From positions 9,719,898-9,783,897 of the forward strand of contig CM037864.1 in the NCBI GenBank assembly GCA_021292105.1: 64,000 nucleotides of DNA, written 5' to 3'. This DNA is from Anadara kagoshimensis. Its lineage: Eukaryota; Mollusca; Bivalvia; Arcoida; Arcidae. The position numbers were made by a program, and so were the translations under genes. Below are positions 1-64,000 of this stretch, in pieces (the first letter of the stretch is position 1; each line of letters starts with the position of its first letter). The notes under the pieces are model-generated. The model searched no databases. It was not told the DNA's origin and saw only the letters and a list, made by a program, of their open reading frames with translations.

Positions 1-200
1 ACAAGGTCCTACTGAAGAGACCTTAAAAACTGATGTCTTGTGTCATGGCAAGCATGGCATGTTAAAGAACCCTTCTTGTACATTGCCGTGAGTGCACCTC
101 AAAGGTTGAAGTTTCTGCCACTATAGCTATAGCTGGTGAAGTCTCATTATAAGTGAAATATTCTTGACTGGGACGGCAAACCCACCCATTCAATCAATCA
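1..200 (+). repeat. tRNA-derived SINE, 3' part, cut by window edge
   Basis: This is the body and 3' domain of the SINE found complete at 28050-28390. The matching blocks are 'gagaccttaaaaactgatg', 'gctggtgaagtctc', 'gtgaaatattcttgactggg' and a 'caatcaatca' tail. The tRNA-like head lies left of the window. The copy is diverged from the consensus. Confidence 0.8.
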
Positions 201-599
201 GTGCACAAAAAGCAAAAACATTTTACCATATGCTTTTAAATCGCTTTTTAAAGAAAAGAGCAACATCTGCCACTTGGGCAAATGGCCAAGTAAGCTACAA
301 TATACTGAATAGAAAGAATCACTAGATCAAAACCTTGTTCAGAATCTGGTATTTGGAACCTCTTGTTTAATACCATCTGTTCACTTGCCAAATATCAAGT
401 GATTTTATATATGTGAGCATTCACAATTTACACTCACCTCAAAAACATCATTTCTACAGGGGCCATAGGTACTAGTGTGGTCTATATATAGCTCAAGTGC
501 AAGCTTTCAGATTGAACCACACTAGGTAAAGATCCTAGTGTGGGAAAGTTTGTAACTTGGCTTGCTGAAGGTTGGTGTTACTTAAGACACTCTTGTTTC
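201..599. other. Unannotated spacer with one perfect hairpin
   Basis: No gene or recognisable repeat is seen. A perfect 10-bp stem with a 7-nt loop sits at 517-543 (ccacactagg / cctagtgtgg). Its role is unknown. Confidence 0.4.
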
Positions 600-835
600 C
601 TCCACCATCCCTGAATTGACGGATTACTGCTCACACCCACAATGTTCCGACAAAGGCCAGGCATGCTTGAATTACACACTAAAAGAATGAAAAACGAGGC
701 CTGTATTGTGCTATTTAATGATGTCACTGACAATAGTACGTCATTAATTGTCATGACGCTGCTTTGGTACCGTGATGGCGACCAGTGTCCGAATATAAAA
801 AGCATGGTCAGCGATACTTCAATTGACCAGTATGT
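600..835 (-). repeat. MITE-like inverted-repeat element, family E
   Basis: The reverse complement of this block aligns over its whole length with 5915-6118. Both ends carry the related motif 'attgccg.cca.gcc...atgttccgaca', giving imperfect terminal inverted repeats of about 35 bp. The small ORF here is a by-product of the repeat. Confidence 0.6.
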
Positions 836-995
836 TATAATTGAAAGATTCTTGATTTGTGTATAAAACTCTATTATTCCACTCGCTTCTACAGTAAAGG
901 TCAATCTGAGGTCAACGTGAGTGATTCTGTATCCAGTAATGCTCAAACATTATGTAGTATACTCATGATTCGTGAAATCCATTGTTTGGTAACCA

Positions 996-1322
996 CTACA
1001 GTGGATGAGCTGGTATAGTGTTCACTTTGTATGTGAGAGGTCATGGATTCCATTCCTAGCTTGGGTCTGACCAAGACTTGAAAACAAGTAATGACTGTTT
1101 TTTCACCAAGCACTCAGCATTTAGATATAAAAGGCACAGGGTCCTTCAGAAGAGATCTTAAAAACTGATGCCCCATGTCATGACTGGCATGGCACGTTAA
1201 ATAACCCTCCCTGAGCACCCTGCAAAGGTAAAAATTTCTGCTACTCAACCTATAGCTGGTGACATCTTGATATCGGTGAAATATTCTTGACTTGGACCTA
1301 AAATTACATTTAATCAATCAGT
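996..1322 (+). repeat. tRNA-derived SINE, diverged, nearly full length
   Basis: A degraded tRNA-like head (gatgagctggtatagtg; B-box remnant 'ggattccattcc') is followed by the body ('gggtctgaccaagacttg', 'ccaagcactcagca') and the 3' domain 'gaaatattcttgact', ending in 'aatcaatca'. Confidence 0.75.
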
Positions 1323-1603
1323 CCCTATTATTAGGTACATTACTGTAAACATATTTATTTTCACGTTGTACTAATTTTTGCTTATTTCACGGTACATATA
1401 GTTTGTTTTGCATGAAAATTAATTCCGAGCGAAAATTATATTATGCTTATTGTGCTGTAGTGCATGTTTCAAAAACATGAAAATTTAACTATGTATGTGG
1501 ATATGTCTAGATTTCCTATACAGCGAAAATAAATACATGTGAAATTAAATATGTTTACAGTATATAACATTACATTATGAATTTGTTAAATGATATTTTT
1601 TAG

Positions 1604-1661
1604 GTTATCATTCCCCTCAGGTCACGCATCATTTTCAACCTACGCTATGGTTTTCCTAGTG
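1604..1661 (+). CDS. Phospholipid phosphatase exon with PSGH motif
   Basis: The acceptor is 'tttttag|g' and the donor 'gtg|gtaagt'. The 58-nt exon encodes LSFPSGHASFSTYAMVFLV. The PSGH histidine is the acid/base of PAP2 catalysis. Confidence 0.88.
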
Positions 1662-4600
1662 GTAAGTACTAGCATTTAATATACATGTACCAGTAAGTTG
1701 TTGAGAGGTTATTCAGAGGACATTGTCCAGTGATTCTGTTTGCCTAAAATCACTGCCAAATAAAGTTAATTTCCCCATAGGAAAAATAACTAAAATTTCC
1801 CAATTTGACCATTTAAATTCCCAAACTCAGAGGCTATTCAGAGGACATTGTTCAGTAATTCCGTTTACCTAAAATCACTGCCAAATAAAGGTAGTTTCCC
1901 ATAGGAAAAATAACTAAAATTTCCCAATTTGACCATTTAAATTCCCAAACTCAGAGGCTATTCAGAGGACATTGTTTAGTAATTCCGTTTACCTAAAATC
2001 ACTACCGAATAAAGGTAGTTTCCCATAGGAAAAATAACTAAAATTTCCCAATTTGACCATTTAAATTCCCAAACTCAGAGGCTATTCAGAGGACATTGTT
2101 TAGTAATTCCGTTTACCTAAAATCACTACCGAATAAAGGTAGTTTCCCATAGGAAAAATAACTAAAATTTCCCAATTTGACCATTTAAATTCCCAAACTC
2201 GGAGGCTATTCAGAGGACATTGTCCAGTGATTATGTTTGCCTAAAATTATTACCAAATAAAAGTAGTTTCTCCATAGGAAAAATAACTAAAATTTCCCAA
2301 TTTGACCATTAGAATTCCCAAATACTAAATTCTGTATTGAGAATCCTTAGCTCTTGCAAGCATGTCATAAAATAGTTTACTGTATTTTTAGAACTTCAAA
2401 TTTTCCGGATTTAAAAGACAGATGGTAGTTTTAAAAAATGTAACAAAATCACTGCTCTCTGAGTTTTCAGAGTGAATATGAGCCATGGGCATGATGGGTT
2501 TATGATGGTGTCCAGAGAAGTGAATATCTAAAATAATTTACAGTAAAAAGTCATAATAATAATAAATCTCAATTTTAATATCTTGAATTAAATTTGTTTC
2601 TGATATCCGATTTTTTCTGTTACAGTTATATATTCAGTACAAGTTTAAATGGAGGAAAGTGTTTCTACTGAAGCCTTTATTACAAGTCCTGTTTCTTTAC
2701 ATGACGTACTACACATGCATCTCACGAGTCTCGGACAACAAACACCACTGGAGTGATGTAATGTTTGGTGCTTTTATTGGTGTAAGCCATGCTATATTAG
2801 TGGTAAGAATTTTTTTCATAATCATTAATCTATCTGATTGGAAGAAAATTTTGAAATAGTCGTGAATGAATATTTTTTTATGATCATTAATGAATTTGAT
2901 TGGTTGAAACATTAAATACTGTCCTTGATTCTGATAAGTTGTCAATAGTAAAGCTAAATAAAGCATTACATAAAACAAAATTACATCTTTTTCTAGTGCT
3001 AAAATACATTCTTTTTCAGGTATGTTTCATGACAAATTTACCTCAATCAAAGAACACAAACTGTCGCCATGGCAACAAGCATTCGCCAGAGAATAGAAAT
3101 AATGACCACAGAGGTATGGAGAATACTAACACTCACAGTTTCTCTACGCCACTTTAGCTACTGATCGATCCTAGCCTGAAAACCTCTACTGACTGAATGG
3201 TACTTCACCCTCAAGATTTTTAATTTAATAACTATGTTTTCTTTATACTCATGTCACTGTGAAGGGTGGAAGTGATTATCTTTTATAGTCAAACAACATT
3301 GACCTGTCTGCTTGACCTTTCACGATGAATATTCATGCATGATGATCTTTTCATTATATTGAATATCCATGTACATCATTAAGATGATTCACTCAATACA
3401 TGGGAAGTGTTTGGATTCACATTTAAGACGTAAATACTGCATGTTTCTCATAATACAGGTGAAATAAACACCTGTGTTCCCTATACATAAATGTGCTGGT
3501 TCCTATAAATAAGTATTTTAATAAAAGGTCAAGTTGACAGGTAAGTTTTGTTTGCCTTTACCGGTACTTGTACACATATATACTAAAACAAAAATGTTGA
3601 AAACCATCATGCTGAAAATTTGGTTAACAAGAAATCTGAGTTTTTGTACACATTTTTAGGAAATAAGATTTTTTTACACAATTAACTTTGGTGATTTACT
3701 TGTTTGTGTAAAACATGTAGAATGAAGTTTTATAAACTTGTAAACTGCAGGCTATTTCATCACAAATGTTTGAATATCATATAAAATTCATATCTCGCCA
3801 AAAAATTTTTTTAGCGACAAGTTCATGAAAACCCAGTGACACCAAATTAAAATGATTTTTAGCTATTGCAAGCTATATACAGTAATATTCTGGTAATCTG
3901 ATATCTCTTTTTTTGAGCTTTATATGGAAATATAAATAGATTCATGCACTCTCCGTTTTTGTGGAGATTTAAACCGAAATACATATACTTGTGCATAATA
4001 TTAAATCTCAAAAACGCTGGTCTGCTTTTACGAAGAGAAGATGATTTTTTTTCAATTTTTTTCCCTCTATATGTAAATTAATTTAAATTACTCTTATTTT
4101 GGTGAACTTTTTCACATTTTTGTGTAATATATATTTACTATTTCTTGTAAATTAAGTACTATTAACAATTTTGGATGATGTTGATGACAAAAATTTGATA
4201 CTATAAACCAACTGATAATGGGGTTTGCCGCTGTACCTTGTGATCACTACCTGTTACAGTTGCAGAATGTTTTGGAAAACTTCAATGTCGCAATTACCAG
4301 AATAACGTTGTTTTTGCGGGAAAATGTAATCTTATGCTATTCCATATTCATTAAAAATAAGTGTTCTGTACAAACGATAGAGGGTATCACCTGGTACAGC
4401 AATGAACCACATTGCATGTTATTGTTTTGGTATATTGGTATATTTTGCAAAGACAGTAGAATGGCGAAAGTAAATCTTTACAAACATATTTGATCATAGA
4501 ATATTTAATATATGTTAACATATATCAAAATTATTTATTTATTTATTTAGTTGTGAATTTTGAAAAAAAATTATTTTAGCTAATTATTTTTTATTCATAA

Positions 4601-7600
4601 ATCTAAAAAAAAATGCCAAATTTTTTTAAAAGAAACTTGGTTTGCAGTATCTAATGAGCTAAACTTGTTTTGTAGAACTTGTCCACCACCTTGCCTTATA
4701 TAACTATGACACACTTGTGATTGATTGTGAATGGCTCAAATGTTTTATGTTTTTTGTATTCTATTATGTGAGGCACAAGACTAATGTAGCCGTTTTTTTA
4801 TGTGCAATATATTTTGGCTGTGTTGAAATGCAGTGCATTTATTATACATGTATTTACAGGAAAACCCTGATTTAATGCCACCATTTATTTAGTCAAATTT
4901 TGGTGATATAAAGGCTGGTTGGTTGAATGTTGCTTAATGACACATTCAGCTATTCGCGATGAGAACTAATTTATTAATCTTTATGGATTAATATATTAAC
5001 AATTTTGTGTATGCATGTGAAGTGCAAGTGTATTGTATGGTCTGCCTTGTGCTAGCTCACCGAGTCAGTATGCTGCAGACAAACGTACCACTCCCCCCAG
5101 TCACATTATACCGATACCAGGTGAACCAGTAAAGGCCAACAGCAAGGCAAACTTACTTTTCCACATGTGGTTTGAGAGGGAGGTGAGAGAAAGGGGTATG
5201 GCAATTACGGTAATAAAGGAAGGTTAATAAAGAAAAACTTAAAAAAAAATTAATTGGTCATGAAAATTTGTGACGATAAGCAAGATGGCATTAAAACAAG
5301 GTTTTACTGTATTATATGTAATACATTCAGAAATGGACATGTAAAGTTAAAGAAAAATCTGATTGCATTATGATATTAGTCTATATGATTTATTTCATAA
5401 AAAACTTAAATCTTGTGGCTGTAATGAAAGCTGAATTCTATTCAGGGGTTGAAAATTCTTCAAGCCCGACGCCCAGGACTAAAAATTTGGCAAGCAGGAC
5501 TTGGCAAAAATTTCACTGAAATGTCTGTTGGGCTTAAATACTGAGATGACTAATGAATTTTATTTCCAACTGTCGTCTGATGTCTTGAAAAAAATCTTGA
5601 AAAACAATTCGTATTCATTCTTGATCATTACAGCACTTGTAAGAAATGCTAGTCTTTGCTAATTTTTCTTCTTTGATTCTGTCATAAATTAAACTTTGGA
5701 CTTGATAAAAAAAATTGCGGGCTTTTGATTTTCTATATCAAAAAGTTCTGGGCTTTAGCTCAACTGAAATATTTTTTAACCCCTGCTATTTTTTTTGTAG
5801 AATGTGTGTTTTCTGCTTGATGTGCATTAATTGATTCCTGAATGACACAATTTTTTTATATTTTCACATATCTCAATAACAAAGGTAAATATTGTTTTAC
5901 TGATGTTGTCTGGGTATCTCCAGAATTGCCGACCATGCCTTTTATGTTCCGACACTGGCCATCATTATGATACCATAGCAGCTTCACGACAACTTACTAG
6001 TCAGTGACATAATTAAATGTCACGAATCAGGCCGAGTTGTCATTCTTTTTGTGTGTAATTCAAGCATGCCGGTCCTTTGTCGGTACATTGTGGGCGTGGC
6101 CGGCAATCCGTCAATTATGCTTATGCTTGCTGACTATGGCACTATCTTCTTCAAAAGTAAATTTTTTTTATAATTAATGTTTGTTATGTAACACTTTTGA
6201 TGGATTAGATGTGCAGGTGAGCTTCTTGTTTTCAGGGCTTTTTAATTAACTTACAAATATATGGTATTAGTTCATTAACTAATTTGAAAACCAAATATGT
6301 TTATTTTTTGTTGTTGTTGTTGTTGTTGATGATGATATGCTTGTTTATCGCTGTTCAACTGTTAAAAATTGTGATTTATAATTCAGGGAGATATTGGTAT
6401 TCTGTACAATTATACATTTAACATAGTTTATGTATTATTCTTAGACTAAGTGAACCTATGTTTTAGCTCACCTGGCTGAAAGGTCCTATGAGCTTGTGGC
6501 AAATACATGAGTATCTGGTATTTTTAGCTGATCAACTCGGATGTTTGTGTTTTGGTTGAGTCTGAAAAATGGCTTTGATTATAAGAAAGTCCATAAAATT
6601 CAAACAATATTTTTTTTTCAAAAAGCAAAGTTCAAAATGATATAATGATTATGAATTTCTTTTTCTTGTATCTATATAAGCGTTTTAATGATGAATTAAA
6701 TTTTAATTAAAAAAACAGCTAGTATATGAAGAACATCAAAATCCATTTTAATTAGTCAAAAAAGAATTTTTGTAAAATTCTATCAATTTCATTGGTTTAA
6801 ATAAGAAGAATTCAATCATGTCATTAAATTTTAAATTTTATTTCAAAAGCAGCTAGTATATGAAGGAAATATCAAAATCCCATTTACTTGTATTTTAATA
6901 AGAAAAAAACGAATTTTATCAATTTTATTGGTTTGAATAAAAAGAATTTAATCATATCAATTTAAATACAAAAATTTCGCTGTTACGACCTATTCTGAAT
7001 GAAACAAATCAAAATTAGAATTATTGCTGAAAAAAGCAGTATATGAATTACCAATATGTTAAAATTTCCTTCACTTGTTTTTTAATTAGAAAATTGATAC
7101 AGGGATGTCATACAGACACACCTGTCTATAAGGGCCACCTAAGAGAACCTGTTAAATTGGTACTTATGGACAGGTGGCATTTATATACATGTTCAAATAA
7201 CATGAATAAATAGCGATTGGGATAAATTTTACTGGTATTTAAAAGCAAGAGGGCCTTCTATAGAGGTGGCCATTAAGGCTGGTTATACTAGCTGTATAAA
7301 TGATATGATTTTATATTTTTATACTTCGTTTGCGTTATTGTTGCAGTGATGTTAAGTTTTTTTTAATGAAATTTTAATTTTTACACACTGGATCACTAGG
7401 TGCTAATTACACCTGGCTACAATACCTCAAAATTAAATATTACACAATAACATGTATTAATGTTTTAATTTGTATTCATGTTTTAAGTAAACTAATTGGA
7501 ATTTTAATAACAATACAATACAATACATTACAATACAATACAATACATTACAATACAATACAATACATTACAATACAATACAATACGTTACAATACAATA

Positions 7601-10341
7601 CAATACATTACAATACAATACATTACAATACATTACAATACAATACAATACAATACAATACAATACAATACAATTATGAATATGATCAGTATACATATAT
7701 GTTAATTAAAATAAATATTTTTACTGTTCCAATTATTAAGACGTACTATAACATTTTGGTCATTTTGCTACCAGTATACACTATTTTAAAAATGAATACT
7801 TTTAGTCTCATTAAGTAAATGCACACTACACACTTATGTTTCATTTAAAAGCATAATATATAAACTTACAAAATATGTGTTTACTAATAGACAGTTAAAT
7901 GTTAATAAACTGTATGGCCACCTCTTGCAGGGTTCGTACAGGCCTGGAAAAGTCCTTAAATTTTTAGGTTTGCCCTAAAAAGACCCTAAAAACAAGTGTG
8001 ACCCCAAAAAGTCCTTGAATTTATTCTGAAGGCCCTAAAAAAAACCTTGAATTTGGCCAGTTTGGTGTCTGTATTTTGATATTAAGTGTTGAAAATAGAC
8101 TGATATATATAAATAAATTAAGTAATTAATAAGTAGTGTTGAAATAAGCAATTTAAAGGTACCTGGTCCTCTTGAACGCCTAACTTTAACCTCTACTTCA
8201 AGTGTCGCTACTACGGACACGTAAGTAATTGTTTGATTGGTTTAATTGCCTTTGCGCCAATATTTTTTTTTGCTAAAATTGTCCCTCTGATTAGGCCTTA
8301 AATTTGCAAATAAGACCCTGAAAAGACCTTAAAAAGTCCTTAAATTTGGAGTCTAAATGTCTGTACAAACCCTGATATAAATTTACAAAATACGTGTTTA
8401 CTAATACATAGTAAAATGTTAATAAACTGGTTATTTGTATGGCCACCTCTTGGTTAGCCAAAGGGTTTGGTGTATACCTACTGACCTTAATATTTTTAAG
8501 AGCCTCAGTGGAAACACATATTTTATTCTTTGGCCTTAGTATATTAAATATATATAATATTTTACCATTATATTCTACAAATTTGATATCTGATGACATA
8601 TCATTTTAAATTTTTGTAATATCAAAAATATTTGCCAGAAGTTAACCTTATAATCATCATATCTAATTTTGTTCGTAGAATTGAAATATTAAAGTTTTTC
8701 TTGTATTTGAAAGTGAAATCTTAATTGTATGATCTAAATGTGTGTAACTAAGTTATTTTGCTTGAAAATCAATTTTCTTGAAATTTTCTGACATTTTGGG
8801 GGGAAATATTAAAAATTGAGAAAATTACATTTTTTTAAGATAAAAACACTATTTTAGCTGAAGAACAATTAGATTTAGCATAATGATGTTTTCAACAATT
8901 TAATTTTGTGAAGATTTTGAGTCTATTATGATAGGACCAATTTTAAACAAGATGATTATAACAATTTATGGAGGGCAGTGTAGTATTTCGACTACCTCTT
9001 GGTTAGCCAAATGGTTAGGTGTATACCTACCGACCTTAATATATTTAAGAGTTTTAGCAGAAACTCAAATTTTATTCTTTGGTCTTAGTATATTATTATT
9101 ATTATTATCATGATATTTATTATATTTAACCGTTATATTCTACAAATATCATATCTGATGTCATATCATTTTAATTTTTTTTTTCATAAGTTTTGTAATA
9201 TCAAAATATCAAAAATACAAATGTAACTTAGATATACAATATACAAATGTATTTCAATTTAAGTTTTCAAATTTTTATTTCTACTTCAGTGGGGTTCGCT
9301 GCTGTACCGCATTATAACCCCTTACATTTGTGCGGAATAATTATTTCCATCGGGTATGGAATCATATCAGTTCACATTTCCTTGTAAAGTGTTGTTATAG
9401 GAATTCTTGATCATGCCAGTTCACGTTTCCCTTAAAAAAATAGCATTTTTTAGGAATTTGGGCCATTAACATTTTTCAAAAACATTCCACACAAATGTAA
9501 ACGTGTGTTGATCATGTGGTACAGCGGCGAACTTCAATATTTTATTTTATGCGGGTGGTACAGATAATGGTGGTCAATTGATGCATCAGACATACAGTCA
9601 AACCTGTCTATAAAGGCCACCTAAGGGAACCAATAAAAGTGGCCTTAATGGACAGGCGACCTTTATACACAGGTTCAAATAGTGTAAATAAAGAACAATT
9701 GGTATACAATTCTACTGGCCTTTATAAGCAGGTGGCCCTTATATAGAGGTTACCTTTAAGACAGGTTTGACTGTACATCACTGGTGGGGTATATGCACTA
9801 TTTTCTTGCCTTAAAAGTTATTACATTGATGTAAAGTAACTTGTCTGGTAATTTAGGCTTCCAAGTGTACACATGGTGTGGGGTTTGCAGCTGTTCCATG
9901 TGATCACCACCACTTAATGTTTTGAAGAAAAGTCTACCATCATGAGATTTTTAAAAATTTTTAAATGAAATCATGGTGCTTGGATTTCTTTAAAATTCCA
10001 TTTTTCTGGATTTTTTTTTATAAAGACTTTGTACACGTATTTGAATCCAGTCATATTGAGTATAAAATTGCAACCCGACTTGTGCAACCTTGTGTCTGTG
10101 AATTTTTTTCTCATAACAAGGGAATGGATGCAAGATACATACAGGTGCTTGTGGCATCTTCATATCTAGATCACCATTTTCATACTAAATGCATGGGTTT
10201 TTTTAAAGTGGCAGCACCATTTTTAGCTCATTTCATAAACACGTCTTGTTAAATTAATAAAAATTTTCCTCATTTTCAGGCTTTGATAAAGATGATGATG
10301 ATGAGATAGCCAATGAAGAAGAATTGCCATTGTTGCCATAA
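1604..10341 (+). CDS. Phospholipid phosphatase (PAP2/LPP family), C-terminal part, four exons
   Basis: The gene encodes an integral membrane lipid phosphate phosphatase, which dephosphorylates phosphatidate, lysophosphatidate and related lipids. Exons are 1604-1661, 2626-2802, 3020-3113 and 10280-10341. All have AG/GT borders, and the phases agree (0, 0, 1), giving about 129 residues to a TAA stop. The first exon holds catalytic motif 2 (PSGHASFS). The second holds motif 3 (SRVSDNKHHWSDV), with the catalytic His and the Asp. Hydrophobic stretches on either side of motif 3 match transmembrane segments 5 and 6 of the family. The tail is cytosolic and ends in an acidic run before ELPLLP. Motif 1 (KxxxxxxRP) and the N-terminal half are expected left of the window. 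The last intron is about 7.2 kb and full of MITEs. Animal members of about 280-310 residues fit well. The paralogue (PLPP1/2/3-like) cannot be told. Confidence 0.88.
1704..2325. repeat. Tandem repeat, about 124-bp unit, 5 copies, intronic
   Basis: Units begin near 1704, 1830, 1954, 2078 and 2202, each with 'gctattcagaggacattg' and ending in 'aaattcccaaactc'. The middle units are almost identical and the outer ones diverged. The array lies in the phosphatase intron after the PSGH exon. Confidence 0.9.
2626..2802 (+). CDS. Phospholipid phosphatase exon with SRxxDxxHHWSD motif
   Basis: The 177-nt exon has acceptor 'tgttacag|tta' and donor 'gtg|gtaaga', phase 0 on both sides. It encodes a basic loop, a transmembrane segment (LLQVLFLYMTYYTCI), the catalytic motif SRVSDNKHHWSDV and the start of the last membrane helix. 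Confidence 0.9.
3020..3113 (+). CDS. Phospholipid phosphatase exon, cytosolic tail
   Basis: The acceptor is 'tttttcag|gta' and the donor 'acagag|gtatgg'. The exon starts in phase 0, ends in phase 1 and completes the last helix (VCFMTNL). A hydrophilic tail rich in Asn, His and Arg follows. Reading through the donor would give an alternative stop at 3157. Confidence 0.75.
3290..3554. mobile_element. MITE, family C (caaacaac...gacctttc ends)
   Basis: Terminal inverted repeats are present: 'caaacaacattgacctgtc' on the left, and 'gacaggtaagttttgtttg' on the right, next to 'aaaaggtcaag'. A second copy lies at 13744-13962. There is no coding capacity. It lies in the last phosphatase intron. Confidence 0.6.
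3555..4218. other. AT-rich intron sequence, nothing recognised
   Basis: Low-complexity AT-rich DNA within the last phosphatase intron, without coding signal or a clear repeat boundary. Confidence 0.4.
4219..4411. mobile_element. MITE, family D (ggtttgccgctgtacc ends)
   Basis: The left end 'ggggtttgccgctgtacc' mirrors the right end 'ggtacagcaatgaacc'. It is related to 9289-9535 and to a single end at 9877-9905. The overlapping 91-codon frame is not a gene. Confidence 0.55.
4857..5309. mobile_element. MITE, family B, interrupted near 4920-5222
   Basis: The ends 'caggaaaaccctgat' and 'aaggttttactg' flanked by TA, and the inner blocks ('cagtcaaattttggcg/tgat', 'cgataagc.ag.tggca'), match the intact copy at 22800-22985. 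About 300 bp of unrelated sequence splits the copy, including the open frame at 5033-5227. Confidence 0.6.
5033..5227 (+). other. Short open frame, possible orphan or captured exon
   Basis: The 64-codon frame has a more protein-like composition than its surroundings (SHIIPIPGEPVKANSK, LLFHMWFERE). A strong donor-like site lies at 'gagggag|gtgaga' and acceptor-like 'ctag' and 'gtcag' lie near its start. Its phase does not fit between the phosphatase exons at 3113 and 10280, so I do not include it in that gene. It sits in the DNA that splits a MITE. Function unknown. Confidence 0.2.
5443..5785. mobile_element. Non-autonomous hAT-like element (CAGGGGTT ends)
   Basis: The left end 'caggggttgaaaattctt' and right end '...aaatattttttaacccctg' form short terminal inverted repeats. 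Both flanks begin with CTATT, a possible 5-bp core of the target duplication. The CAGGG terminus is typical of hAT elements. No transposase frame is present. Confidence 0.5.
5915..6118 (+). repeat. MITE-like inverted-repeat element, family E
   Basis: This is the inverted partner of 600-835 (shared 'gtgtgtaattcaagcatgcc', 'cctttgtcgg.acattgtggg'). The two copies flank the visible 5' part of the phosphatase gene. Confidence 0.6.
6310..7095. repeat. (TTG)n and divergent tandem repeat after a TTTAGCTCACCTG end
   Basis: A short (TTG)n lies at 6310-6336. From 6464 the dispersed bivalve end motif 'tttagctcacctggctgaaa' leads into three divergent units of about 130-190 bp sharing 'cagctagtatatgaag' and 'atcaatttcattggttt'. 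Confidence 0.55.
7113..7290 (+). mobile_element. MITE, family A, diverged copy
   Basis: It starts after TA with 'cagacacacctgtctata' and resembles the cleaner copies at 9595-9773 and 10520-10702 throughout. The right terminal repeat is worn. Confidence 0.6.
7508..7675. repeat. (CAATA)n microsatellite with CATTA variants
   Basis: About 168 bp of 'caata' pentamers interspersed with 'catta' in a near-regular pattern. It lies in the phosphatase intron. Confidence 0.95.
7928..8374. mobile_element. Non-autonomous hAT-like element (CAGGGTTCGTACAG ends)
   Basis: The left end 'cagggttcgtacaggcctgg' mirrors the right end 'gtctgtacaaaccctg', and 'gtccttaaattt' repeats inside in both orientations. A left end of the same family recurs at 21178. 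The DNA on each side is a pair of direct repeats (about 7860-7927 and 8375-8455), so no clean target duplication can be read. Confidence 0.6.
8447..9215. repeat. Local segmental duplication, two diverged copies
   Basis: Block 8447-8640 ('cctcttggttagccaaa.ggtt.ggtgtatacctac') recurs at about 8978-9215 through 'cttagtatatta', 'ttatattctacaaat' and 'atatctgatg.catatcattt'. The copies are direct repeats separated by about 340 bp of AT-rich sequence. Confidence 0.75.
9289..9535. mobile_element. MITE, family D
   Basis: The left end 'ggggttcgctgctgtaccg' and right end 'ggtacagcggcgaac' are inverted. It is the best-preserved member of the family. Confidence 0.65.
9595..9773 (+). mobile_element. MITE, family A, intact
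   Basis: The left end 'cagtcaaacctgtct' and right end 'agacaggtttgactg' are near-perfect inverted repeats flanked by TA on both sides. This suggests a Tc1/mariner-type target. It is non-coding. Confidence 0.75.
10280..10341 (+). CDS. Phospholipid phosphatase terminal exon
   Basis: The acceptor is 'cattttcag|gc'. Entered in phase 1, it gives GFDKDDDDEIANEEELPLLP and TAA. The phase match with 3113 and the acidic tail support the join across the 7.2-kb intron. The other frames stop early or lack such a tail. Confidence 0.7.
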
Positions 10342-10519
10342 TTTAACTACCATATACACTTCTTTTTTTCTTTGTTAATGTTTTTGTTTTATTTATACTA
10401 GTTGTATGTTTTAGTCTGTTCGTTTGTCAGTGACAGTGTTTTAACTTGATCCTTTGTCAGACTGTCCATGCCAATTTTTTTAAACGATACTCTAGGTTTC
10501 TCGGCAAATACTTATAATA

Positions 10520-10702
10520 CAGTCAACCCTGTCTATAAAGACCACCTAATGGAATCAGTAAAAGTGGCCTTTACAGGCAGGTATCTTTTTTATACAGGTT
10601 CAAATAATATGTATAAAGAACAATCGGGACACAATTCTACTTGCCTTTATAAGCAGGTGACCCTTATAATTATGGAGGTGGCTTTTAAGGCAGGTTGGAC
10701 TG
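10520..10702 (+). mobile_element. MITE, family A, in the phosphatase 3' UTR or flank
   Basis: TA-flanked copy with ends 'cagtcaaccctgtctata' and 'gcaggttggactg'. It lies less than 200 bp after the phosphatase stop, so it is probably transcribed in the 3' UTR. The 106-codon frame here is an artefact. Confidence 0.7.
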
Positions 10703-11445
10703 TATATGCTAAAAGACAGCATAAACATTTTGAAGGACAAATTTTTTATCACAGAATGACAGAATCAACCACAAACATCGTTGTGTAGGATATTTAAATT
10801 TTAACAGTTGTGTTTTTACTTTATCATCTAACATTGAAAAAGAAAAATAACACAGCAGTTAAAATGCCTTTATTGCATTTGGGTTTTTTTTAATGTGCAA
10901 GATTTTAAAAAAAATTAAAAACATTATAATTATTTATTTTTTCTCATTGAATAGTTTTAAAATAAAATATAGTGGTAAAAATATACTAGAGTAACATCCC
11001 TTTTTTACTGTACATAGCAACGGGTACCATGGTAACATTTCCATGGAAATTGACATGGATATCACCATGGAGCAGGTGTAAAAACAACCAATCAACTTAC
11101 AGGGAACTATTTTTTTATATCTTTTTCTTAATCATATTGAACTATTTTTAATGAGGCACAATGTATAATATTAAATTTTTACATTTAATTGTTTTTCTTT
11201 CAGTACAATATTTCAATGTTTTATCTGTCTTTTGTATAATAATTATTTAAATTTTATCTTTATTCCTGTTACAAAATTATTATTATTGTTTTTATATGTT
11301 TTTACCTGTAATAAATACCTGTAATTTTTATTAAAACCATTTTGTTGCTATATGTAAAAGTTTGTCTCAGAAGTGGAGTGGAGTAATGGAATTTTATGCC
11401 CAAGGCAAGATTCTTTCACTTAAAATGATGCCGTTAATTTAGAGA
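10703..11445 (+). other. Phosphatase 3' flank with candidate polyadenylation signals
   Basis: AT-rich DNA with AATAAA-type signals near 10963-10968 and 11310-11316. No gene is seen. A palindromic 'ggtaccatggtaac' lies near 11026. Confidence 0.4.
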
Positions 11446-11565
11446 TATTTGAGGAAACCAGAGTGGCTGGAGAATACATTGGCATTTTGCAAGTGAACTG
11501 ACAAACTTTGTCACACTATGGTCTATCCCTAAAGGTGGTTCGAGTGACTTGACAAACTTTGTCAC
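11446..11565 (+). repeat. Fragment of the SINE body that forms the 26-27 kb satellite
   Basis: Contains 'gaggaaaccagagtggctgg' followed by 'gtgaactgacaaactttg' and 'ggtctatccctaaaggtgg'. This is the 51-bp unit in single copy with its natural flank. The LTR at 11566 is inserted in or next to it. Confidence 0.65.
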
Positions 11566-12131
11566 TGTCACGTGCCGAAATAATACTCCAAACAGTATTT
11601 ACATATTTACACATTTATTAAAACAACACACAAATAAATACAATATTTACTCATTCGAGCATCCATATTCCATACCATGGCGAACAATAGTCTCCAAATA
11701 TTTACGGCATATCTATAATGTTACCACAAAGGTTATGACACCACTAAGGTTATAACTTAAACACCACAAAGGTTATAAATTGCCACGAAGGCGGAAAACA
11801 CCACTAAAGTACTAAATTTTGACACCAAGGCTATATGCTAATGCCACAAAGGCCATATATGATTTGCCGTTAATATTGTATACTCCAAAAGCCACCTAAA
11901 ACACAAAATAAATATCTATTCAAACATCTGCCATACAATAACACTTGCACCACATGCATTATCAAATTTCCCGAATTGCAATAAAATGTGTAACACACTG
12001 CATTAATTAGAACAAAATCATAATTAATATACATAAAAGTACAAAATTATAAAAACAAATACTTATAGAAAGCGTTACATATATCCTCTCAATACAAATA
12101 ATACCAAACACGACCACATCCGTCTTCATCC

Positions 12132-12193
<62 letters not shown>

Positions 12194-12313
12194 GTGTACA
12201 GACGATATATATACCCGATATCACGCCACCCGTGATTAACGTCGATCAGTATTCACGCACGGATACGCCATTTATATAGATTACACGCCTGTGTAAATTA
12301 GGTGAATGTGACA
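11566..12313 (-). mobile_element. 3' LTR of a Ty3/Gypsy-type retrotransposon
   Basis: On the minus strand the LTR runs from 12313 (TGTCACATTC) to 11566 (CACGTGACA). It has the canonical TG...CA and a 6-bp terminal inversion TGTCAC/GTGACA. Directly inside lies a purine tract (gagagggggtta), the expected polypurine primer. It contains a long (TA)n and short 'caccacaaaggttat' repeats. The 5' LTR is absent, so no target duplication can be checked. Confidence 0.6.
12138..12191. repeat. (TA)n microsatellite inside the LTR
   Basis: About 27 TA units within the LTR at 11566-12313. Confidence 0.95.
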
Positions 12314-12353
12314 TAACCCCCTCTCACCTGAAAAAATAAATGAAATTCATTTT

Positions 12354-13655
12354 TTACGAACAGAGAGTAATCTCTGGGAGTATTGTCATGGGAGCCGTTT
12401 TTAAAATCCGGACAGGCTGAACAACCGCTAATTGACAAACCTTGCGCAAACTATTAATAATGTAGTGCGGGTATTGAGCGTCATTTATGAGAACATTGGT
12501 ATAAGCGTGCAAATAATCGATGTATACATTATGTTGTATGGAATGTGAAAATGAATATGCATCATTGTTTAAAACTATTTGATTAAACTCTGCTGAGGTA
12601 GTCTGCACCTATATTGCCAACACCTTTAATAGCTCTTACCTTGAATTTGTATGGCTGGAGAGACAAAACCCATCTCATTATCCTACTATAAGCCAGTTTA
12701 GTCATATACACAAGAGGGCAATGGTCTGTTTCAATAACAAACTCTACTCCATATAGATATATCTGGAACTTGTATATTCCCCAGACCAAACCTAGACATT
12801 TTCGTTCTATAACAGAATATCTTGCTTTCTGTGGCAATAATTTCCGACTCGCATATGCAATTGGGAACTTTACCTGTTCTGTTTCTTGTATCAAAATTGC
12901 TCCTAGACCCGTTAACGAGGCATCTGTTCTAAAAATAAATACCTTTTCTAAATCTGGCAGCTTCAATATTGGACCTTTAACCATGTACCCTTTCAATGAC
13001 TGAAATGTCTCCTCTGGCACTGAATCCCAATGAATATTACTAGGAACAACTTTTCTTGTAAGATCCGTTAGATGGGCAGCCTTAGTGGAGAATTTCGGAA
13101 TGACCGTAAAATGACCGTAGCTGTTTCTTTGTGTTTGGTCGCTTTGCATCTAATATTGTACTTACCTTACAAGGTATTGGTTTCAACAAACCATTCCCAA
13201 CATCATAACCCAAAAACTCAACAGACTTAAAGCCTACCTGACACTTGCTAGGCTTCACTGTTAAATTTGCCGACCTTAACCTATGGAAAACCTCCTTTAG
13301 TGCCTGCAAATGTTCCTGCCATGTTTCTGTATGAATCAGTATATCATCTACAAAGTTGTCTACCGATGCAAGTCCAGCCAATAACAACCTCATCATTTAT
13401 GACGCCTGAGCAGTTACAAGACCAAATGACAATTTACGGAATTGAAGCAATCCATCTGGCGTTGAAAATGTCGTAATTGGTTTACTAGTTTCTGATCATT
13501 TTATTTGCCAGTAACCTTTACTCAAGTCCAGTTTCGTGAAATATACACTTTTTGACAGTTTGGCAAATATTTCCTCCGGATTCGGATTAGGTTCTGGGTC
13601 AAATACAGTTATTTTGTTGATATTTCTGAAACCAATGCAGAATCTTTTTTTACAT
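12354..13655 (-). pseudogene. Ty3/Gypsy pol relic: reverse transcriptase and RNase H
   Basis: Reading leftward, three broken frames carry the finger/palm start of reverse transcriptase (motif FTKLDLSKGYWQI, 13655-13496) and the catalytic block with FVDDILIH in place of YxDD (13396-13200). The RNase H domain follows (FRTDASLTGLGAIL, with a TDHCPLVY-type motif, 13100-12600) and ends in GADYLSR. Frameshifts and at least one in-frame stop separate the parts. Gag, protease and integrase are missing, so the copy is dead. The residual linker runs to 12354, next to the LTR. Confidence 0.85.
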
Positions 13656-13743
13656 TTTACAATACATACAAGTGACAAAAAACAACACAAGGACACATAC
13701 AGTCTTTCACTCCCTCATACACCCACATATAGATATGTAACGG

Positions 13744-13962
13744 CAAACAACTTTGACCTTTCTGTTTGACCTTTAATGGGGAATATCCATATACACCCAA
13801 TACATGGGTAGCAGTAATATTTGCAGTTAATAATGTGTACACAAGGTACACGATCAGTGTTCGCACCATGCAGACAAATACAAACCCAAGTGGTTTCTAA
13901 ATGCACTCGTCCACATTAAATTTTCTAATCAAAGGTCAAGCGAAGGGGGTCAAAGTTGTTTG
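13744..13962. mobile_element. MITE, family C
   Basis: The left end 'caaacaactttgaccttt' and right end 'gggtcaaagttgtttg' are inverted. It belongs to the same family as 3290-3554. It lies just 5' of the remaining Gypsy reverse transcriptase and probably split that element. Confidence 0.65.
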
Positions 13963-14240
13963 TCTACATACAAAGTATGATGAATATACAAACAATATTC
14001 TTGATTCTATGATAAATATATTTAATTATATATAATCAAATAGTCAGACAGAACAAAAAGCTTGAAATTAACTTCTGGTTTGTTCATACGGCATACTACA
14101 GTGTATGGAAATGTAGCATATTTTATTCGTTATTCGTGAAAAGTTTTGAGAGGATTCCAGTTTTGTTGAAATTCTATTTTGTGATAGATGGTAGAATTCT
14201 TCGTTTTGATGATATAATATTTTGCAATATATGTTTTCAG

Positions 14241-15200
14241 TTACGGAAAATAAAGCTGTTGCTTATTATAGCGCTTTAAACTAAAATATTGTTTTGTTAA
14301 GGATATAATGATGTTAATGTCATAATTATTTTGACTCAGAATCCCGAATATTACATCTTTTATACCAATAGTAATAATTGTACCTGTAGTTTCAAAGATC
14401 CAAGTCTCAATGTTATTCCAGATATCCCTTACTTGTTCGCAGTCCAAAAACAGGTTACATAGATTTTCTTCAAATGCGTTACAAAATGTACAGTTAGAGT
14501 TATTAGTAATTTTCATCTTTTTTAATAATTTATTTGTTCCAAAAATTTTAGATAAAATCCGAAAATTTAGCCATTTCAATTTTGTGTCGTTTGTGTTTTT
14601 TAGTGTATTAATATAAAATGTATTCCAATCAAAAGTGTCTGGCAAGTTAAATTCATTCTCCTATTTGGATTCGACTTTTGGTTTTGAGTAAAAAGATTTA
14701 CTAGTAATGAAAAATATGATAAATATGTCTTGTTCCTTTCGGTTGTCTGCTTATGTACTCTAAATCACTAGTTACTTGCTCAATTTTATCAGAAATATCA
14801 TAAGATTTACAGATTGATCTTTTTAATCCTTCATAAGTTGTGAAGGGAATATTTATTTGCGCGATGTTTTGTAACATCTCCATTGTAAAAAAGTTTTTCT
14901 CTGCACTTAGTAATTCTTTTATTTATCACAAATGTGTTAGTTTTGGTAATAATAACAACGATTTAATTACTATTTTTCCAAATGGAGTCAACAATCTTCT
15001 TTTCCATGACTTTAGTTCATAATCTATTTTATTTAGATAATTATCATAGTTTAATGAAGTAATACTTTTCAGATCGGGAGTTTGAGTTATACCTAAAACG
15101 GTGAAATTTGAGTTTGTCCATTCTAATTATATGTCAGAACATAGAATTTCATTAGAAAATAACTTTGTACCTATCCATTCTATACTGCTTTTGTTTTGTC
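14241..15200 (-). pseudogene. Non-LTR retrotransposon (L1/Tx1-like) ORF2 C-terminal relic
   Basis: The best-preserved block (14645-14241) is a zinc-binding reverse transcriptase C-terminal domain (zf-RVT-like). Its pattern includes LKWLNFRILSKIFGTN, then CTFC, a later LxC, and DIWNNIETW. Upstream pieces (15110-14940) carry the LGI...NYDNYLNKID...W+RRLLTPFGK pattern that follows the polymerase core in this class. Stops and frameshifts break it into three frames. The catalytic core is absent. About 250 bp further left (13965-14240) may be its 3' UTR. Confidence 0.75.
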
Positions 15201-15390
15201 GACAGCTAATGGTGATTTCGGCTGCCATGAATGAAATGAAAACAAAGCTTTATTGGCCATTTCTGGGGTTGCAACAGTGGCATGCCTTTCATGACTGGAG
15301 TAATCATTAATGTTCTGCTTGTCCTGTTGATAATCCGCCACCCACCTTTTTACTCTTGTATATGAAGGGGCATATTTCCCTAGTGTTGCT

Positions 15391-15560
15391 ATGAGTGAGT
15401 GAGTTGAGTAATGGTGTTTAAAGTCCCAGTAAAGAATATTTCACTTATATCGAGACGTCGCCAGCTATAGGCGAAGGTGCAGAAATTTTGCCTGTGCGTT
15501 GCGCTGATGGCATTTTAGAGCAGGGTTCTTTATCGTGCCAAGCCTACCAAGACACGCATT
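15391..15560 (-). repeat. tRNA-derived SINE, 3' half
   Basis: Reverse orientation: 'tgagttgagtaatggtg', 'cgagacgtcgccagctatag', 'ggcgaaggtgcagaaatttt', 'gcgttgcgctgatgg'. It is well conserved and truncated before the tRNA head. Confidence 0.85.
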
Positions 15561-15904
15561 ATCAAGAATATGTTCTAAGAATTTCAAGAACGGTAACTCT
15601 GCATTCCAAGGCTCTATCGGGTAATAAACTAACTGGACGGTTTATCGATGAGGTGCCCAGGTAAACTTTTAGTGTTTACACGTCAATAGGTGATGATAGC
15701 ATCAGTAACATGTATATTGTAAAGACCACTTTCTTACCTGTGTAATATTCTAAGATAATATGAGTGGCTTGACAAATAGTGATATAGAGTTTGAATCTCA
15801 TTTTCAATCATATTATATAAGAACATTCTACACTAATCATATCCGTAATACTATATTTTAATTACCAAGGATATATTTTATTTCAATTAAATAATAGAAT
15901 AATG

Positions 15905-16345
15905 ATATATAAATGCCCAATCTCTGACATAAATAATATGTTAAAAATACACGAATAGTCTTAAAGTAGTTAAATAAATAAATAATAAATAAATAAATAA
16001 ATAAATAAATTTACTGAAAATTAATCATGAATGCTAAAAATGCGGTAACATGAGATAAAAAAAAAGTTAAATACTTCATCTCTGAAATAAATAATTTATA
16101 AAATAAATACATGAATAGTCTATAAAGTAATTAAAATTAAAAACATATTTACTGCAAATGAATCACGAATTCGATTTGTAAATAAATTAAATATATGATA
16201 AAAATGCAGTATCATTGGATAAAAAATAGTTAAATACTTAGTCCCTGATATAAATAATATATAAAATAAATACATGAATAATCTATAAAGTAATTAAAAT
16301 AAATAAATATTTATTGAAAATGAATCCGCAGTTGTAAAAAATAAA
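15905..16345. repeat. AT-rich divergent tandem repeat, about 160-bp unit, 3 copies
   Basis: The marker 'tctctga.ataaataatat' recurs near 15922, 16080 and 16241, followed by 'atacatgaatagtctataaag' in each unit. The region also contains (AAAT)n. Confidence 0.7.
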
Positions 16346-16374
16346 TAAATTTATTAAAATAAAGAGAGAGAGTG

Positions 16375-16463
16375 ATGTTTGATCCTTTATACACTTGCTC
16401 AGCTTGTGGGGGGGGGGAAGGAGTCCGGAGGGAAAATAACTTATATCCGTTAGGCGATAGCGT

Positions 16464-16536
<73 letters not shown>

Positions 16537-16570
16537 TTGATCCTTTGAGCACTTGCCGATCTCAAGCTGG
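16375..16570. repeat. (AC)n(AG)n microsatellite between direct repeats
   Basis: A (CA)n/(GA)n tract at about 16465-16531 lies between two copies of a motif beginning 'tgtttgatccttt..ACACTTGC' (16375 and 16533). The apparent long Ser/Leu reading frames are the repeat itself. Confidence 0.9.
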
Positions 16571-16630
16571 TGAAAAATTTCGAAGTGAAATTAGCTTCTC
16601 AGTGCACACTTAAAGTTTTTTTTGGTGAGG

Positions 16631-16640
16631 TATATAAAGG
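16631..16640 (+). promoter_or_regulatory. TATA box ahead of the NADAR relic
   Basis: 'tatataaagg' lies 47 bp before the ATG at 16678, a plausible core promoter spacing for a short 5' UTR. Confidence 0.4.
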
Positions 16641-16677
16641 CGGAGAATAAGCCAACAATAGCACATTATCTATAATA

Positions 16678-16788
16678 ATGGCAAATTCCGAGAGATTGAT
16701 TTATTTTAGAGGTCCTGAATGTGTATTGTCGAACTTTTATGAATTTGATTTTGTTTATGAAGATGTAAATTTTAGAATTTTAGATTAA
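16678..16788 (+). pseudogene. NADAR-domain protein, N-terminal fragment
   Basis: The 36-codon frame starts with MANSERLIYFRGPECVLSNF and continues YEFDFVYEDVNFR before a stop. The F-x-G-P...LSNFY...F.Y..V.F pattern is the opening of NADAR (YbiA/DUF1768) domains. Known NADAR enzymes act on N-glycosidic bonds, for example removal of ADP-ribose from guanine. The following SxEHxxQxxK motif is absent: the frame stops and the downstream DNA is AT-rich noise. It is either a decayed copy or a first exon (a weak donor 'gat|gtaaat' is present). Recognition rests on a short stretch. Confidence 0.45.
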
Positions 16789-17660
16789 TGAAATTTTATG
16801 GATTCATAATTTATCATTAAACTTTGATAAATACAAAATTTGCTAATTGATAATTTATTATAATTATTTAAATACAACTTTTTAAAAATATTTATAAAAC
16901 ATTTATTTGAATTAAATACACCATTATTAAATTTCATAATACTGAATGAAAAAAATATTTATGGAATTAAAATAAATTTATAACTTTTTTTAATTCTACA
17001 TAAAATAGTTATCATTGCCAAACTAGAAATTAAATGATTTTAACCACAAAATAATTGCTCTGGGCTAATATTGATCAGTTGTAAATGTATATTAGCCCGG
17101 AGCAATATACACGTATCGCCTCCTCAGCAGCGACACATGTATCTTACAATTATACCTGTCATACACAGGTAAATATTATGACAGCTACGTCACAGAAAAT
17201 GAAAAAAAATATTCAACTTTTATATTTCAAACCTCAAATTACTCAAGTAAACATTAACTTATTTTTATTCTGAAAACTGATTTAGAAACTTTGAAATGTT
17301 TGTTAAATAACCGAAACAGGAAAAATATTTTTTGAAAAATTGGAACTATTTTTAATAATTTTTTAAAAGAACGTCGGTATTGTAATATGTAAAACATAAC
17401 CATGACTTCAAAGTTAAAATTACTCAAGTAAACATAAAGTTATTTTGTTTTTGAATAATTTCTGAAAGGTATTTTTCTATATTTTAAAAAGATAACAGGA
17501 AAAATATTCTGTTATGAATAATAAAAAAGTTATGATCGTTTTTGTAACAACATGCAACATTTTCAACGTTAATCCTATATACAGCCACAGGTGAAAATCT
17601 TGTAAGCTGTGTAGACCGACATCAGCGCCCCTAGTGGCCGCCCAAACATATTGTCAGTAA
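16789..17660. other. AT-rich sequence with an imperfect hairpin
   Basis: No gene is seen. An inverted repeat at 17053-17109 pairs 'attgctctgggctaatat' with 'atattagcccggagcaat' around a loop of about 20 nt. The remainder is AT-rich. Confidence 0.5.
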
Positions 17661-17845
17661 TGGGACCTCGTTTATTTTAAGTTCCCATCCGAAAGAACCG
17701 TGACTTTCATTTCGTAATGCCGAGTGCTTGGCGAAAGAACAGTCACTACCCACTTTTAAGTCTTGGGTCTGACGCGGCCGGGGTTCGAACCCACGACCTC
17801 CCACTTACGGAGCGAACACTTTACCAACTGAGCTACTAGTGTTGC
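17661..17845 (-). repeat. tRNA-derived SINE, 5' half with tRNA head
   Basis: On the minus strand the head carries an A-box-like 'tagctcagttgg' relative and a B-box 'gtgggttcgaacc'. The body follows ('gggtctgac', 'ttctttcgccaagcactcgg') up to 'cgaggtccc'. The 3' domain is missing. Confidence 0.85.
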
Positions 17846-18676
17846 TATGATATCAGTATGGATAGCCTAAGGTGCCTAACCGTTTTTGTGCAAATATTGG
17901 ATCCTGCTCTTTCACCATTTTTACATTTGCCATGTCACTAGTCCTATTTATGTTAGAGTAATACCTTGTTGATATTAACTTACAAAATTACACTGGTCTT
18001 CGGATACACGGATTTAAATAGTCGGCGGATAGAAGGGACGAAAAGGAACAGCTCTTACGTTAAACACATACTTGTGTGGCACTTACAACCTTGTATCGCA
18101 TCATTTTCTCTGTATCGCATCATTTAGTATGACCGATACCATTTTTCGTACCATAGGACTTCACTCCAGTAGAAATAAATGACTGAATGAATTTTTCTAT
18201 TACAGTAGTTCCTACTTCGAGAAAAAATTACAGAATGAAATTATGATAATAAAAAAGATCAAAATATGAAATTTTCAAAATCAAAAGTTAAAAATGTTTG
18301 TGCGGTTTAAATTTCGGTTAAATATATTGAGGACCTCTAGAAATGAAAAAAAAAAAATTTGAAATAAAGAAAGCGCTATGTGATATATAATCAGCGACGT
18401 TGAACACAGAATAGTTTAAGACTTTATCAAATGTCGTTGATCAAATTAAATATGAAGATTTTTAGAGTCAAATTTTAATTTTTCAAAAAAATTTGTTTAT
18501 GTTACCTTAAAAAACTTGCCAAACTGATTTTAATACATTATAAAATATTAAATTTTACATTGACCATATACAGATATAAAGAAAACAAAACTGATTATTT
18601 AGTCATGTATAGAAAAATATAACCAGCTTAAAATAAAATAAATAAAAAAAAAGATGAAACAATGAATTTTAAATAA
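17846..18676. other. Intergenic AT-rich sequence
   Basis: No gene or clear repeat family. A short duplication, 'tctgtatcgcatcatt', lies near 18093-18125. It forms the distal upstream region of the gene at 18901. Confidence 0.4.
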
Positions 18677-18677
18677 T

Positions 18678-18724
18678 GGGGCGGAAATTTTATTTGGGGC
18701 GGAATGACATTTTATTTGGGGCGG
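18678..18724 (+). promoter_or_regulatory. Three GC boxes upstream of the uncharacterised gene
   Basis: GGGGCGGAA occurs three times (18678, 18696, 18718) in an AT-rich setting, about 180-220 bp before the ATG at 18901. GGGGCGG is the core of Sp1/KLF sites. No TATA box is obvious, so a GC-box promoter is plausible. Confidence 0.45.
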
Positions 18725-18900
18725 AAATGTAACTGTGTAATGGCACCCAACCCCAATGGTATATTCGGATACCTGGACATTGTCCGTTTTTCGCTTTCTT
18801 TAGTATCAAACACCAAGATCCGAAACAGCACCCACCTCCTAGCTCCGTATGTCGCGGTCATAAAAGAGCCACTTTTCGGAGCTTGAATATACAAGGTAGC

Positions 18901-19210
18901 ATGGCAGATGTGTTGAGTAATCAAGAAGTGTTGATGGCATTGCACATGGTTTTTACCAGATTTGATCTACACTGTGTAAGAGTAGGCCTGAGTAATGCAA
19001 GTCGACCACTGCCATTCACTAAGGCAGTATGCGAAGTGGAATTTATCAGGCAACCAGGATGGTCCTCGACAGTAATTGAATTTCAGAGCCTTTTCGGAAC
19101 AGGGTTTGAACTTATTTCGGATTTGAATCTAGGTAAAAGGAAGTACGAAGAATTAGATAGTCACTTCAAGAAGGCATTTGAAATTCTGGACAATTTCATG
19201 AAGAATAAAA
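18901..19210 (+). CDS. Uncharacterised gene, exon 1
   Basis: Exon of 310 nt with start ATG and donor 'aaa|gtgagt'. The frame is open upstream of the ATG but has no earlier Met. It encodes an alpha/beta-looking segment ending in Lys-rich FKKAFEILDNFMKNK. Confidence 0.75.
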
Positions 19211-22200
19211 GTGAGTAAACATAGTTCCCATGGACCTCTAGCAGACGAATTTTTCAGTGGCGAACGTTATTTACACTTAAGGCCGTATAACGCAGGTAGT
19301 AGGCTGGCGTTATTTACACTTACGCATGCACAATACGATAACTAATATCAGCTGTATAAGGGCAAGGTTGTGTTCAATGAAGTATATCGGTTAATGTATC
19401 AGGAACAGTTACAAATGCCATTATTATATATAAAAAAATATTTAATTATTCAAAACATGGTACTGTTGATGAATAATCAAATTAATTTAATTATGTATGT
19501 AATATGACGTATAATAACTGAACATGTTTCCAGATCCCACGACGAGGACGTGGTTCTCACAGGATCCATTTATTTGATTAGTTATCCATGATAAATGATT
19601 TAAAATTAAAGAGAAAATGAGAATTTTAGCAGCTTTTTGTGATAGTATACAAATTAAAATGGATAACTAATATATGACAAAATTTATGGACAATTAATAT
19701 CTCTGAAGTTACACAAAACATTTGTTTCTCTCTCAAGCTTTACTCCATAATAATGGCATAGTACAAAAAAAAATTAAGTCAATTTTCCAATTCAAAGAAT
19801 GATCTTGAAACTGGAACCACTGAAGCCATATTTAAAATATAAACTTTCTTTTCTGATAGGTATGCATGAAAAAAGCATAGCTGCATTATTGAAGAATGGT
19901 GACAATCTCACAGAAACTGTTGTAACATCTGCATTAGCGGAACATTTGCTGAGTAAACTAGCACCAGAACAATCATATACTATTGATAAAAAATGTAGGG
20001 GCAAGAATGACATATGTAAATGTGGATGTAAGGCAAAAATTAATTTTGGAGACACAGGGATCGGTAAGAAATCAACTAAAATATTATACTCTGTCTTTAA
20101 CTTATCTTTCCGTCTGTAAATTCACATGAAAATAGAATGTTTAATCAAGTTTTTAGCTCATATGAGTGAATCCTTCCTTTTTGTCCATTAACAATTGTCC
20201 TTCATACCGATGTGTCCTAATACATTATATTAACGTGTTAGTCCTCTTACACAGCACAAAGTCACTTGTGATTATAGTACTTTGTGAATATAGTACTTTG
20301 AAGTTTTGTGAAGGATCACTTGTGATTATAGTTCTTTGTGATTATAGTACTTTGTAATTTTGTGAAGGATCACATGTGATTATAGTTCTTTGAAATTTTG
20401 TGAAGGATCACTTGTGATTAAAATACTTTGAAATTTTGTGAAGGATCACATGTGATTATAGTTCTTTCATTTATATACACTACATTGTTTAGGCTTCAAC
20501 ACCATTTTCCAATAGACTTGACTCTATTCAATGTCAAATTTGATTGCTGTGAATGCATATTTCAAGAATTTGAAGGCAATTTAAGTGACTGTTTAGTATC
20601 TCATGGTAAATATGGTGGTGTTTAACAAAAAACCCTTGGTTTACTTTGATAATTAAAATATTCATGGCACCCAACTGTCCATTGTATTGAAGTATGCAAA
20701 GCTAATAATGTAGATATAATATTTACTGATTGTGCACATTTAATTATTATTTTACAGGTCACGAAGAAGTATGGCATGGTTTTGTAGACATAATGTTTTC
20801 TTCACATGATGGAATGGAACCTGAGGCTGCAGCTGTGATGCAAAATATTCCAGTACCAGAATCTGATACAGAACCAGTTATTAAAAAGTCTAAACAAGGC
20901 ATGTTTTCCCTTTATATTGATATTTGATGGATGGTTCAAGTGAGATGTGAAGATTATACGTGTACTAAGATTCCTGACTTTGCAAATCTTTTACAGCATT
21001 CAGTTTGTCTGTCCATCTGTTATAATTTTCTTCTTTTGAAAAGGGTATATATATATATATATCTGTCTGTCCATGTAAAAATCTTGTATGGGCCATACCA
21101 AAACAGTCAAGGTCTTGGGGGGAAAAGTATGTTTTAAAATTGTGTCTGGACAACTGTCATAAAACTACACAGTGAAGGGTTCGTACAGGCCTGGAAAAGT
21201 CCTTAAATTTTGAGGATTGCACTAGGTCAATTCATAGAAAAACCTTTGTTACATACTCTAGAGTCCATATTTTTTGTCCAATCTTCATATAATTTGTCCA
21301 GAACGATGTTCATGACCAAAGCTATGTCAAGTTTGTATATGAATCATGTTGGGTCAATAAGTAGGTCACTTGGTCAAATCATAGAAAAACCTTGTTAACA
21401 CTCTAGAGTCCTTATTTTTGTCCAATCTTCATATAATTTGTCCAGAATGATGTTCATGACAAAAGCTACCGGTAAGTCAAGTTTGTATATGAGTCGTGTT
21501 GGATTAATGAGTAAGTCACTAGGTCAGATCATAGAAAAACCTTGCTAACACTTTAGAGTCCATAGTTTTTGTCCAGTCTTCATATAATTTGTCAAGAACA
21601 ATGTTTAGGACAAAAGCTAGGTCAATTTCATATTAATTAATAATGAACACTGTTAACCAACTATTCATGACATTATTGGAAAAGTGTGTAGAATTCAATT
21701 TATTCTCAGGTGAGCACCCAAGGCCTCATGGCCCTCTTGTTCAGCAAAAGTACTAATGCATAGACAGGGATTTTTCTGGGTATCCATAGGGTCTGGTAAA
21801 GGGACCCATTCCCAATGCAAAAAAAAACATACATTTTTCCCAATTCTGTAGTAAAAAATTCCCAATTAGCTATGTTTATCAATTTTTTGAGAGAAAAAAA
21901 ACACAAGATCATCAACATCATATTCGGAGGATATCTCGTTCTGATAACGATTTTAATTTATATTAACCCACATTTTGCTGGATGATTTATATAGAGACAA
22001 AAGACAGCGCTATTTTGCTGTGAACACCGATATAATTTGTTCAATTACCAGTATTCTAGTGGTCTAGAATTTCTAATATGTTGTTGTGATTTTTCCCAAA
22101 ATTACATTTTTGTTGAGCATTTTCCCAATTTCATCCCAAGGTCCTTTTCCCAAAAAGGTCAGAAAAATCCCTGACAGATGCAATATTAATCTAATTCTGA

Positions 22201-23783
22201 CTGTCTCCAAAATAATCAAGTTCATATTTTTACCTTCAGTCCAGTGGATGCTTTATATCTATTGGGCAAGGATTGGATTAAAAGTCAAGATTGTTTCACT
22301 GTCAAACATATTTAGGGATGGGGTAGGAAACTGTAGACCCCAGAGAAAACCAACGACATAAGGCAACAATCTGACAAACTTTCTCACACAAAAATCTGTC
22401 CTGAATGTGATTCCAACCTAGATGTTGAGAGACTGATAGAATCTTACAGAAATTTCACTTGCATAATATAATATCAGGAGTCGAGTACAGTAATAAAGTT
22501 TTAAATTCCAGTCAAAATTATTTCACTTATGTTGAGGTAGTCAGTTCAGGGATGGTTAAGGAAACCAGAGTGTCTGTAGAAAACCACGGTTCTTCAGCAA
22601 GTGAACTTATACAATTTCTAACTAGTTGTTTAGCAAACAGGAATATTAAACTCTGCCAAATGCATAATAAAAGTGAATGGATTGTGATAAATTTCATAAA
22701 AAAGCTCAAAGGCAGATTTTGATGCATCACTATCAGTTATCATTAAGATGATGTCAATGTGTGGAATATGACCAAGATGATGTCAACATGTGGGATATAC
22801 AGTAAAACCTTGATTCATCACCACCATTTGTTCAGTCAAATTTTGGCGTTATAAAGGGGTTTGCGATAAATCGGGGTAGGCGGATAAAGAAAAACATAAA
22901 CAAAATGGATTTTGGGACTTAAAAATAGTGTGGCGATAAGCGAGGTGGCAAAGTTATCGAGGGGCATTATAACGAAGTTTTACTGTAGTTTAAGGTATTT
23001 TTGCTGAAGCTTTTTCCTTGCACCTCTTTGCTAATTATTTTGTCAAGTTATGCATGTTATGATAATGAAGGATCAAGACTTTTCAGCTTGGTTGGTTTCC
23101 CTATGTCCTTGTTTATAAAAAAAAAAACTTTTTTAATATTCTCTTATTTTATTTTCACTACTTTCGTTTTAATTTTAGCCCTAGACCAAAAGGAAAGTGA
23201 AACTTGCAGTGACAAAAAGGAAGATTCACCTGATGAAAATTCAGATGTCAATAAAGATTTATCAGGAAAAAATGCAGACAGTGACAGTGACTTGGATCAT
23301 AATGGTGACACAGATGATCAAACTATTGCCCAGGCTATAGTATTTTCATTGTTACAAAAACAAAGACATCCAGAATTTAACAGCTTCTTGATACCAACCA
23401 TCGCTATCTCATCCACTGAATTCAAAATTTTAATGTATGACGCTGAAAATGATATTCTCCTAAGAAGCAGGAACATTAATTTATTTTTAGAACAGGGGTC
23501 ATCTGAAATACCAAATTTTTGCATCATTATTCTTTGGATGGTATTACACTACAGGATATTTGCCTCAGATTTGAAGAAAATTTCTTTGAGGGTGGATCTA
23601 AATAAGTTAAAGTCTGGTTTTTTAGATAAAATACCAGCAGAATGTTTTGAAATATACAAATCCAAGTTAAAATCATGTGTTGCAGCATTTCCTACAGTCT
23701 TAAAAAAGGGTCAAAATACAGAAATATTGGGCAGTTATCTTGCCAATAACCCTCGTTTTTTGGATTTTGTCAGTGCAGTATAA
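18901..23783 (+). CDS. Uncharacterised 419-residue protein, four exons
   Basis: Exons 18901-19210, 19860-20063, 20758-20898 and 23179-23783 join in phase 1 at every junction to 1260 nt. Introns 1 and 2 are GT-AG; intron 3 is best read as GC-AG. The ATG has a good context (gtagcATGg). No signal peptide or membrane segment is evident. Regions in order: a compact N-terminal domain (1-103); a segment with an Ala/Leu helix and a CKCGC cluster (104-171); the motif GHEEVWHGFVDIMF; an Asp/Ser-rich acidic linker (about 225-270); and a C-terminal domain with QAIVFSLLQ, LIPTIAIS and LMYDAENDILL. I recall similar motifs in unnamed bivalve proteins. The HG-x-VDI strand followed by a Gln-bearing helix recalls PD-(D/E)XK nucleases, but an E-x-K motif is not clear. 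The function is unknown; the nuclease idea is inference. Confidence 0.72.
19860..20063 (+). CDS. Uncharacterised gene, exon 2
   Basis: Acceptor 'ttctgatag|gt', donor 'gggatcg|gtaaga', 204 nt. It encodes a predicted helix (TSALAEHLLSKL) and the cysteine cluster CRGKNDICKCGCK. Confidence 0.72.
20228..20470. repeat. Short tandem repeat in intron 2 (cttgtgattatagt.ctttg)
   Basis: Five to six irregular units share 'ttttgtgaaggatcac' and 'tgtgattatagttctttg'. The apparent small ORFs are translations of the repeat. Confidence 0.8.
20758..20898 (+). CDS. Uncharacterised gene, exon 3
   Basis: Acceptor 'ttttacag|gt', 141 nt. It encodes the signature GHEEVWHGFVDIMF (its first Gly spans the junction). 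The 3' end uses 'aacaag|gcatgt', a GC donor. A GT donor in the right phase is not available before the frame closes near 20925. Confidence 0.62.
21178..21720. repeat. hAT-like end plus three about 150-bp tandem units
   Basis: 21178-21225 repeats the left end of the element at 7928. From 21226, three units carry 'tcatagaaaaacctt', 'agagtccat' and 'tcttcatataatttgtc'. The block closes with 'caggtgagcacc...ggccctcttgtt', the 3' end of the common bivalve TTTAGCTCACCTG element. It lies in intron 3 of the uncharacterised gene. Confidence 0.7.
22318..22612. repeat. Fragments of the SINE body related to the 51-bp satellite
   Basis: 'tctgacaaactttctcacac' and 'tctgtcctga' (22370-22402) and 'aggaaaccagagtgtctg.agaaaacca' (22558-22590) match the natural flank of the satellite unit. 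The 87-codon frame here is a repeat translation. Confidence 0.55.
22800..22985. mobile_element. MITE, family B, intact
   Basis: TA-flanked, with ends 'cagtaaaaccttgatt' and 'cgaagttttactg'. The inner sequence is rich in 'cgataa.c..gg' motifs. It is the full-length reference for the split copy at 4857-5309. Confidence 0.75.
23179..23783 (+). CDS. Uncharacterised gene, exon 4
   Basis: Acceptor 'aattttag|cc', 605 nt to TAA. It encodes the acidic low-complexity linker, then the C-terminal domain with QTIAQAIVFSLLQKQ, LIPTIAISS, LMYDAENDILL, a hydrophobic helix (IIILWMVLHYRIFA) and a mixed helical tail. The open frame extends back to 23001 only through intron sequence. Confidence 0.75.
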
Positions 23784-24125
23784 TTACTGGCATCAAACTT
23801 AAACATTTCATAAATGTGTTACTGAAAATTTATGAATCACCATTGATCAACCTATAAATATGGTGCTATTTTTGGTGATTTTGTAAAATGGTTCAAATCA
23901 TCTTCATTTGTTGTCTCACTTCCATGCAAGAGTTGTAAATGACATTAGGGATCACATGGCATTTTCTTTAGGGTCCCCTTTTGTTATAAGTATTGATGCA
24001 ATGATCATTTTGATGTATAGTAAAAGATTATGGACTCAAAGGTCAAGATCCCAGATGCAAAACAATACTGAAATTGTTAATTATCTTCGAAACTATAAAC
24101 TTTATAGGCATATATATACATATTA
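23784..24125 (+). other. 3' flank; copy of the 57-kb repeat unit
   Basis: From about 23980 ('atgatcattttgatgtatag', 'ctcaaaggtcaagatc', 'cgaaactataaacttta') this is one unit of the tandem repeat at 57220-57720. The unit resumes at about 24590 beyond the inserted element. Confidence 0.6.
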
Positions 24126-24270
24126 TATACACAGTGTGTATGTACAACCCTCAGTATCAGGTCGAGTCCTTTTTTTCGTAGCTGTATCACTACGAGAGTA
24201 GTGATACAGCTACGAAAAAAGGACGAAGACGAGACCTGATACGAAGGGTTGTACATACACACTGTGTATA
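24126..24270. repeat. Near-perfect 70-bp palindrome with GAGA loop
   Basis: The arms 24126-24193 and 24198-24270 pair almost completely (cores 'acacagtgtgtatgtacaac' and 'gtagctgtatcactac'), with loop 24194-24197. It is part of the element inserted in the repeat unit and is absent from the related copy at 40487-40785. Confidence 0.85.
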
Positions 24271-24585
24271 TAGTATTTTTATCTAACATTTCCAATTAGG
24301 TTGTTTAAAATAATAAAAAAACAATACTTTATGTGAAAAGAAATACATTTTTATACCACAGAAAACCACTGAACTATGTTACGACAATTGTTCTCTAGTA
24401 ATCATTTGACAAAATCAAAGACTCCCTAATGATGTCACAATGAGAAAGTGCAAGTGCACTTTACCGCCAATGTTGTATCACCACAGTGTGGTGATACAAG
24501 ATTCTGTATCATGCGTGTTCAATAAAAACTTGTATTTCGTCAAATCAAATAGAAAAACTAGTCTAATGTTAGATAAATAAGAATA
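24271..24585. mobile_element. MITE, family H
   Basis: 'ttatctaacattt' near the left and 'aatgttagataaataag' near the right are inverted. An internal perfect 23-bp palindrome sits at 24475-24497 (core 'caccacagtgtggtg'). 40487-40785 is an inverted-orientation relative. With the palindrome at 24126 it probably forms one inserted unit. Confidence 0.65.
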
Positions 24586-24589
24586 GTGT

Positions 24590-25460
24590 TGGTATTAATG
24601 TAATGGTCATTTTGATATCTAGAGTAAGGTCATAATGGGTTTAAAGATCAAGGTCACTGATAGGGAAGGGGAAGAATACATAAATGGTAAATATCTTGGA
24701 AATATTAACTTTTAACATTTTACAGTTAAGAAGAAAAAGTTTACAACATTTATTTTTTGAGTGTCAGAAACCTATATGGAATGAAGTAACAAAACATAAT
24801 GACTTATGGTTATTCCATTATTGATTTTACACTACAAGACCTTCTTTGGTATATTCCCATTGATAACCAATTTAATTTTTTGTATTAAATAATTATATAC
24901 AAACAAAGTATACTTAAGTTTTGATGCAGTTATAAAATTTTGGATGTTTTATTTTAAAATTGAAAAAGCAATTGGTTTTAAAAATAAAACATTCAGTTTT
25001 ATAATAATTGGGCTATGTTAATTAGATTATTTAAATAAATGAGAGTATAGTATTGAACCGAAATTTATATAAATTAAATGGAATATAAAAAGTATAAAAA
25101 AAATACTATAAAATCCCTGACGTTTTGGCGACACAGCCACCATTTTCAAGGGTTTGTTTACTTGTATCATGTAGCCAGGTAATTAGTATGAATGACGTCA
25201 CCGAATAGATAGTGATGTCAAACTATTGTTTTCTGTTCAGCGGAGTCCCAAATTTTCGTATGTACATACTTTCCCCGCTCCCTTCTGTAAAAAACATTGT
25301 CTTTGATTACCTTTTGATTACCAACAACTAAAACATCTTCAGTTCCATTGTGATTTAAACCGTTAATGCGAATGTAACATTAATTAAATGGAAAATAGAA
25401 ATAATATACATTGTAATAGGTTGGCAAAGGATGTAGATGTTTATGTATTATATTTAATAA
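24590..25460. other. Repeat remnants and AT-rich sequence
   Basis: 24590-24720 completes the split 57-kb-type unit. A short motif at 25115-25150 reads, on the minus strand, 'cttgaaaatggtggctgtg' then 'tcgccaaaacgtcaggg'. That resembles the junction seen around some Penelope-like elements. Nothing else is recognised. Confidence 0.35.
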
Positions 25461-25465
25461 GAACT

Positions 25466-25728
25466 GGCCCCGGTTTCACAATCATTACTTAGCTAAGATT
25501 TTCCTTAACTTATATATAGCAAAATTTCAAATCTTTATAATTTCGTTAATTTTTAAGATATTCAGGAATTTAAGGTGTCAATTTTAAGTGAATTTCTAAA
25601 TTAAAACATTTGCATTAAGTTTAGACAAAAAGATTAATCAGTAGTTTTAAAAAGAGATTACCGTACCAAAATTTGCTAAATTTAAGTTAAGGAAAATCTT
25701 AGGTAAGGAATAATTGTGAAACCGGGGC
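25466..25728. mobile_element. MITE, family G (GGCCCCGGTTTCACAAT ends)
   Basis: The left end 'ggccccggtttcacaatcat' and right end 'aattgtgaaaccggggc' are inverted, with further pairing ('aagattttccttaactt' against 'aagttaaggaaaatctt') to about 45 bp. It is non-coding. Confidence 0.8.
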
Positions 25729-25789
25729 ATGCTGTTTATATGCTTTGTTGAGAAATAAAGAATTATAAAAAAAATAATTATTTTGATGT

Positions 25790-26136
25790 CATGGTTTCAA
25801 AGGTCAAGGTAATAAATGGAAAAGAATATGGAAATTGTTACTAATCAGAAAAAGCCCCAAATAATTACTATATGGACAGATTTTGACATTGGGGTTAAAG
25901 TATTTATGTTTTCTTCTTGAAATGTATCAGCTAGGCACGATTTATCAGGTGAGCATATCAGATCAATTGGCCTCTTGTTTCTTCGAGTTGAATTTTGAAA
26001 AAAGTACATTTTATGAAACATTTTGTAATAAGAGAGGAAGGTGTACACCTGCTATCCACAGCTTTTTAGCTCACCTGAGCACAGCTATTGTGACCAGTCT
26101 TTGTCAGTTGTGCGTCAACTTTTTCTTGTTAACACT
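25790..26136. repeat. Ends of two TTTAGCTCACCTG-type elements
   Basis: 25790-25980 ends with 'tatcaggtgagcatatcag' and 'ggcctcttgttt' (right end). 26068 starts a new left end 'tttagctcacctgagcacag'. The 51-bp satellite begins inside this second copy. Confidence 0.6.
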
Positions 26137-27612
26137 CTAGAGGCAGTTAGACTGAACTGACAAACTTTGTCACACTAGGGTCTGTCCCTAGAGGCAGTTA
26201 AGAGTGAACTTACAAACTTTGTCACACTTGGGTCTGTCCCTAAAGGCGGTTAGAGTGAACTTACAAACTTTGTCACACTTGGGTCTGTCCCTAAAGGCGG
26301 TTAGAGTGAACTGACAAACTTTGTCACACTAGGGTCTGTCCCTAAAGGCGGTTAGAGTGAACTGACAAACTTTGTCACACTAGGGTCTGTCCCTAGAGGC
26401 AGTGAAGAGTGAACTTACAAACTTTGTCACACTTGGGTCTGTCCCTAAAGGCGGTTAGAGTGAACTGACCACCTTTGTCACACTATGGTCTGTCCCTAAA
26501 AGCGGTTAGAGTGAACTGACAAACTTTGTCACACTAGGGTCTGTCCCTACAGACAGTTAGAGTGAACTGACAAACTTTGTCACACTAGGGTCTGTCCCTA
26601 CAGGCAGTTAGAGTGAACTGACAAACTTTGTCACACTAGGGTCTGTCCCTAAAGGCAGTTAGAGTGAACTGACAAACTTTGTCACACTAGGGTCTGTCCC
26701 TAAAGGCAGTTAGAGTGAACTGACAAACTTTGTCACACTAGGGTCTGTCCTAAAGACAGAGTGAACTGACAAACTTTGTCACACTAGGGTCTGTCCCTAA
26801 AGGCAGTTAGAGTGAACTGACAAACTTTGTCACACTAGGGTCTGTCCCTAAAGGCAGTTAGAGTGAACTGACAAACTTTGTCACACTAGGGTCTGTCCCT
26901 AAAGACAGTTAGAGTGAACTGACAAACTTTGTCACACTAGGGTCTGTCCCTAAAGGCAGTTAGAGTGAACTGACAAACTTTGTCACACTAGGGTCTGTCC
27001 CTAAAGGCAGTTAGAGTGAACTGACAAACTTTGTCACACTAGGGTCTGTCCCTAAAGACAGTTAGAGTGAACTGACAAACTTTGTCACACTAGGGTCTGT
27101 CCCTAAAGGCAGTTAGAGTGAACTGACAAACTTTGTCACACTAGGGTCTGTCCCTAAAGGCAGTTAGAGTGAACTGACAAACTTTGTCACACTAGGGTCT
27201 GTCCCTAAAGGCAGTTAGAGTGAACTGACAAACTTTGTCACACTAGGGTCTGTCCCTAAAGGCAGTTAGAGTGAACTGACAAACTTTGTCACACTAGGGT
27301 CTGTCCCTAAAGGCAGTTAGAGTGAACTGACAAACTTTGTCACACTAGGGTCTGTCCCTAAAGGCAGTTAGAGTGAACTGACAAACTTTGTCACACTTGG
27401 GTCTGTCCCTAAAGACAGTTAGAGTGAACTGACAAACTTTGTCACACTAGGGTCTGTCCCTAAAGGCAGTTAGAGTGAACTGACAAACTTTGTCACACTA
27501 GGGTCTGTCCTAAAGACAGAGTGAACTGACAAACTTTGTCACACTAGGGTCTGTCCCTAAAGGCAGTTAGAGTGAACTGACAAACTTTGTCACACTAGGG
27601 TCTGTCCCTAGA
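26137..27612. repeat. 51-bp satellite, about 29 tandem copies
   Basis: The unit contains 'gtgaactgacaaactttgtc', 'acactagggtctgtcccta' and 'aaggcagttaga'. The core copies are nearly identical and the leftmost ones more varied (g.cggtt, tt.ggg). A shortened unit ('gtcctaaagacagagtg') occurs twice, near 26745 and 27505. The right edge runs straight into a tRNA-like SINE head, so the array is an amplified SINE body segment. Confidence 0.97.
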
Positions 27613-27690
27613 GAGACTCGAACTTAAGCGGTGAGAAGCACTGTGATCCATAAGTGTGCGCTTTAGACCTCTCGACCACCATGGTCAGAC
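27613..27690 (-). repeat. tRNA-Ser-like SINE head adjoining the satellite
   Basis: On the minus strand: 'ggtggtcgagaggtctaaag' (A-box region with a Ser-type 'gtcgagagg') and 'aagttcgagtctctc' (B box). The SINE body follows leftward as the 51-bp unit. It is not a functional tRNA gene: the cloverleaf and acceptor stem are poor. Confidence 0.65.
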
Positions 27691-27699
27691 ATATACATG

Positions 27700-28035
27700 G
27701 AATACTTTCCTTTATACACAGGTTCAAACCGGTACAGAAACAATGAAGTCAACTTATATTGACCTATGTGCCACTTTGTAGGTCAGCTGTTGGGAGTCCT
27801 GGCTTCGTATGTGATACGTTGGGAACCCCGGCCAGAGACAGTTACAGAGTCCTTCGAAAGAGACCTTAATTACCGATGATCCTACCCACACATTTCCTTG
27901 AGCGCACTGCAAATGCCAAAATTTCTGTTACTTCACCTTTAGTTAATGACGTCTCGATATGAATGAAATATTATTCAGTATTATACATGTATATATAGCG
28001 GTTACCTTTATAGAAAGCAATTTTGGCTGTTCATC
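27700..28035 (+). mobile_element. Diverged family A MITE split by a SINE
   Basis: Pieces 'tttatacacaggttcaaacc' (27712) and 'gcggttacctttatagaaag' (27998) match the interior and right side of family A. Between them a worn SINE copy (27785-27977) shows 'ccttcgaaagagacctta', 'gagcgcactgcaaatgc' and 'gacgtctcgatatgaatga'. Confidence 0.45.
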
Positions 28036-28049
28036 CACCCACGACCACT

Positions 28050-28390
28050 GCGGTAACTCAGTCGGTAGAGTGCTCGCTCCGTAAGTGGGAGGTTGTGGGT
28101 TCGAACCCCGGTCGGGTCTGACGCAAGACTTAAAAAGTTGGTAGTGAATGTTCTTTCGCGAAGCACTCGGCATTACAAAATGAACGTCGCGGTTCTTTCG
28201 GATGGGTACTTAAAATAAACGAGGTCCCGTGTCACGGTGGGCTTGGCACGCTAAAGAACCCTGCTGTATAATTCCATCAGCGCAACGCACAGGCAAAATT
28301 TCTGCACCTTCGCCTAGAGCTGGCGACGTCTCGATATAAGTGAAATATTCTTGACTGGGACGTTAAACACCATTACTCAACTCAACAACT
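28050..28390 (+). repeat. tRNA-derived SINE, full length (reference copy)
   Basis: The tRNA-like head has 'taactcagtcggtagagtg' (A box) and 'gtgggttcgaaccccgg' (B box). The body has 'ttctttcgcgaagcactcgg' and 'cgaggtcccgtgtcacggtg'. The conserved 3' domain has 'gcgacgtctcgatataagtg' and 'cttgactgggacgttaaac', with tail 'actcaactcaac'. The domain recalls the deeply conserved SINE domains of molluscs (V, Nin-DC and Meta types); which one needs alignment. Confidence 0.92.
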
Positions 28391-28717
28391 CTTTAATTTG
28401 ATCATAAACCCCAACACTTTCCTGATATGTTTTTCTTAATTGCTGATGCAACACTTGGTGGTATTTCCGATCATAAAACACTACTAAAACAATCACACTA
28501 GCCCTTTTTCAAATCACAATCGAAGAAGCAAAGTAAAAACCTTGAAAACAGGTAAATGTAGTTAAAACACGTGGACTTCCACAAGGACAGTGAGGCCGGG
28601 TTCTCCGGAAGTGTATGTACAAATGCATTTTAAGTCCTTTACTTTATTATTTGAATTTGTTTAAAACACAACACTTTATATATATGTAAACGAATTATTA
28701 TTCCTCAAAAAGGAAAC

Positions 28718-29018
28718 CACGGCAGTAGCTCAGTTGGTAGAGTGCTCGCTCATCAAGTGGGTTCGAACCCCGACCGCGTCTGACCCAAGACTTCAGTAAT
28801 TTAAGTTAGTAGTGACTATTCTTTCGCTAAGCACTCAGCCTGACGAAATGAAAGTCACGGTTCTTTCTTGACACGCTAAAGAACCCTGCTGTATAACGCC
28901 ATCAGCGCAACGCACAGACAAACTTTCTGCACCGTCGCCTACAGCTGGCGACATTTCGATTTAAGTAAAATATTCTTGACTGGGACGTTAAACACCATGA
29001 CTCAACTCAACTCAACTC
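28718..29018 (+). repeat. tRNA-derived SINE, nearly full length
   Basis: The A box is perfect here ('tagctcagttgg'), and the B box reads 'gggttcgaacccc'. It has small deletions in the head and body and the same 3' domain, with tail 'actcaactcaactcaactc'. Confidence 0.92.
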
Positions 29019-29187
29019 CTAAAAATGGAGTGAATGGATCTTCAATACAACACATTTTTATAATAAAATATTTTATTACAAATTCAAACAAAAATGATGA
29101 AACGTGATAACAATGAAGTAATGATAGCGGATTTCTGTTGCAGAAAAAGTCGCCGATATTGTTCCATGATGTAGTTTAAAACGCCAT

Positions 29188-30763
29188 TTTATTGTGCCGC
29201 ACCTACAAAGAATATAAAAAATAAATTAGCTAAAGGACCACGGTTAACAAATATATATTAGTGTTTGAAACTTAAGAAAAAAATACGTTTTACGTATAAA
29301 AGTTTTTTTGCAATATATTATGAAATTGCTAATTTCCGTGGTGTCCCCATATTTGTTGCTTTTGTGGAAATTTTTACACCCCCCCCCCCCCCCCCCGCGA
29401 ATTTAAATACCAACGTTTTTTTATACAAACTACCCTTAACAGTAGCCACATAACACGAAATTATTACCCTACGAAATGATATTTTCTCTTAAAACCATGG
29501 AATTTAATGATTACACAGTGACGTGACTTGAAAGATTTGGTGTGTGTATTTCCATATCAAAAGACTATAGATAAGCACCACTGATGTATAAGCTTTTGAC
29601 AAATTTAGTGGCTTTTCATTAAAACATTTTTTTCTGAATTAATTTTCAATATATATACCTATAGCTTCGGTGAAGCATCAGCCTACTTTTGATTGCATTT
29701 ACGAGATCAAATCGCCAGATTGCACAAATTATTGGATGCATCCCGTCCCAATATGTTACTGGATTCCGAAATATATTCCGAAAATGTATTCCAAATGTGC
29801 ATATGTAACCAAATGCATTACCGGTCTCAGAATACATATCTTACGATAAAAGTGATATATTTCTTTCACTATTTCCATGCGGACTCATTTCATAGTAAAG
29901 AAGCAGAAAGCGTACATACTGACGTGAACGCCGTACAATATCTTACCTTTACCATAGCTGACCATTTCGCCAGTTTTGTCCGCGTCTCCAGGTGTTTCCG
30001 ATATTGTTTCTTCTAAACTCCCAGTCATCGTCCCACTGTCCGGCACCACCCTGCCATTGTCTACAGATGTCTTCTGGGCAGCCCATACACTGTACTCCAT
30101 TGTGCATATAGTAGGTTTCTCTCCTGCATTGAGGTTCGATGAACATACGAGGACATGGAACATCTGGGCAGATCTGTGAATTTACAATGGGCTTCATCAC
30201 TGGTCGTCTTCTAGCATAGGAACGACCTTGAAAAAGATGAACAGCATGGTCTTAAACATCACATTCTATTTAAAATGAAGGGGAAAGAAATGGTCCTCCA
30301 AAAATACATTTGCAGAAGTGCATCAACAATTTGATTTAAAACATTTCTCATCGTCACAGGTGATGGGAATACGGGCTCAAATAGGCGGAAAGTGCTTAAA
30401 ATTTACGTGTTCAAAGTGAACCTAATATATCATTAGCAAAGTTTTTCATTTGCTTTTGGGGATTGTGATTTAACATGGACCGGTATGTCTTTGTAGTCGA
30501 TTGGAGATGTTCATCTAGTCCGTCTTCAGTGGTGTAATTTGAAAAAAAATGCATATGGACATGCAATTTAATTTTAATTCCATCGGTTCTTACACAAATA
30601 AGAATAAGTTCGGAAAAAGAGGAAAACGCATGGGGTGGTTTTGAATTAACCAAGTTTCCTTTCTCGAAAATATGAAATTTGAAACAAATCAGGAAATAAG
30701 AGACTTACCTTCAATACTGACAACAGCTAAAACCAACACAGCTAACAATACAGTATATTTCAT
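29188..30763 (-). CDS. Secreted six-cysteine, Trp/Arg-rich 110-residue protein
   Basis: The coding parts are 30763-30709 and 30226-29949, joined in phase 1 (333 nt). A third exon from 29202 appears to be 3' UTR and holds AATAAA at 29188-29193. Residues 1-19 (MKYTVLLAVLVLAVVSIEG) are a clear signal peptide. A basic stretch (RSYARRR) follows and may be a furin-type processing site. The core has six cysteines spaced C-x4-C-x8-C-x12-C-x2-C-x4-C, ending NGVQCMGCPEDIC. The tail is rich in Trp, Arg, Asn and Gly (WDDDWEFRRN..., WRRGQNWRNGQLW). A TATA box lies upstream. I do not recognise the family. It could be an extracellular matrix, shell or host-defence peptide; none of these is shown. Confidence 0.78.
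29378..29396. repeat. Poly-C tract
   Basis: A run of about 18 C, G-rich on the transcribed strand side, within the region just beyond the secreted-protein gene's 3'-UTR intron boundary. It is a possible G-quadruplex on the minus strand. Confidence 0.85.
29949..30226 (-). CDS. Secreted protein, exon 2
   Basis: The acceptor is 'ttcaag|gtcg' on the minus strand and the stop TAA is at 29949-29951. The donor 'aaag|gtaaga' follows the stop by 2 nt, so the last intron lies in the 3' UTR. The exon encodes the whole mature protein. Confidence 0.8.
30709..30763 (-). CDS. Secreted protein, exon 1 (signal peptide)
   Basis: ATG at 30763-30761 and donor 'gaag|gtaagt' at 30708. The exon encodes just the signal peptide, a common layout for secreted-peptide genes. 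Confidence 0.82.
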
Positions 30764-30864
30764 TTTGTCAGGCTAGTTAATATTACTTCCAGCTAAGATG
30801 TAGACAACAGAGACAGATCCGTAGAGTTTGTAAATATTTTGCTGGTGTTTGTAAAAACATGCAG

Positions 30865-30876
30865 TTTTTATATAGC
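30865..30876 (-). promoter_or_regulatory. TATA box of the secreted-protein gene
   Basis: 'gctatataaaaa' on the minus strand, about 105 bp before the ATG. This leaves room for a 5' UTR of about 70-80 nt. Confidence 0.65.
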
Positions 30877-31319
30877 AAAATTGGCGGGTTTTTCCTCTAG
30901 GGAACCATTGGTCAAATCCTTCATTACGTCAGGAGCTATGTGCGTTGTTAAGTATTTTAGTTATAAAGTTAACACTGGACAATGGCTAATACTACGTCAG
31001 TAACTGCCATTATCATGTCACACTGGACATAACCTGTCAAATGATAGGATATATTTTTGTGTAAGGTTAAAGGTCAAAGCATAAGTAAAAGACCCTCATT
31101 ATAAGGAAATATAGTAAGGCTATCGGCATAATTGATAATATAATTATTTTGATGTTTAATTGGAAAGTTCATTGAACTTGCACATCATGGGATTCAAAGT
31201 AAAACTGTTATGAAAAAAGTAAGTGCATATAAAAAGTAAGTGCATATGTCTTAAAAGTCACCTTTGTATAAAGTTTTAAGAGCCAGTAAAATTTTATCCT
31301 AATTCCATTTGCGTATGTA

Positions 31320-31389
31320 TATAGGCCACCTGCCTATAAAGGCAACTTTTATTAAATCCTTGTGTGGCCTTTATAGACAGATTTGACTG
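31320..31389 (-). mobile_element. Family A MITE fragment
   Basis: 'taggccacctgcctataaag' and the end 'tagacagatttgactg'. It is the terminal portion only. Confidence 0.6.
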
Positions 31390-31479
31390 TAGCGAGTTGT
31401 TAATTTATTTCACTCCGATTTTAGAGATGTTTTTCACTCTAAAACTGATTACTTTTTTGGTTGATAAGTACTGATAACA

Positions 31480-31820
31480 GCGTTTACAGCGCTACCATTT
31501 GGGGTCGCATAATCTATATCTGTAAAAAAAAAAAAATAGGCCTACTGACTGCCCCAAGGATGCTACAACTAAAATATCAAATGTTTAGCTATTGTACAAT
31601 AGCAGAGTATGATTAAGTACCTCTAGTTTCCCTATTTGGGGCCACATTGTCTATGTCTGTGAAAAATAAACACTTGCCCCAAAAACTAAAATACTAGTAT
31701 CCAAAGTCTAGCTTTCAAACATGTCAATTATGATTTTTGTGCAATTTAAAGGGGTACCTCTACAGTTTCCCCATTTTGGGCCACACAGCTAAGATTTGTG
31801 CAAATTAAAATTTAGAAGTC
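31480..31820. repeat. Divergent tandem repeat, about 130-bp unit, 3 copies
   Basis: The motif 'cc.atttggggtc/cacat' followed by 'tct.t.tctgt.aaaaa' recurs near 31495, 31625 and 31765. Strongly diverged. Confidence 0.5.
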
Positions 31821-31865
31821 TTTAGGATTATCTAAGTTATAGCACTTACACTATTTCCTTCTTCA

Positions 31866-32074
31866 TGGATACCACTACTATAGCCCAGTTGGCAGAGTGT
31901 CTGCTCTGAATGTAGGAGATCTGGGTTCCAACCCCAAACAGTGGTCTGACCAGTACTTGAAAATGGGTAGGGTTGGTTTGGTTTTTTTTTTTTTTTTTTT
32001 TTTTTGGCCAAGCACTTGGCATTCTGATATGAAAGTCGCAGAGACCTTCAGAAGAGACCCTAAAAACTTATGTC
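31866..32074 (+). repeat. tRNA-derived SINE, 5' part
   Basis: The head has 'tagcccagttggcagagtg' and 'tgggttccaacccc'. The body has a long poly-T (31981-32004) and 'ggccaagcacttggcattc'. It is interrupted at 32074 by a MITE and resumes at 32450. Confidence 0.8.
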
Positions 32075-32449
32075 CAGGCTGACCAATTTCACAGATTTTT
32101 CCAGATTTGTATCATAAAAACTGATAAACTGATTGATAAAATGAAACAGGGCCCCACAAATTGCCGAAATCGGCTAAAAATCACCGAATTGGCAAATAAA
32201 ACGCCGAATTGAAAATTGGTCATTCTGTTTTTTTCCCAAACCTACTAAATTAATGAAAAGGTCAAATTAGACAGATTTTCCCATTTGGACTGGGTATTTT
32301 TCATTAAAAGTACTAAAAATTCAGACTTTTTGTATGGAAGTCGTACCAAAATCAAAGCTTAATGATGAAAAGTACCTAACTTGATGGGAACCTTGTCCAC
32401 TAAAAATGTACAGATCTGGACAAATAAATAAATTTGATTGGTCAGCCTG
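32075..32449. mobile_element. MITE inserted in a SINE, with target duplication
   Basis: The ends 'caggctgaccaat' and 'attggtcagcctg' are perfect inverted repeats. TATGTC flanks both sides (32069-32074 and 32450-32455). The SINE body reads through when the 375-bp insert and one TATGTC are ignored. It is non-coding. Confidence 0.8.
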
Positions 32450-32755
32450 TATGTCACAGTAGCCATACCATACAATCCCTGCATATTGTCCAGAGGGACT
32501 GAATTCGAAATTAACATGTTTAAGGCTGGGATAAAACTAAAAACAGCTTTGATTTGAAAACTAACTGTACATTGTAAATATTTATAGTTTATAACAACAG
32601 CTTTCGCATACTTGTGACATTTTATTATTCTAAGCATTCTACAGTCAAGCTCACAAAAATAAAATACTTCATATATAAATGCAGTCAAATTTCAATATCA
32701 TAATTAAAGCATGAGATGAGTAATACTGTTTCCAAAAACTGTGCTGCGCTTCTAA

Positions 32756-32758
<3 letters not shown>

Positions 32759-32808
<50 letters not shown>
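32759..32808. repeat. (CA)n microsatellite
   Basis: About 24 CA repeats. Confidence 0.98.
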
Positions 32809-32810
<2 letters not shown>

Positions 32811-32859
32811 TATATATGTCCAATTATGTGTGCAAAAAACGCAGTATCAGCATTTGTAA

Positions 32860-35600
32860 CCGCGACTATATAGTGGTTACATACAGTAACATGGTTACAA
32901 ATGTCTTCTTTTTTCAAAATTTGCCGGGTTACGGGGTTACAAAGGTAACTCTTTGGTTACATAGAGTTACACTCAGTTACAAATAATTTTTTCAAATTTT
33001 CCAAAATCTGCCAGGTTACACGGTTACAACGGTTACAAAGGTTACAATGATAATAAAGAAGGAAATCGGAACTTTTTCAAAACCGACTTCATTTTTTTGC
33101 CGGGTTACGGGGTTACAAAGGTAACTCTTTGGTTACATAGAGTTACACTCAGTTACAGATAATTTTTTCAAATTTTCCAAAATCTGCCAGGTTACACGGT
33201 TACAACGGTTACAAAGGTTACAATGATAATAAAGAAGGAAATCGGAACTTTTTCAAAACCGACTTCATTTTTTTGCCGGGTTACGGGGTTACAAAGGTAA
33301 CTCTTTGGTTACATAGAGTTACACTCAGTTACAAATAATTTTTTCAAATTTTCCAAAATCTGCCAGGTTACACGGTTACAACGGTTACAAAGGTTACAAT
33401 GATAATAAAGAAGGAAATCGGAACTTTTTCAAAACCGACTTCATTTTTTTGCCGGGTTACGGGGTTACAAAGGTAACTCTTTGGTTACATAGAGTTACAC
33501 TCAGTTACAGATAATTTTTTCAAATTTTCCAAAATCTGCCAGGTTACACGGTTACAACGGTTACAAAGGTTACAATGATAATAAAGAAGGAAATCGGAAC
33601 TTTTTCAAAACCGACTTCATTTTTTTGCCGGGTTACGGGGTTACAAAGGTAACTCTTTGGTTACATAGAGTTACACTCAGTTACAGATAATTTTTTCAAA
33701 TTTTCCAAAATCTGCCAGGTTACACGGTTACAACGGTTACAAAGGTTACAATGATAATAAAGAAGGAAATCGGAACTTTTTCAAAACCGACTTCATTTTT
33801 TTGCCGGTTACGGGGTTACAAAGGTAACTCTTTGGTTACATAGAGTTACACTCAGTTACAAATAATTTTTTCAAATTTTCCAAAATCTGCCAGGTTACAC
33901 GGTTACAACGGTTACAAAGGTTACAATGATAATAAAGAAGGAAATCGGAACTTTTTCAAAACCGACTTCATTTTTTTGCCGGGTTACGGGGTTACAAAGG
34001 TAACTCTTTGGTTACATAGAGTTACACTCAGTTACAAATAATTTTTTCAAATTTTCCAAAATCTGCCAGGTTACACGGTTACAACGGTTACAAAGGTTAC
34101 AATGATAATAAAGAAGGAAATCGGAACTTTTTCAAAACCGACTTCATTTTTTTGCCGGGTTACGGGGTTACAAAGGTAACTCTTTGGTTACATAGAGTTA
34201 CACTCAGTTACAAATAATTTTTTCAAATTTTCCAAAATCTGCCAGGTTACACGGTTACAACGGTTACAAAGGTTACAATGATAATAAAGAAGGAAATCGG
34301 AACTTTTTCAAAACCGACTTCATTTTTTTGCCGGGTTACGGGGTTACAAAGGTAACTCTTTGGTTACATAGAGTTACACTCAGTTACAAATAATTTTTTC
34401 AAATTTTCCAAAATCTGCCAGGTTACACGGTTACAACGGTTACAAAGGTTACAGTGATAATAAAGAAGGAAATCGGAACTTTTTCAAACCGACTTCATTT
34501 TTTTGCCGGGTTACGGGTTACAAAGGTAACTCTTTGGTTACATAGAGTTACACTCAGTTACAAATAATTTTTTCAAATTTTCCAAAATCTGCCAGGTTAC
34601 ACGGTTACAACGGTTACAAAGGTTACAATGATAATAAAGAAGGAAATCGGAACTTTTTCAAAACCGACTTCATTTTTTTGCCGGGTTACGGGGTTACAAA
34701 GGTAACTCTTTGGTTACATAGAGTTACACTCAGTTACAAATAATTTTTTCAAATTTTCCAAAATCTGCCAGGTTACACGGTTACAACGGTTACAAAGGTT
34801 ACAATGATAATAAAGAAGGAAATCGGAACTTTTTCAAAACCGACTTCATTTTTTTTGCCGGGTTACGGGGTTACAAAGGTAACTCTTTGGTTACATAGAG
34901 TTACACTCAGTTACAAATAATTTTTTCAAATTTTCCAAAATCTGCCAGGTTACACGGTTACAACGGTTACAAAGGTTACAATGATAATAAAGAAGGAAAT
35001 CGGAACTTTTTCAAAACCGACTTCATTTTTTTGCCGGGTTACGGGGTTACAAAGGTAACTCTTTGGTTACATAGAGTTACACTCAGTTACAAATAATTTT
35101 TTCAAATTTTCCAAAATCTGCCAGGTTACACGGTTACAACGGTTACAAAGGTTACAATGATAATAAAGAAGGAAATCGGAACTTTTTCAAAACCGACTTC
35201 ATTTTTTTGCCGGGTTACGGGGTTACAAAGGTAACTCTTTGGTTACATAGAGTTACACTCAGTTACAGATAATTTTTTCAAATTTTCCAAAATCTGCCAG
35301 GTTACACGGTTACAACGGTTACAAAGGTTACAATGATAATAAAGAAGGAAATCGGAACTTTTTCAAAACCGACTTCATTTTTTTGCCGGTTACGGGGTTA
35401 CAAAGGTAACTCTTTGGTTACATAGAGTTACACTCAGTTACAGATAATTTTTTCAAATTTTCCAAAATCTGCCAGGTTACATGGTTACAACGGTTACAAA
35501 GGTTACAATAATAATAATAAGAAGGAAATCGGAACTTTTTTAAAACTGACTTCATTTTTTTGCCGGGTTACGGGGTTACAAAAGTGATTCTGAGTCACAA
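32860..35600. repeat. 176-bp satellite, about 15 tandem copies, GTTAC-rich
   Basis: The unit begins 'gccgggttacggggttacaa' and contains GTTAC nine times plus one GTAAC, several spaced 8-10 bp. It ends 'aaaaccgacttcattttttt'. Copies are nearly identical. Variants are 'cagata' versus 'caaata', and a single G loss ('gccggttac') near 33803 and 35385. The last unit is degraded and flanked by (TTTA)n at 35636. Confidence 0.97.
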
Positions 35601-35922
35601 TGTTACTCATTTGGTATTTAGAGTTACACCAGAATTTATTTATTTGTTTATTTATTTATTTATTTTTTATTTTTAAAGAATATATCATCTTTTTTCAAAG
35701 TTTGAATTGTGAGAAATTTTCATAGTTTGTATTGGCTTAAAAAGATTCGAATGAAAAATAATAAAATCGTAGTAATGAAAATTCAATGTGAAATAGATGT
35801 AAATAAGTTATGTATAAATTGTTTGTAAACAAATTTTTTCTATATTGATGGTAAATGAATATTTAGTGCAATGTCAGAATCTATTATATCCTGGTAATAA
35901 AAATATAATAATACTTTTTCTA

Positions 35923-36207
35923 GATTCCGGCGCAGATGTAGAATATTTGTTGCCGCTTACAACAGATGAAGACAGTGCACACATAGTGATTTTCTAGAAT
36001 GAGATTAAAAAGGATAAAAATAGTTTAATCTTGTGTGACTGGGCCAAATATCGAGGGCCCGGGAATCGGTATTATCTAGATGCAGGTTGCTCTACCAATA
36101 ACCAGTTTCTGATTCGGTATGGTGTGATTTTGTGGATGACGGGACTTGTTTTGTTGGTCAGTTGTTTAATTCTGATGACTCGCAAATTGCTGATACACAC
36201 CATTTAA
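35923..36207 (+). pseudogene. Possible decayed exon with a C-terminal membrane segment
   Basis: A 94-codon frame broken by one TAG begins LDSGADVEYLLPL after an acceptor-like 'tttttctag'. It continues with CDWAKYRGPGNRYYLDAGC and ends with a predicted membrane helix (GVILWMTGLVLLVSCLIL) and a basic tail. It looks more protein-like than the AT-rich surroundings, but I do not recognise the family. It may be a lost gene's last exon. Confidence 0.28.
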
Positions 36208-36424
36208 AATAATCCTCGTCTGTTGTCGTAACTTCTTTAAACCCGAAATAATCAAAGTAATTAATAAGATTAACAATACGCATGTTTAGGATTATCCCAT
36301 CGACTACCGTATATTCGAGAATGGGTTAGCTAATGAGATAAATGCATATACCAGGTGATAACATGAATATACTTGATACTTGGGACAATTTTTATTATGA
36401 GAAAAGTTTGAATAAAACAATACT

Positions 36425-36535
36425 TTAAAATAAAATAAAATAAAATAAATAAAATAAAATAAAATAAAATAAATAAAATAAATAATAAAAATAAATAAAT
36501 AAATAAATGAGATAAATAAATAAATAAATAAATAG
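36425..36535. repeat. (AAATA)n / (AAAT)n microsatellite
   Basis: Mixed 'aaata' and 'aaat' units. The 87-codon Phe/Tyr/Ile frame opposite is an artefact. Confidence 0.9.
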
Positions 36536-36539
36536 ATGA

Positions 36540-37355
36540 GACTGGTAAAAGTGCATATAAAATTCAACAGTAATACCCCAAAATGTTAAAAGCAGTTTGG
36601 TAAAAATAGATTTTGAATTACAACTTCATTTAAAATGGGATACCTATAAATATCGCAGGCAATAAAAAAAACATTTATCTACATATATTACCAAAGTAAC
36701 AAGAGTGTTCAATGTAGCATTATACAGTCCAGTTTAGCTGAAGCATCATGGTCCAGGGTATTGGAGCATTAAGAATGCGTTGAATTAAAAAAAACATATT
36801 TATTCAATTTTACTGAATTAAAAGGAAACAAAGCATAGCATTTTCGAAGCAATGGTCTTTCAAATGATTAATTGATAAATGAAACCAGCTATTGATGTAA
36901 ACACAAAATACTAGTATCTCATTGGCTATGGAATTTATATAAAATTGTCATATGGCTTTTTTTTTTTTTTTTTTAAATATTTCATTCAGAAAATTCAAAA
37001 ATTCAATTGTTTTGCAAAATAGCTTTCATTTCAATTTGAACATTAACACCCAATACATCATTTTCATTTTAGGTCTCAGGTAAACTTTGGTGATTCAAAA
37101 ATGTATGCTAAGTTAGTCTATGATTTTTTTTTATTTTACTCTAAGCGAGATTTAACTCAATTTTTTGTCGCTTCGAATTATGTAATTTCGGAATATTTCA
37201 TTTTCAGAATAAAAAAGTTGCTTAGTAAGCATTACCAATTCCAAATGCCGCCTTGGAAATTTGTGTAAATGATGGAAATTTACATTATTGAATATTACCT
37301 TACCCTTATCTATAGTGCAGTTTAGATTGACCACGAGTTCATGAGCTATACAGTA
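36540..37355. other. AT-rich sequence, nothing recognised
   Basis: No coding or repeat signal beyond poly-T at 36957-36975. Confidence 0.4.
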
Positions 37356-37446
37356 CAGGCCTGTCAAAAGTTTAATACTAAGCTAACGAATCGATCAGCA
37401 GCTCATTTTGGTCCCTCATTTTAGCTATATGTCAGCAGTTTCTATG

Positions 37447-38639
37447 GTTCATTCCCACTTAGCCAACATTTTGAAATTTTGTACCTATAGGTGAGATTTT
37501 AAATGTTGGCTGAGTGGGAATTGATGTTCGTTATAGGATTAGCAAAGACAATAGGTATTAATTACAGGTGAGGGTAAAGTCTGTTTCAGAAAATCAATAA
37601 CAAAAGTATAAAATCTGAATAAAAATATTTCTTTAAATTAAATGTGGAATTTTTTACGGAATTACGAACTATATCGATAAAATTACTTGTTAGAAATTCA
37701 AACTTGATTTTGTGTACAAGGAGATGATATAAATTTACCATTTTTCCACCATAAAAACTAAAATTTCCTAAAATATGATGTGACAATAGGAAAACTTAAA
37801 TAAATTTTTATGTTGCATTGTATGATATTTCAAAAGCCCATTAGCAGATTAGAGGAATTGATCATCTCTAGATCTATGGAGTTTCATGTTTTTAAAAAAG
37901 GTCTTTAAAAAGTGGATCATCAAAATAATTCCTCTGCTGAAGAACCATATTAGACCTCTCTCTCTCTCTCTCTCTCTCTCGTTTGTTAAGAAGTCATGAA
38001 GCTTTAGGTACATGAATTCAAGTTTTTAGAGAAAAATATTCACAACAAAGCTATTATAATATTTAAGAAAGAATAATAATAAATTTTATAATATTAATCT
38101 TTTTTTGAGAAAAAAACCCAGTTGTATTACTTTTTAACTTTATATTGTTTAACTTATTGAAACAGGCAAACGTCCTTATTTCAATTAATGAAAAATGAAT
38201 TTAAAATGTTTAAAACTTGCAATATTTACACAGAAATGAATTAAAGGTTTAATACATACATGTATAATGTTTTTTGTTTATTGATATTTTTGTAAGATTA
38301 TTAATTGTGTATGATATTTTGTTCAGCGTTCAGTAAATAATAATAATAATACAATGTAATAATAGTAATAAATTGCTACAGCATTACAAAATGTATTAAA
38401 TTATGTTACAACATGACAAATAACAAATAAATAACAGAGAACAGTCAGGTGTTGAGAAGTTGAGACTCGAGTAGCCAGTAAAAAACGATTTTTAAATATT
38501 TTTCAAACATTACAAATCTTAAAGTATAATTGCCTTAATTGACCAAACCTCTACAGACACATATATTAAATTAAAATATTCAGCACCACAAAACATTTAT
38601 TTATTTATTTATTTCAATTATATTTTTTCAAATATATAT

Positions 38640-38715
<76 letters not shown>

Positions 38716-38735
38716 TTAATTAATTAATTAATTTT

Positions 38736-38769
<34 letters not shown>

Positions 38770-38949
38770 ATTTTTGTGACATTTATGATATTCTACTTAA
38801 AATATTCACTTTTTTATTTACTACAAAACAATTTTGCTGAAAAAGACTATAGCAAAATCTTTTCCAGGTGAAATCTGAAATGTTTATTTAACCATGTTGG
38901 CTAAGTGGGAATAGGAAATTTTAAAATGTTGGCTAAGTGGGAAGACACC
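37447..38949. mobile_element. hAT-like non-autonomous element with 8-9-bp target duplication
   Basis: The ends 'cattcccacttagccaaca' and 'tgttggctaagtgggaag' are inverted. GTTTCTATG flanks both sides (37438-37446 and 38950-38958). Near-terminal second copies of the motif lie at 37503 and 38893. The interior is AT-rich with a (TTTA)n tract and no transposase. An 8-bp duplication is the hAT hallmark, but the superfamily is inferred. Confidence 0.75.
38583..38768. repeat. (TTTA)n / (TTAA)n microsatellite
   Basis: Long ATTT tetranucleotide tract with an internal block of 'taat' units, inside the element at 37447-38949. Confidence 0.95.
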
Positions 38950-39063
38950 GTTTCTATGTATTGTCTGTAGCTTTTCTACCACTAGCTATCCATATCTCGG
39001 TCACTCAGCTGCTGAGCATACACTGTTTTTCATAAGAACAGTGTTAAACTTTCGACAGGTCTG

Positions 39064-40260
39064 TATTGTACATTACAACATGTAGACCTACATTTCAAAT
39101 TATGTTTGAAAACACAAATTTCTCTAAAAATCTTTGTTTTTATTTTTATGTTGCAATACAACTGTAAACGTTAGCACGCATTTTGCTATAAATAGTAGTG
39201 TGTAATATATAGTAACGTTTATATTGTACTTTATTTATACCGTGAAATACAAAATTTGCTGTTGCCCTCTTGCATATGACCCATAACCTATCATGTTAGC
39301 TATATGCTTTCCACCATGATAAAAAAAACGCAGCAAAATTTTGGTGATGTTTTCTTAATCTTTTCCCTTTTGTTTGCATTTTTGGTGGTCAATGTGTATA
39401 GTCTGGTGGTGCAGCCAATAAATTTGAAAAACACTGACATTTGATATAATATGTCTTCAGTAAAAATATATAACCAAAATACCTGTTTTCAACATGTTTT
39501 CTATAGTAATTAATTATTAATTAATTAATTTATTTATGTATTTATTTATTTAGCATCCATATATACCATGATACAGATTCCTTCACCTGTATTTTATCTG
39601 TGTTGTATCATGCCTGAGTGACCAGGTTAATTACCTAATTATGTAATCCTGATCTGATCACCACTATAGGTGTACTACTTGTTGCTGATCACGCCAATAT
39701 CAATCAATTAATAATTTAGTAGCCCTTAATTGATCAGAGTGCAACTCTGGGGTCCCTGAAGGGATATATGAATGGTGATACGTTTTGTGTTTTCAAAAAC
39801 TCAAATGGGTGCAATAGGCGGTTATATATTTTTTAAAAACTAGGCGCTTTTTGCATTACAAACTCACAGATTAAGAAGTATTGGAGTTTTAGAGAAAAAT
39901 GCAATGCCATGTAAACAGTTAAAGAGGGGTTTAAGTTTTTATTTCTATTTTTGTCATTATTTTTTCATTATTATGAAATTAAAACAAAATCACTATAATG
40001 AGAATAAAATACGAAAAATTACTAAAAAGTTGGATAACTTTATAAACAAGAAATTATTTTCTAGACTTTTCTTGACAATTCATTTAATTATTTAAGTAAT
40101 GATCTGATCATGAGTAGTAATTATCAATGGCTGGTCATCTGTTTGCATGCTCTGGAATGTTGTTTTTTGTGATGATGTACCCGATGTTGAGTTAACTGCT
40201 GAATAAGATTACACCAATTGATTATGTCTCGGAGTTAATGCACAGAAAGACGAACAATGG
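39064..40260. other. AT-rich intergenic sequence
   Basis: No gene. The 63-codon frame at 39904 is Lys/Ile/Phe-rich noise. Short (TTAA)n and (TTTA)n lie near 39510-39555. Confidence 0.4.
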
Positions 40261-40272
40261 TTCACGAATGTC

Positions 40273-40315
<43 letters not shown>
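40273..40315. repeat. (GA)n microsatellite
   Basis: About 21 GA units, just right of which a SINE begins. Confidence 0.97.
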
Positions 40316-40317
<2 letters not shown>

Positions 40318-40329
40318 CTAAAACCATGT

Positions 40330-40848
40330 CACTTATATCGGGGTGCCATCAGCTTATATGAAGTGCCGGAATGCGTCAGTATACCTTTACAATGCACTCA
40401 GGAAAATGTGCATGAATGGTTCCTTACCGGCGTGAAACGGGACATTCTTTCATTTAAATGTCGCATGCTTGGCGAAAGAACAGTAACTATTTTATCTAAC
40501 ATTAGACTAGTTTTTCTATCTGATTTGACGAAATACAATGTATCAGAATCTTGTATCACACTGTGGTGATACAACATTGGCGGTAAAGTTCACATGCATT
40601 TTTCATTGTGACGTCATTGGAGAATCTCCGATTTGTCAAATGGAAACAATGATGCCATTACTACAGAACATAGTTCAGTGGTTTTCTGTGGTAAAATGTA
40701 TTTTATTCACATAAAGTATTGTTTTTTATCATTTTAAATAACCTAATTGGAAATGTTAGATAAAAATATCATATACACAGTGTGTATTCAAGTCTCGGTC
40801 TGACCAGGCCAGGGCTACATTAACCTATTAACGGAGCAAGCACTTATG

Positions 40849-40852
<4 letters not shown>
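40330..40852 (-). repeat. tRNA-derived SINE split by a MITE
   Basis: 40330-40486 carries the 3' and middle parts (minus strand: 'ttctttcgccaagcatgcga', 'gctgatgg'). 40786-40852 continues with 'ggtctgaccgagacttgaa' and the worn tRNA head. Together they make one SINE interrupted at 40487-40785. A (GA)n tract (40853-40893) grows from its 5' edge. Confidence 0.7.
40487..40785 (-). mobile_element. MITE, family H, inserted in a SINE
   Basis: It is related to 24271-24585 in opposite orientation ('ttatctaacattagactag', 'gtatcacactgtggtgatac', 'ctaattggaaatgttagata'). It lacks the long palindrome of that copy and stops at 'acacagtgtgta'. Confidence 0.7.

Positions 40853-40893
<41 letters not shown>
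40853..40893. repeat. (GA)n microsatellite
   Basis: It begins directly at the SINE sequence 'gaactgag'. Confidence 0.97.
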
Positions 40894-40895
<2 letters not shown>

Positions 40896-41740
40896 ATTGT
40901 GTTAATGAATTTTACAATTATTATGATCAGAGACATATACTGTATTTCCAGTAATTCAGTGCACATGGAAAATGCAAGAATAAAGTCGTATTTTCCAACA
41001 AACTCACAAAAAAATTGTCAAAACTTAATACAAAATATACTGACCTGATAGGGAAAAATATTTTTCATTCATATAAAAGTGAACTTAATTCTGTACATAG
41101 CTCTTTTTTTTTTTTTTACTTTTTAACAAAACAACAAATTAAATATGACTATGTCAAAATTATCCCTTCTGTACCTTCTTACTTAGAACAACTATAAACG
41201 TTATGTCATGATTTGAATATTCATGATGATCACACCTGGGGAAAACCAAGTTTCAAATTTCTTTCAAGTTTCTTTATTTCTCATGCTGAATTTTATCAAT
41301 ACAGTTAACATATATAATAGATAAACATAAAACATATACAATATAGTGCACATGCAGGAAATTATTAATAATAACTAACTCACTAACCCGGAGGACTGAT
41401 CCTCTCATTAATAACCTTGATAAGTTTACACAAGTTATTTAACATAGACAATTTGTTAGAAGAAAAAAGATTATAAAACTTGAGAGTATTCGGTTTATTT
41501 CTAAAATGAAAAGAAATATAAGGATTTCGTTCTAAAGAGAAAGAATTGCAAAGAAGAGCAACAATGACATATCTGACCCTAAATGCCCTGATGTAACTTT
41601 GAATAAGGCCCAATTGGTGTATAAACTTGATCAAATTTCCTCAATTTTCACAAAATTTCTCTATGTACAGAAAAACTGAACAATAATGTTTTTAATTAAA
41701 AATATAATTTGGTTAGATCAGTGCATTTTATTGATAGTTT
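40894..41740. other. AT-rich sequence; minus-strand frame 41383-41634 unexplained
   Basis: The 83-codon minus-strand frame (AFRVRYVIVALLCNSFSLERN..., NTLKFYNLFSSNKLS) has slightly protein-like composition. It has no start context, partner exon or recognised family. The rest is AT-rich. Confidence 0.25.
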
Positions 41741-42779
41741 AACCCCTTAACCCCCGCTATTTTTTGTGGCTTTTTACAAAACCAGTACCTGGTTTTCAAA
41801 GCAATTTTTCGGGCATTTAGACTAAAAGTTGTAAATACCAACCCATATATATTTAGTATCCCTATATACCATACTTCACTTATAGGTGCATAAAATCTAA
41901 ATATCAGTTACCATGGCAACGTAACCATCGATTTTACCAAGAAAATGAGTAATATTTTGCACATTTTTGCATTTGTTTCAATAAATTGCTCATTTCATAT
42001 CTAAATAGTTTTGCAAGAACTGTTTAAAAGAAAAAAGAAAATATCCTAAAATGGGTCAGAATAGGAGTAAATGTATATGGTCCTAGCAAAAAAGTAGTAC
42101 ACTACCATATTATGATTAAGTTCTTCATAAATCATGGTTTCATAGTCATATACTTCTAAAAATTGAGTACAGAAAAAAGTTTAATGCAGGAAATTTTGAT
42201 CTCCTCCGCAGTATGAGTACCTGTAACCAGCGATATTTGATTCTGTATTAAATATCGCTGCTGTAACGATTTTAATTTTTACATACATGTATATTATTCT
42301 CCATACTTAAGCATGACTTAATGCGAAAATTAATAAAAAAACTTATGCTTAAATAAGGGAAATATCGACGAATTTCTTATATATCTCACATTAATCCAAA
42401 TAGAAAAGGCCGGTTTTGGATACCCATGTGCCATGAGGTCACAAAAGTAGCATAATTAACCCACATTACGAATATAATATACTGAACTAGCTGAAAATTC
42501 TTATAACATTTCACGATGAAGTGGAATTTACATCCGAATGACACCTACCAATAATTACGAGATTAGTATTTGTCCACCTTGATAAAAAGTTTGTTTATTA
42601 GACATTCCTTAGATTGGGACCCATACCGGATGTGTTCTTACAATTAACAAAATTGATTGACAGGTGTTCGTAGTGATTTCATGACACCTGGTAAAACACT
42701 ACCTCTAAAGTTTGATTAGAATTTTCAATAAGTAAAATGATTGTAAAAAGGTAATTATGTTAAAAAGATGGGGGTTAAA
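41741..42779. mobile_element. Possible element with short TTAACCCCC inverted ends
   Basis: 'ccccttaacccccgc' at the left and 'gatgggggttaaaag' at the right are roughly inverted. No coding sequence. The assignment is weak. Confidence 0.3.
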
Positions 42780-43088
42780 AGAAGTATGAAAACTGGTAAC
42801 TGATGACAAGCAAATAAATCAATATTGCTGACGGAATTATATAATTTTGAAAACTAAAAATCATGAAATTGCCAACATTTAAAAAAAAAACTATTCCCAT
42901 TTAGTCAACATGGTTAAATGTTTCAACATTGTTAAATAAACCCTGGAAAGATTTTGCTATAGTCCTTTCAGTAAAAGCAGGATAAAAGTAATTTATAAAA
43001 TGTAATTCTATTTATTCAAAATTTAATATTCTATATAATTTAATGTTAAAATTTTACATTTATTTATAGAAGTAAAAAGGCATTTGAA

Positions 43089-43229
43089 AATAAATAAATA
43101 AATAAATAAATCAATCAATCGATCCATCCATCCACCCACCCACCCACCCACCCATCCATCCATCCATCCATCCATCCATCCATTCATTCATTCATTCATT
43201 CCTTCATTCATTCATTCATTCATTCATCC

Positions 43230-43304
<75 letters not shown>

Positions 43305-43305
43305 T
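43089..43305. repeat. Compound tetranucleotide microsatellite
   Basis: Successive blocks (AAAT)n, (CAAT)n, (CCAT)n, (CCAC)n, (CCAT)n, (TCAT)n and (CAAT)n, each differing from the last by one base. Confidence 0.97.
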
Positions 43306-43870
43306 TTATTGAAATTAGATATGTGTGTTCCTTACTCCACACTGAACAAAATATCATGTACGATGAATAATGCAAGTTTTAGACCAACATCAAACAATTA
43401 AGAAATCGAATAAACTGAATGTTTTTCGCAAAAATATTTACACACATGTATATTTCTTGAGAATATTATTCTCTAACAACTATAATCAATGTACCTTATA
43501 ATGCCTCCAAACTTTTAAACATAGCTTTTTAACTAGATATAAAATATTGAAGAGAACAAATTCTATCTTATAATATATAATTATAAGGATCTAAAGGAAA
43601 TGTTTACAGTCATACAATCAAATCTTCTAATGGGATTTGAAAACATATTTTCTTACTGTGCTGTTTCCACATTTTTAAGAAATTTCAGTTTGTACGGTGG
43701 AAAATGGCTAATTTATGTCATCTTTAGGCGCACAAAACCAATTTAAAAATAAAAAACTTTATGTGAATTTGTAGCAAGTAATGTTATTCGTCTGTAAAAT
43801 AATTCAGTTAATAGATAAAATTAGGAATACCTATTGTCTTTGCTAATCCAACAACTAGGGGCGCAGGGGT

Positions 43871-45418
43871 GTCTTCCCTGTATTCCTACATTTTGAAAAC
43901 AGTATTCCCTCTGTTCCTACATGCAAAAGACAAAAGGTGTTGGTATAACAATATAAGATTATGTTTAAGAATTTTGTGTTCAACCTAATAAATGCCCCTA
44001 TCCCATCTATTTTATTATTTGAAACTGAATATAGAACATGAGTCTGATTTAATATTAAATAATAAACAGAAAAATACTGTGAAATTTAGAATCATATTTT
44101 TGGTGAATAACATGCATATTGTGAAGCTATCTATCATATTCAAATTCTTTGTTAATTTCTTTGATAGTATTTATCAAAAGTCTTACATTTTATTCCTGTC
44201 GATGTAAAAAAAAAAAACAAATTGTGGAATGAAAAGAAATTTTCAATTTATCTTTGTTTTTTATGGTTTCCGTTGCCATAGCAACTGTAATTTTATTGAA
44301 AATATTTTATAATACTGGGGCCTGTTTTACGAAGCTATCTAAATTTTGTCTTAAGATAGGTCCTAGGATAAATTTTAGGACTAGGCTAAGATAATGTTAG
44401 GATAATCATAACCGGTTTTTCGAAGGTGTCTCAGCTCGGTCGTATCTAGGATATCCTATTTTTTATCCTAAGTTTAGATTTTTACATGTTGTCAGTACAA
44501 ATATGACTTTCTAGCGCATAATTAAAGTGGTAAAAAAATCTAAATTAATATAATAAATTATAACAAATAAATATTAAGATATGTGATATTAATTGAGAAA
44601 TTTATTCAACAGAAATTTGAATAAAATGTGAAATCACTGTGAATGATTTTTTTTTTAATTTGTATTGTGTCTCGTAAGACTTTTGTGTTGAAAGTAAATG
44701 TGTTTGGACGTGTATGTAAGTGTATATATTTAATACTCACAGGTAGTAACCGATATACATGTATACATTAAAATCATGCTTCATGTAGAAGCTTATTATT
44801 TCTCAGGGGTCATAGGGTAAAATCATGCAATAACATACATAAGATATATAAATACATGGGCATTTGAGTTAGTCAAAGTACAAAAAGTTATAATGAGCAG
44901 AAAGAGAAACCCAAATTTCAGCGATATGGAGCGAGATCGGCAAGCATAAAAGTGTGCTTTTTTTTTACAAAGTTTCAAACACTATAACAAATAATTCAAA
45001 TCAAATAGCAATTTTGGGAGAACATATGTGAAAAAGTTATTACTCCAATACATCGTCACACCAAAGTATATTCGAAGAATTAAATTAAATTGAATTGATT
45101 TGGATTTTTGAAAATTTCATGGAATAACGCGAGTTCTTAAAATATACAAAATTATTATATGTAATTCACTCGGGTGAGTTTAAGATTTGAAACGTGCCAT
45201 GTAATAAACCCCGTGCATAAGAGAGTGATTCGATATATCGTACGATACATTCCTATACAGGGACAATATAAAAAGCTTAAACGCACAATAACATTTTCAG
45301 GAAATCTAGCATGAGTTTTTAATCATATTATAAACGTTTAATTTTGATTACATGTATTTTCAGTTTTATAAAAATTTTATTTGTGTATCATCTTTCAGGT
45401 ATTCCTAAGGGAGACCTT

Positions 45419-45472
<54 letters not shown>

Positions 45473-46342
45473 TGTGTTTCTAATGTGATTTATGTACTTT
45501 TAGATTCCCTAAATGATTCCAACTCCGATATGTAAAATCAAAAAAAAAAATCTAATGGATTGTCTTCGTCTCTTAAAACTCTATTTCGACGTATGTTTTG
45601 ATATCTTCGTTGTCTCACATGTAAATAAACAGCTGTCATCTTGATTTATTTAGAATATCCTAAAACTAGGACTTCCCTAAGATGGTCTTAGGACACCTAT
45701 ATACCTGTCCTAAGTTTAGGATCATATTTAGGACTGTCTCAAATTGCGACACCTTCGACAAACCGACTTAGGACGAAAAAAATGTCTTAGGACCAGGTTA
45801 GGACAAATTTTAGTCTTAGGGTAGCTTCGAAAAACCGGCCCCTGATTTTTTAATAACTGTTTATATGTATGGTTTAGTAGTGGTAAAGCTAACGTACATT
45901 AATTTTATTTATTTATTTATTTATTTATTATTATTATTTATGTTTTTTGAAACCATTCAAATTTCTAAAACATTTTTTAGCACCTCTGATTAATACTTAG
46001 CTTGAATTGAAAATAAGGTACAAGATTTGCATTTTTTCCCAAAATCCTTTCTCTGCCAATTATAGGGTTAATATGTTCTGTAACTTAAAGTAATTCTGTT
46101 CATGCTTTGCATGCTTTTTTCATTATACATATTTATGAAAAAAATCAAATAATTTTTTTAGAAAAAAGCTATTATTCTTTTTTTCGCGAAATCCAGGGGA
46201 ATTTAATCAGGTGAATGTTATTTACCTGTATACGGTAGTTTAAAACTTATACAACAATCAGTAGTATTTCCTCTATTCCTAGCTACATGAAATCTTGTAA
46301 ACATTAGTAGGAATATATCAAATGTAGGAATAGAGGGAATGA
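43871..46342. mobile_element. Inverted-repeat element (ttccctctattcctacat ends), split
   Basis: 'cttccctgtattcctacat' and a second 'attccctctgttcctacat' at the left mirror 'aatgtaggaatagagggaa' at the right. The element is itself split by the one at 44315-45844. Confidence 0.55.
44315..45844. mobile_element. 1.5-kb element with long inverted arms
   Basis: The left terminus 'ctggggcctgttttacgaag' mirrors the right 'cttcgaaaaaccggcccctg'. Pairing continues for more than 100 bp through 'ctaggataaattttagga' and 'ggacaaattttagtcttag'. A (GA)n tract lies at 45423-45470. No transposase frame; non-autonomous. Confidence 0.8.
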
Positions 46343-46362
46343 ACCGGCGCAAAACCTCCTAC

Positions 46363-46769
46363 TGGACATTTGACGACGACTTTAGTGGACATTGGAGCAA
46401 CAGATTTTAAATTCATGATGGACATTTGAGCGACAGTTTAAATCTACGTAAAGGACGTAAGCCGAAAAACTGTCCCGTTTGCAAAATATTGGACTTGTCG
46501 GTATAGTTCTAGACCTTTAATGTATTTTATAATTTTAATTTAGTGTTTTTCAAAATCCCCGCTGCGGACAGGGGACAGCACTTCATTTTGGTTAACTGGT
46601 TAACGGAAGAAGTTAAGAAAAAATATCGTTCAAATGTCTGTCATATATTTGGAATTTCGCTCAAATGGATTAAAATTCTGTCGCTCAAATGTCCATTACT
46701 TCGTCGCTCAAACTTCCGTTTATTTTCGTTCTTTTGTCTTATGCTTTCGCTCAAATGTCCAACGCCGAC
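46363..46769. mobile_element. Inverted-repeat element (tggacatttgacgac ends)
   Basis: 'tggacatttgacgacgac' and repeated 'tggacattggagcaacag' on the left mirror repeated 'gtcgctcaaatgtccat' and 'tcgctcaaatgtccaac' on the right. The 86-codon frame inside translates the repeats. Confidence 0.6.
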
Positions 46770-47079
46770 AAATACCACCTATTCTCATTTAGCCAACCTC
46801 TAATATCTTATTCAAAATGTTGGCTAAGTGGGGATGGACCCTCCCATCACTGATTTTCGTGTTATATGTACAGATTTTATGAATAAACCAATAAATTATA
46901 GTGCATTATAAGCCGATTCAGACTGGTGGAAATTGATGTTTGATAAAAAAAATGTAAAATTTTCTACATTTGAACGCGGACGGTCAAAAGGGTATTTCTA
47001 GACTACTAGTATTTGATTTTATAAAATTTCAAGTTTTCGTTTGTTTCTTCGTCGCATATTCAATCCATGATGTACACTA

Positions 47080-47282
47080 CAGACCTGTCGAAAGTTTAAC
47101 ACAACCTAACGAATTAGTGACAAAGAGACAGCTCATCTCAGCCTATATCTTCCACAACTTTTCAACAGCTGCTATCTATCTCCTACAAGCTTTTTAACCA
47201 CTAGCTGTACAAAGTTCGGTAAATCGGCAGCCGTGCTTTGACTTTCTTTGTTATCTCAGGGTTAAACTTTTAAACAGGTCTG
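47080..47282. mobile_element. Intact 203-bp MITE, TA-flanked
   Basis: The ends 'cagacctgtcgaaagtttaa' and 'ttaaacttttaaacaggtctg' sit between TA dinucleotides. It is the uninterrupted relative of 37356-39063. Confidence 0.75.
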
Positions 47283-47439
47283 TACTGTATTGAATTTTTT
47301 TTACTGAATATTGTCAAAATCACCACAATTTATACATTTACTCTATATTTTTTATCTAGAATTAGATTTTGAACATTTGTAAATAAGCTAACTTAGTAAA
47401 TTGTAATTGTGTGCCGGACGATGCCTGTCTCGGATTTAA

Positions 47440-47612
47440 AGTTCCAGTCAAGAATATTTCACTTATATTGAGACATCACCGGCTACAGGTGTAATTGCAG
47501 TATTGCCTTGACACAGGACCTCGAGATTTTTAAGGCCCAAAGACCCATGACTTTCATTACTAAATGCCGAGTCAATATTTCATAATTTTAAGTCAGACCC
47601 ACCCCGAGGTAG
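47440..47612 (-). repeat. tRNA-derived SINE, diverged fragment
   Basis: Reverse orientation: 'gttccagtcaagaatatttc', 'gagacatcaccggctacagg', 'tgactttcattactaaatgc', 'aagtcagaccca'. The head is lost. Confidence 0.75.
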
Positions 47613-48702
47613 AAATAATAATAGTAAGTAGGTAAATATTTTATTAAAGTGTCACATTTCATAGTTACAAATATCCAAAAACATTTATAAATTAAAACAA
47701 AAAAAATTAAAAATGCAAAATAACATATTCTTAAAAAACGTACTATGAAACCCAGCCAATTATGACTTACGAGACACTAAATACTTAAAACTATAGCAAA
47801 ATTTAAAAATATATATATATATATATATAGACAAAAGTCAGTTTTAATACTTTGGTTGGTAAAGTGCATCCAGTTTAGAACTAGAAGAACTAGAACAGTT
47901 TTTAAATTTAAGTTTTGATGGATACTCTGTATTTTGGCAGATTCAAGTAGGGTATTTATTATTATACTCCACACAACTCAAGTTGCAGGAGGTAAAATAT
48001 TGTTGGCCCGTCCCTCTGTCCGTCATAAGTTTTCTGCATTTTTTCCCTAAACGTTTGCAGATATTAGGTCGAGTTTTTAAATGTGAGTCAAACACAATGG
48101 GTTGCAGACCAAGTTAACGTTTTGTTTCGCTCAGCATATTTTTACAATTCCGATCATTTGCTTTCCCGCAGTAATGTTTTATTTTTAAACATTTGCAGAT
48201 ATTACATGTGAGTCTACCACAATGAGTTACAGAACGGGTTTATTTTGTCCGGCTTTGTTGCTTTTAGGGAAATAACGGCCCTTGGTATTTGATAATTGGA
48301 CTGCAAGAAGTTTTCCGCACTTCTTTTCTAAATGCTTGCAGCTATTTAGCTGATTTTTAGCATGCGAGTCTACCACAATGCGTTACAGGTGCTGATTGAA
48401 TATTGCAATTTGATCGACTAGATGAACAATTTTTTAAAAAAAAATCGGATATGATAAGCAATTTGTAGTTTTTAAGTGGTGGTTCTCATATTCTCATTTA
48501 TTAGCCATTTTCAGAATGTTTTGTTTTGTTATTGTCCCCCTGCACATTTACGAAGTCATCTGACCAGTCTGTATTGAGTCACTACAAACTGTCCATTTTG
48601 ATTTAAACAAACGGGTTACATGTTTTTAAGATTTTTGATAAACATACATCATATGATCTCACGTCATGTGTAACTTGCGAGAGCATTGACACGGCTATTG
48701 GA

Positions 48703-48937
48703 TGAATGTTCCACTTATATAAAGACTTCACCAGCTATATGCAAAGGCAACGGTTTGACCCACGGAGTGCACTGATCATGAAATGGGGGTTCCTTAGCGT
48801 ACCACACCTGCTTCGACATGAGGCATCAGTTTTAAGGTCTTATCCAAATTACCCTAATTGCTTTCATTTCAAAATACAATTTTTAAGTATTGGTCAAACC
48901 CTGTTTGGGTTCGAACCCGCGAACTTCCACAAGCGTT
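48703..48937 (-). repeat. tRNA-derived SINE, diverged, with head
   Basis: Reverse orientation: 'cttatataaagacttcacca', 'ggttccttagcgtacca', 'catgaggcatcag', and a B box in 'gtttgggttcgaacccgcg'. It lies inside the 47830-50445 element. Confidence 0.75.
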
Positions 48938-49479
48938 GAAAACATAAACAAATAAATAAAATTCAACCCATCCAAGATGGGGGTGTGACTAACCAAAAAA
49001 ATTATATCTTCGAAGCGGCGACTAATAAAATCAATGTCCCGGGGAAGTGAAATTCAACTCAGGATGCCCTTGCAGTAGCCTTGTCATAGCTGAAAATGAC
49101 TGCTCTCATGAACACGAACCGTGACATTCCACATATTTACGGGTAGCTTAGAACTGAAAAATCTACTTTCATTTGACTGTTATACTCAGGTTGAACATGT
49201 TTGAAAAACCTGGGTGCAACCGGGGTTGGGGGTTTCATTCCATTAATTACCCGACAGTGAAACCGCAATGGTTGTAATTGAAAAACACTACCCGAGATAT
49301 TACCCATTGTGAAAATATTATATTTTATTATTTTTTAATTTTACTACATTTGTGGTAAAATTTAGTTGTTACATCTGTGGTAAAATTTTGTTACATTTGT
49401 GACCAACATTTACTACATTTGTGACCAAACGTACTACATTTGTGGTTCGTTACTACATATGTGACACTATTTTATTATT

Positions 49480-49524
49480 CCCCGCCACCAGTGGTGAGGG
49501 GGGTATAGTGATATAGTAATACCG

Positions 49525-49574
<50 letters not shown>

Positions 49575-50406
49575 CCCAATTGGTTTCCGTGCATTTAAAA
49601 GAGAACCGTACATCCGATTGAGCTGAAACTTGGTCAGTTGATTTGTTATGGTGGTAAGTGGTGTGAGTGGTGTGGGATTGCTCGACAGCGTAATCGTGCA
49701 TCCAAGGTGGTCGCCTTTACTAAAAATAGATTTTTTCACCCAATTCATGGTTTTCGTGCATCTAAAAGAGAACCGTACATCCGATTGAGCTGAAACTTGG
49801 TCAGTTGATTTTTTTATGGCGGTGAGTGGCGTGGATTTGCTCGACAGCGTAATTGTGCATCCAAGATGGCCGCCATTACTAAAAATAGATGTTTTCACCT
49901 GATTTATGGTTTCCGTGCATTTGAAAGAAATCCGTACAGCTAATTGAACTGAAACTTGGTCAGTTGATTTGTTATGATCGTGAGTGGTGTGGGATTGCTT
50001 GACAGGGAAATCGTGCATTCAAAATGGCCGCCGTTACTAAAAATAGTCTTTTTACCTGATTCATGGTTTTCATGCATTTACAAGAAAACCGTACATCCCA
50101 CTGAGCTGAAACTTGGTCATTTGATTTGTTATGGTGGTGAATGGTGTGGGATTGCTCGACAGCAATTTTTTAGTTTACTAACTATAGTGTATCTAAAATG
50201 GCCACTGTTACTATAAATAGCAAAAACCTATAAATGGCCATTGCAGCCTTGTTTACGTATTAATTTTTATTGAAATTTTAAATATAGAAAAAAGAACTTG
50301 GGTATTAAACATATTTAACAGGTTTTTCTGAATTTTTTTTAGTTTCACTTTGTATTGAATTCACTGATGTTCACCACTGCGGGGGATAGTGTTCTCTGAA
50401 CACCTT
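49480..50406. repeat. Dispersed repeat insert with (GT)n and four about 155-bp tandem units
   Basis: It starts 'ttccccgccaccagtgg' and ends 'gcgggggatagtgttctctg'. After (GT)n at 49525-49572, the unit 'ccgtgcat.taaaagagaacc' with 'gctgaaacttggtcagttga' repeats near 49585, 49750, 49913 and 50068. It interrupts the 3'-end 'acatttgtg' array of the host element. Confidence 0.8.
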
Positions 50407-50445
50407 GTTACATTTGTGACACTTACTTCATTTAGGGGCCCCACA

Positions 50446-52240
50446 GGCCCGTTTCAATGGCTAATTTTAAAGTCCCATTTCGGAAATTGCATAATGTTCG
50501 TCGGTGATCTCTATACATGTATTTTACTCGTCTTACATAATCCTTACAGTTTACAGTGCGTTTATACATACGATACGTTCGTAGTTTATTTCCATTGTTG
50601 TTAGTGTTGTCGTTCCATAGATTTTCGATCCAGTTTTGTACATCCTTTAGACGTAGAGACATATTTAGTCCAATCGCGCCTTTGATGCAATCTGTTCATT
50701 GTTATATGTCGGTATGTCGATATCATTTATTAGTTTCTTTAGTCGAGTTTCCCACAATCGAAGTGTATTAAGTGACGCAGAATGAAGTTTGTATAATATT
50801 CTATCATTTTCAGCGCTTGAAAGTCTACACTTAACCGACATGCCTCGAACTTTTGCTTTACGTTTGTTGAATTCCAACCAGGCAACATTTCCCCTTAGCG
50901 ACAGGTTTGGTACATTCTTTGAAGCTCCAAGAAACAGGCGACAAGCTCGGTTTTGGACTGCTTCTACCTCTTTATACCGATTGATTCCCCAAATTCCGGA
51001 AGCATAATACTGGCTCATCTAAAACCCGGTACAAATGTTAATAAATGTCAAAGTCCATTCTTCCGGCATATATGTATTTGAAGTATGATGCAGAAAGTGC
51101 TCTATTGGCAGATTTACACAGTTCTTTTACGGATTTATTTAGGTTTAGATGTTCGGTAAACCAAAATCCTAGATATTTATATTGTGTCTAATTTGCCGCA
51201 TCGAAAAGATACAACAGTACGTGTAAAGGACGGATTTCTGAAATGGATTACTTGTGTTTTGTCTCTATTTACAGTCAGTTTCCATTTACAACACCAGTCA
51301 TTTATAACGCCCAGCATCTTTTGAAGAGATTGTTTATCTGGAGCAACAATGACTATATTATCTGCATATAAGAGAGCTGACACCATTATATTGTTGACCA
51401 TGATCCCGCAGTTTAAAGCGTTTATATCGTTGACCAGATCATTTATGTAGATTGAAAATAGTGTGGGCGATATCTTACATCCCTGTTTGACTCCCTGCAC
51501 TGCATTAAAAAGTTCAGTCTGTTCATCATTCGCTAAAACTGAGCATTGGGCATTATTATACAATGCTTTAACACCATTTAAGAACTTACCACCGATTCCC
51601 ATGTCTTTTAATTTATACCACAAGTGATCCCTACTGACACTATCAAACGCCTTCTTCATATCTATGAAACAGGCAAATGTAGATTGACCTTCCATTTTTT
51701 CTGTTATTTATAATAATATAAAGTGAATAGATATGGTCCATACAACTTATGTTGCGTCTGAAACCATTCTGTTCATCCACAAGTACGTTAGTCTGTTCTA
51801 ACCACTTCATTAGTCTATTATTTAAAACATCAGTAATATCTTGCCAGGAACCGATATTAATGCTATTCCTCGGTAATTAAGTGGGTCAGTATTGTCTTTA
51901 GTATTCGGGTTTGGTATGGGCTTTACAGTGCTCTTTGTCCATTCTGTTGGAATCTCCCCATGCTCAAAACAATATGAACATATGGTATGCAATAAATTCA
52001 CACAGGTTGCATTTTTAAGTACTTCCCTCGGAATATCATCTATTCCAGACGCCTTTCGCACTTTTGCTCGCGTAATCGCTAGTTCATGATTTCCTGTACT
52101 GATATAAGTTCATTTAGGATTGTCATGTCTAAATAGTGATTGTTTGTTCTAATTACGTAGTTTATCTTTGGAAACATGTTTTGTTGCGAATCGAATTCGT
52201 TTGTGTTGTCTCCTCCATTGTAAAGTTTCTCGTAGTCCGT
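50446..52240 (-). pseudogene. Non-LTR retrotransposon (Jockey/CR1-like) ORF2 relic
   Basis: Reading leftward: a pre-core block (KASGIDDIPREVLKN..., 52061-51822); the polymerase core (51695-51177) with FIDMKKAFDSVSR, QGVKQGCKISPTLFSIYIND and an active-site variant YADNIVIV in place of YADD; a thumb/connection block (51018-50665) with AVQNRACRLFLG; and a C-terminal block (50662-50446) ending LAIETG. Frameshifts separate the blocks, so it is inactive. The 47.8-50.4-kb element is inserted at its C-terminus. Confidence 0.85.
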
Positions 52241-53272
52241 TTTCCATTTGTCCATGACTTGTTCCTTATCTGTGATAATTTAAATTTGACGGCCTTTTCG
52301 ATTTTCTTATTTTAATTCTAGACTGGCTATTTTTTTATTACTCGTATTATTCGCTCAAATTTTCAAGAATTTGAAGTGCGAAGTGATCATTTTGGTAATT
52401 TTCAATTTTTTAATATTTTTTGTAATGCGTGATGACATCAATTTTTATACGATTTGAATGCACAATTATTTCCTACAATTGCTAAGTACTGTGATAAATA
52501 TTAATGTTGTTTGGTAAATACAGAAAAATTGGAGCTAGCTAAAATTTCTTGTGACACATACACATGTACACCACTCCCGTGAAATTTTTAATTTTTATGA
52601 AATAATATGAATCTATTGGCTAGTACCATATTGGGTTTTTTGGATTTGGGGATATGCTTTGCTAGAAAAATGCATTTTTATCATGAATCTAAACGAAATT
52701 CTATCGTGCGCCTAATTCAACTTTGCAGTTGCTCCAACACTCAGTATTTGAACTGTCAATATTAAGAGTGGATTGTGTAGTGATCAGTTGGTACATGGCA
52801 AAAATGAAATTCAGGAATACATCTTTAGTACATAATTAACCTGCATTCCACGCATGTGCATTCTTTTAATTTTAAAATTTTCAATGCCGACATCCTACCT
52901 TCTTTATCACTGCATTCAGTACATGTACATGTATATAACCGTTTAACCGGTACCTTTTTAACCGAGTTGACCGAAGTTAGCAATAAAGTCGGCATTACCA
53001 GAATCGATTGTCAACTTGTAAGGAAAATGAAAAAACGTTTTATTTTTATCATTTTCCGTTGTAAACTGTAATTTTCACATCATTTTGCCGAAATTCTACA
53101 AAATAGATATGTCAAAATGTATTGATCAGCTATTGATTTTTTCGTGAAAAAATACATAAAAACCCATCAAACAATTTCTTTTTGATGGCAAGAGATCATG
53201 TTTCAGTACTAAACAAGTTTTCAAGCTTTTTAAATTATCTAATTATTATCTAAATTTTGACAATTTATTTTT
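52241..53272. other. Intergenic sequence, nothing recognised
   Basis: AT-rich, without a gene. The left 100 bp may still belong to the LINE relic. Confidence 0.35.
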
Positions 53273-54519
53273 AGCTCACCTGACCGAAGGTCATGTGAGC
53301 TTATGGCATAGCGCAGCGTGTGTATGTGCGTGTGCGTGTGTGCGTGCGTGTGTGTGTGTGCGTGCGTCGTTAACACCTATTTTCGACTTCTCCTCTGAAA
53401 CTACTGGACTGTTTTTAATGAAACTTTGTCAGAAGTATATATGGGCCGGTGCAATTCAGATTTGTTCGTGGCGTTGCCATGGCTATAGTCGAGTAGGCAT
53501 TTTACGAACCTAGAAATGTTCATTCCTATGAAGTTTTTTTTGCTGTTTTGTTTTCTTTATGGGTCCTTGAACAAAACAAACTTAGTTGCCCTTTGGGCAA
53601 ATTTGGGCAACTTGCACAATATACATAAATCCAAAATGGCCGCCAAACGTCAAATTGAAATACATACTGCGATATAAAATATCTTCCAATAGGTTGTAAT
53701 ATATCCTTTTAGATGTTTTCAGGCATGAGGAACCCATTTCTGGTGTTAATTTTTACATACGAAACACTTAACTCGCACAATAAGCTATAAACACAAGATG
53801 ACCGGCGGACGCCATCTTGAATTATTGATTTTGTACAAAAACATAATAAATTGTCATATATCTGTGCAGGAGTATTTAGGCAGGGGCAACCCAATTCTGG
53901 CATTAGTTTTACATTAAATACCATCATGTCTATAATGACCGACCATATGTGTCAAATAACTATTCACCCTTGTGTAAAAATTTAAACACTCCCTTTCTCC
54001 AGAACAGTTACAAAATTATGTACAGGATTATTTTTAGGCAAGCATGTCCTTGTATGTTGGACTTATGATTTTGTGCATTACATTGACATAACACGACAAA
54101 GAAGTTCTTGGGGCACCGGGTGTCCTTTCGCTATAACATGTAATGATCTTTGATCTTTGAATTTCAATCCGAAATCTGTTATCATCTCATACTGCTCAGG
54201 AGGATCTTGACTGTGGGTACCCTTTCACGACATAAACTAAAGGCGAAACAACAAAAAAAGGTGTTTGATACAAAGTTAAAACTATAAGGCTTTGGTGTTC
54301 TTTATGAAGAGCCTGAGGAAACGGCAGTTTTCCCTGCTGGCTGGCAATACATAATAACAAAGAATGGTTCAGATCCCATAAAGTTATTTGTGATCATTGT
54401 TAACCAAGAACATCAGCTAAATGAGGAGAATAAGAGTTTTTTATTATGATGCTGTATCACAACCACTAAAACATGCATACATAACAGCTCAAGATATCTC
54501 GAACGAAGATCATGTCCCT

Positions 54520-54990
54520 AAGAGCATGCATGCCTGGCAGTTCAAGACATCTTGATCCAAGACCATGACACCGAGAGCATGCATGCCTGGCAGTTCAAGA
54601 CATCTCAACCCAAGACCATGACACTGAGAGCATGCATGCCTGGCAGTTCAAGACATCTCAAACCAAGACCGTGGCACTTTCAGCATGCATGCCTGGCAGT
54701 TCAAGACATCTCAAACCAAGACCGTGGCACTTTCAGCATGCATGCCTGGCAGTTCAAGATATCTCGAACCAAGACCATGACACTGAGACCATGCATGCCT
54801 GGTAGTTCAAGACATCTCAAACCAAGACCGTGGCACTTTCAGCATGCATGCCTGGCAGTTCAAGATATCTCGAACCAAGACCATGACACTGAGAGCATGC
54901 ATGCCTGGTAGTTCAAGACATCTCAGACCAAGACCGTGGCACTTACAGCATGCATGCATGGCAGTTAAAGACATCTCGAATCAAGACCAT
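54520..54990. repeat. 53-bp tandem repeat, about 9 copies
   Basis: The unit contains 'gcatgcatgcctggcagttc' and 'aagacatctcaaaccaagac'. Two sub-types alternate ('catgacactgag' and 'gtggcactttc'). The 119-codon frame is a repeat translation. Confidence 0.95.
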
Positions 54991-57219
54991 AGTTAGTTTC
55001 ATTGATGTTCAAAACTTCTATCCTATTACTCCATCTGTACACCACATTGTTCTCATGCTTCTACACCCAATACACTAGGAAAACAAAAATATCTGTGTCG
55101 TCAATCAGCACACAAATGATATCATGACCTGTTTGTGCAGCCTGGAAAACATACGATACAATAGTTATGCCGGATTCTAAGAATATATGAGATGGCATTT
55201 GTCGAAAAACACAATTTTCTTTGAAGTGTCTGGGTACCAATATACTGATGGGTTATTGCCATGTGATCAAGAGGTGTGGTAGAAAAACTGTGAATCGTTG
55301 TGATTGTGAGATTTGGATGAACTAACTCCACAAAGCGATTTTACTAGAGCTGACTTCATGCCTGTTTCAATGACAACTATTTTCAACCAATGTCAAAAAG
55401 GAACAGAACCGATTTCAAATGGAAACAGAAGCTATGCCCAAACTGCCCTTGCTGTCCAAACAACGATAACCAAAGAAACATGTTTCCAAGATCAATAACT
55501 GGCTTTGTTTTTGCATCTCGACAGCGTCGCTTTGAAACGAATCATCTTTATAGAGCTAATGATGACACTCATAAAACTCATCAGGTAGACTGGAGATTGT
55601 ACTCTTATTCCATCTTCACATCCATTGCAACTGAATCCACCACATTGACACATTTGAAGCAATTTTGCGAGTAATTGCTTTATGACCTGTTTTTACTTAG
55701 AGGGAGTTTGAATAAGCAATACATTTTAGTCATATATATATATATCCAATAAACATCGATGGTTGAACTCTTTGAGTTATGGTCCGTATCACACTCAGAA
55801 TATATTCATTCCAATCGACCAGAGAAGCAACACTCTACCCACTAAAAGGATCACGCTAGAGAGTCATGCCTTTAAAGGCTAATTTTTCTCCAAACTGGTT
55901 AACCAAGACAGCATCCTAATAATCACTATGGTGCCGACATACAATATCCTCGACAGGACACGCATGTGTTTATAGCAGACACTGAGAAAGTTTACCAGCA
56001 TATTGTACATGTCCAACATCCAATAAAATTATTTGTTGGGTTTGTTAATCAGGATAAAAATAGTTTTGGTGGTAGACAGTGCAGATGTATTATTTTCTGC
56101 AGTCCAGTATAATTCATATGTGAAACAGCAGTTTCAGGTCTAGATGTCGAGATGTTGCTTAATGGTACCTTAAGTAAGTTGAGACACCAGAAGTAAGCCA
56201 AATCTTCACTGTTCACTACCTTTTCACTTATACCACATGGATGAACATGGAGGTATGAATTCAAAACGTGTGTCTCATAGCAGTCATTTGGAGTGGAAAT
56301 AGTTAATCAAAATATCAAAACTATCATAAAACAAAAAATGAGTTCCACTGTTTCAACTTCAACTAAACAATTTGAGGAAGGTTGTGCATTATCAGGGACA
56401 GATTTTGCTGCAGATTCCCGAAACCATAATACTTCATTACATGACGTAATGTATCAATGTTTATGTAAAAATCGAATCAATTCACTGCTGCCAAAGATTA
56501 CGTTTTTAATTTCTTATTAACAGGAATTGCTCGAGCCTCATTCATGACCTTTTAATCAAAAGTATCAAGATGCATGGTTAAGTTACACAGCATTGTCCCA
56601 AATGTTAAAAACAACAACGGAAATGAGTTCCTCATCCCTAAAAACATATAAAACGGTATATTGCAAGCTATTGTAGAACGATTCTTACAAAAGATAGATT
56701 TTCAATATGGCGTCTGGCAGCCATCTTGGATATATGCAAATTATTCAATTTGTCCAATGTTGCCTCCAGGGCAACTAACCTAATTTTATTCTAGGGACCA
56801 TATAGAATATAAAACAGCAAAAAAACTTCATAGGAAAAAACATTTCTAGGTTCAAGTATTGAGTATATGGGAGTGTCAACTCGACTACTACCATAACTAG
56901 GTCAAGGTGACCTAGGGGTGTAAAAATCTTAAAAAATCTTCTTCTCCGAAAGTAATGATTGGAGAAAAAATCTGATGTGATATTTGGCTTCTCTAGGGTC
57001 TTAAGCCTATAGTTTGTTCATTTTGTGAAATTCGGATAAAAAATGGGTTACGCGTTTTTGCGTTTAATTTTGAAAAAAATCGTAAAATAGCTTCAAATTG
57101 TTATAACTTGACTATTTGACCAGATAATGACATGCGGTTTTCAGTTTTGACATCTTTTTGTTAGTATCTTCAAAATGAGGTCAAGGTCAATTGTGAAGGT
57201 CGTGACCTAATTTTTTAAA

Positions 57220-57720
57220 AATCTGATTATAATTATTATCTCGAAAACTATAAACTTTTTGTATAGGCATGTATATTAGAATGCTGTAGGTATTGATACA
57301 ACGATCATTTTGATGTATAGAAAAAGGTCATGGGTTCAAAGGTCAAGGTCACACATGGGAAACAATACCAAAATGGTTAATTATCTCGAAAACTATAAAC
57401 TTTTTGTATAGGCATGTATATTAGAATGTTGTAGATATTGATATAACAATCATTTTGATGTATAGAAAAAGGTCATGGGTTCAAAGGTCAAGGTCACATA
57501 TGGGAAACAATACCGAAATGTTCAATTATCTCGAAAACTATAAACTTTTTGTATAGGCATGTATATTAGAATGTTGTAGGTCATTTTGATGTATAGAAAA
57601 AGGTCATGGGTTCAAAGGTCAAGGTCACAGATGTGAAACAATACTGAAATGGTTAATTATCTTGAAAACTATAAACTTTTTGTATAGGCATGTATACTAG
57701 AATGTTGTAGGTATTAATAC
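57220..57720. repeat. About 145-bp tandem repeat, 4 copies, with AGGTCA half-sites
   Basis: The unit runs 'ctcgaaaactataaacttt', 'ttgtataggcatgtata', 'cattttgatgtatag', 'gggttcaaaggtcaagg'. Each unit has AAGGTCAAGGTCA, two direct nuclear-receptor-type half-sites. Single units occur at about 23980-24110 and 24590-24720. Confidence 0.9.
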
Positions 57721-57840
57721 AACGGTTATCATGATGTAAAGAAAAAAGTCATTGGGGTTTAGTATTTATGTTTTCTTTTAATCTATCAGCTAGCCATTAG
57801 TTATCAGGTGAGCGTATCAGGCCCATGGGCCTCTTGTTTT

Positions 57841-58847
57841 AAAATCAGACCGATAAGTGTAGCTTTTTTACATGTACAATGCGGTTAATATGTATACTCA
57901 AAATTGTCCGATTGCTATTTCAGCGTTGTGAAGCACACAATTAAACAGCTTTGCATAGAACACGGTTGTAAAATGCATAATTATGAACACACCAAAGACA
58001 AAAGGGCACCCACATACCATTGCCTCATGTACATGTATAGAAGTAATGTACCGATTTGTAAATTTTAAAACCCATAGTTTTTCATTTTTCATTTTTATAC
58101 GATAAGATTAACATCACGGTCCACTTAGAATTCACGGGGTGATATGTGTAATCAAAATAATATTACCAGTGGCGTTACCTAAAGGAATGGGTGTGTTTTC
58201 AAAGAAAAGAACATAAAAATACAGATTTGTAGAAAAGACAAAAGAAATATTACAAATTAAATAAATACATGTAATGCATGTAGCTATTCGGATTTGAACC
58301 CCTGTCCTACAGATTAACTAAGCTTATAGTTTAACATCAATTACATGTATATGTAATACATGCATGGCAAGGTTTAATGACCATCGAAACTTGATTTGAA
58401 AACAAATAGCAAAAGCGGAAAATACCCCTCATTTTAACATATAATAGAATGAAGATGGAGTTGCACAAAGAAATGCAAATAAAATATACATTTGTCTGAG
58501 CCAAAATCTAAACTTCAAATACACTCGTAATACTATTACTTTTTGAAATTATAACTATAAGAATATTTAGAAATGTGTGTTAAACAAACCAAATCTGCCC
58601 ATTTAGGATAAAATCACATCAAACCTACGATATATTTTTAAAATGATAAAATATAAGGTATGAATTCAGCCCAATACAGGCACAGCATATGAATTCATGA
58701 TCTTGGATTGGAATCCTGTAAAATTAACCGTTTGTCAAGTTTTTGACAAATTGATCAACATGCAGAAATTTCAAACTTGCCATCTTGAATTAGGACCAAA
58801 TATTCACTAATTTTTTTTTCGATTGATACATATTTAACAATTATTAT
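57841..58847. other. Intergenic AT-rich sequence
   Basis: No gene or clear repeat. The minus-strand frame at 57898 is not convincing. Confidence 0.4.
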
Positions 58848-58975
58848 TACACCGAATCTCCAAAACTTTCAATATTCAAGCAGTTTTCAGCTTGTGTCGA
58901 CTTTTTATTTATTTATTTATTTATTTGAGTAGAATCTAAAATTTATAAGGTATAAAGTTTTGGAGATTCGGTATA
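58848..58975. mobile_element. Short palindromic MITE
   Basis: 'accgaatctccaaaacttt' and 'aaagttttggagattcggt' are perfect 19-bp inverted repeats around a (TTTA)n centre. Confidence 0.75.
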
Positions 58976-59387
58976 ACATAACAAATATTTTAGGGGGATC
59001 GGGCCTATATGGATCCTGATATATTTGTTAATTAATCTACATATACATGTTGTTTAAAATCAGGCAAAATTCTGTATCCAGAAAACTGTTTTTTTGTCAT
59101 TAAATAAAACACACGATTAACCAGTCTCCGTGTGTAGTTAATAGTATTTCAACTATAACAAGACAGTCAGTTCTGTAAGGGGTGGTGGTATTGGTGAAAT
59201 AAGCCGTCGTGAATATTCAGTAACGCAAATTAACAAATCTTGTTTGAAGTAGGATCTGCCTCAGTGGGATTCAATCAAGAGCACAGGCGATAAAAGATGC
59301 CACAATCCGAAAGTAGGTATCAAGACAACCGGTCCCTAGACTTGGCTCTCATCCTATGTTTTTAACATACAATCATTTCTCAATATC

Positions 59388-59672
59388 GTTCCGTTTGCGG
59401 GGGTCGTGGATTCGAACCCCGGCAGGCTCTGACAAGGCTTGATAATAGGCAGTAACTGTTTCGCCAAGCACTCGGCCTTTTAAAATGAAAGTCACAAGGT
59501 TCTTCAGAAGAGACTAGAAAATCTGATGCCCTATGTCACGGAAGACCATCCCTGCACATTTCCCTGAGCGCACTGCAAAGAAAACATTCTGCCATTTTAC
59601 ATAAAGCTGGTGACTTCTCGATATAAGTATAAATACTCTTGACTGAGACGTAAAACTCCATTCAATCAAACA
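59388..59672 (+). repeat. tRNA-derived SINE, diverged
   Basis: 'gtggattcgaaccccgg' (B box), 'cgccaagcactcggcc', 'gagcgcactgcaaag', 'tggtgacttctcgatataag', 'cttgactgagacgtaaaac' and an 'attcaatcaaa' tail. Confidence 0.85.
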
Positions 59673-59969
59673 ATTTATCAATGTCGTCATCTTATTTTTT
59701 TCGTACTGATATCTGGTAATATCTGGTAATACTAAGTTTTCACTTCCAAAGTTTTTTTTACATTCATAGAATGGATGCGCAGGAAAAAATCGCTCAACTC
59801 GAGGCAAACAGACACTCCTTGTTATTGACCAAAATACATATATTTTACGTTTGTAAAGTAGGGAATGCCATATATCATTAGAAAGGTAATGAATGTTCTA
59901 TCAAAATCTAACAAAATCTGAAAATGTCAAAATTTGGCCATAAGGGACGTTTCTACTTGGACGGGCCCA

Positions 59970-60020
<51 letters not shown>

Positions 60021-60239
60021 CCCGGAGAGAGTTACTGACAAAATCTTTTGGATAACAATATATATTTTTGAACAACTTCGAAAACATGGATATTTTCATC
60101 AACAGTAAGGTTTACAACATCACCATACAATAAAAACATTGTAGTTATATTTTAGGGTAGAGAGAAAATGCTTTGTTAACGTAATTGTTTATAAAGTGGG
60201 CATTGTAAGAAGAAAAGTTCAGAGGATTCAATATGACCA
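59673..60239. other. Spacer with (GA)n
   Basis: A (GA)n tract lies at 59973-60016. The duplicated word 'atatctggtaat' is at 59709. Nothing else is recognised. Confidence 0.5.
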
Positions 60240-60933
60240 AATCAACAAGAAGGGTTGTCAACATATTTTTGTTAAATAGTGTGCATTGAGGGTGCTACAT
60301 TCCATTCTTGTTCTGGCGTGGTAAATTTGTCCTAGACGTGAATCGCTTAGGAAGTAGTTTGGACCATCATTACGGTTGGCAATACATGTATATGTTTTGC
60401 AAATGTGTAGATTCATTGTTGCGAATGTTAGTAGTATTGAATTCCAGTCACAAACGGTACAGGGCAAGAAAGAATAAAAATATGTTGAATTACATAGAAA
60501 TGTATGTAGATTTTCACGATTTCGAGTTGGACAAGAATGTGTTTCCATATATAACTGTCAGGTACTATATGAGAAAGGTATTCTGGAGATAGTCCATGGT
60601 GCATTTTATAAAATAAAATAAGCATTTTTTTCTCCTATAATTTAAAGTTTCCCCACCCAGTTTTTTATACAATGAATCGATGCTGTAAAATTTGGTTGCC
60701 CGTGTAACAATTCTAGCTGCTTCAATATTAAGGATTCAGTTTTTTGTGGATTGAAAGTAACTAACCATTTATTTGCCCACGAATGTACCCTATCTAAGTC
60801 AATATTAAGTTTTTCTGCGGCTGCATAAGCGTCTTCGACTATGAAATAAAGTGATGTATCATCAGCAAACAGTCGTATATTACTTTGGATATCTAAAACT
60901 ATATCATTTATGTAAATAAGAAAGAAAAGGGCC
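60240..60933 (-). pseudogene. Bivalve LINE, polymerase core and C-terminus
   Basis: On the minus strand, from 60933 leftward: FFLIYINDIV, then LFADDTSLYF (active-site ADD), then a WANKWLVTFNPQKTE block. After an internal deletion near 60720 come C-terminal motifs (LFYKMHHGLSPEYLSHIVP, SFLP...DWN, QIYHARTRMECSTLN). It is the downstream half of the reverse transcriptase whose upstream half is at 63719-63994. It is broken and inactive. Confidence 0.85.
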
Positions 60934-61590
60934 TGCGGGACTCCTATATGTAGTAACTACCACAAATGTAGTAACGGTCGCAAATGTAATAAAATTGTGT
61001 CACATATGTAGTAACGAACCACAAATGTAGTAAGGTTTGTCACATATGTAGTAAATGTTGGTCACAAATGTAGCAAAATTTTACCACAAATGTAGCAAAA
61101 TTTTACCACAAATGTAGCAACAAAATTTTACCACAAATGTAACAACTTAATTTTACCACAAATGTAGTAAAATTTTAAAAATGATAAAACATATACTTTT
61201 TCAATATGGGTAATATCTTGGCTAGTGTTAATTAATGACAAGTAGGTTATATGCGTACATAACTAGACAATAACAAAATAAAAAATCCTGACAATAGCTA
61301 CAGTATGAGAACCATCATTTAAAACTTTGAAAACGCCAAATTGCTTATTATGTGGGTTTTTTTAAATTATTTTTTTATTTTTTTGCAATCTGTAGTCGTT
61401 TTGAACACTTCCGTTTAATTTAAACCGCAGGCAAACAATTACCATCTGTCTCTAGTGGATTGGGTACGCAACTAGCCTGTGAGAAGTGAACTTAAACACT
61501 AAGCAGGGTACAAGAGTTGAGAATTGAGTAATGGTGTTTAACGTCCCAGTCAAGGATATTTCACTTACATCGAGACGTCGCCAGCTATAG

Positions 61591-62323
61591 GACGTTTCTG
61601 GGTTACTTAATATCCTGTCCGGTTCTGTATTTTATAATACACTTCCGGGAAAAAATTTAGGCATACCTACTTCCGGATTTTGTTGTGAAGGACGCATAGT
61701 TGCAAATACCGGGAAAATTTGGTTGATTGTCATTTGATGGTAGAAAGCAAAGTATTGGTGTGCGATACCGGGATGCAATTCCAATGGTAGGAAAGGTCCC
61801 AGAAAATATCCTTTCATGGAAGATATTAATTATTTACTGTTTCCAACTAAGAAAGACACAAAAAAGGAGGAAATGGTTAAATGCCATTAGACACCCTCTC
61901 GACTACGATCCAAAACCCTGGCACAGGATGTGTAGTCGGCATTTCAGTGAGTCCGATTATCCGGAGCGATTCCCATGGAATAATTACAGTGATAATACAC
62001 CGACCAGGGCCGCCACTTCAATTTTAAATTGAAACCACCAGGAGCTTATGCAAAGACATGGATGATGGGTACGTCATGCAATTGTTGTAAGATCAATTTA
62101 AATTTCAGCAAATTTCTAATCAAACTTTTAAGTAAGACAATTACAAGTCTCCTTAATTCCAGAACTTAAGAGTTGACGAAATGCCATGATAAAATGATAA
62201 TTTGAAGAAAGCTTTCGAAATCGTGTAAACACGGAAGTAACCCGAAAGTACGGATGCCTAAAATTTTGACTACGTGACCCGATATTATACTACACAAAAT
62301 GGGATTCCGGACTATCCCGGAAA
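61591..62323. mobile_element. P-element-like (THAP) DNA transposon remnant, 0.73 kb
   Basis: It sits inside the SINE, flanked by GCTATAG and GCTATTG, a degenerate 7-8-bp target duplication. Subterminal inverted repeats pair 61650-61676 with 62240-62267 ('aaatttaggcat' core, with tttcggg/ttccgg neighbours). It carries a THAP zinc-finger remnant. P-type elements have an N-terminal THAP domain and make 8-bp duplications. Kolobok-like elements are an alternative. Confidence 0.6.
61736..62032 (+). pseudogene. THAP-type zinc-finger remnant
   Basis: The frame contains RRKWLNAIRHPLDYDPKPW followed by HRMCSRHFSESDY. This is the W...P..W..(L/M)C-x2-HF half of a C2CH THAP DNA-binding domain. The N-terminal CxxC half appears in other frames (FHG..., LFPTKKDT), indicating a frameshift near 61860. 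No transposase catalytic domain follows. It is a decayed transposase N-terminus. Confidence 0.65.
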
Positions 62324-62581
62324 GGGCTATTGGCGAAGGTGCAGAAATTTTACCTGTGCGTTGCGCTGATGGCATTATACAGCAGGGTTCTTTAACGTGT
62401 CAAGCCCACCGTGACACGGTACCTCGTTTATTTTAAGTTGACATCTGAAAGAATCGTGACGCCGAGTGCTTGGCGAAAGAACAAGATACACCATATATGA
62501 TTACAGACGTTCTATTTTACATACTGACATATCTTATAAAATATAGTTCATATACTTCATAACAATTTACGAAGTATTGTA

Positions 62582-62586
<5 letters not shown>

Positions 62587-62638
<52 letters not shown>
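62587..62638. repeat. (GA)n microsatellite
   Basis: About 26 GA units. Confidence 0.97.
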
Positions 62639-62641
<3 letters not shown>

Positions 62642-63416
62642 AAATTAGCAAATATTACAAAAACCTTTGTGAGGTTGCTCCCATATATTGGACCAAATCA
62701 AGTGTAGCCATCGTAAAAACGTAAATTTCAGCGAAGCAAAATGAAACGTGATCTTGATCTGCAACACATTGTGGTAGACTTACATCCCAAATCAGTTTAA
62801 TACGAAAAAACTGCATAAAATCGTTATTTCAATCAAATTATCAAAGACAACTGCAAAGGATCGGATCCGTAGCAAAACAAAACGTTAACTTGGTCTGCAA
62901 CTCATTGTGGTTGACTCGCATTAAAAAACTCAGCCTAGTATCTGAAAGTGTTTAGGAAACAATGCAGAAAACTTATACATGTAATTGACTGATGGACCGA
63001 CCAACAGCATTATACTACCTACATCTTAAGTTTCGTGGAGTATAATAATAAATACATGTACCCTACTAAAATCTGCCAAAATACAGAAAACCCAGAAACT
63101 TAAATTTAAAAACTGAATTTTACATGTACTTTACAAACCGAAGTATAATGAAAATAAGAGGCCAATTGGCATTATCGCTCATCGCATAATACATAACATA
63201 CACCCCTACAAGGATTATCAGATACTAGTCGTTATTTATTACATTTATATTTGAATTATTATTAGATGTTCTGTTAAACATTTGTAATGTGCCGATTTAT
63301 GTGACACTAAAAGTGTTCAAGTAAATAGATAAAAACCCAGCAAAATTGACATTTTATACATAGATTTTCTTTGGTAGTTTGGTATTTCATAAAGTAATCT
63401 ATATATCGGAATCAGA

Positions 63417-63522
63417 GCCACTTCTATCGGGATAGAATTCCCTTCTATCGGGTTAAAAGTCACTTCTAACGCGTTAAAAGCCACTTCTATCGGAACAACT
63501 GTCGCTTCTATCGGGTTAGAAC
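63417..63522. repeat. About 22-bp minisatellite (cacttctatcgggttaaaag)
   Basis: Five units with substitutions, inside the right part of the 60934-63713 element. Confidence 0.85.
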
Positions 63523-63718
63523 AAATTTCAAAATTTTCGTTACTACATATAACGGTTTTCATTTACTACATTTGTGGTAACAAAAATTGTTACTACATTT
63601 GTGGTAACGGTCGTTCCTACATTTGTGGTTCGTTACTACATATGTGACAAAATTTTATTACATTTGTGACCGTTACTACATTTGTGGTAGTTACTACATA
63701 TAGGGGTCCCACAGGGCC

Positions 63719-63994
63719 TAGTATAGAGCCCCGAGGGACACCAGAATTTGTTTCTTTCCCCGAAGAGTAACCATTTCTAAGAAGGACGCGTTGTTTACAA
63801 TTAGACAAGTAAGACTTAAACCCCATAAGTAATAATCCCCTAATCCCGATAGAATAAAGTTTATGTATGAGTGCTTTATACCAAACTCTATCAAATGCTT
63901 TACTTATATCACAGAACACTACACGAATTTCTTTACCGTCGTCTGAAGAAATACCAAAAACGTGACAAGACTTCCCCAACACAGGGATAAACAC
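63719..63994 (-). pseudogene. Bivalve LINE, polymerase fingers/palm start
   Basis: On the minus strand: FCDISKAFDRVWYKALIHKL, GFKSYLSNCKQRVLLRNG and SGVPRGSILGP. These are typical reverse transcriptase motifs of LINEs found across bivalves. The frame is cut at ILGP by the 2.8-kb element and continues at 60933. The 5' part lies beyond the window. Confidence 0.88.
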
Positions 63995-64000
63995 TAAACA

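Follow-up and report, generated by a model that had tools for sequence, protein, structure and literature searches.

The gene at 18901-23783 of the window (the stretch of 64,000 nucleotides of the Anadara kagoshimensis genome that was analysed) was shown to be intact and to belong to a large family whose intron-containing copies are dispersed in the genome. We tentatively read this family as a fast-evolving, nuclease-like one in which some copies keep a His, an Asp and an E-x-K triplet; the window copy is among those without the triplet and would probably bind nucleic acid without cutting it. No convincing relative was found in the libraries searched.

The initial annotation had proposed four exons joined in constant phase into 419 residues, and this model was borne out with exact coordinates. 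From the start ATG at 18901 to the end of the stop codon at 23783, exons of 310, 204, 141 and 605 nt (1260 nt in total; Table 1, with exon 4 at 23179-23783) encode 419 residues and a stop, and all three introns are in phase 1. Introns 1 and 2 are bounded by GT-AG and intron 3 by GC-AG; no in-phase GT for intron 3 was found among the GTs listed between 20850 and the stop of the frame at 20927. The cysteine cluster, GHEEVWHGFVDIMF, the acidic linker and the segments QAIVFSLLQ, LIPTIAIS and LMYDAENDILL, all named in that annotation, are present in the joined product.

Table 1 Features of the window gene.
Feature	Position	Strand	Description
Exon 1	18901..19210	+	N-terminal alpha+beta domain (predicted); residues 1-103 and first base of codon 104
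Exon 2	19860..20063	+	Invariant H132 (19943-19945) in a predicted helix; strand; C156-x3-C160 cluster (20015-20029)
Minisatellite-like repeat in intron 2	20229..20467	+	Longer in several paralogues
Exon 3	20758..20898	+	WHG-x-x-D strand (predicted); KK-x-K stretch, then GC donor
W177-H178-G179-x-x-D182	20772..20789	+	Within exon 3
Intron 3	20899..23178	+	GC-AG
Acidic linker of exon 4	23179..23306	+	Without GGKCPAEVKVDL-like segment
Exon 4, remainder	23307..23783	+	Q-helix, then three strands (predicted) carrying Y305 (23436-23438) and D310 (23451-23453); C-terminus helical

Homologous sequences were abundant in the same genome: exon 1 gave 24 matches, exons 2 and 3 together 58, and exon 4 53 (best non-self E 7.3e-88), counts that are lower bounds and include fragments. 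All four exons were found in order on one strand at 23 of the 27 exon-4 places that were checked among the 53. The phases and splice sites of the window gene recurred in the modelled paralogues, and the GC donor of intron 3 was present in 17 of 18 modelled copies. Chance exons are ruled out by the genome matches to all exons and by these recurring phases and splice sites; the gene is real and belongs to a family with more than twenty complete copies in the genome. Stops were present in five of the 53 exon-4 matches. In the paralogue set, which is biased toward high-scoring copies, L147 and L013 come from one and the same place, and exon 1 of L024, which runs into stops in its model, was trimmed before the conservation alignment. 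Intron 3 is missing in L029-L035 (7/7), where exons 3 and 4 form one open frame. The family is dispersed, with its introns, over at least ten contigs.

A mobile element that carries the gene as cargo or uses its product as an enzyme, now or in the past, would account for such dispersal, but we consider this improbable. Homology to the window copy begins at 18881-18893 in all seven exon-1 loci examined (of 23 non-self matches) and ends at 24081-24118 in all seven exon-4 loci examined (of 52), with intron pieces still aligning, which speaks for this explanation. However, the 25 longest of 49 pairs of inverted repeats of at least 18 nt include none that joins these two ends, and near copies on one chromosome have common upstream sequence (L038/L041 and L040/L043), as in ordinary segmental duplication. 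Upstream pieces of L037 are likewise common to L038 and L041, and downstream sequence is common to some paralogues.

Selection was analysed in 11 close copies, with six distant ones as a comparison. The frames are open in all 11 close copies, a state that none of 2000 neutral simulations retained; a pseudogene is thereby rejected, and the open frames of the family are shown to be maintained by selection. Omega was 0.26 among the six distant copies. In the recent copies, amino-acid changes have occurred about as fast as silent ones (dN/dS computed without L011, L020 and L024). M2a was favoured over M1a with a 2dlnL of 62.9, and of 8.3 (P 0.016) on 91 gap-safe codons; without the columns close to gaps, the signal of positive selection is weak. 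Furthermore, gene conversion could have inflated this signal, considering that dS between the window copy and L010 is 0.24 in exon 1 and 0.04-0.06 in exons 2-4. The pattern of duplication and divergence would be like that of genes in genetic conflict with a virus, a mobile element or similar.

As we read it, the product has two domains. Exon 1 would encode a small alpha+beta domain, for which a single-sequence structure model gave the order H-E-E-E-E-H at a pLDDT of 62, and exons 2-4 would encode a RecB/Cas4-like PD-(D/E)XK core. In this putative core, H132 in the first helix would be motif I and D182, in a strand, motif II; next would come an acidic insert, a short strand whose E-V-K in several copies would be motif III, the Q-helix, and strands with Y305 and D310. 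H132, in a helix predicted from the sequence, is invariant in 15 of 15 sequences. D182, in the G-x-x-D of the presumed second strand, is invariant together with W177 and G179 in 25 of 25 aligned sequences and in five further loci holding the stretch (30/30), and the Asp of the HG-x-VDI segment singled out at the outset is thus a conserved residue. H178 is kept in 28 of these 30 and is Y in L144 and L145; L144 has K-P-D at the D182 place. P291, Y305, D310, W338 and Y378 occur in all 28 models. C156 and C160 (15/15 each) show the same invariance as H132 and are compatible with a zinc site.

The order of helix, G-x-x-D strand, acidic linker, Q-helix and strands that had suggested a PD-(D/E)XK-like protein was recovered, but its Gln varies and no profile match was significant. 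Q270 is found in 23 of 28 models, with K, M or E in the other five, and the helix does not follow QhXXY: the residue four past Q270 is F, C or N, and Y only in L033. A single-exon model of exon 4 gave helix, three strands and helix (H-E-E-E-H), which is compatible with the PD-(D/E)XK order; with a pLDDT of 42 it proves nothing.

For motif III, [DE][VI]K was found 13-22 residues before the Q-helix in nine of 36 models, from three subfamilies. Shuffling gave a mean expectation of 0.74 and reached nine in none of 5000 shuffles; with one model per branch the count was 4 of 19, reached in five of 5000 shuffles, the position window having been picked after the pattern was seen. The island reads GGKCPAEVKVDL in the close subfamily, SPGGKSSIEVKV in L032 and GQIIEVKD in L144. 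A GGKCPAEVKVDL-like segment stands directly before the Q-helix in several paralogues and is missing from the window copy, where no E-V-K-like triplet was found before the Q-helix. Between D182 and that helix, its only (D/E)-x-K triplets are D-Q-K and D-K-K, both in the charged linker, and the E-x-K strand is indeed not evident. In L033, L035, L143 and L145, a second (D/E)-x-K candidate directly follows the D strand, and other models have neither. It is unsure which of the two positions would be the strand of motif III; both could not be, and neither is conserved.

Since the window copy has only these linker triplets, the earlier description of it as an inactive or rewired member is fair, with the qualification that the triplet is not a conserved feature of the family and that the Gln varies in five of 28 models. 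Copies with His, Asp and E-V-K (e.g. L012, L014 and L015) may be cutters of nucleic acid. Having lost the E-V-K segment, the window copy would most likely bind nucleic acid, perhaps with metal, without efficient cutting. The KK-x-K stretch is the sole hint of a nuclear site.

Alternatively, the window copy may be an active PD-(D/E)XK-type nuclease with a relocated or replaced lysine. Known members of the superfamily have the lysine replaced or migrated, according to PMC1189080, and the window copy has kept its frame open and retains H132 and D182. No alternative core Lys is invariant, however: K363 (26/28) lies in the C-terminal helices, and K215 and K217 (17/18) lie in the linker and are missing from distant rows. 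We regard this as having little probability.

A more serious contender, though still rather unlikely, is a different, zinc-stabilised fold that is no nuclease, in which C156, C160 and a histidine bind structural zinc. The protein would then be an adaptor or transcription regulator, the linker an acidic tail-like segment and the E-V-K island a short binding motif. The conservation of both cysteines and of H178 accords with such a fold, as do the failure to find a significant nuclease match and the lack of E-V-K in most models. Against it, a helix with His followed by an hG-x-x-D strand, E-x-K, a Q-helix and strands is an order similar to that of RecB-like nucleases, and D182 is strictly invariant whereas H178 is not.

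In the library searches, nothing matched a nuclease family or structure significantly, and the window protein was assigned to no Pfam family. Pfam PDDEXK_9 (PF08011) matched L145 at residues 8-72 below threshold (E 0.0069; 16.8 bits, the cut-off being 25.5); the match spans G-N-A-D and E-K-K, but it stands in chance-like company (DUF3226, E 0.0092; a rhamnosidase-like domain, E 0.014), and the window protein has no such match. Another weak nuclease match, to the HNH endonuclease family phrog_1891 on L027 (E 0.062), is to a different fold. In hhalign comparisons, the family profile scored under 1%, not significant, against RecB, lambda exonuclease, Mrr and YqaJ, and the control, clam YqaJ against RecB, reached 0.3%, which means that profile comparison is without power across PD-(D/E)XK families. 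The best alignment to RecB, also not significant, placed GFVDIMF on GFIDLVF. YqaJ (PF09588) belongs with lambda exonuclease to the PD-(D/E)XK nucleases and is numerous in the same genome (109 matches). None of these 109 listed places coincided, when compared by eye, with the 53 exon-4 matches, and with the lack of a Pfam family and a profile comparison of 0.1-0.6%, YqaJ membership was rejected.

If the fold is right, an animal has multiplied and diversified a bacterial-type nuclease core and disarmed it in some copies, as happens to genes in an arms race, and the roles of armed and disarmed copies could be compared side by side in one genome. If it is wrong, what is left is a family without a name that is expanding, carries the conserved signature C-x3-C ... 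W-[HY]-G-x-x-D and is described in none of the libraries searched. More speculatively, and with a low probability, this undescribed, rapidly duplicating, diversifying animal family with a RecB/Cas4-like core and armed (His, Asp, E-V-K) and disarmed copies may act in the immunity of invertebrates or in genome defence, as an evolving layer of recognition or of nucleases with decoys.

By analogy, the C-terminal domain of RecC may be a model of how the family works. RecC is bacterial and part of RecBCD, and this degenerate RecB-like nuclease domain serves for DNA binding, not cutting. With RecB/Cas4-like domains, the family would share a His in the first helix, a hydrophobic-G-x-x-D strand, a Q-helix followed by strands and, in some copies, E-x-K; it differs in its long acidic insert, the non-invariant Q and the absence of E-x-K from most models, among them the window copy. 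In Cas4, His94, Asp123 and Glu136 lie at or near the metal, and one cysteine of the cluster is N-terminal and three are C-terminal (PMC4176176); the family also has a cysteine cluster, but one that comes after the first helix and before the D strand. A further analogy may lie in the SPOK spore-killing proteins of Podospora, whose family also duplicates and is dispersed, and which have a predicted PD-(D/E)XK nuclease domain and a cysteine cluster (PMC6660238). They differ in killing that requires the catalytic lysine K240 and in having a coiled coil and a kinase domain.

The four exons proposed in the initial annotation are present in the window at exactly the coordinates assigned to them, and they join to 419 residues (1260 nt in total) with every junction in phase 1. 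When the closest in-phase GT or GC was picked by script as the donor of the last intron, GC was assigned in 17 of the 18 copies with a modellable exon 3, including the window copy, and GT in the paralogue L028; in L019, the script found no donor. A single open frame spans exons 3 and 4 without intron 3 in all seven of the paralogues L029-L035, indicating a gain or a loss of this intron in one branch.

Exons of the window copy
Feature	Position	Strand	Source
exon 1	18901-19210	+	gene model, window copy
exon 2	19860-20063	+	gene model, window copy
exon 3	20758-20898	+	gene model, window copy
exon 4	23179-23783	+	gene model, window copy

Searching the genome (1.115 Gb, 36 contigs) yielded 53 matches to exon 4, 24 to exon 1, and 58 to exons 2 and 3, with fragments counted. 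The complete four-exon order on one strand was found at 23 of the 27 listed exon-4 places, on ten contigs; exons 1-2 were not found at two places on contig C15, exon 1 was not found at one on C2, and one on C14 was a fragment. Among non-self matches to exon 4, the top seven showed 74-82% identity, and stops were present in 5 of the 53 matches. Homology to the window copy begins at 18881-18893 (7/7 exon-1 loci examined) and ends at 24081-24118 (7/7 exon-4 loci examined). Despite these outer limits, intron pieces of the paralogues were alignable at ~80-95%. No terminal inverted repeat was found among the inverted-repeat pairs listed, and near copies on one chromosome had upstream sequence in common.

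Several repeats were observed in and around the gene. A near-palindrome (24111-24285; 58-nt arms, 86% complementary, perfect 23-nt inner hairpin) sits ~330 bp past the stop codon, at the limit of paralogue homology, and a 140-bp stretch on the downstream side (23982-24117) recurs many times upstream of exon 4 in L015, L016, L018, and L026. Intron 2 holds a minisatellite-like repeat (20229-20467; units of ~38-54 bp), which is also present in L009, L010, L011, and L020, is much longer in several paralogues, and might promote recombination between copies. In L011, 90 nt of exon 4 reappear directly behind the gene (~8686-8775), a partial duplication. Retroelement fragments (Pfam RT_RNaseH PF17917, zf-RVT PF13966, and RVT_1 PF00078) lie on the minus strand of the window at 12583-13149, 14241-14660, and 51177-51707.

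Conservation was tallied over 28 models, each column being scored over the rows holding it. H132, C156, C160, G167, T169, and G172 were invariant in 15/15, W177, H178, G179, and D182 in 25/25, and I272, V273, P291, Y305, D310, W338, and Y378 in 28/28; Q270 was Gln in 23 of the 28 models. Five added loci with the W-x-G-x-x-D stretch (L142-L146) all kept W, G, and D, and H178 was replaced by Tyr in two of them, L144 and L145. These two (C9:9384680-9385200 and C11:29296480-29297060, respectively) form a third subfamily with W-Y-G. L144 reads G-K-P-D at the D182 stretch and has I-I-E-V-K in addition to K-P-D. Judged by their motifs, L144 and L145 are the copies nearest the canonical PD-(D/E)XK pattern.

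In the stretch from D182 to the Q-helix, 21/25 models have a (D/E)-x-K of some kind, chiefly in the charged linker, so that the bare triplet carries little meaning. Several close copies share a GGK-C-P-A-E-V-K-V-D-L segment 16 residues ahead of the Q-helix; L031 and L032 have SPGGK-S-x-I-E-V-K-V at an almost equal spacing of 17 residues, and the L144 counterpart is GQIIEVKD. Within 13-22 residues before the Q-helix, a span picked post hoc with the pattern already seen, [DE][VI]K was found in 9/36 models (L012, L014, L015, L019, L021, L025, L031, L032, and L144) versus 0.74 on shuffled linkers, and 0 of 5000 shuffles of each linker attained nine. With one model per branch, the count was 4/19 versus 0.45, attained by 5/5000. 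The E-V-K of L018, 11 residues before the Q-helix, falls outside the span and was uncounted. At this segment, E-V-E occurs in L010, L011, and L022, E-V-N in L017, E-A-E in L009, E-D-K in L016, E-E-K in L029, and D-V-Q in L023. The segment is absent from L013, L140, and the window copy, in agreement with the initial annotation, in which an E-x-K strand was not evident. A second motif III candidate directly follows the D strand (E-K-K in L145, E-D-K in L033, E-E-K in L143, and E-Q-K in L035), and a weak Pfam PDDEXK_9 match in L145 spans it. One or the other of the two may represent motif III.

The best RecB alignment of the family profile placed GFVDIMF over GFIDLVF at E 0.08-0.11, no better than the unrelated control YjiA (E 0.04-0.06), and a short-linker core profile aligned to this RecB strand as well (E 0.15; control lambda Bet, E 0.10). 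Profile comparison is powerless here, because the true but distant pair of clam YqaJ and RecB also fails (0.3%); YqaJ versus lambda exonuclease reached 98.4%. The predicted structures were H-E-E-E-H for exon 4 alone (pLDDT 42) and H-E-E-E-E-H for exon 1 (pLDDT 62), and the exon models matched common arrangements only. No convincing score to a known family was obtained in Pfam, NCBIfam, PADLOC, or PHROGs, no convincing PDB chain match was found, and an unrelated zinc-bound fold is a serious rival to the nuclease reading. We found no paper naming this family, known here from one genome. The phage family phrog_34389 (function unknown) weakly matched the Q-helix/strand region of L031 (residues 47-106, E 0.00078) and L029 (residues 233-301, E 0.022). 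YqaJ (PF09588) had 109 matches in the genome, which are possibly element-borne; of 14 control genomes, only those of E. coli and B. subtilis had any.

As read from the sequence, the His and the Asp, joined in some family members by the E-V-K, follow the RecB/Cas4-like nuclease order. Should this fold be correct, certain copies may be active; the window copy would most likely be a binder, cutting poorly or not at all. PMC1189080 describes known superfamily members in which the lysine is replaced or moved; thus, a copy lacking it may still belong to the superfamily, but the window copy does not count as a proven PD-(D/E)XK member.

Comparison of exon 4 with five distant copies gave a pairwise dN/dS of 0.24-0.47 (Nei-Gojobori, own script); with L016 and L022 the ratio was 0.70-0.79, and with ten close copies it was 0.98-1.59. 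One-ratio and site models were run in our own short implementation on a fixed tree. Under the one-ratio codon models, omega was 0.26 among six distant copies (lnL ~ -2617 vs -2676 at omega 1), whereas the value of 0.94 among eleven close copies was no different from 1. None of these eleven bears a stop, versus a mean of 7.5 expected under neutral drift, and zero stops occurred in 0/2000 neutral simulations. Allowing a class of sites under positive selection improved the fit over the whole domain (2dlnL 62.9), with 10 of the 17 selected sites in the gappy C-terminus; over 91 gap-safe codons, the gain was 8.3 (P 0.016; N286, R316, and G365). Gene conversion may contribute to this signal: between the window copy and L010, dS was 0.24 in exon 1 and only 0.04-0.06 in exons 2-4.
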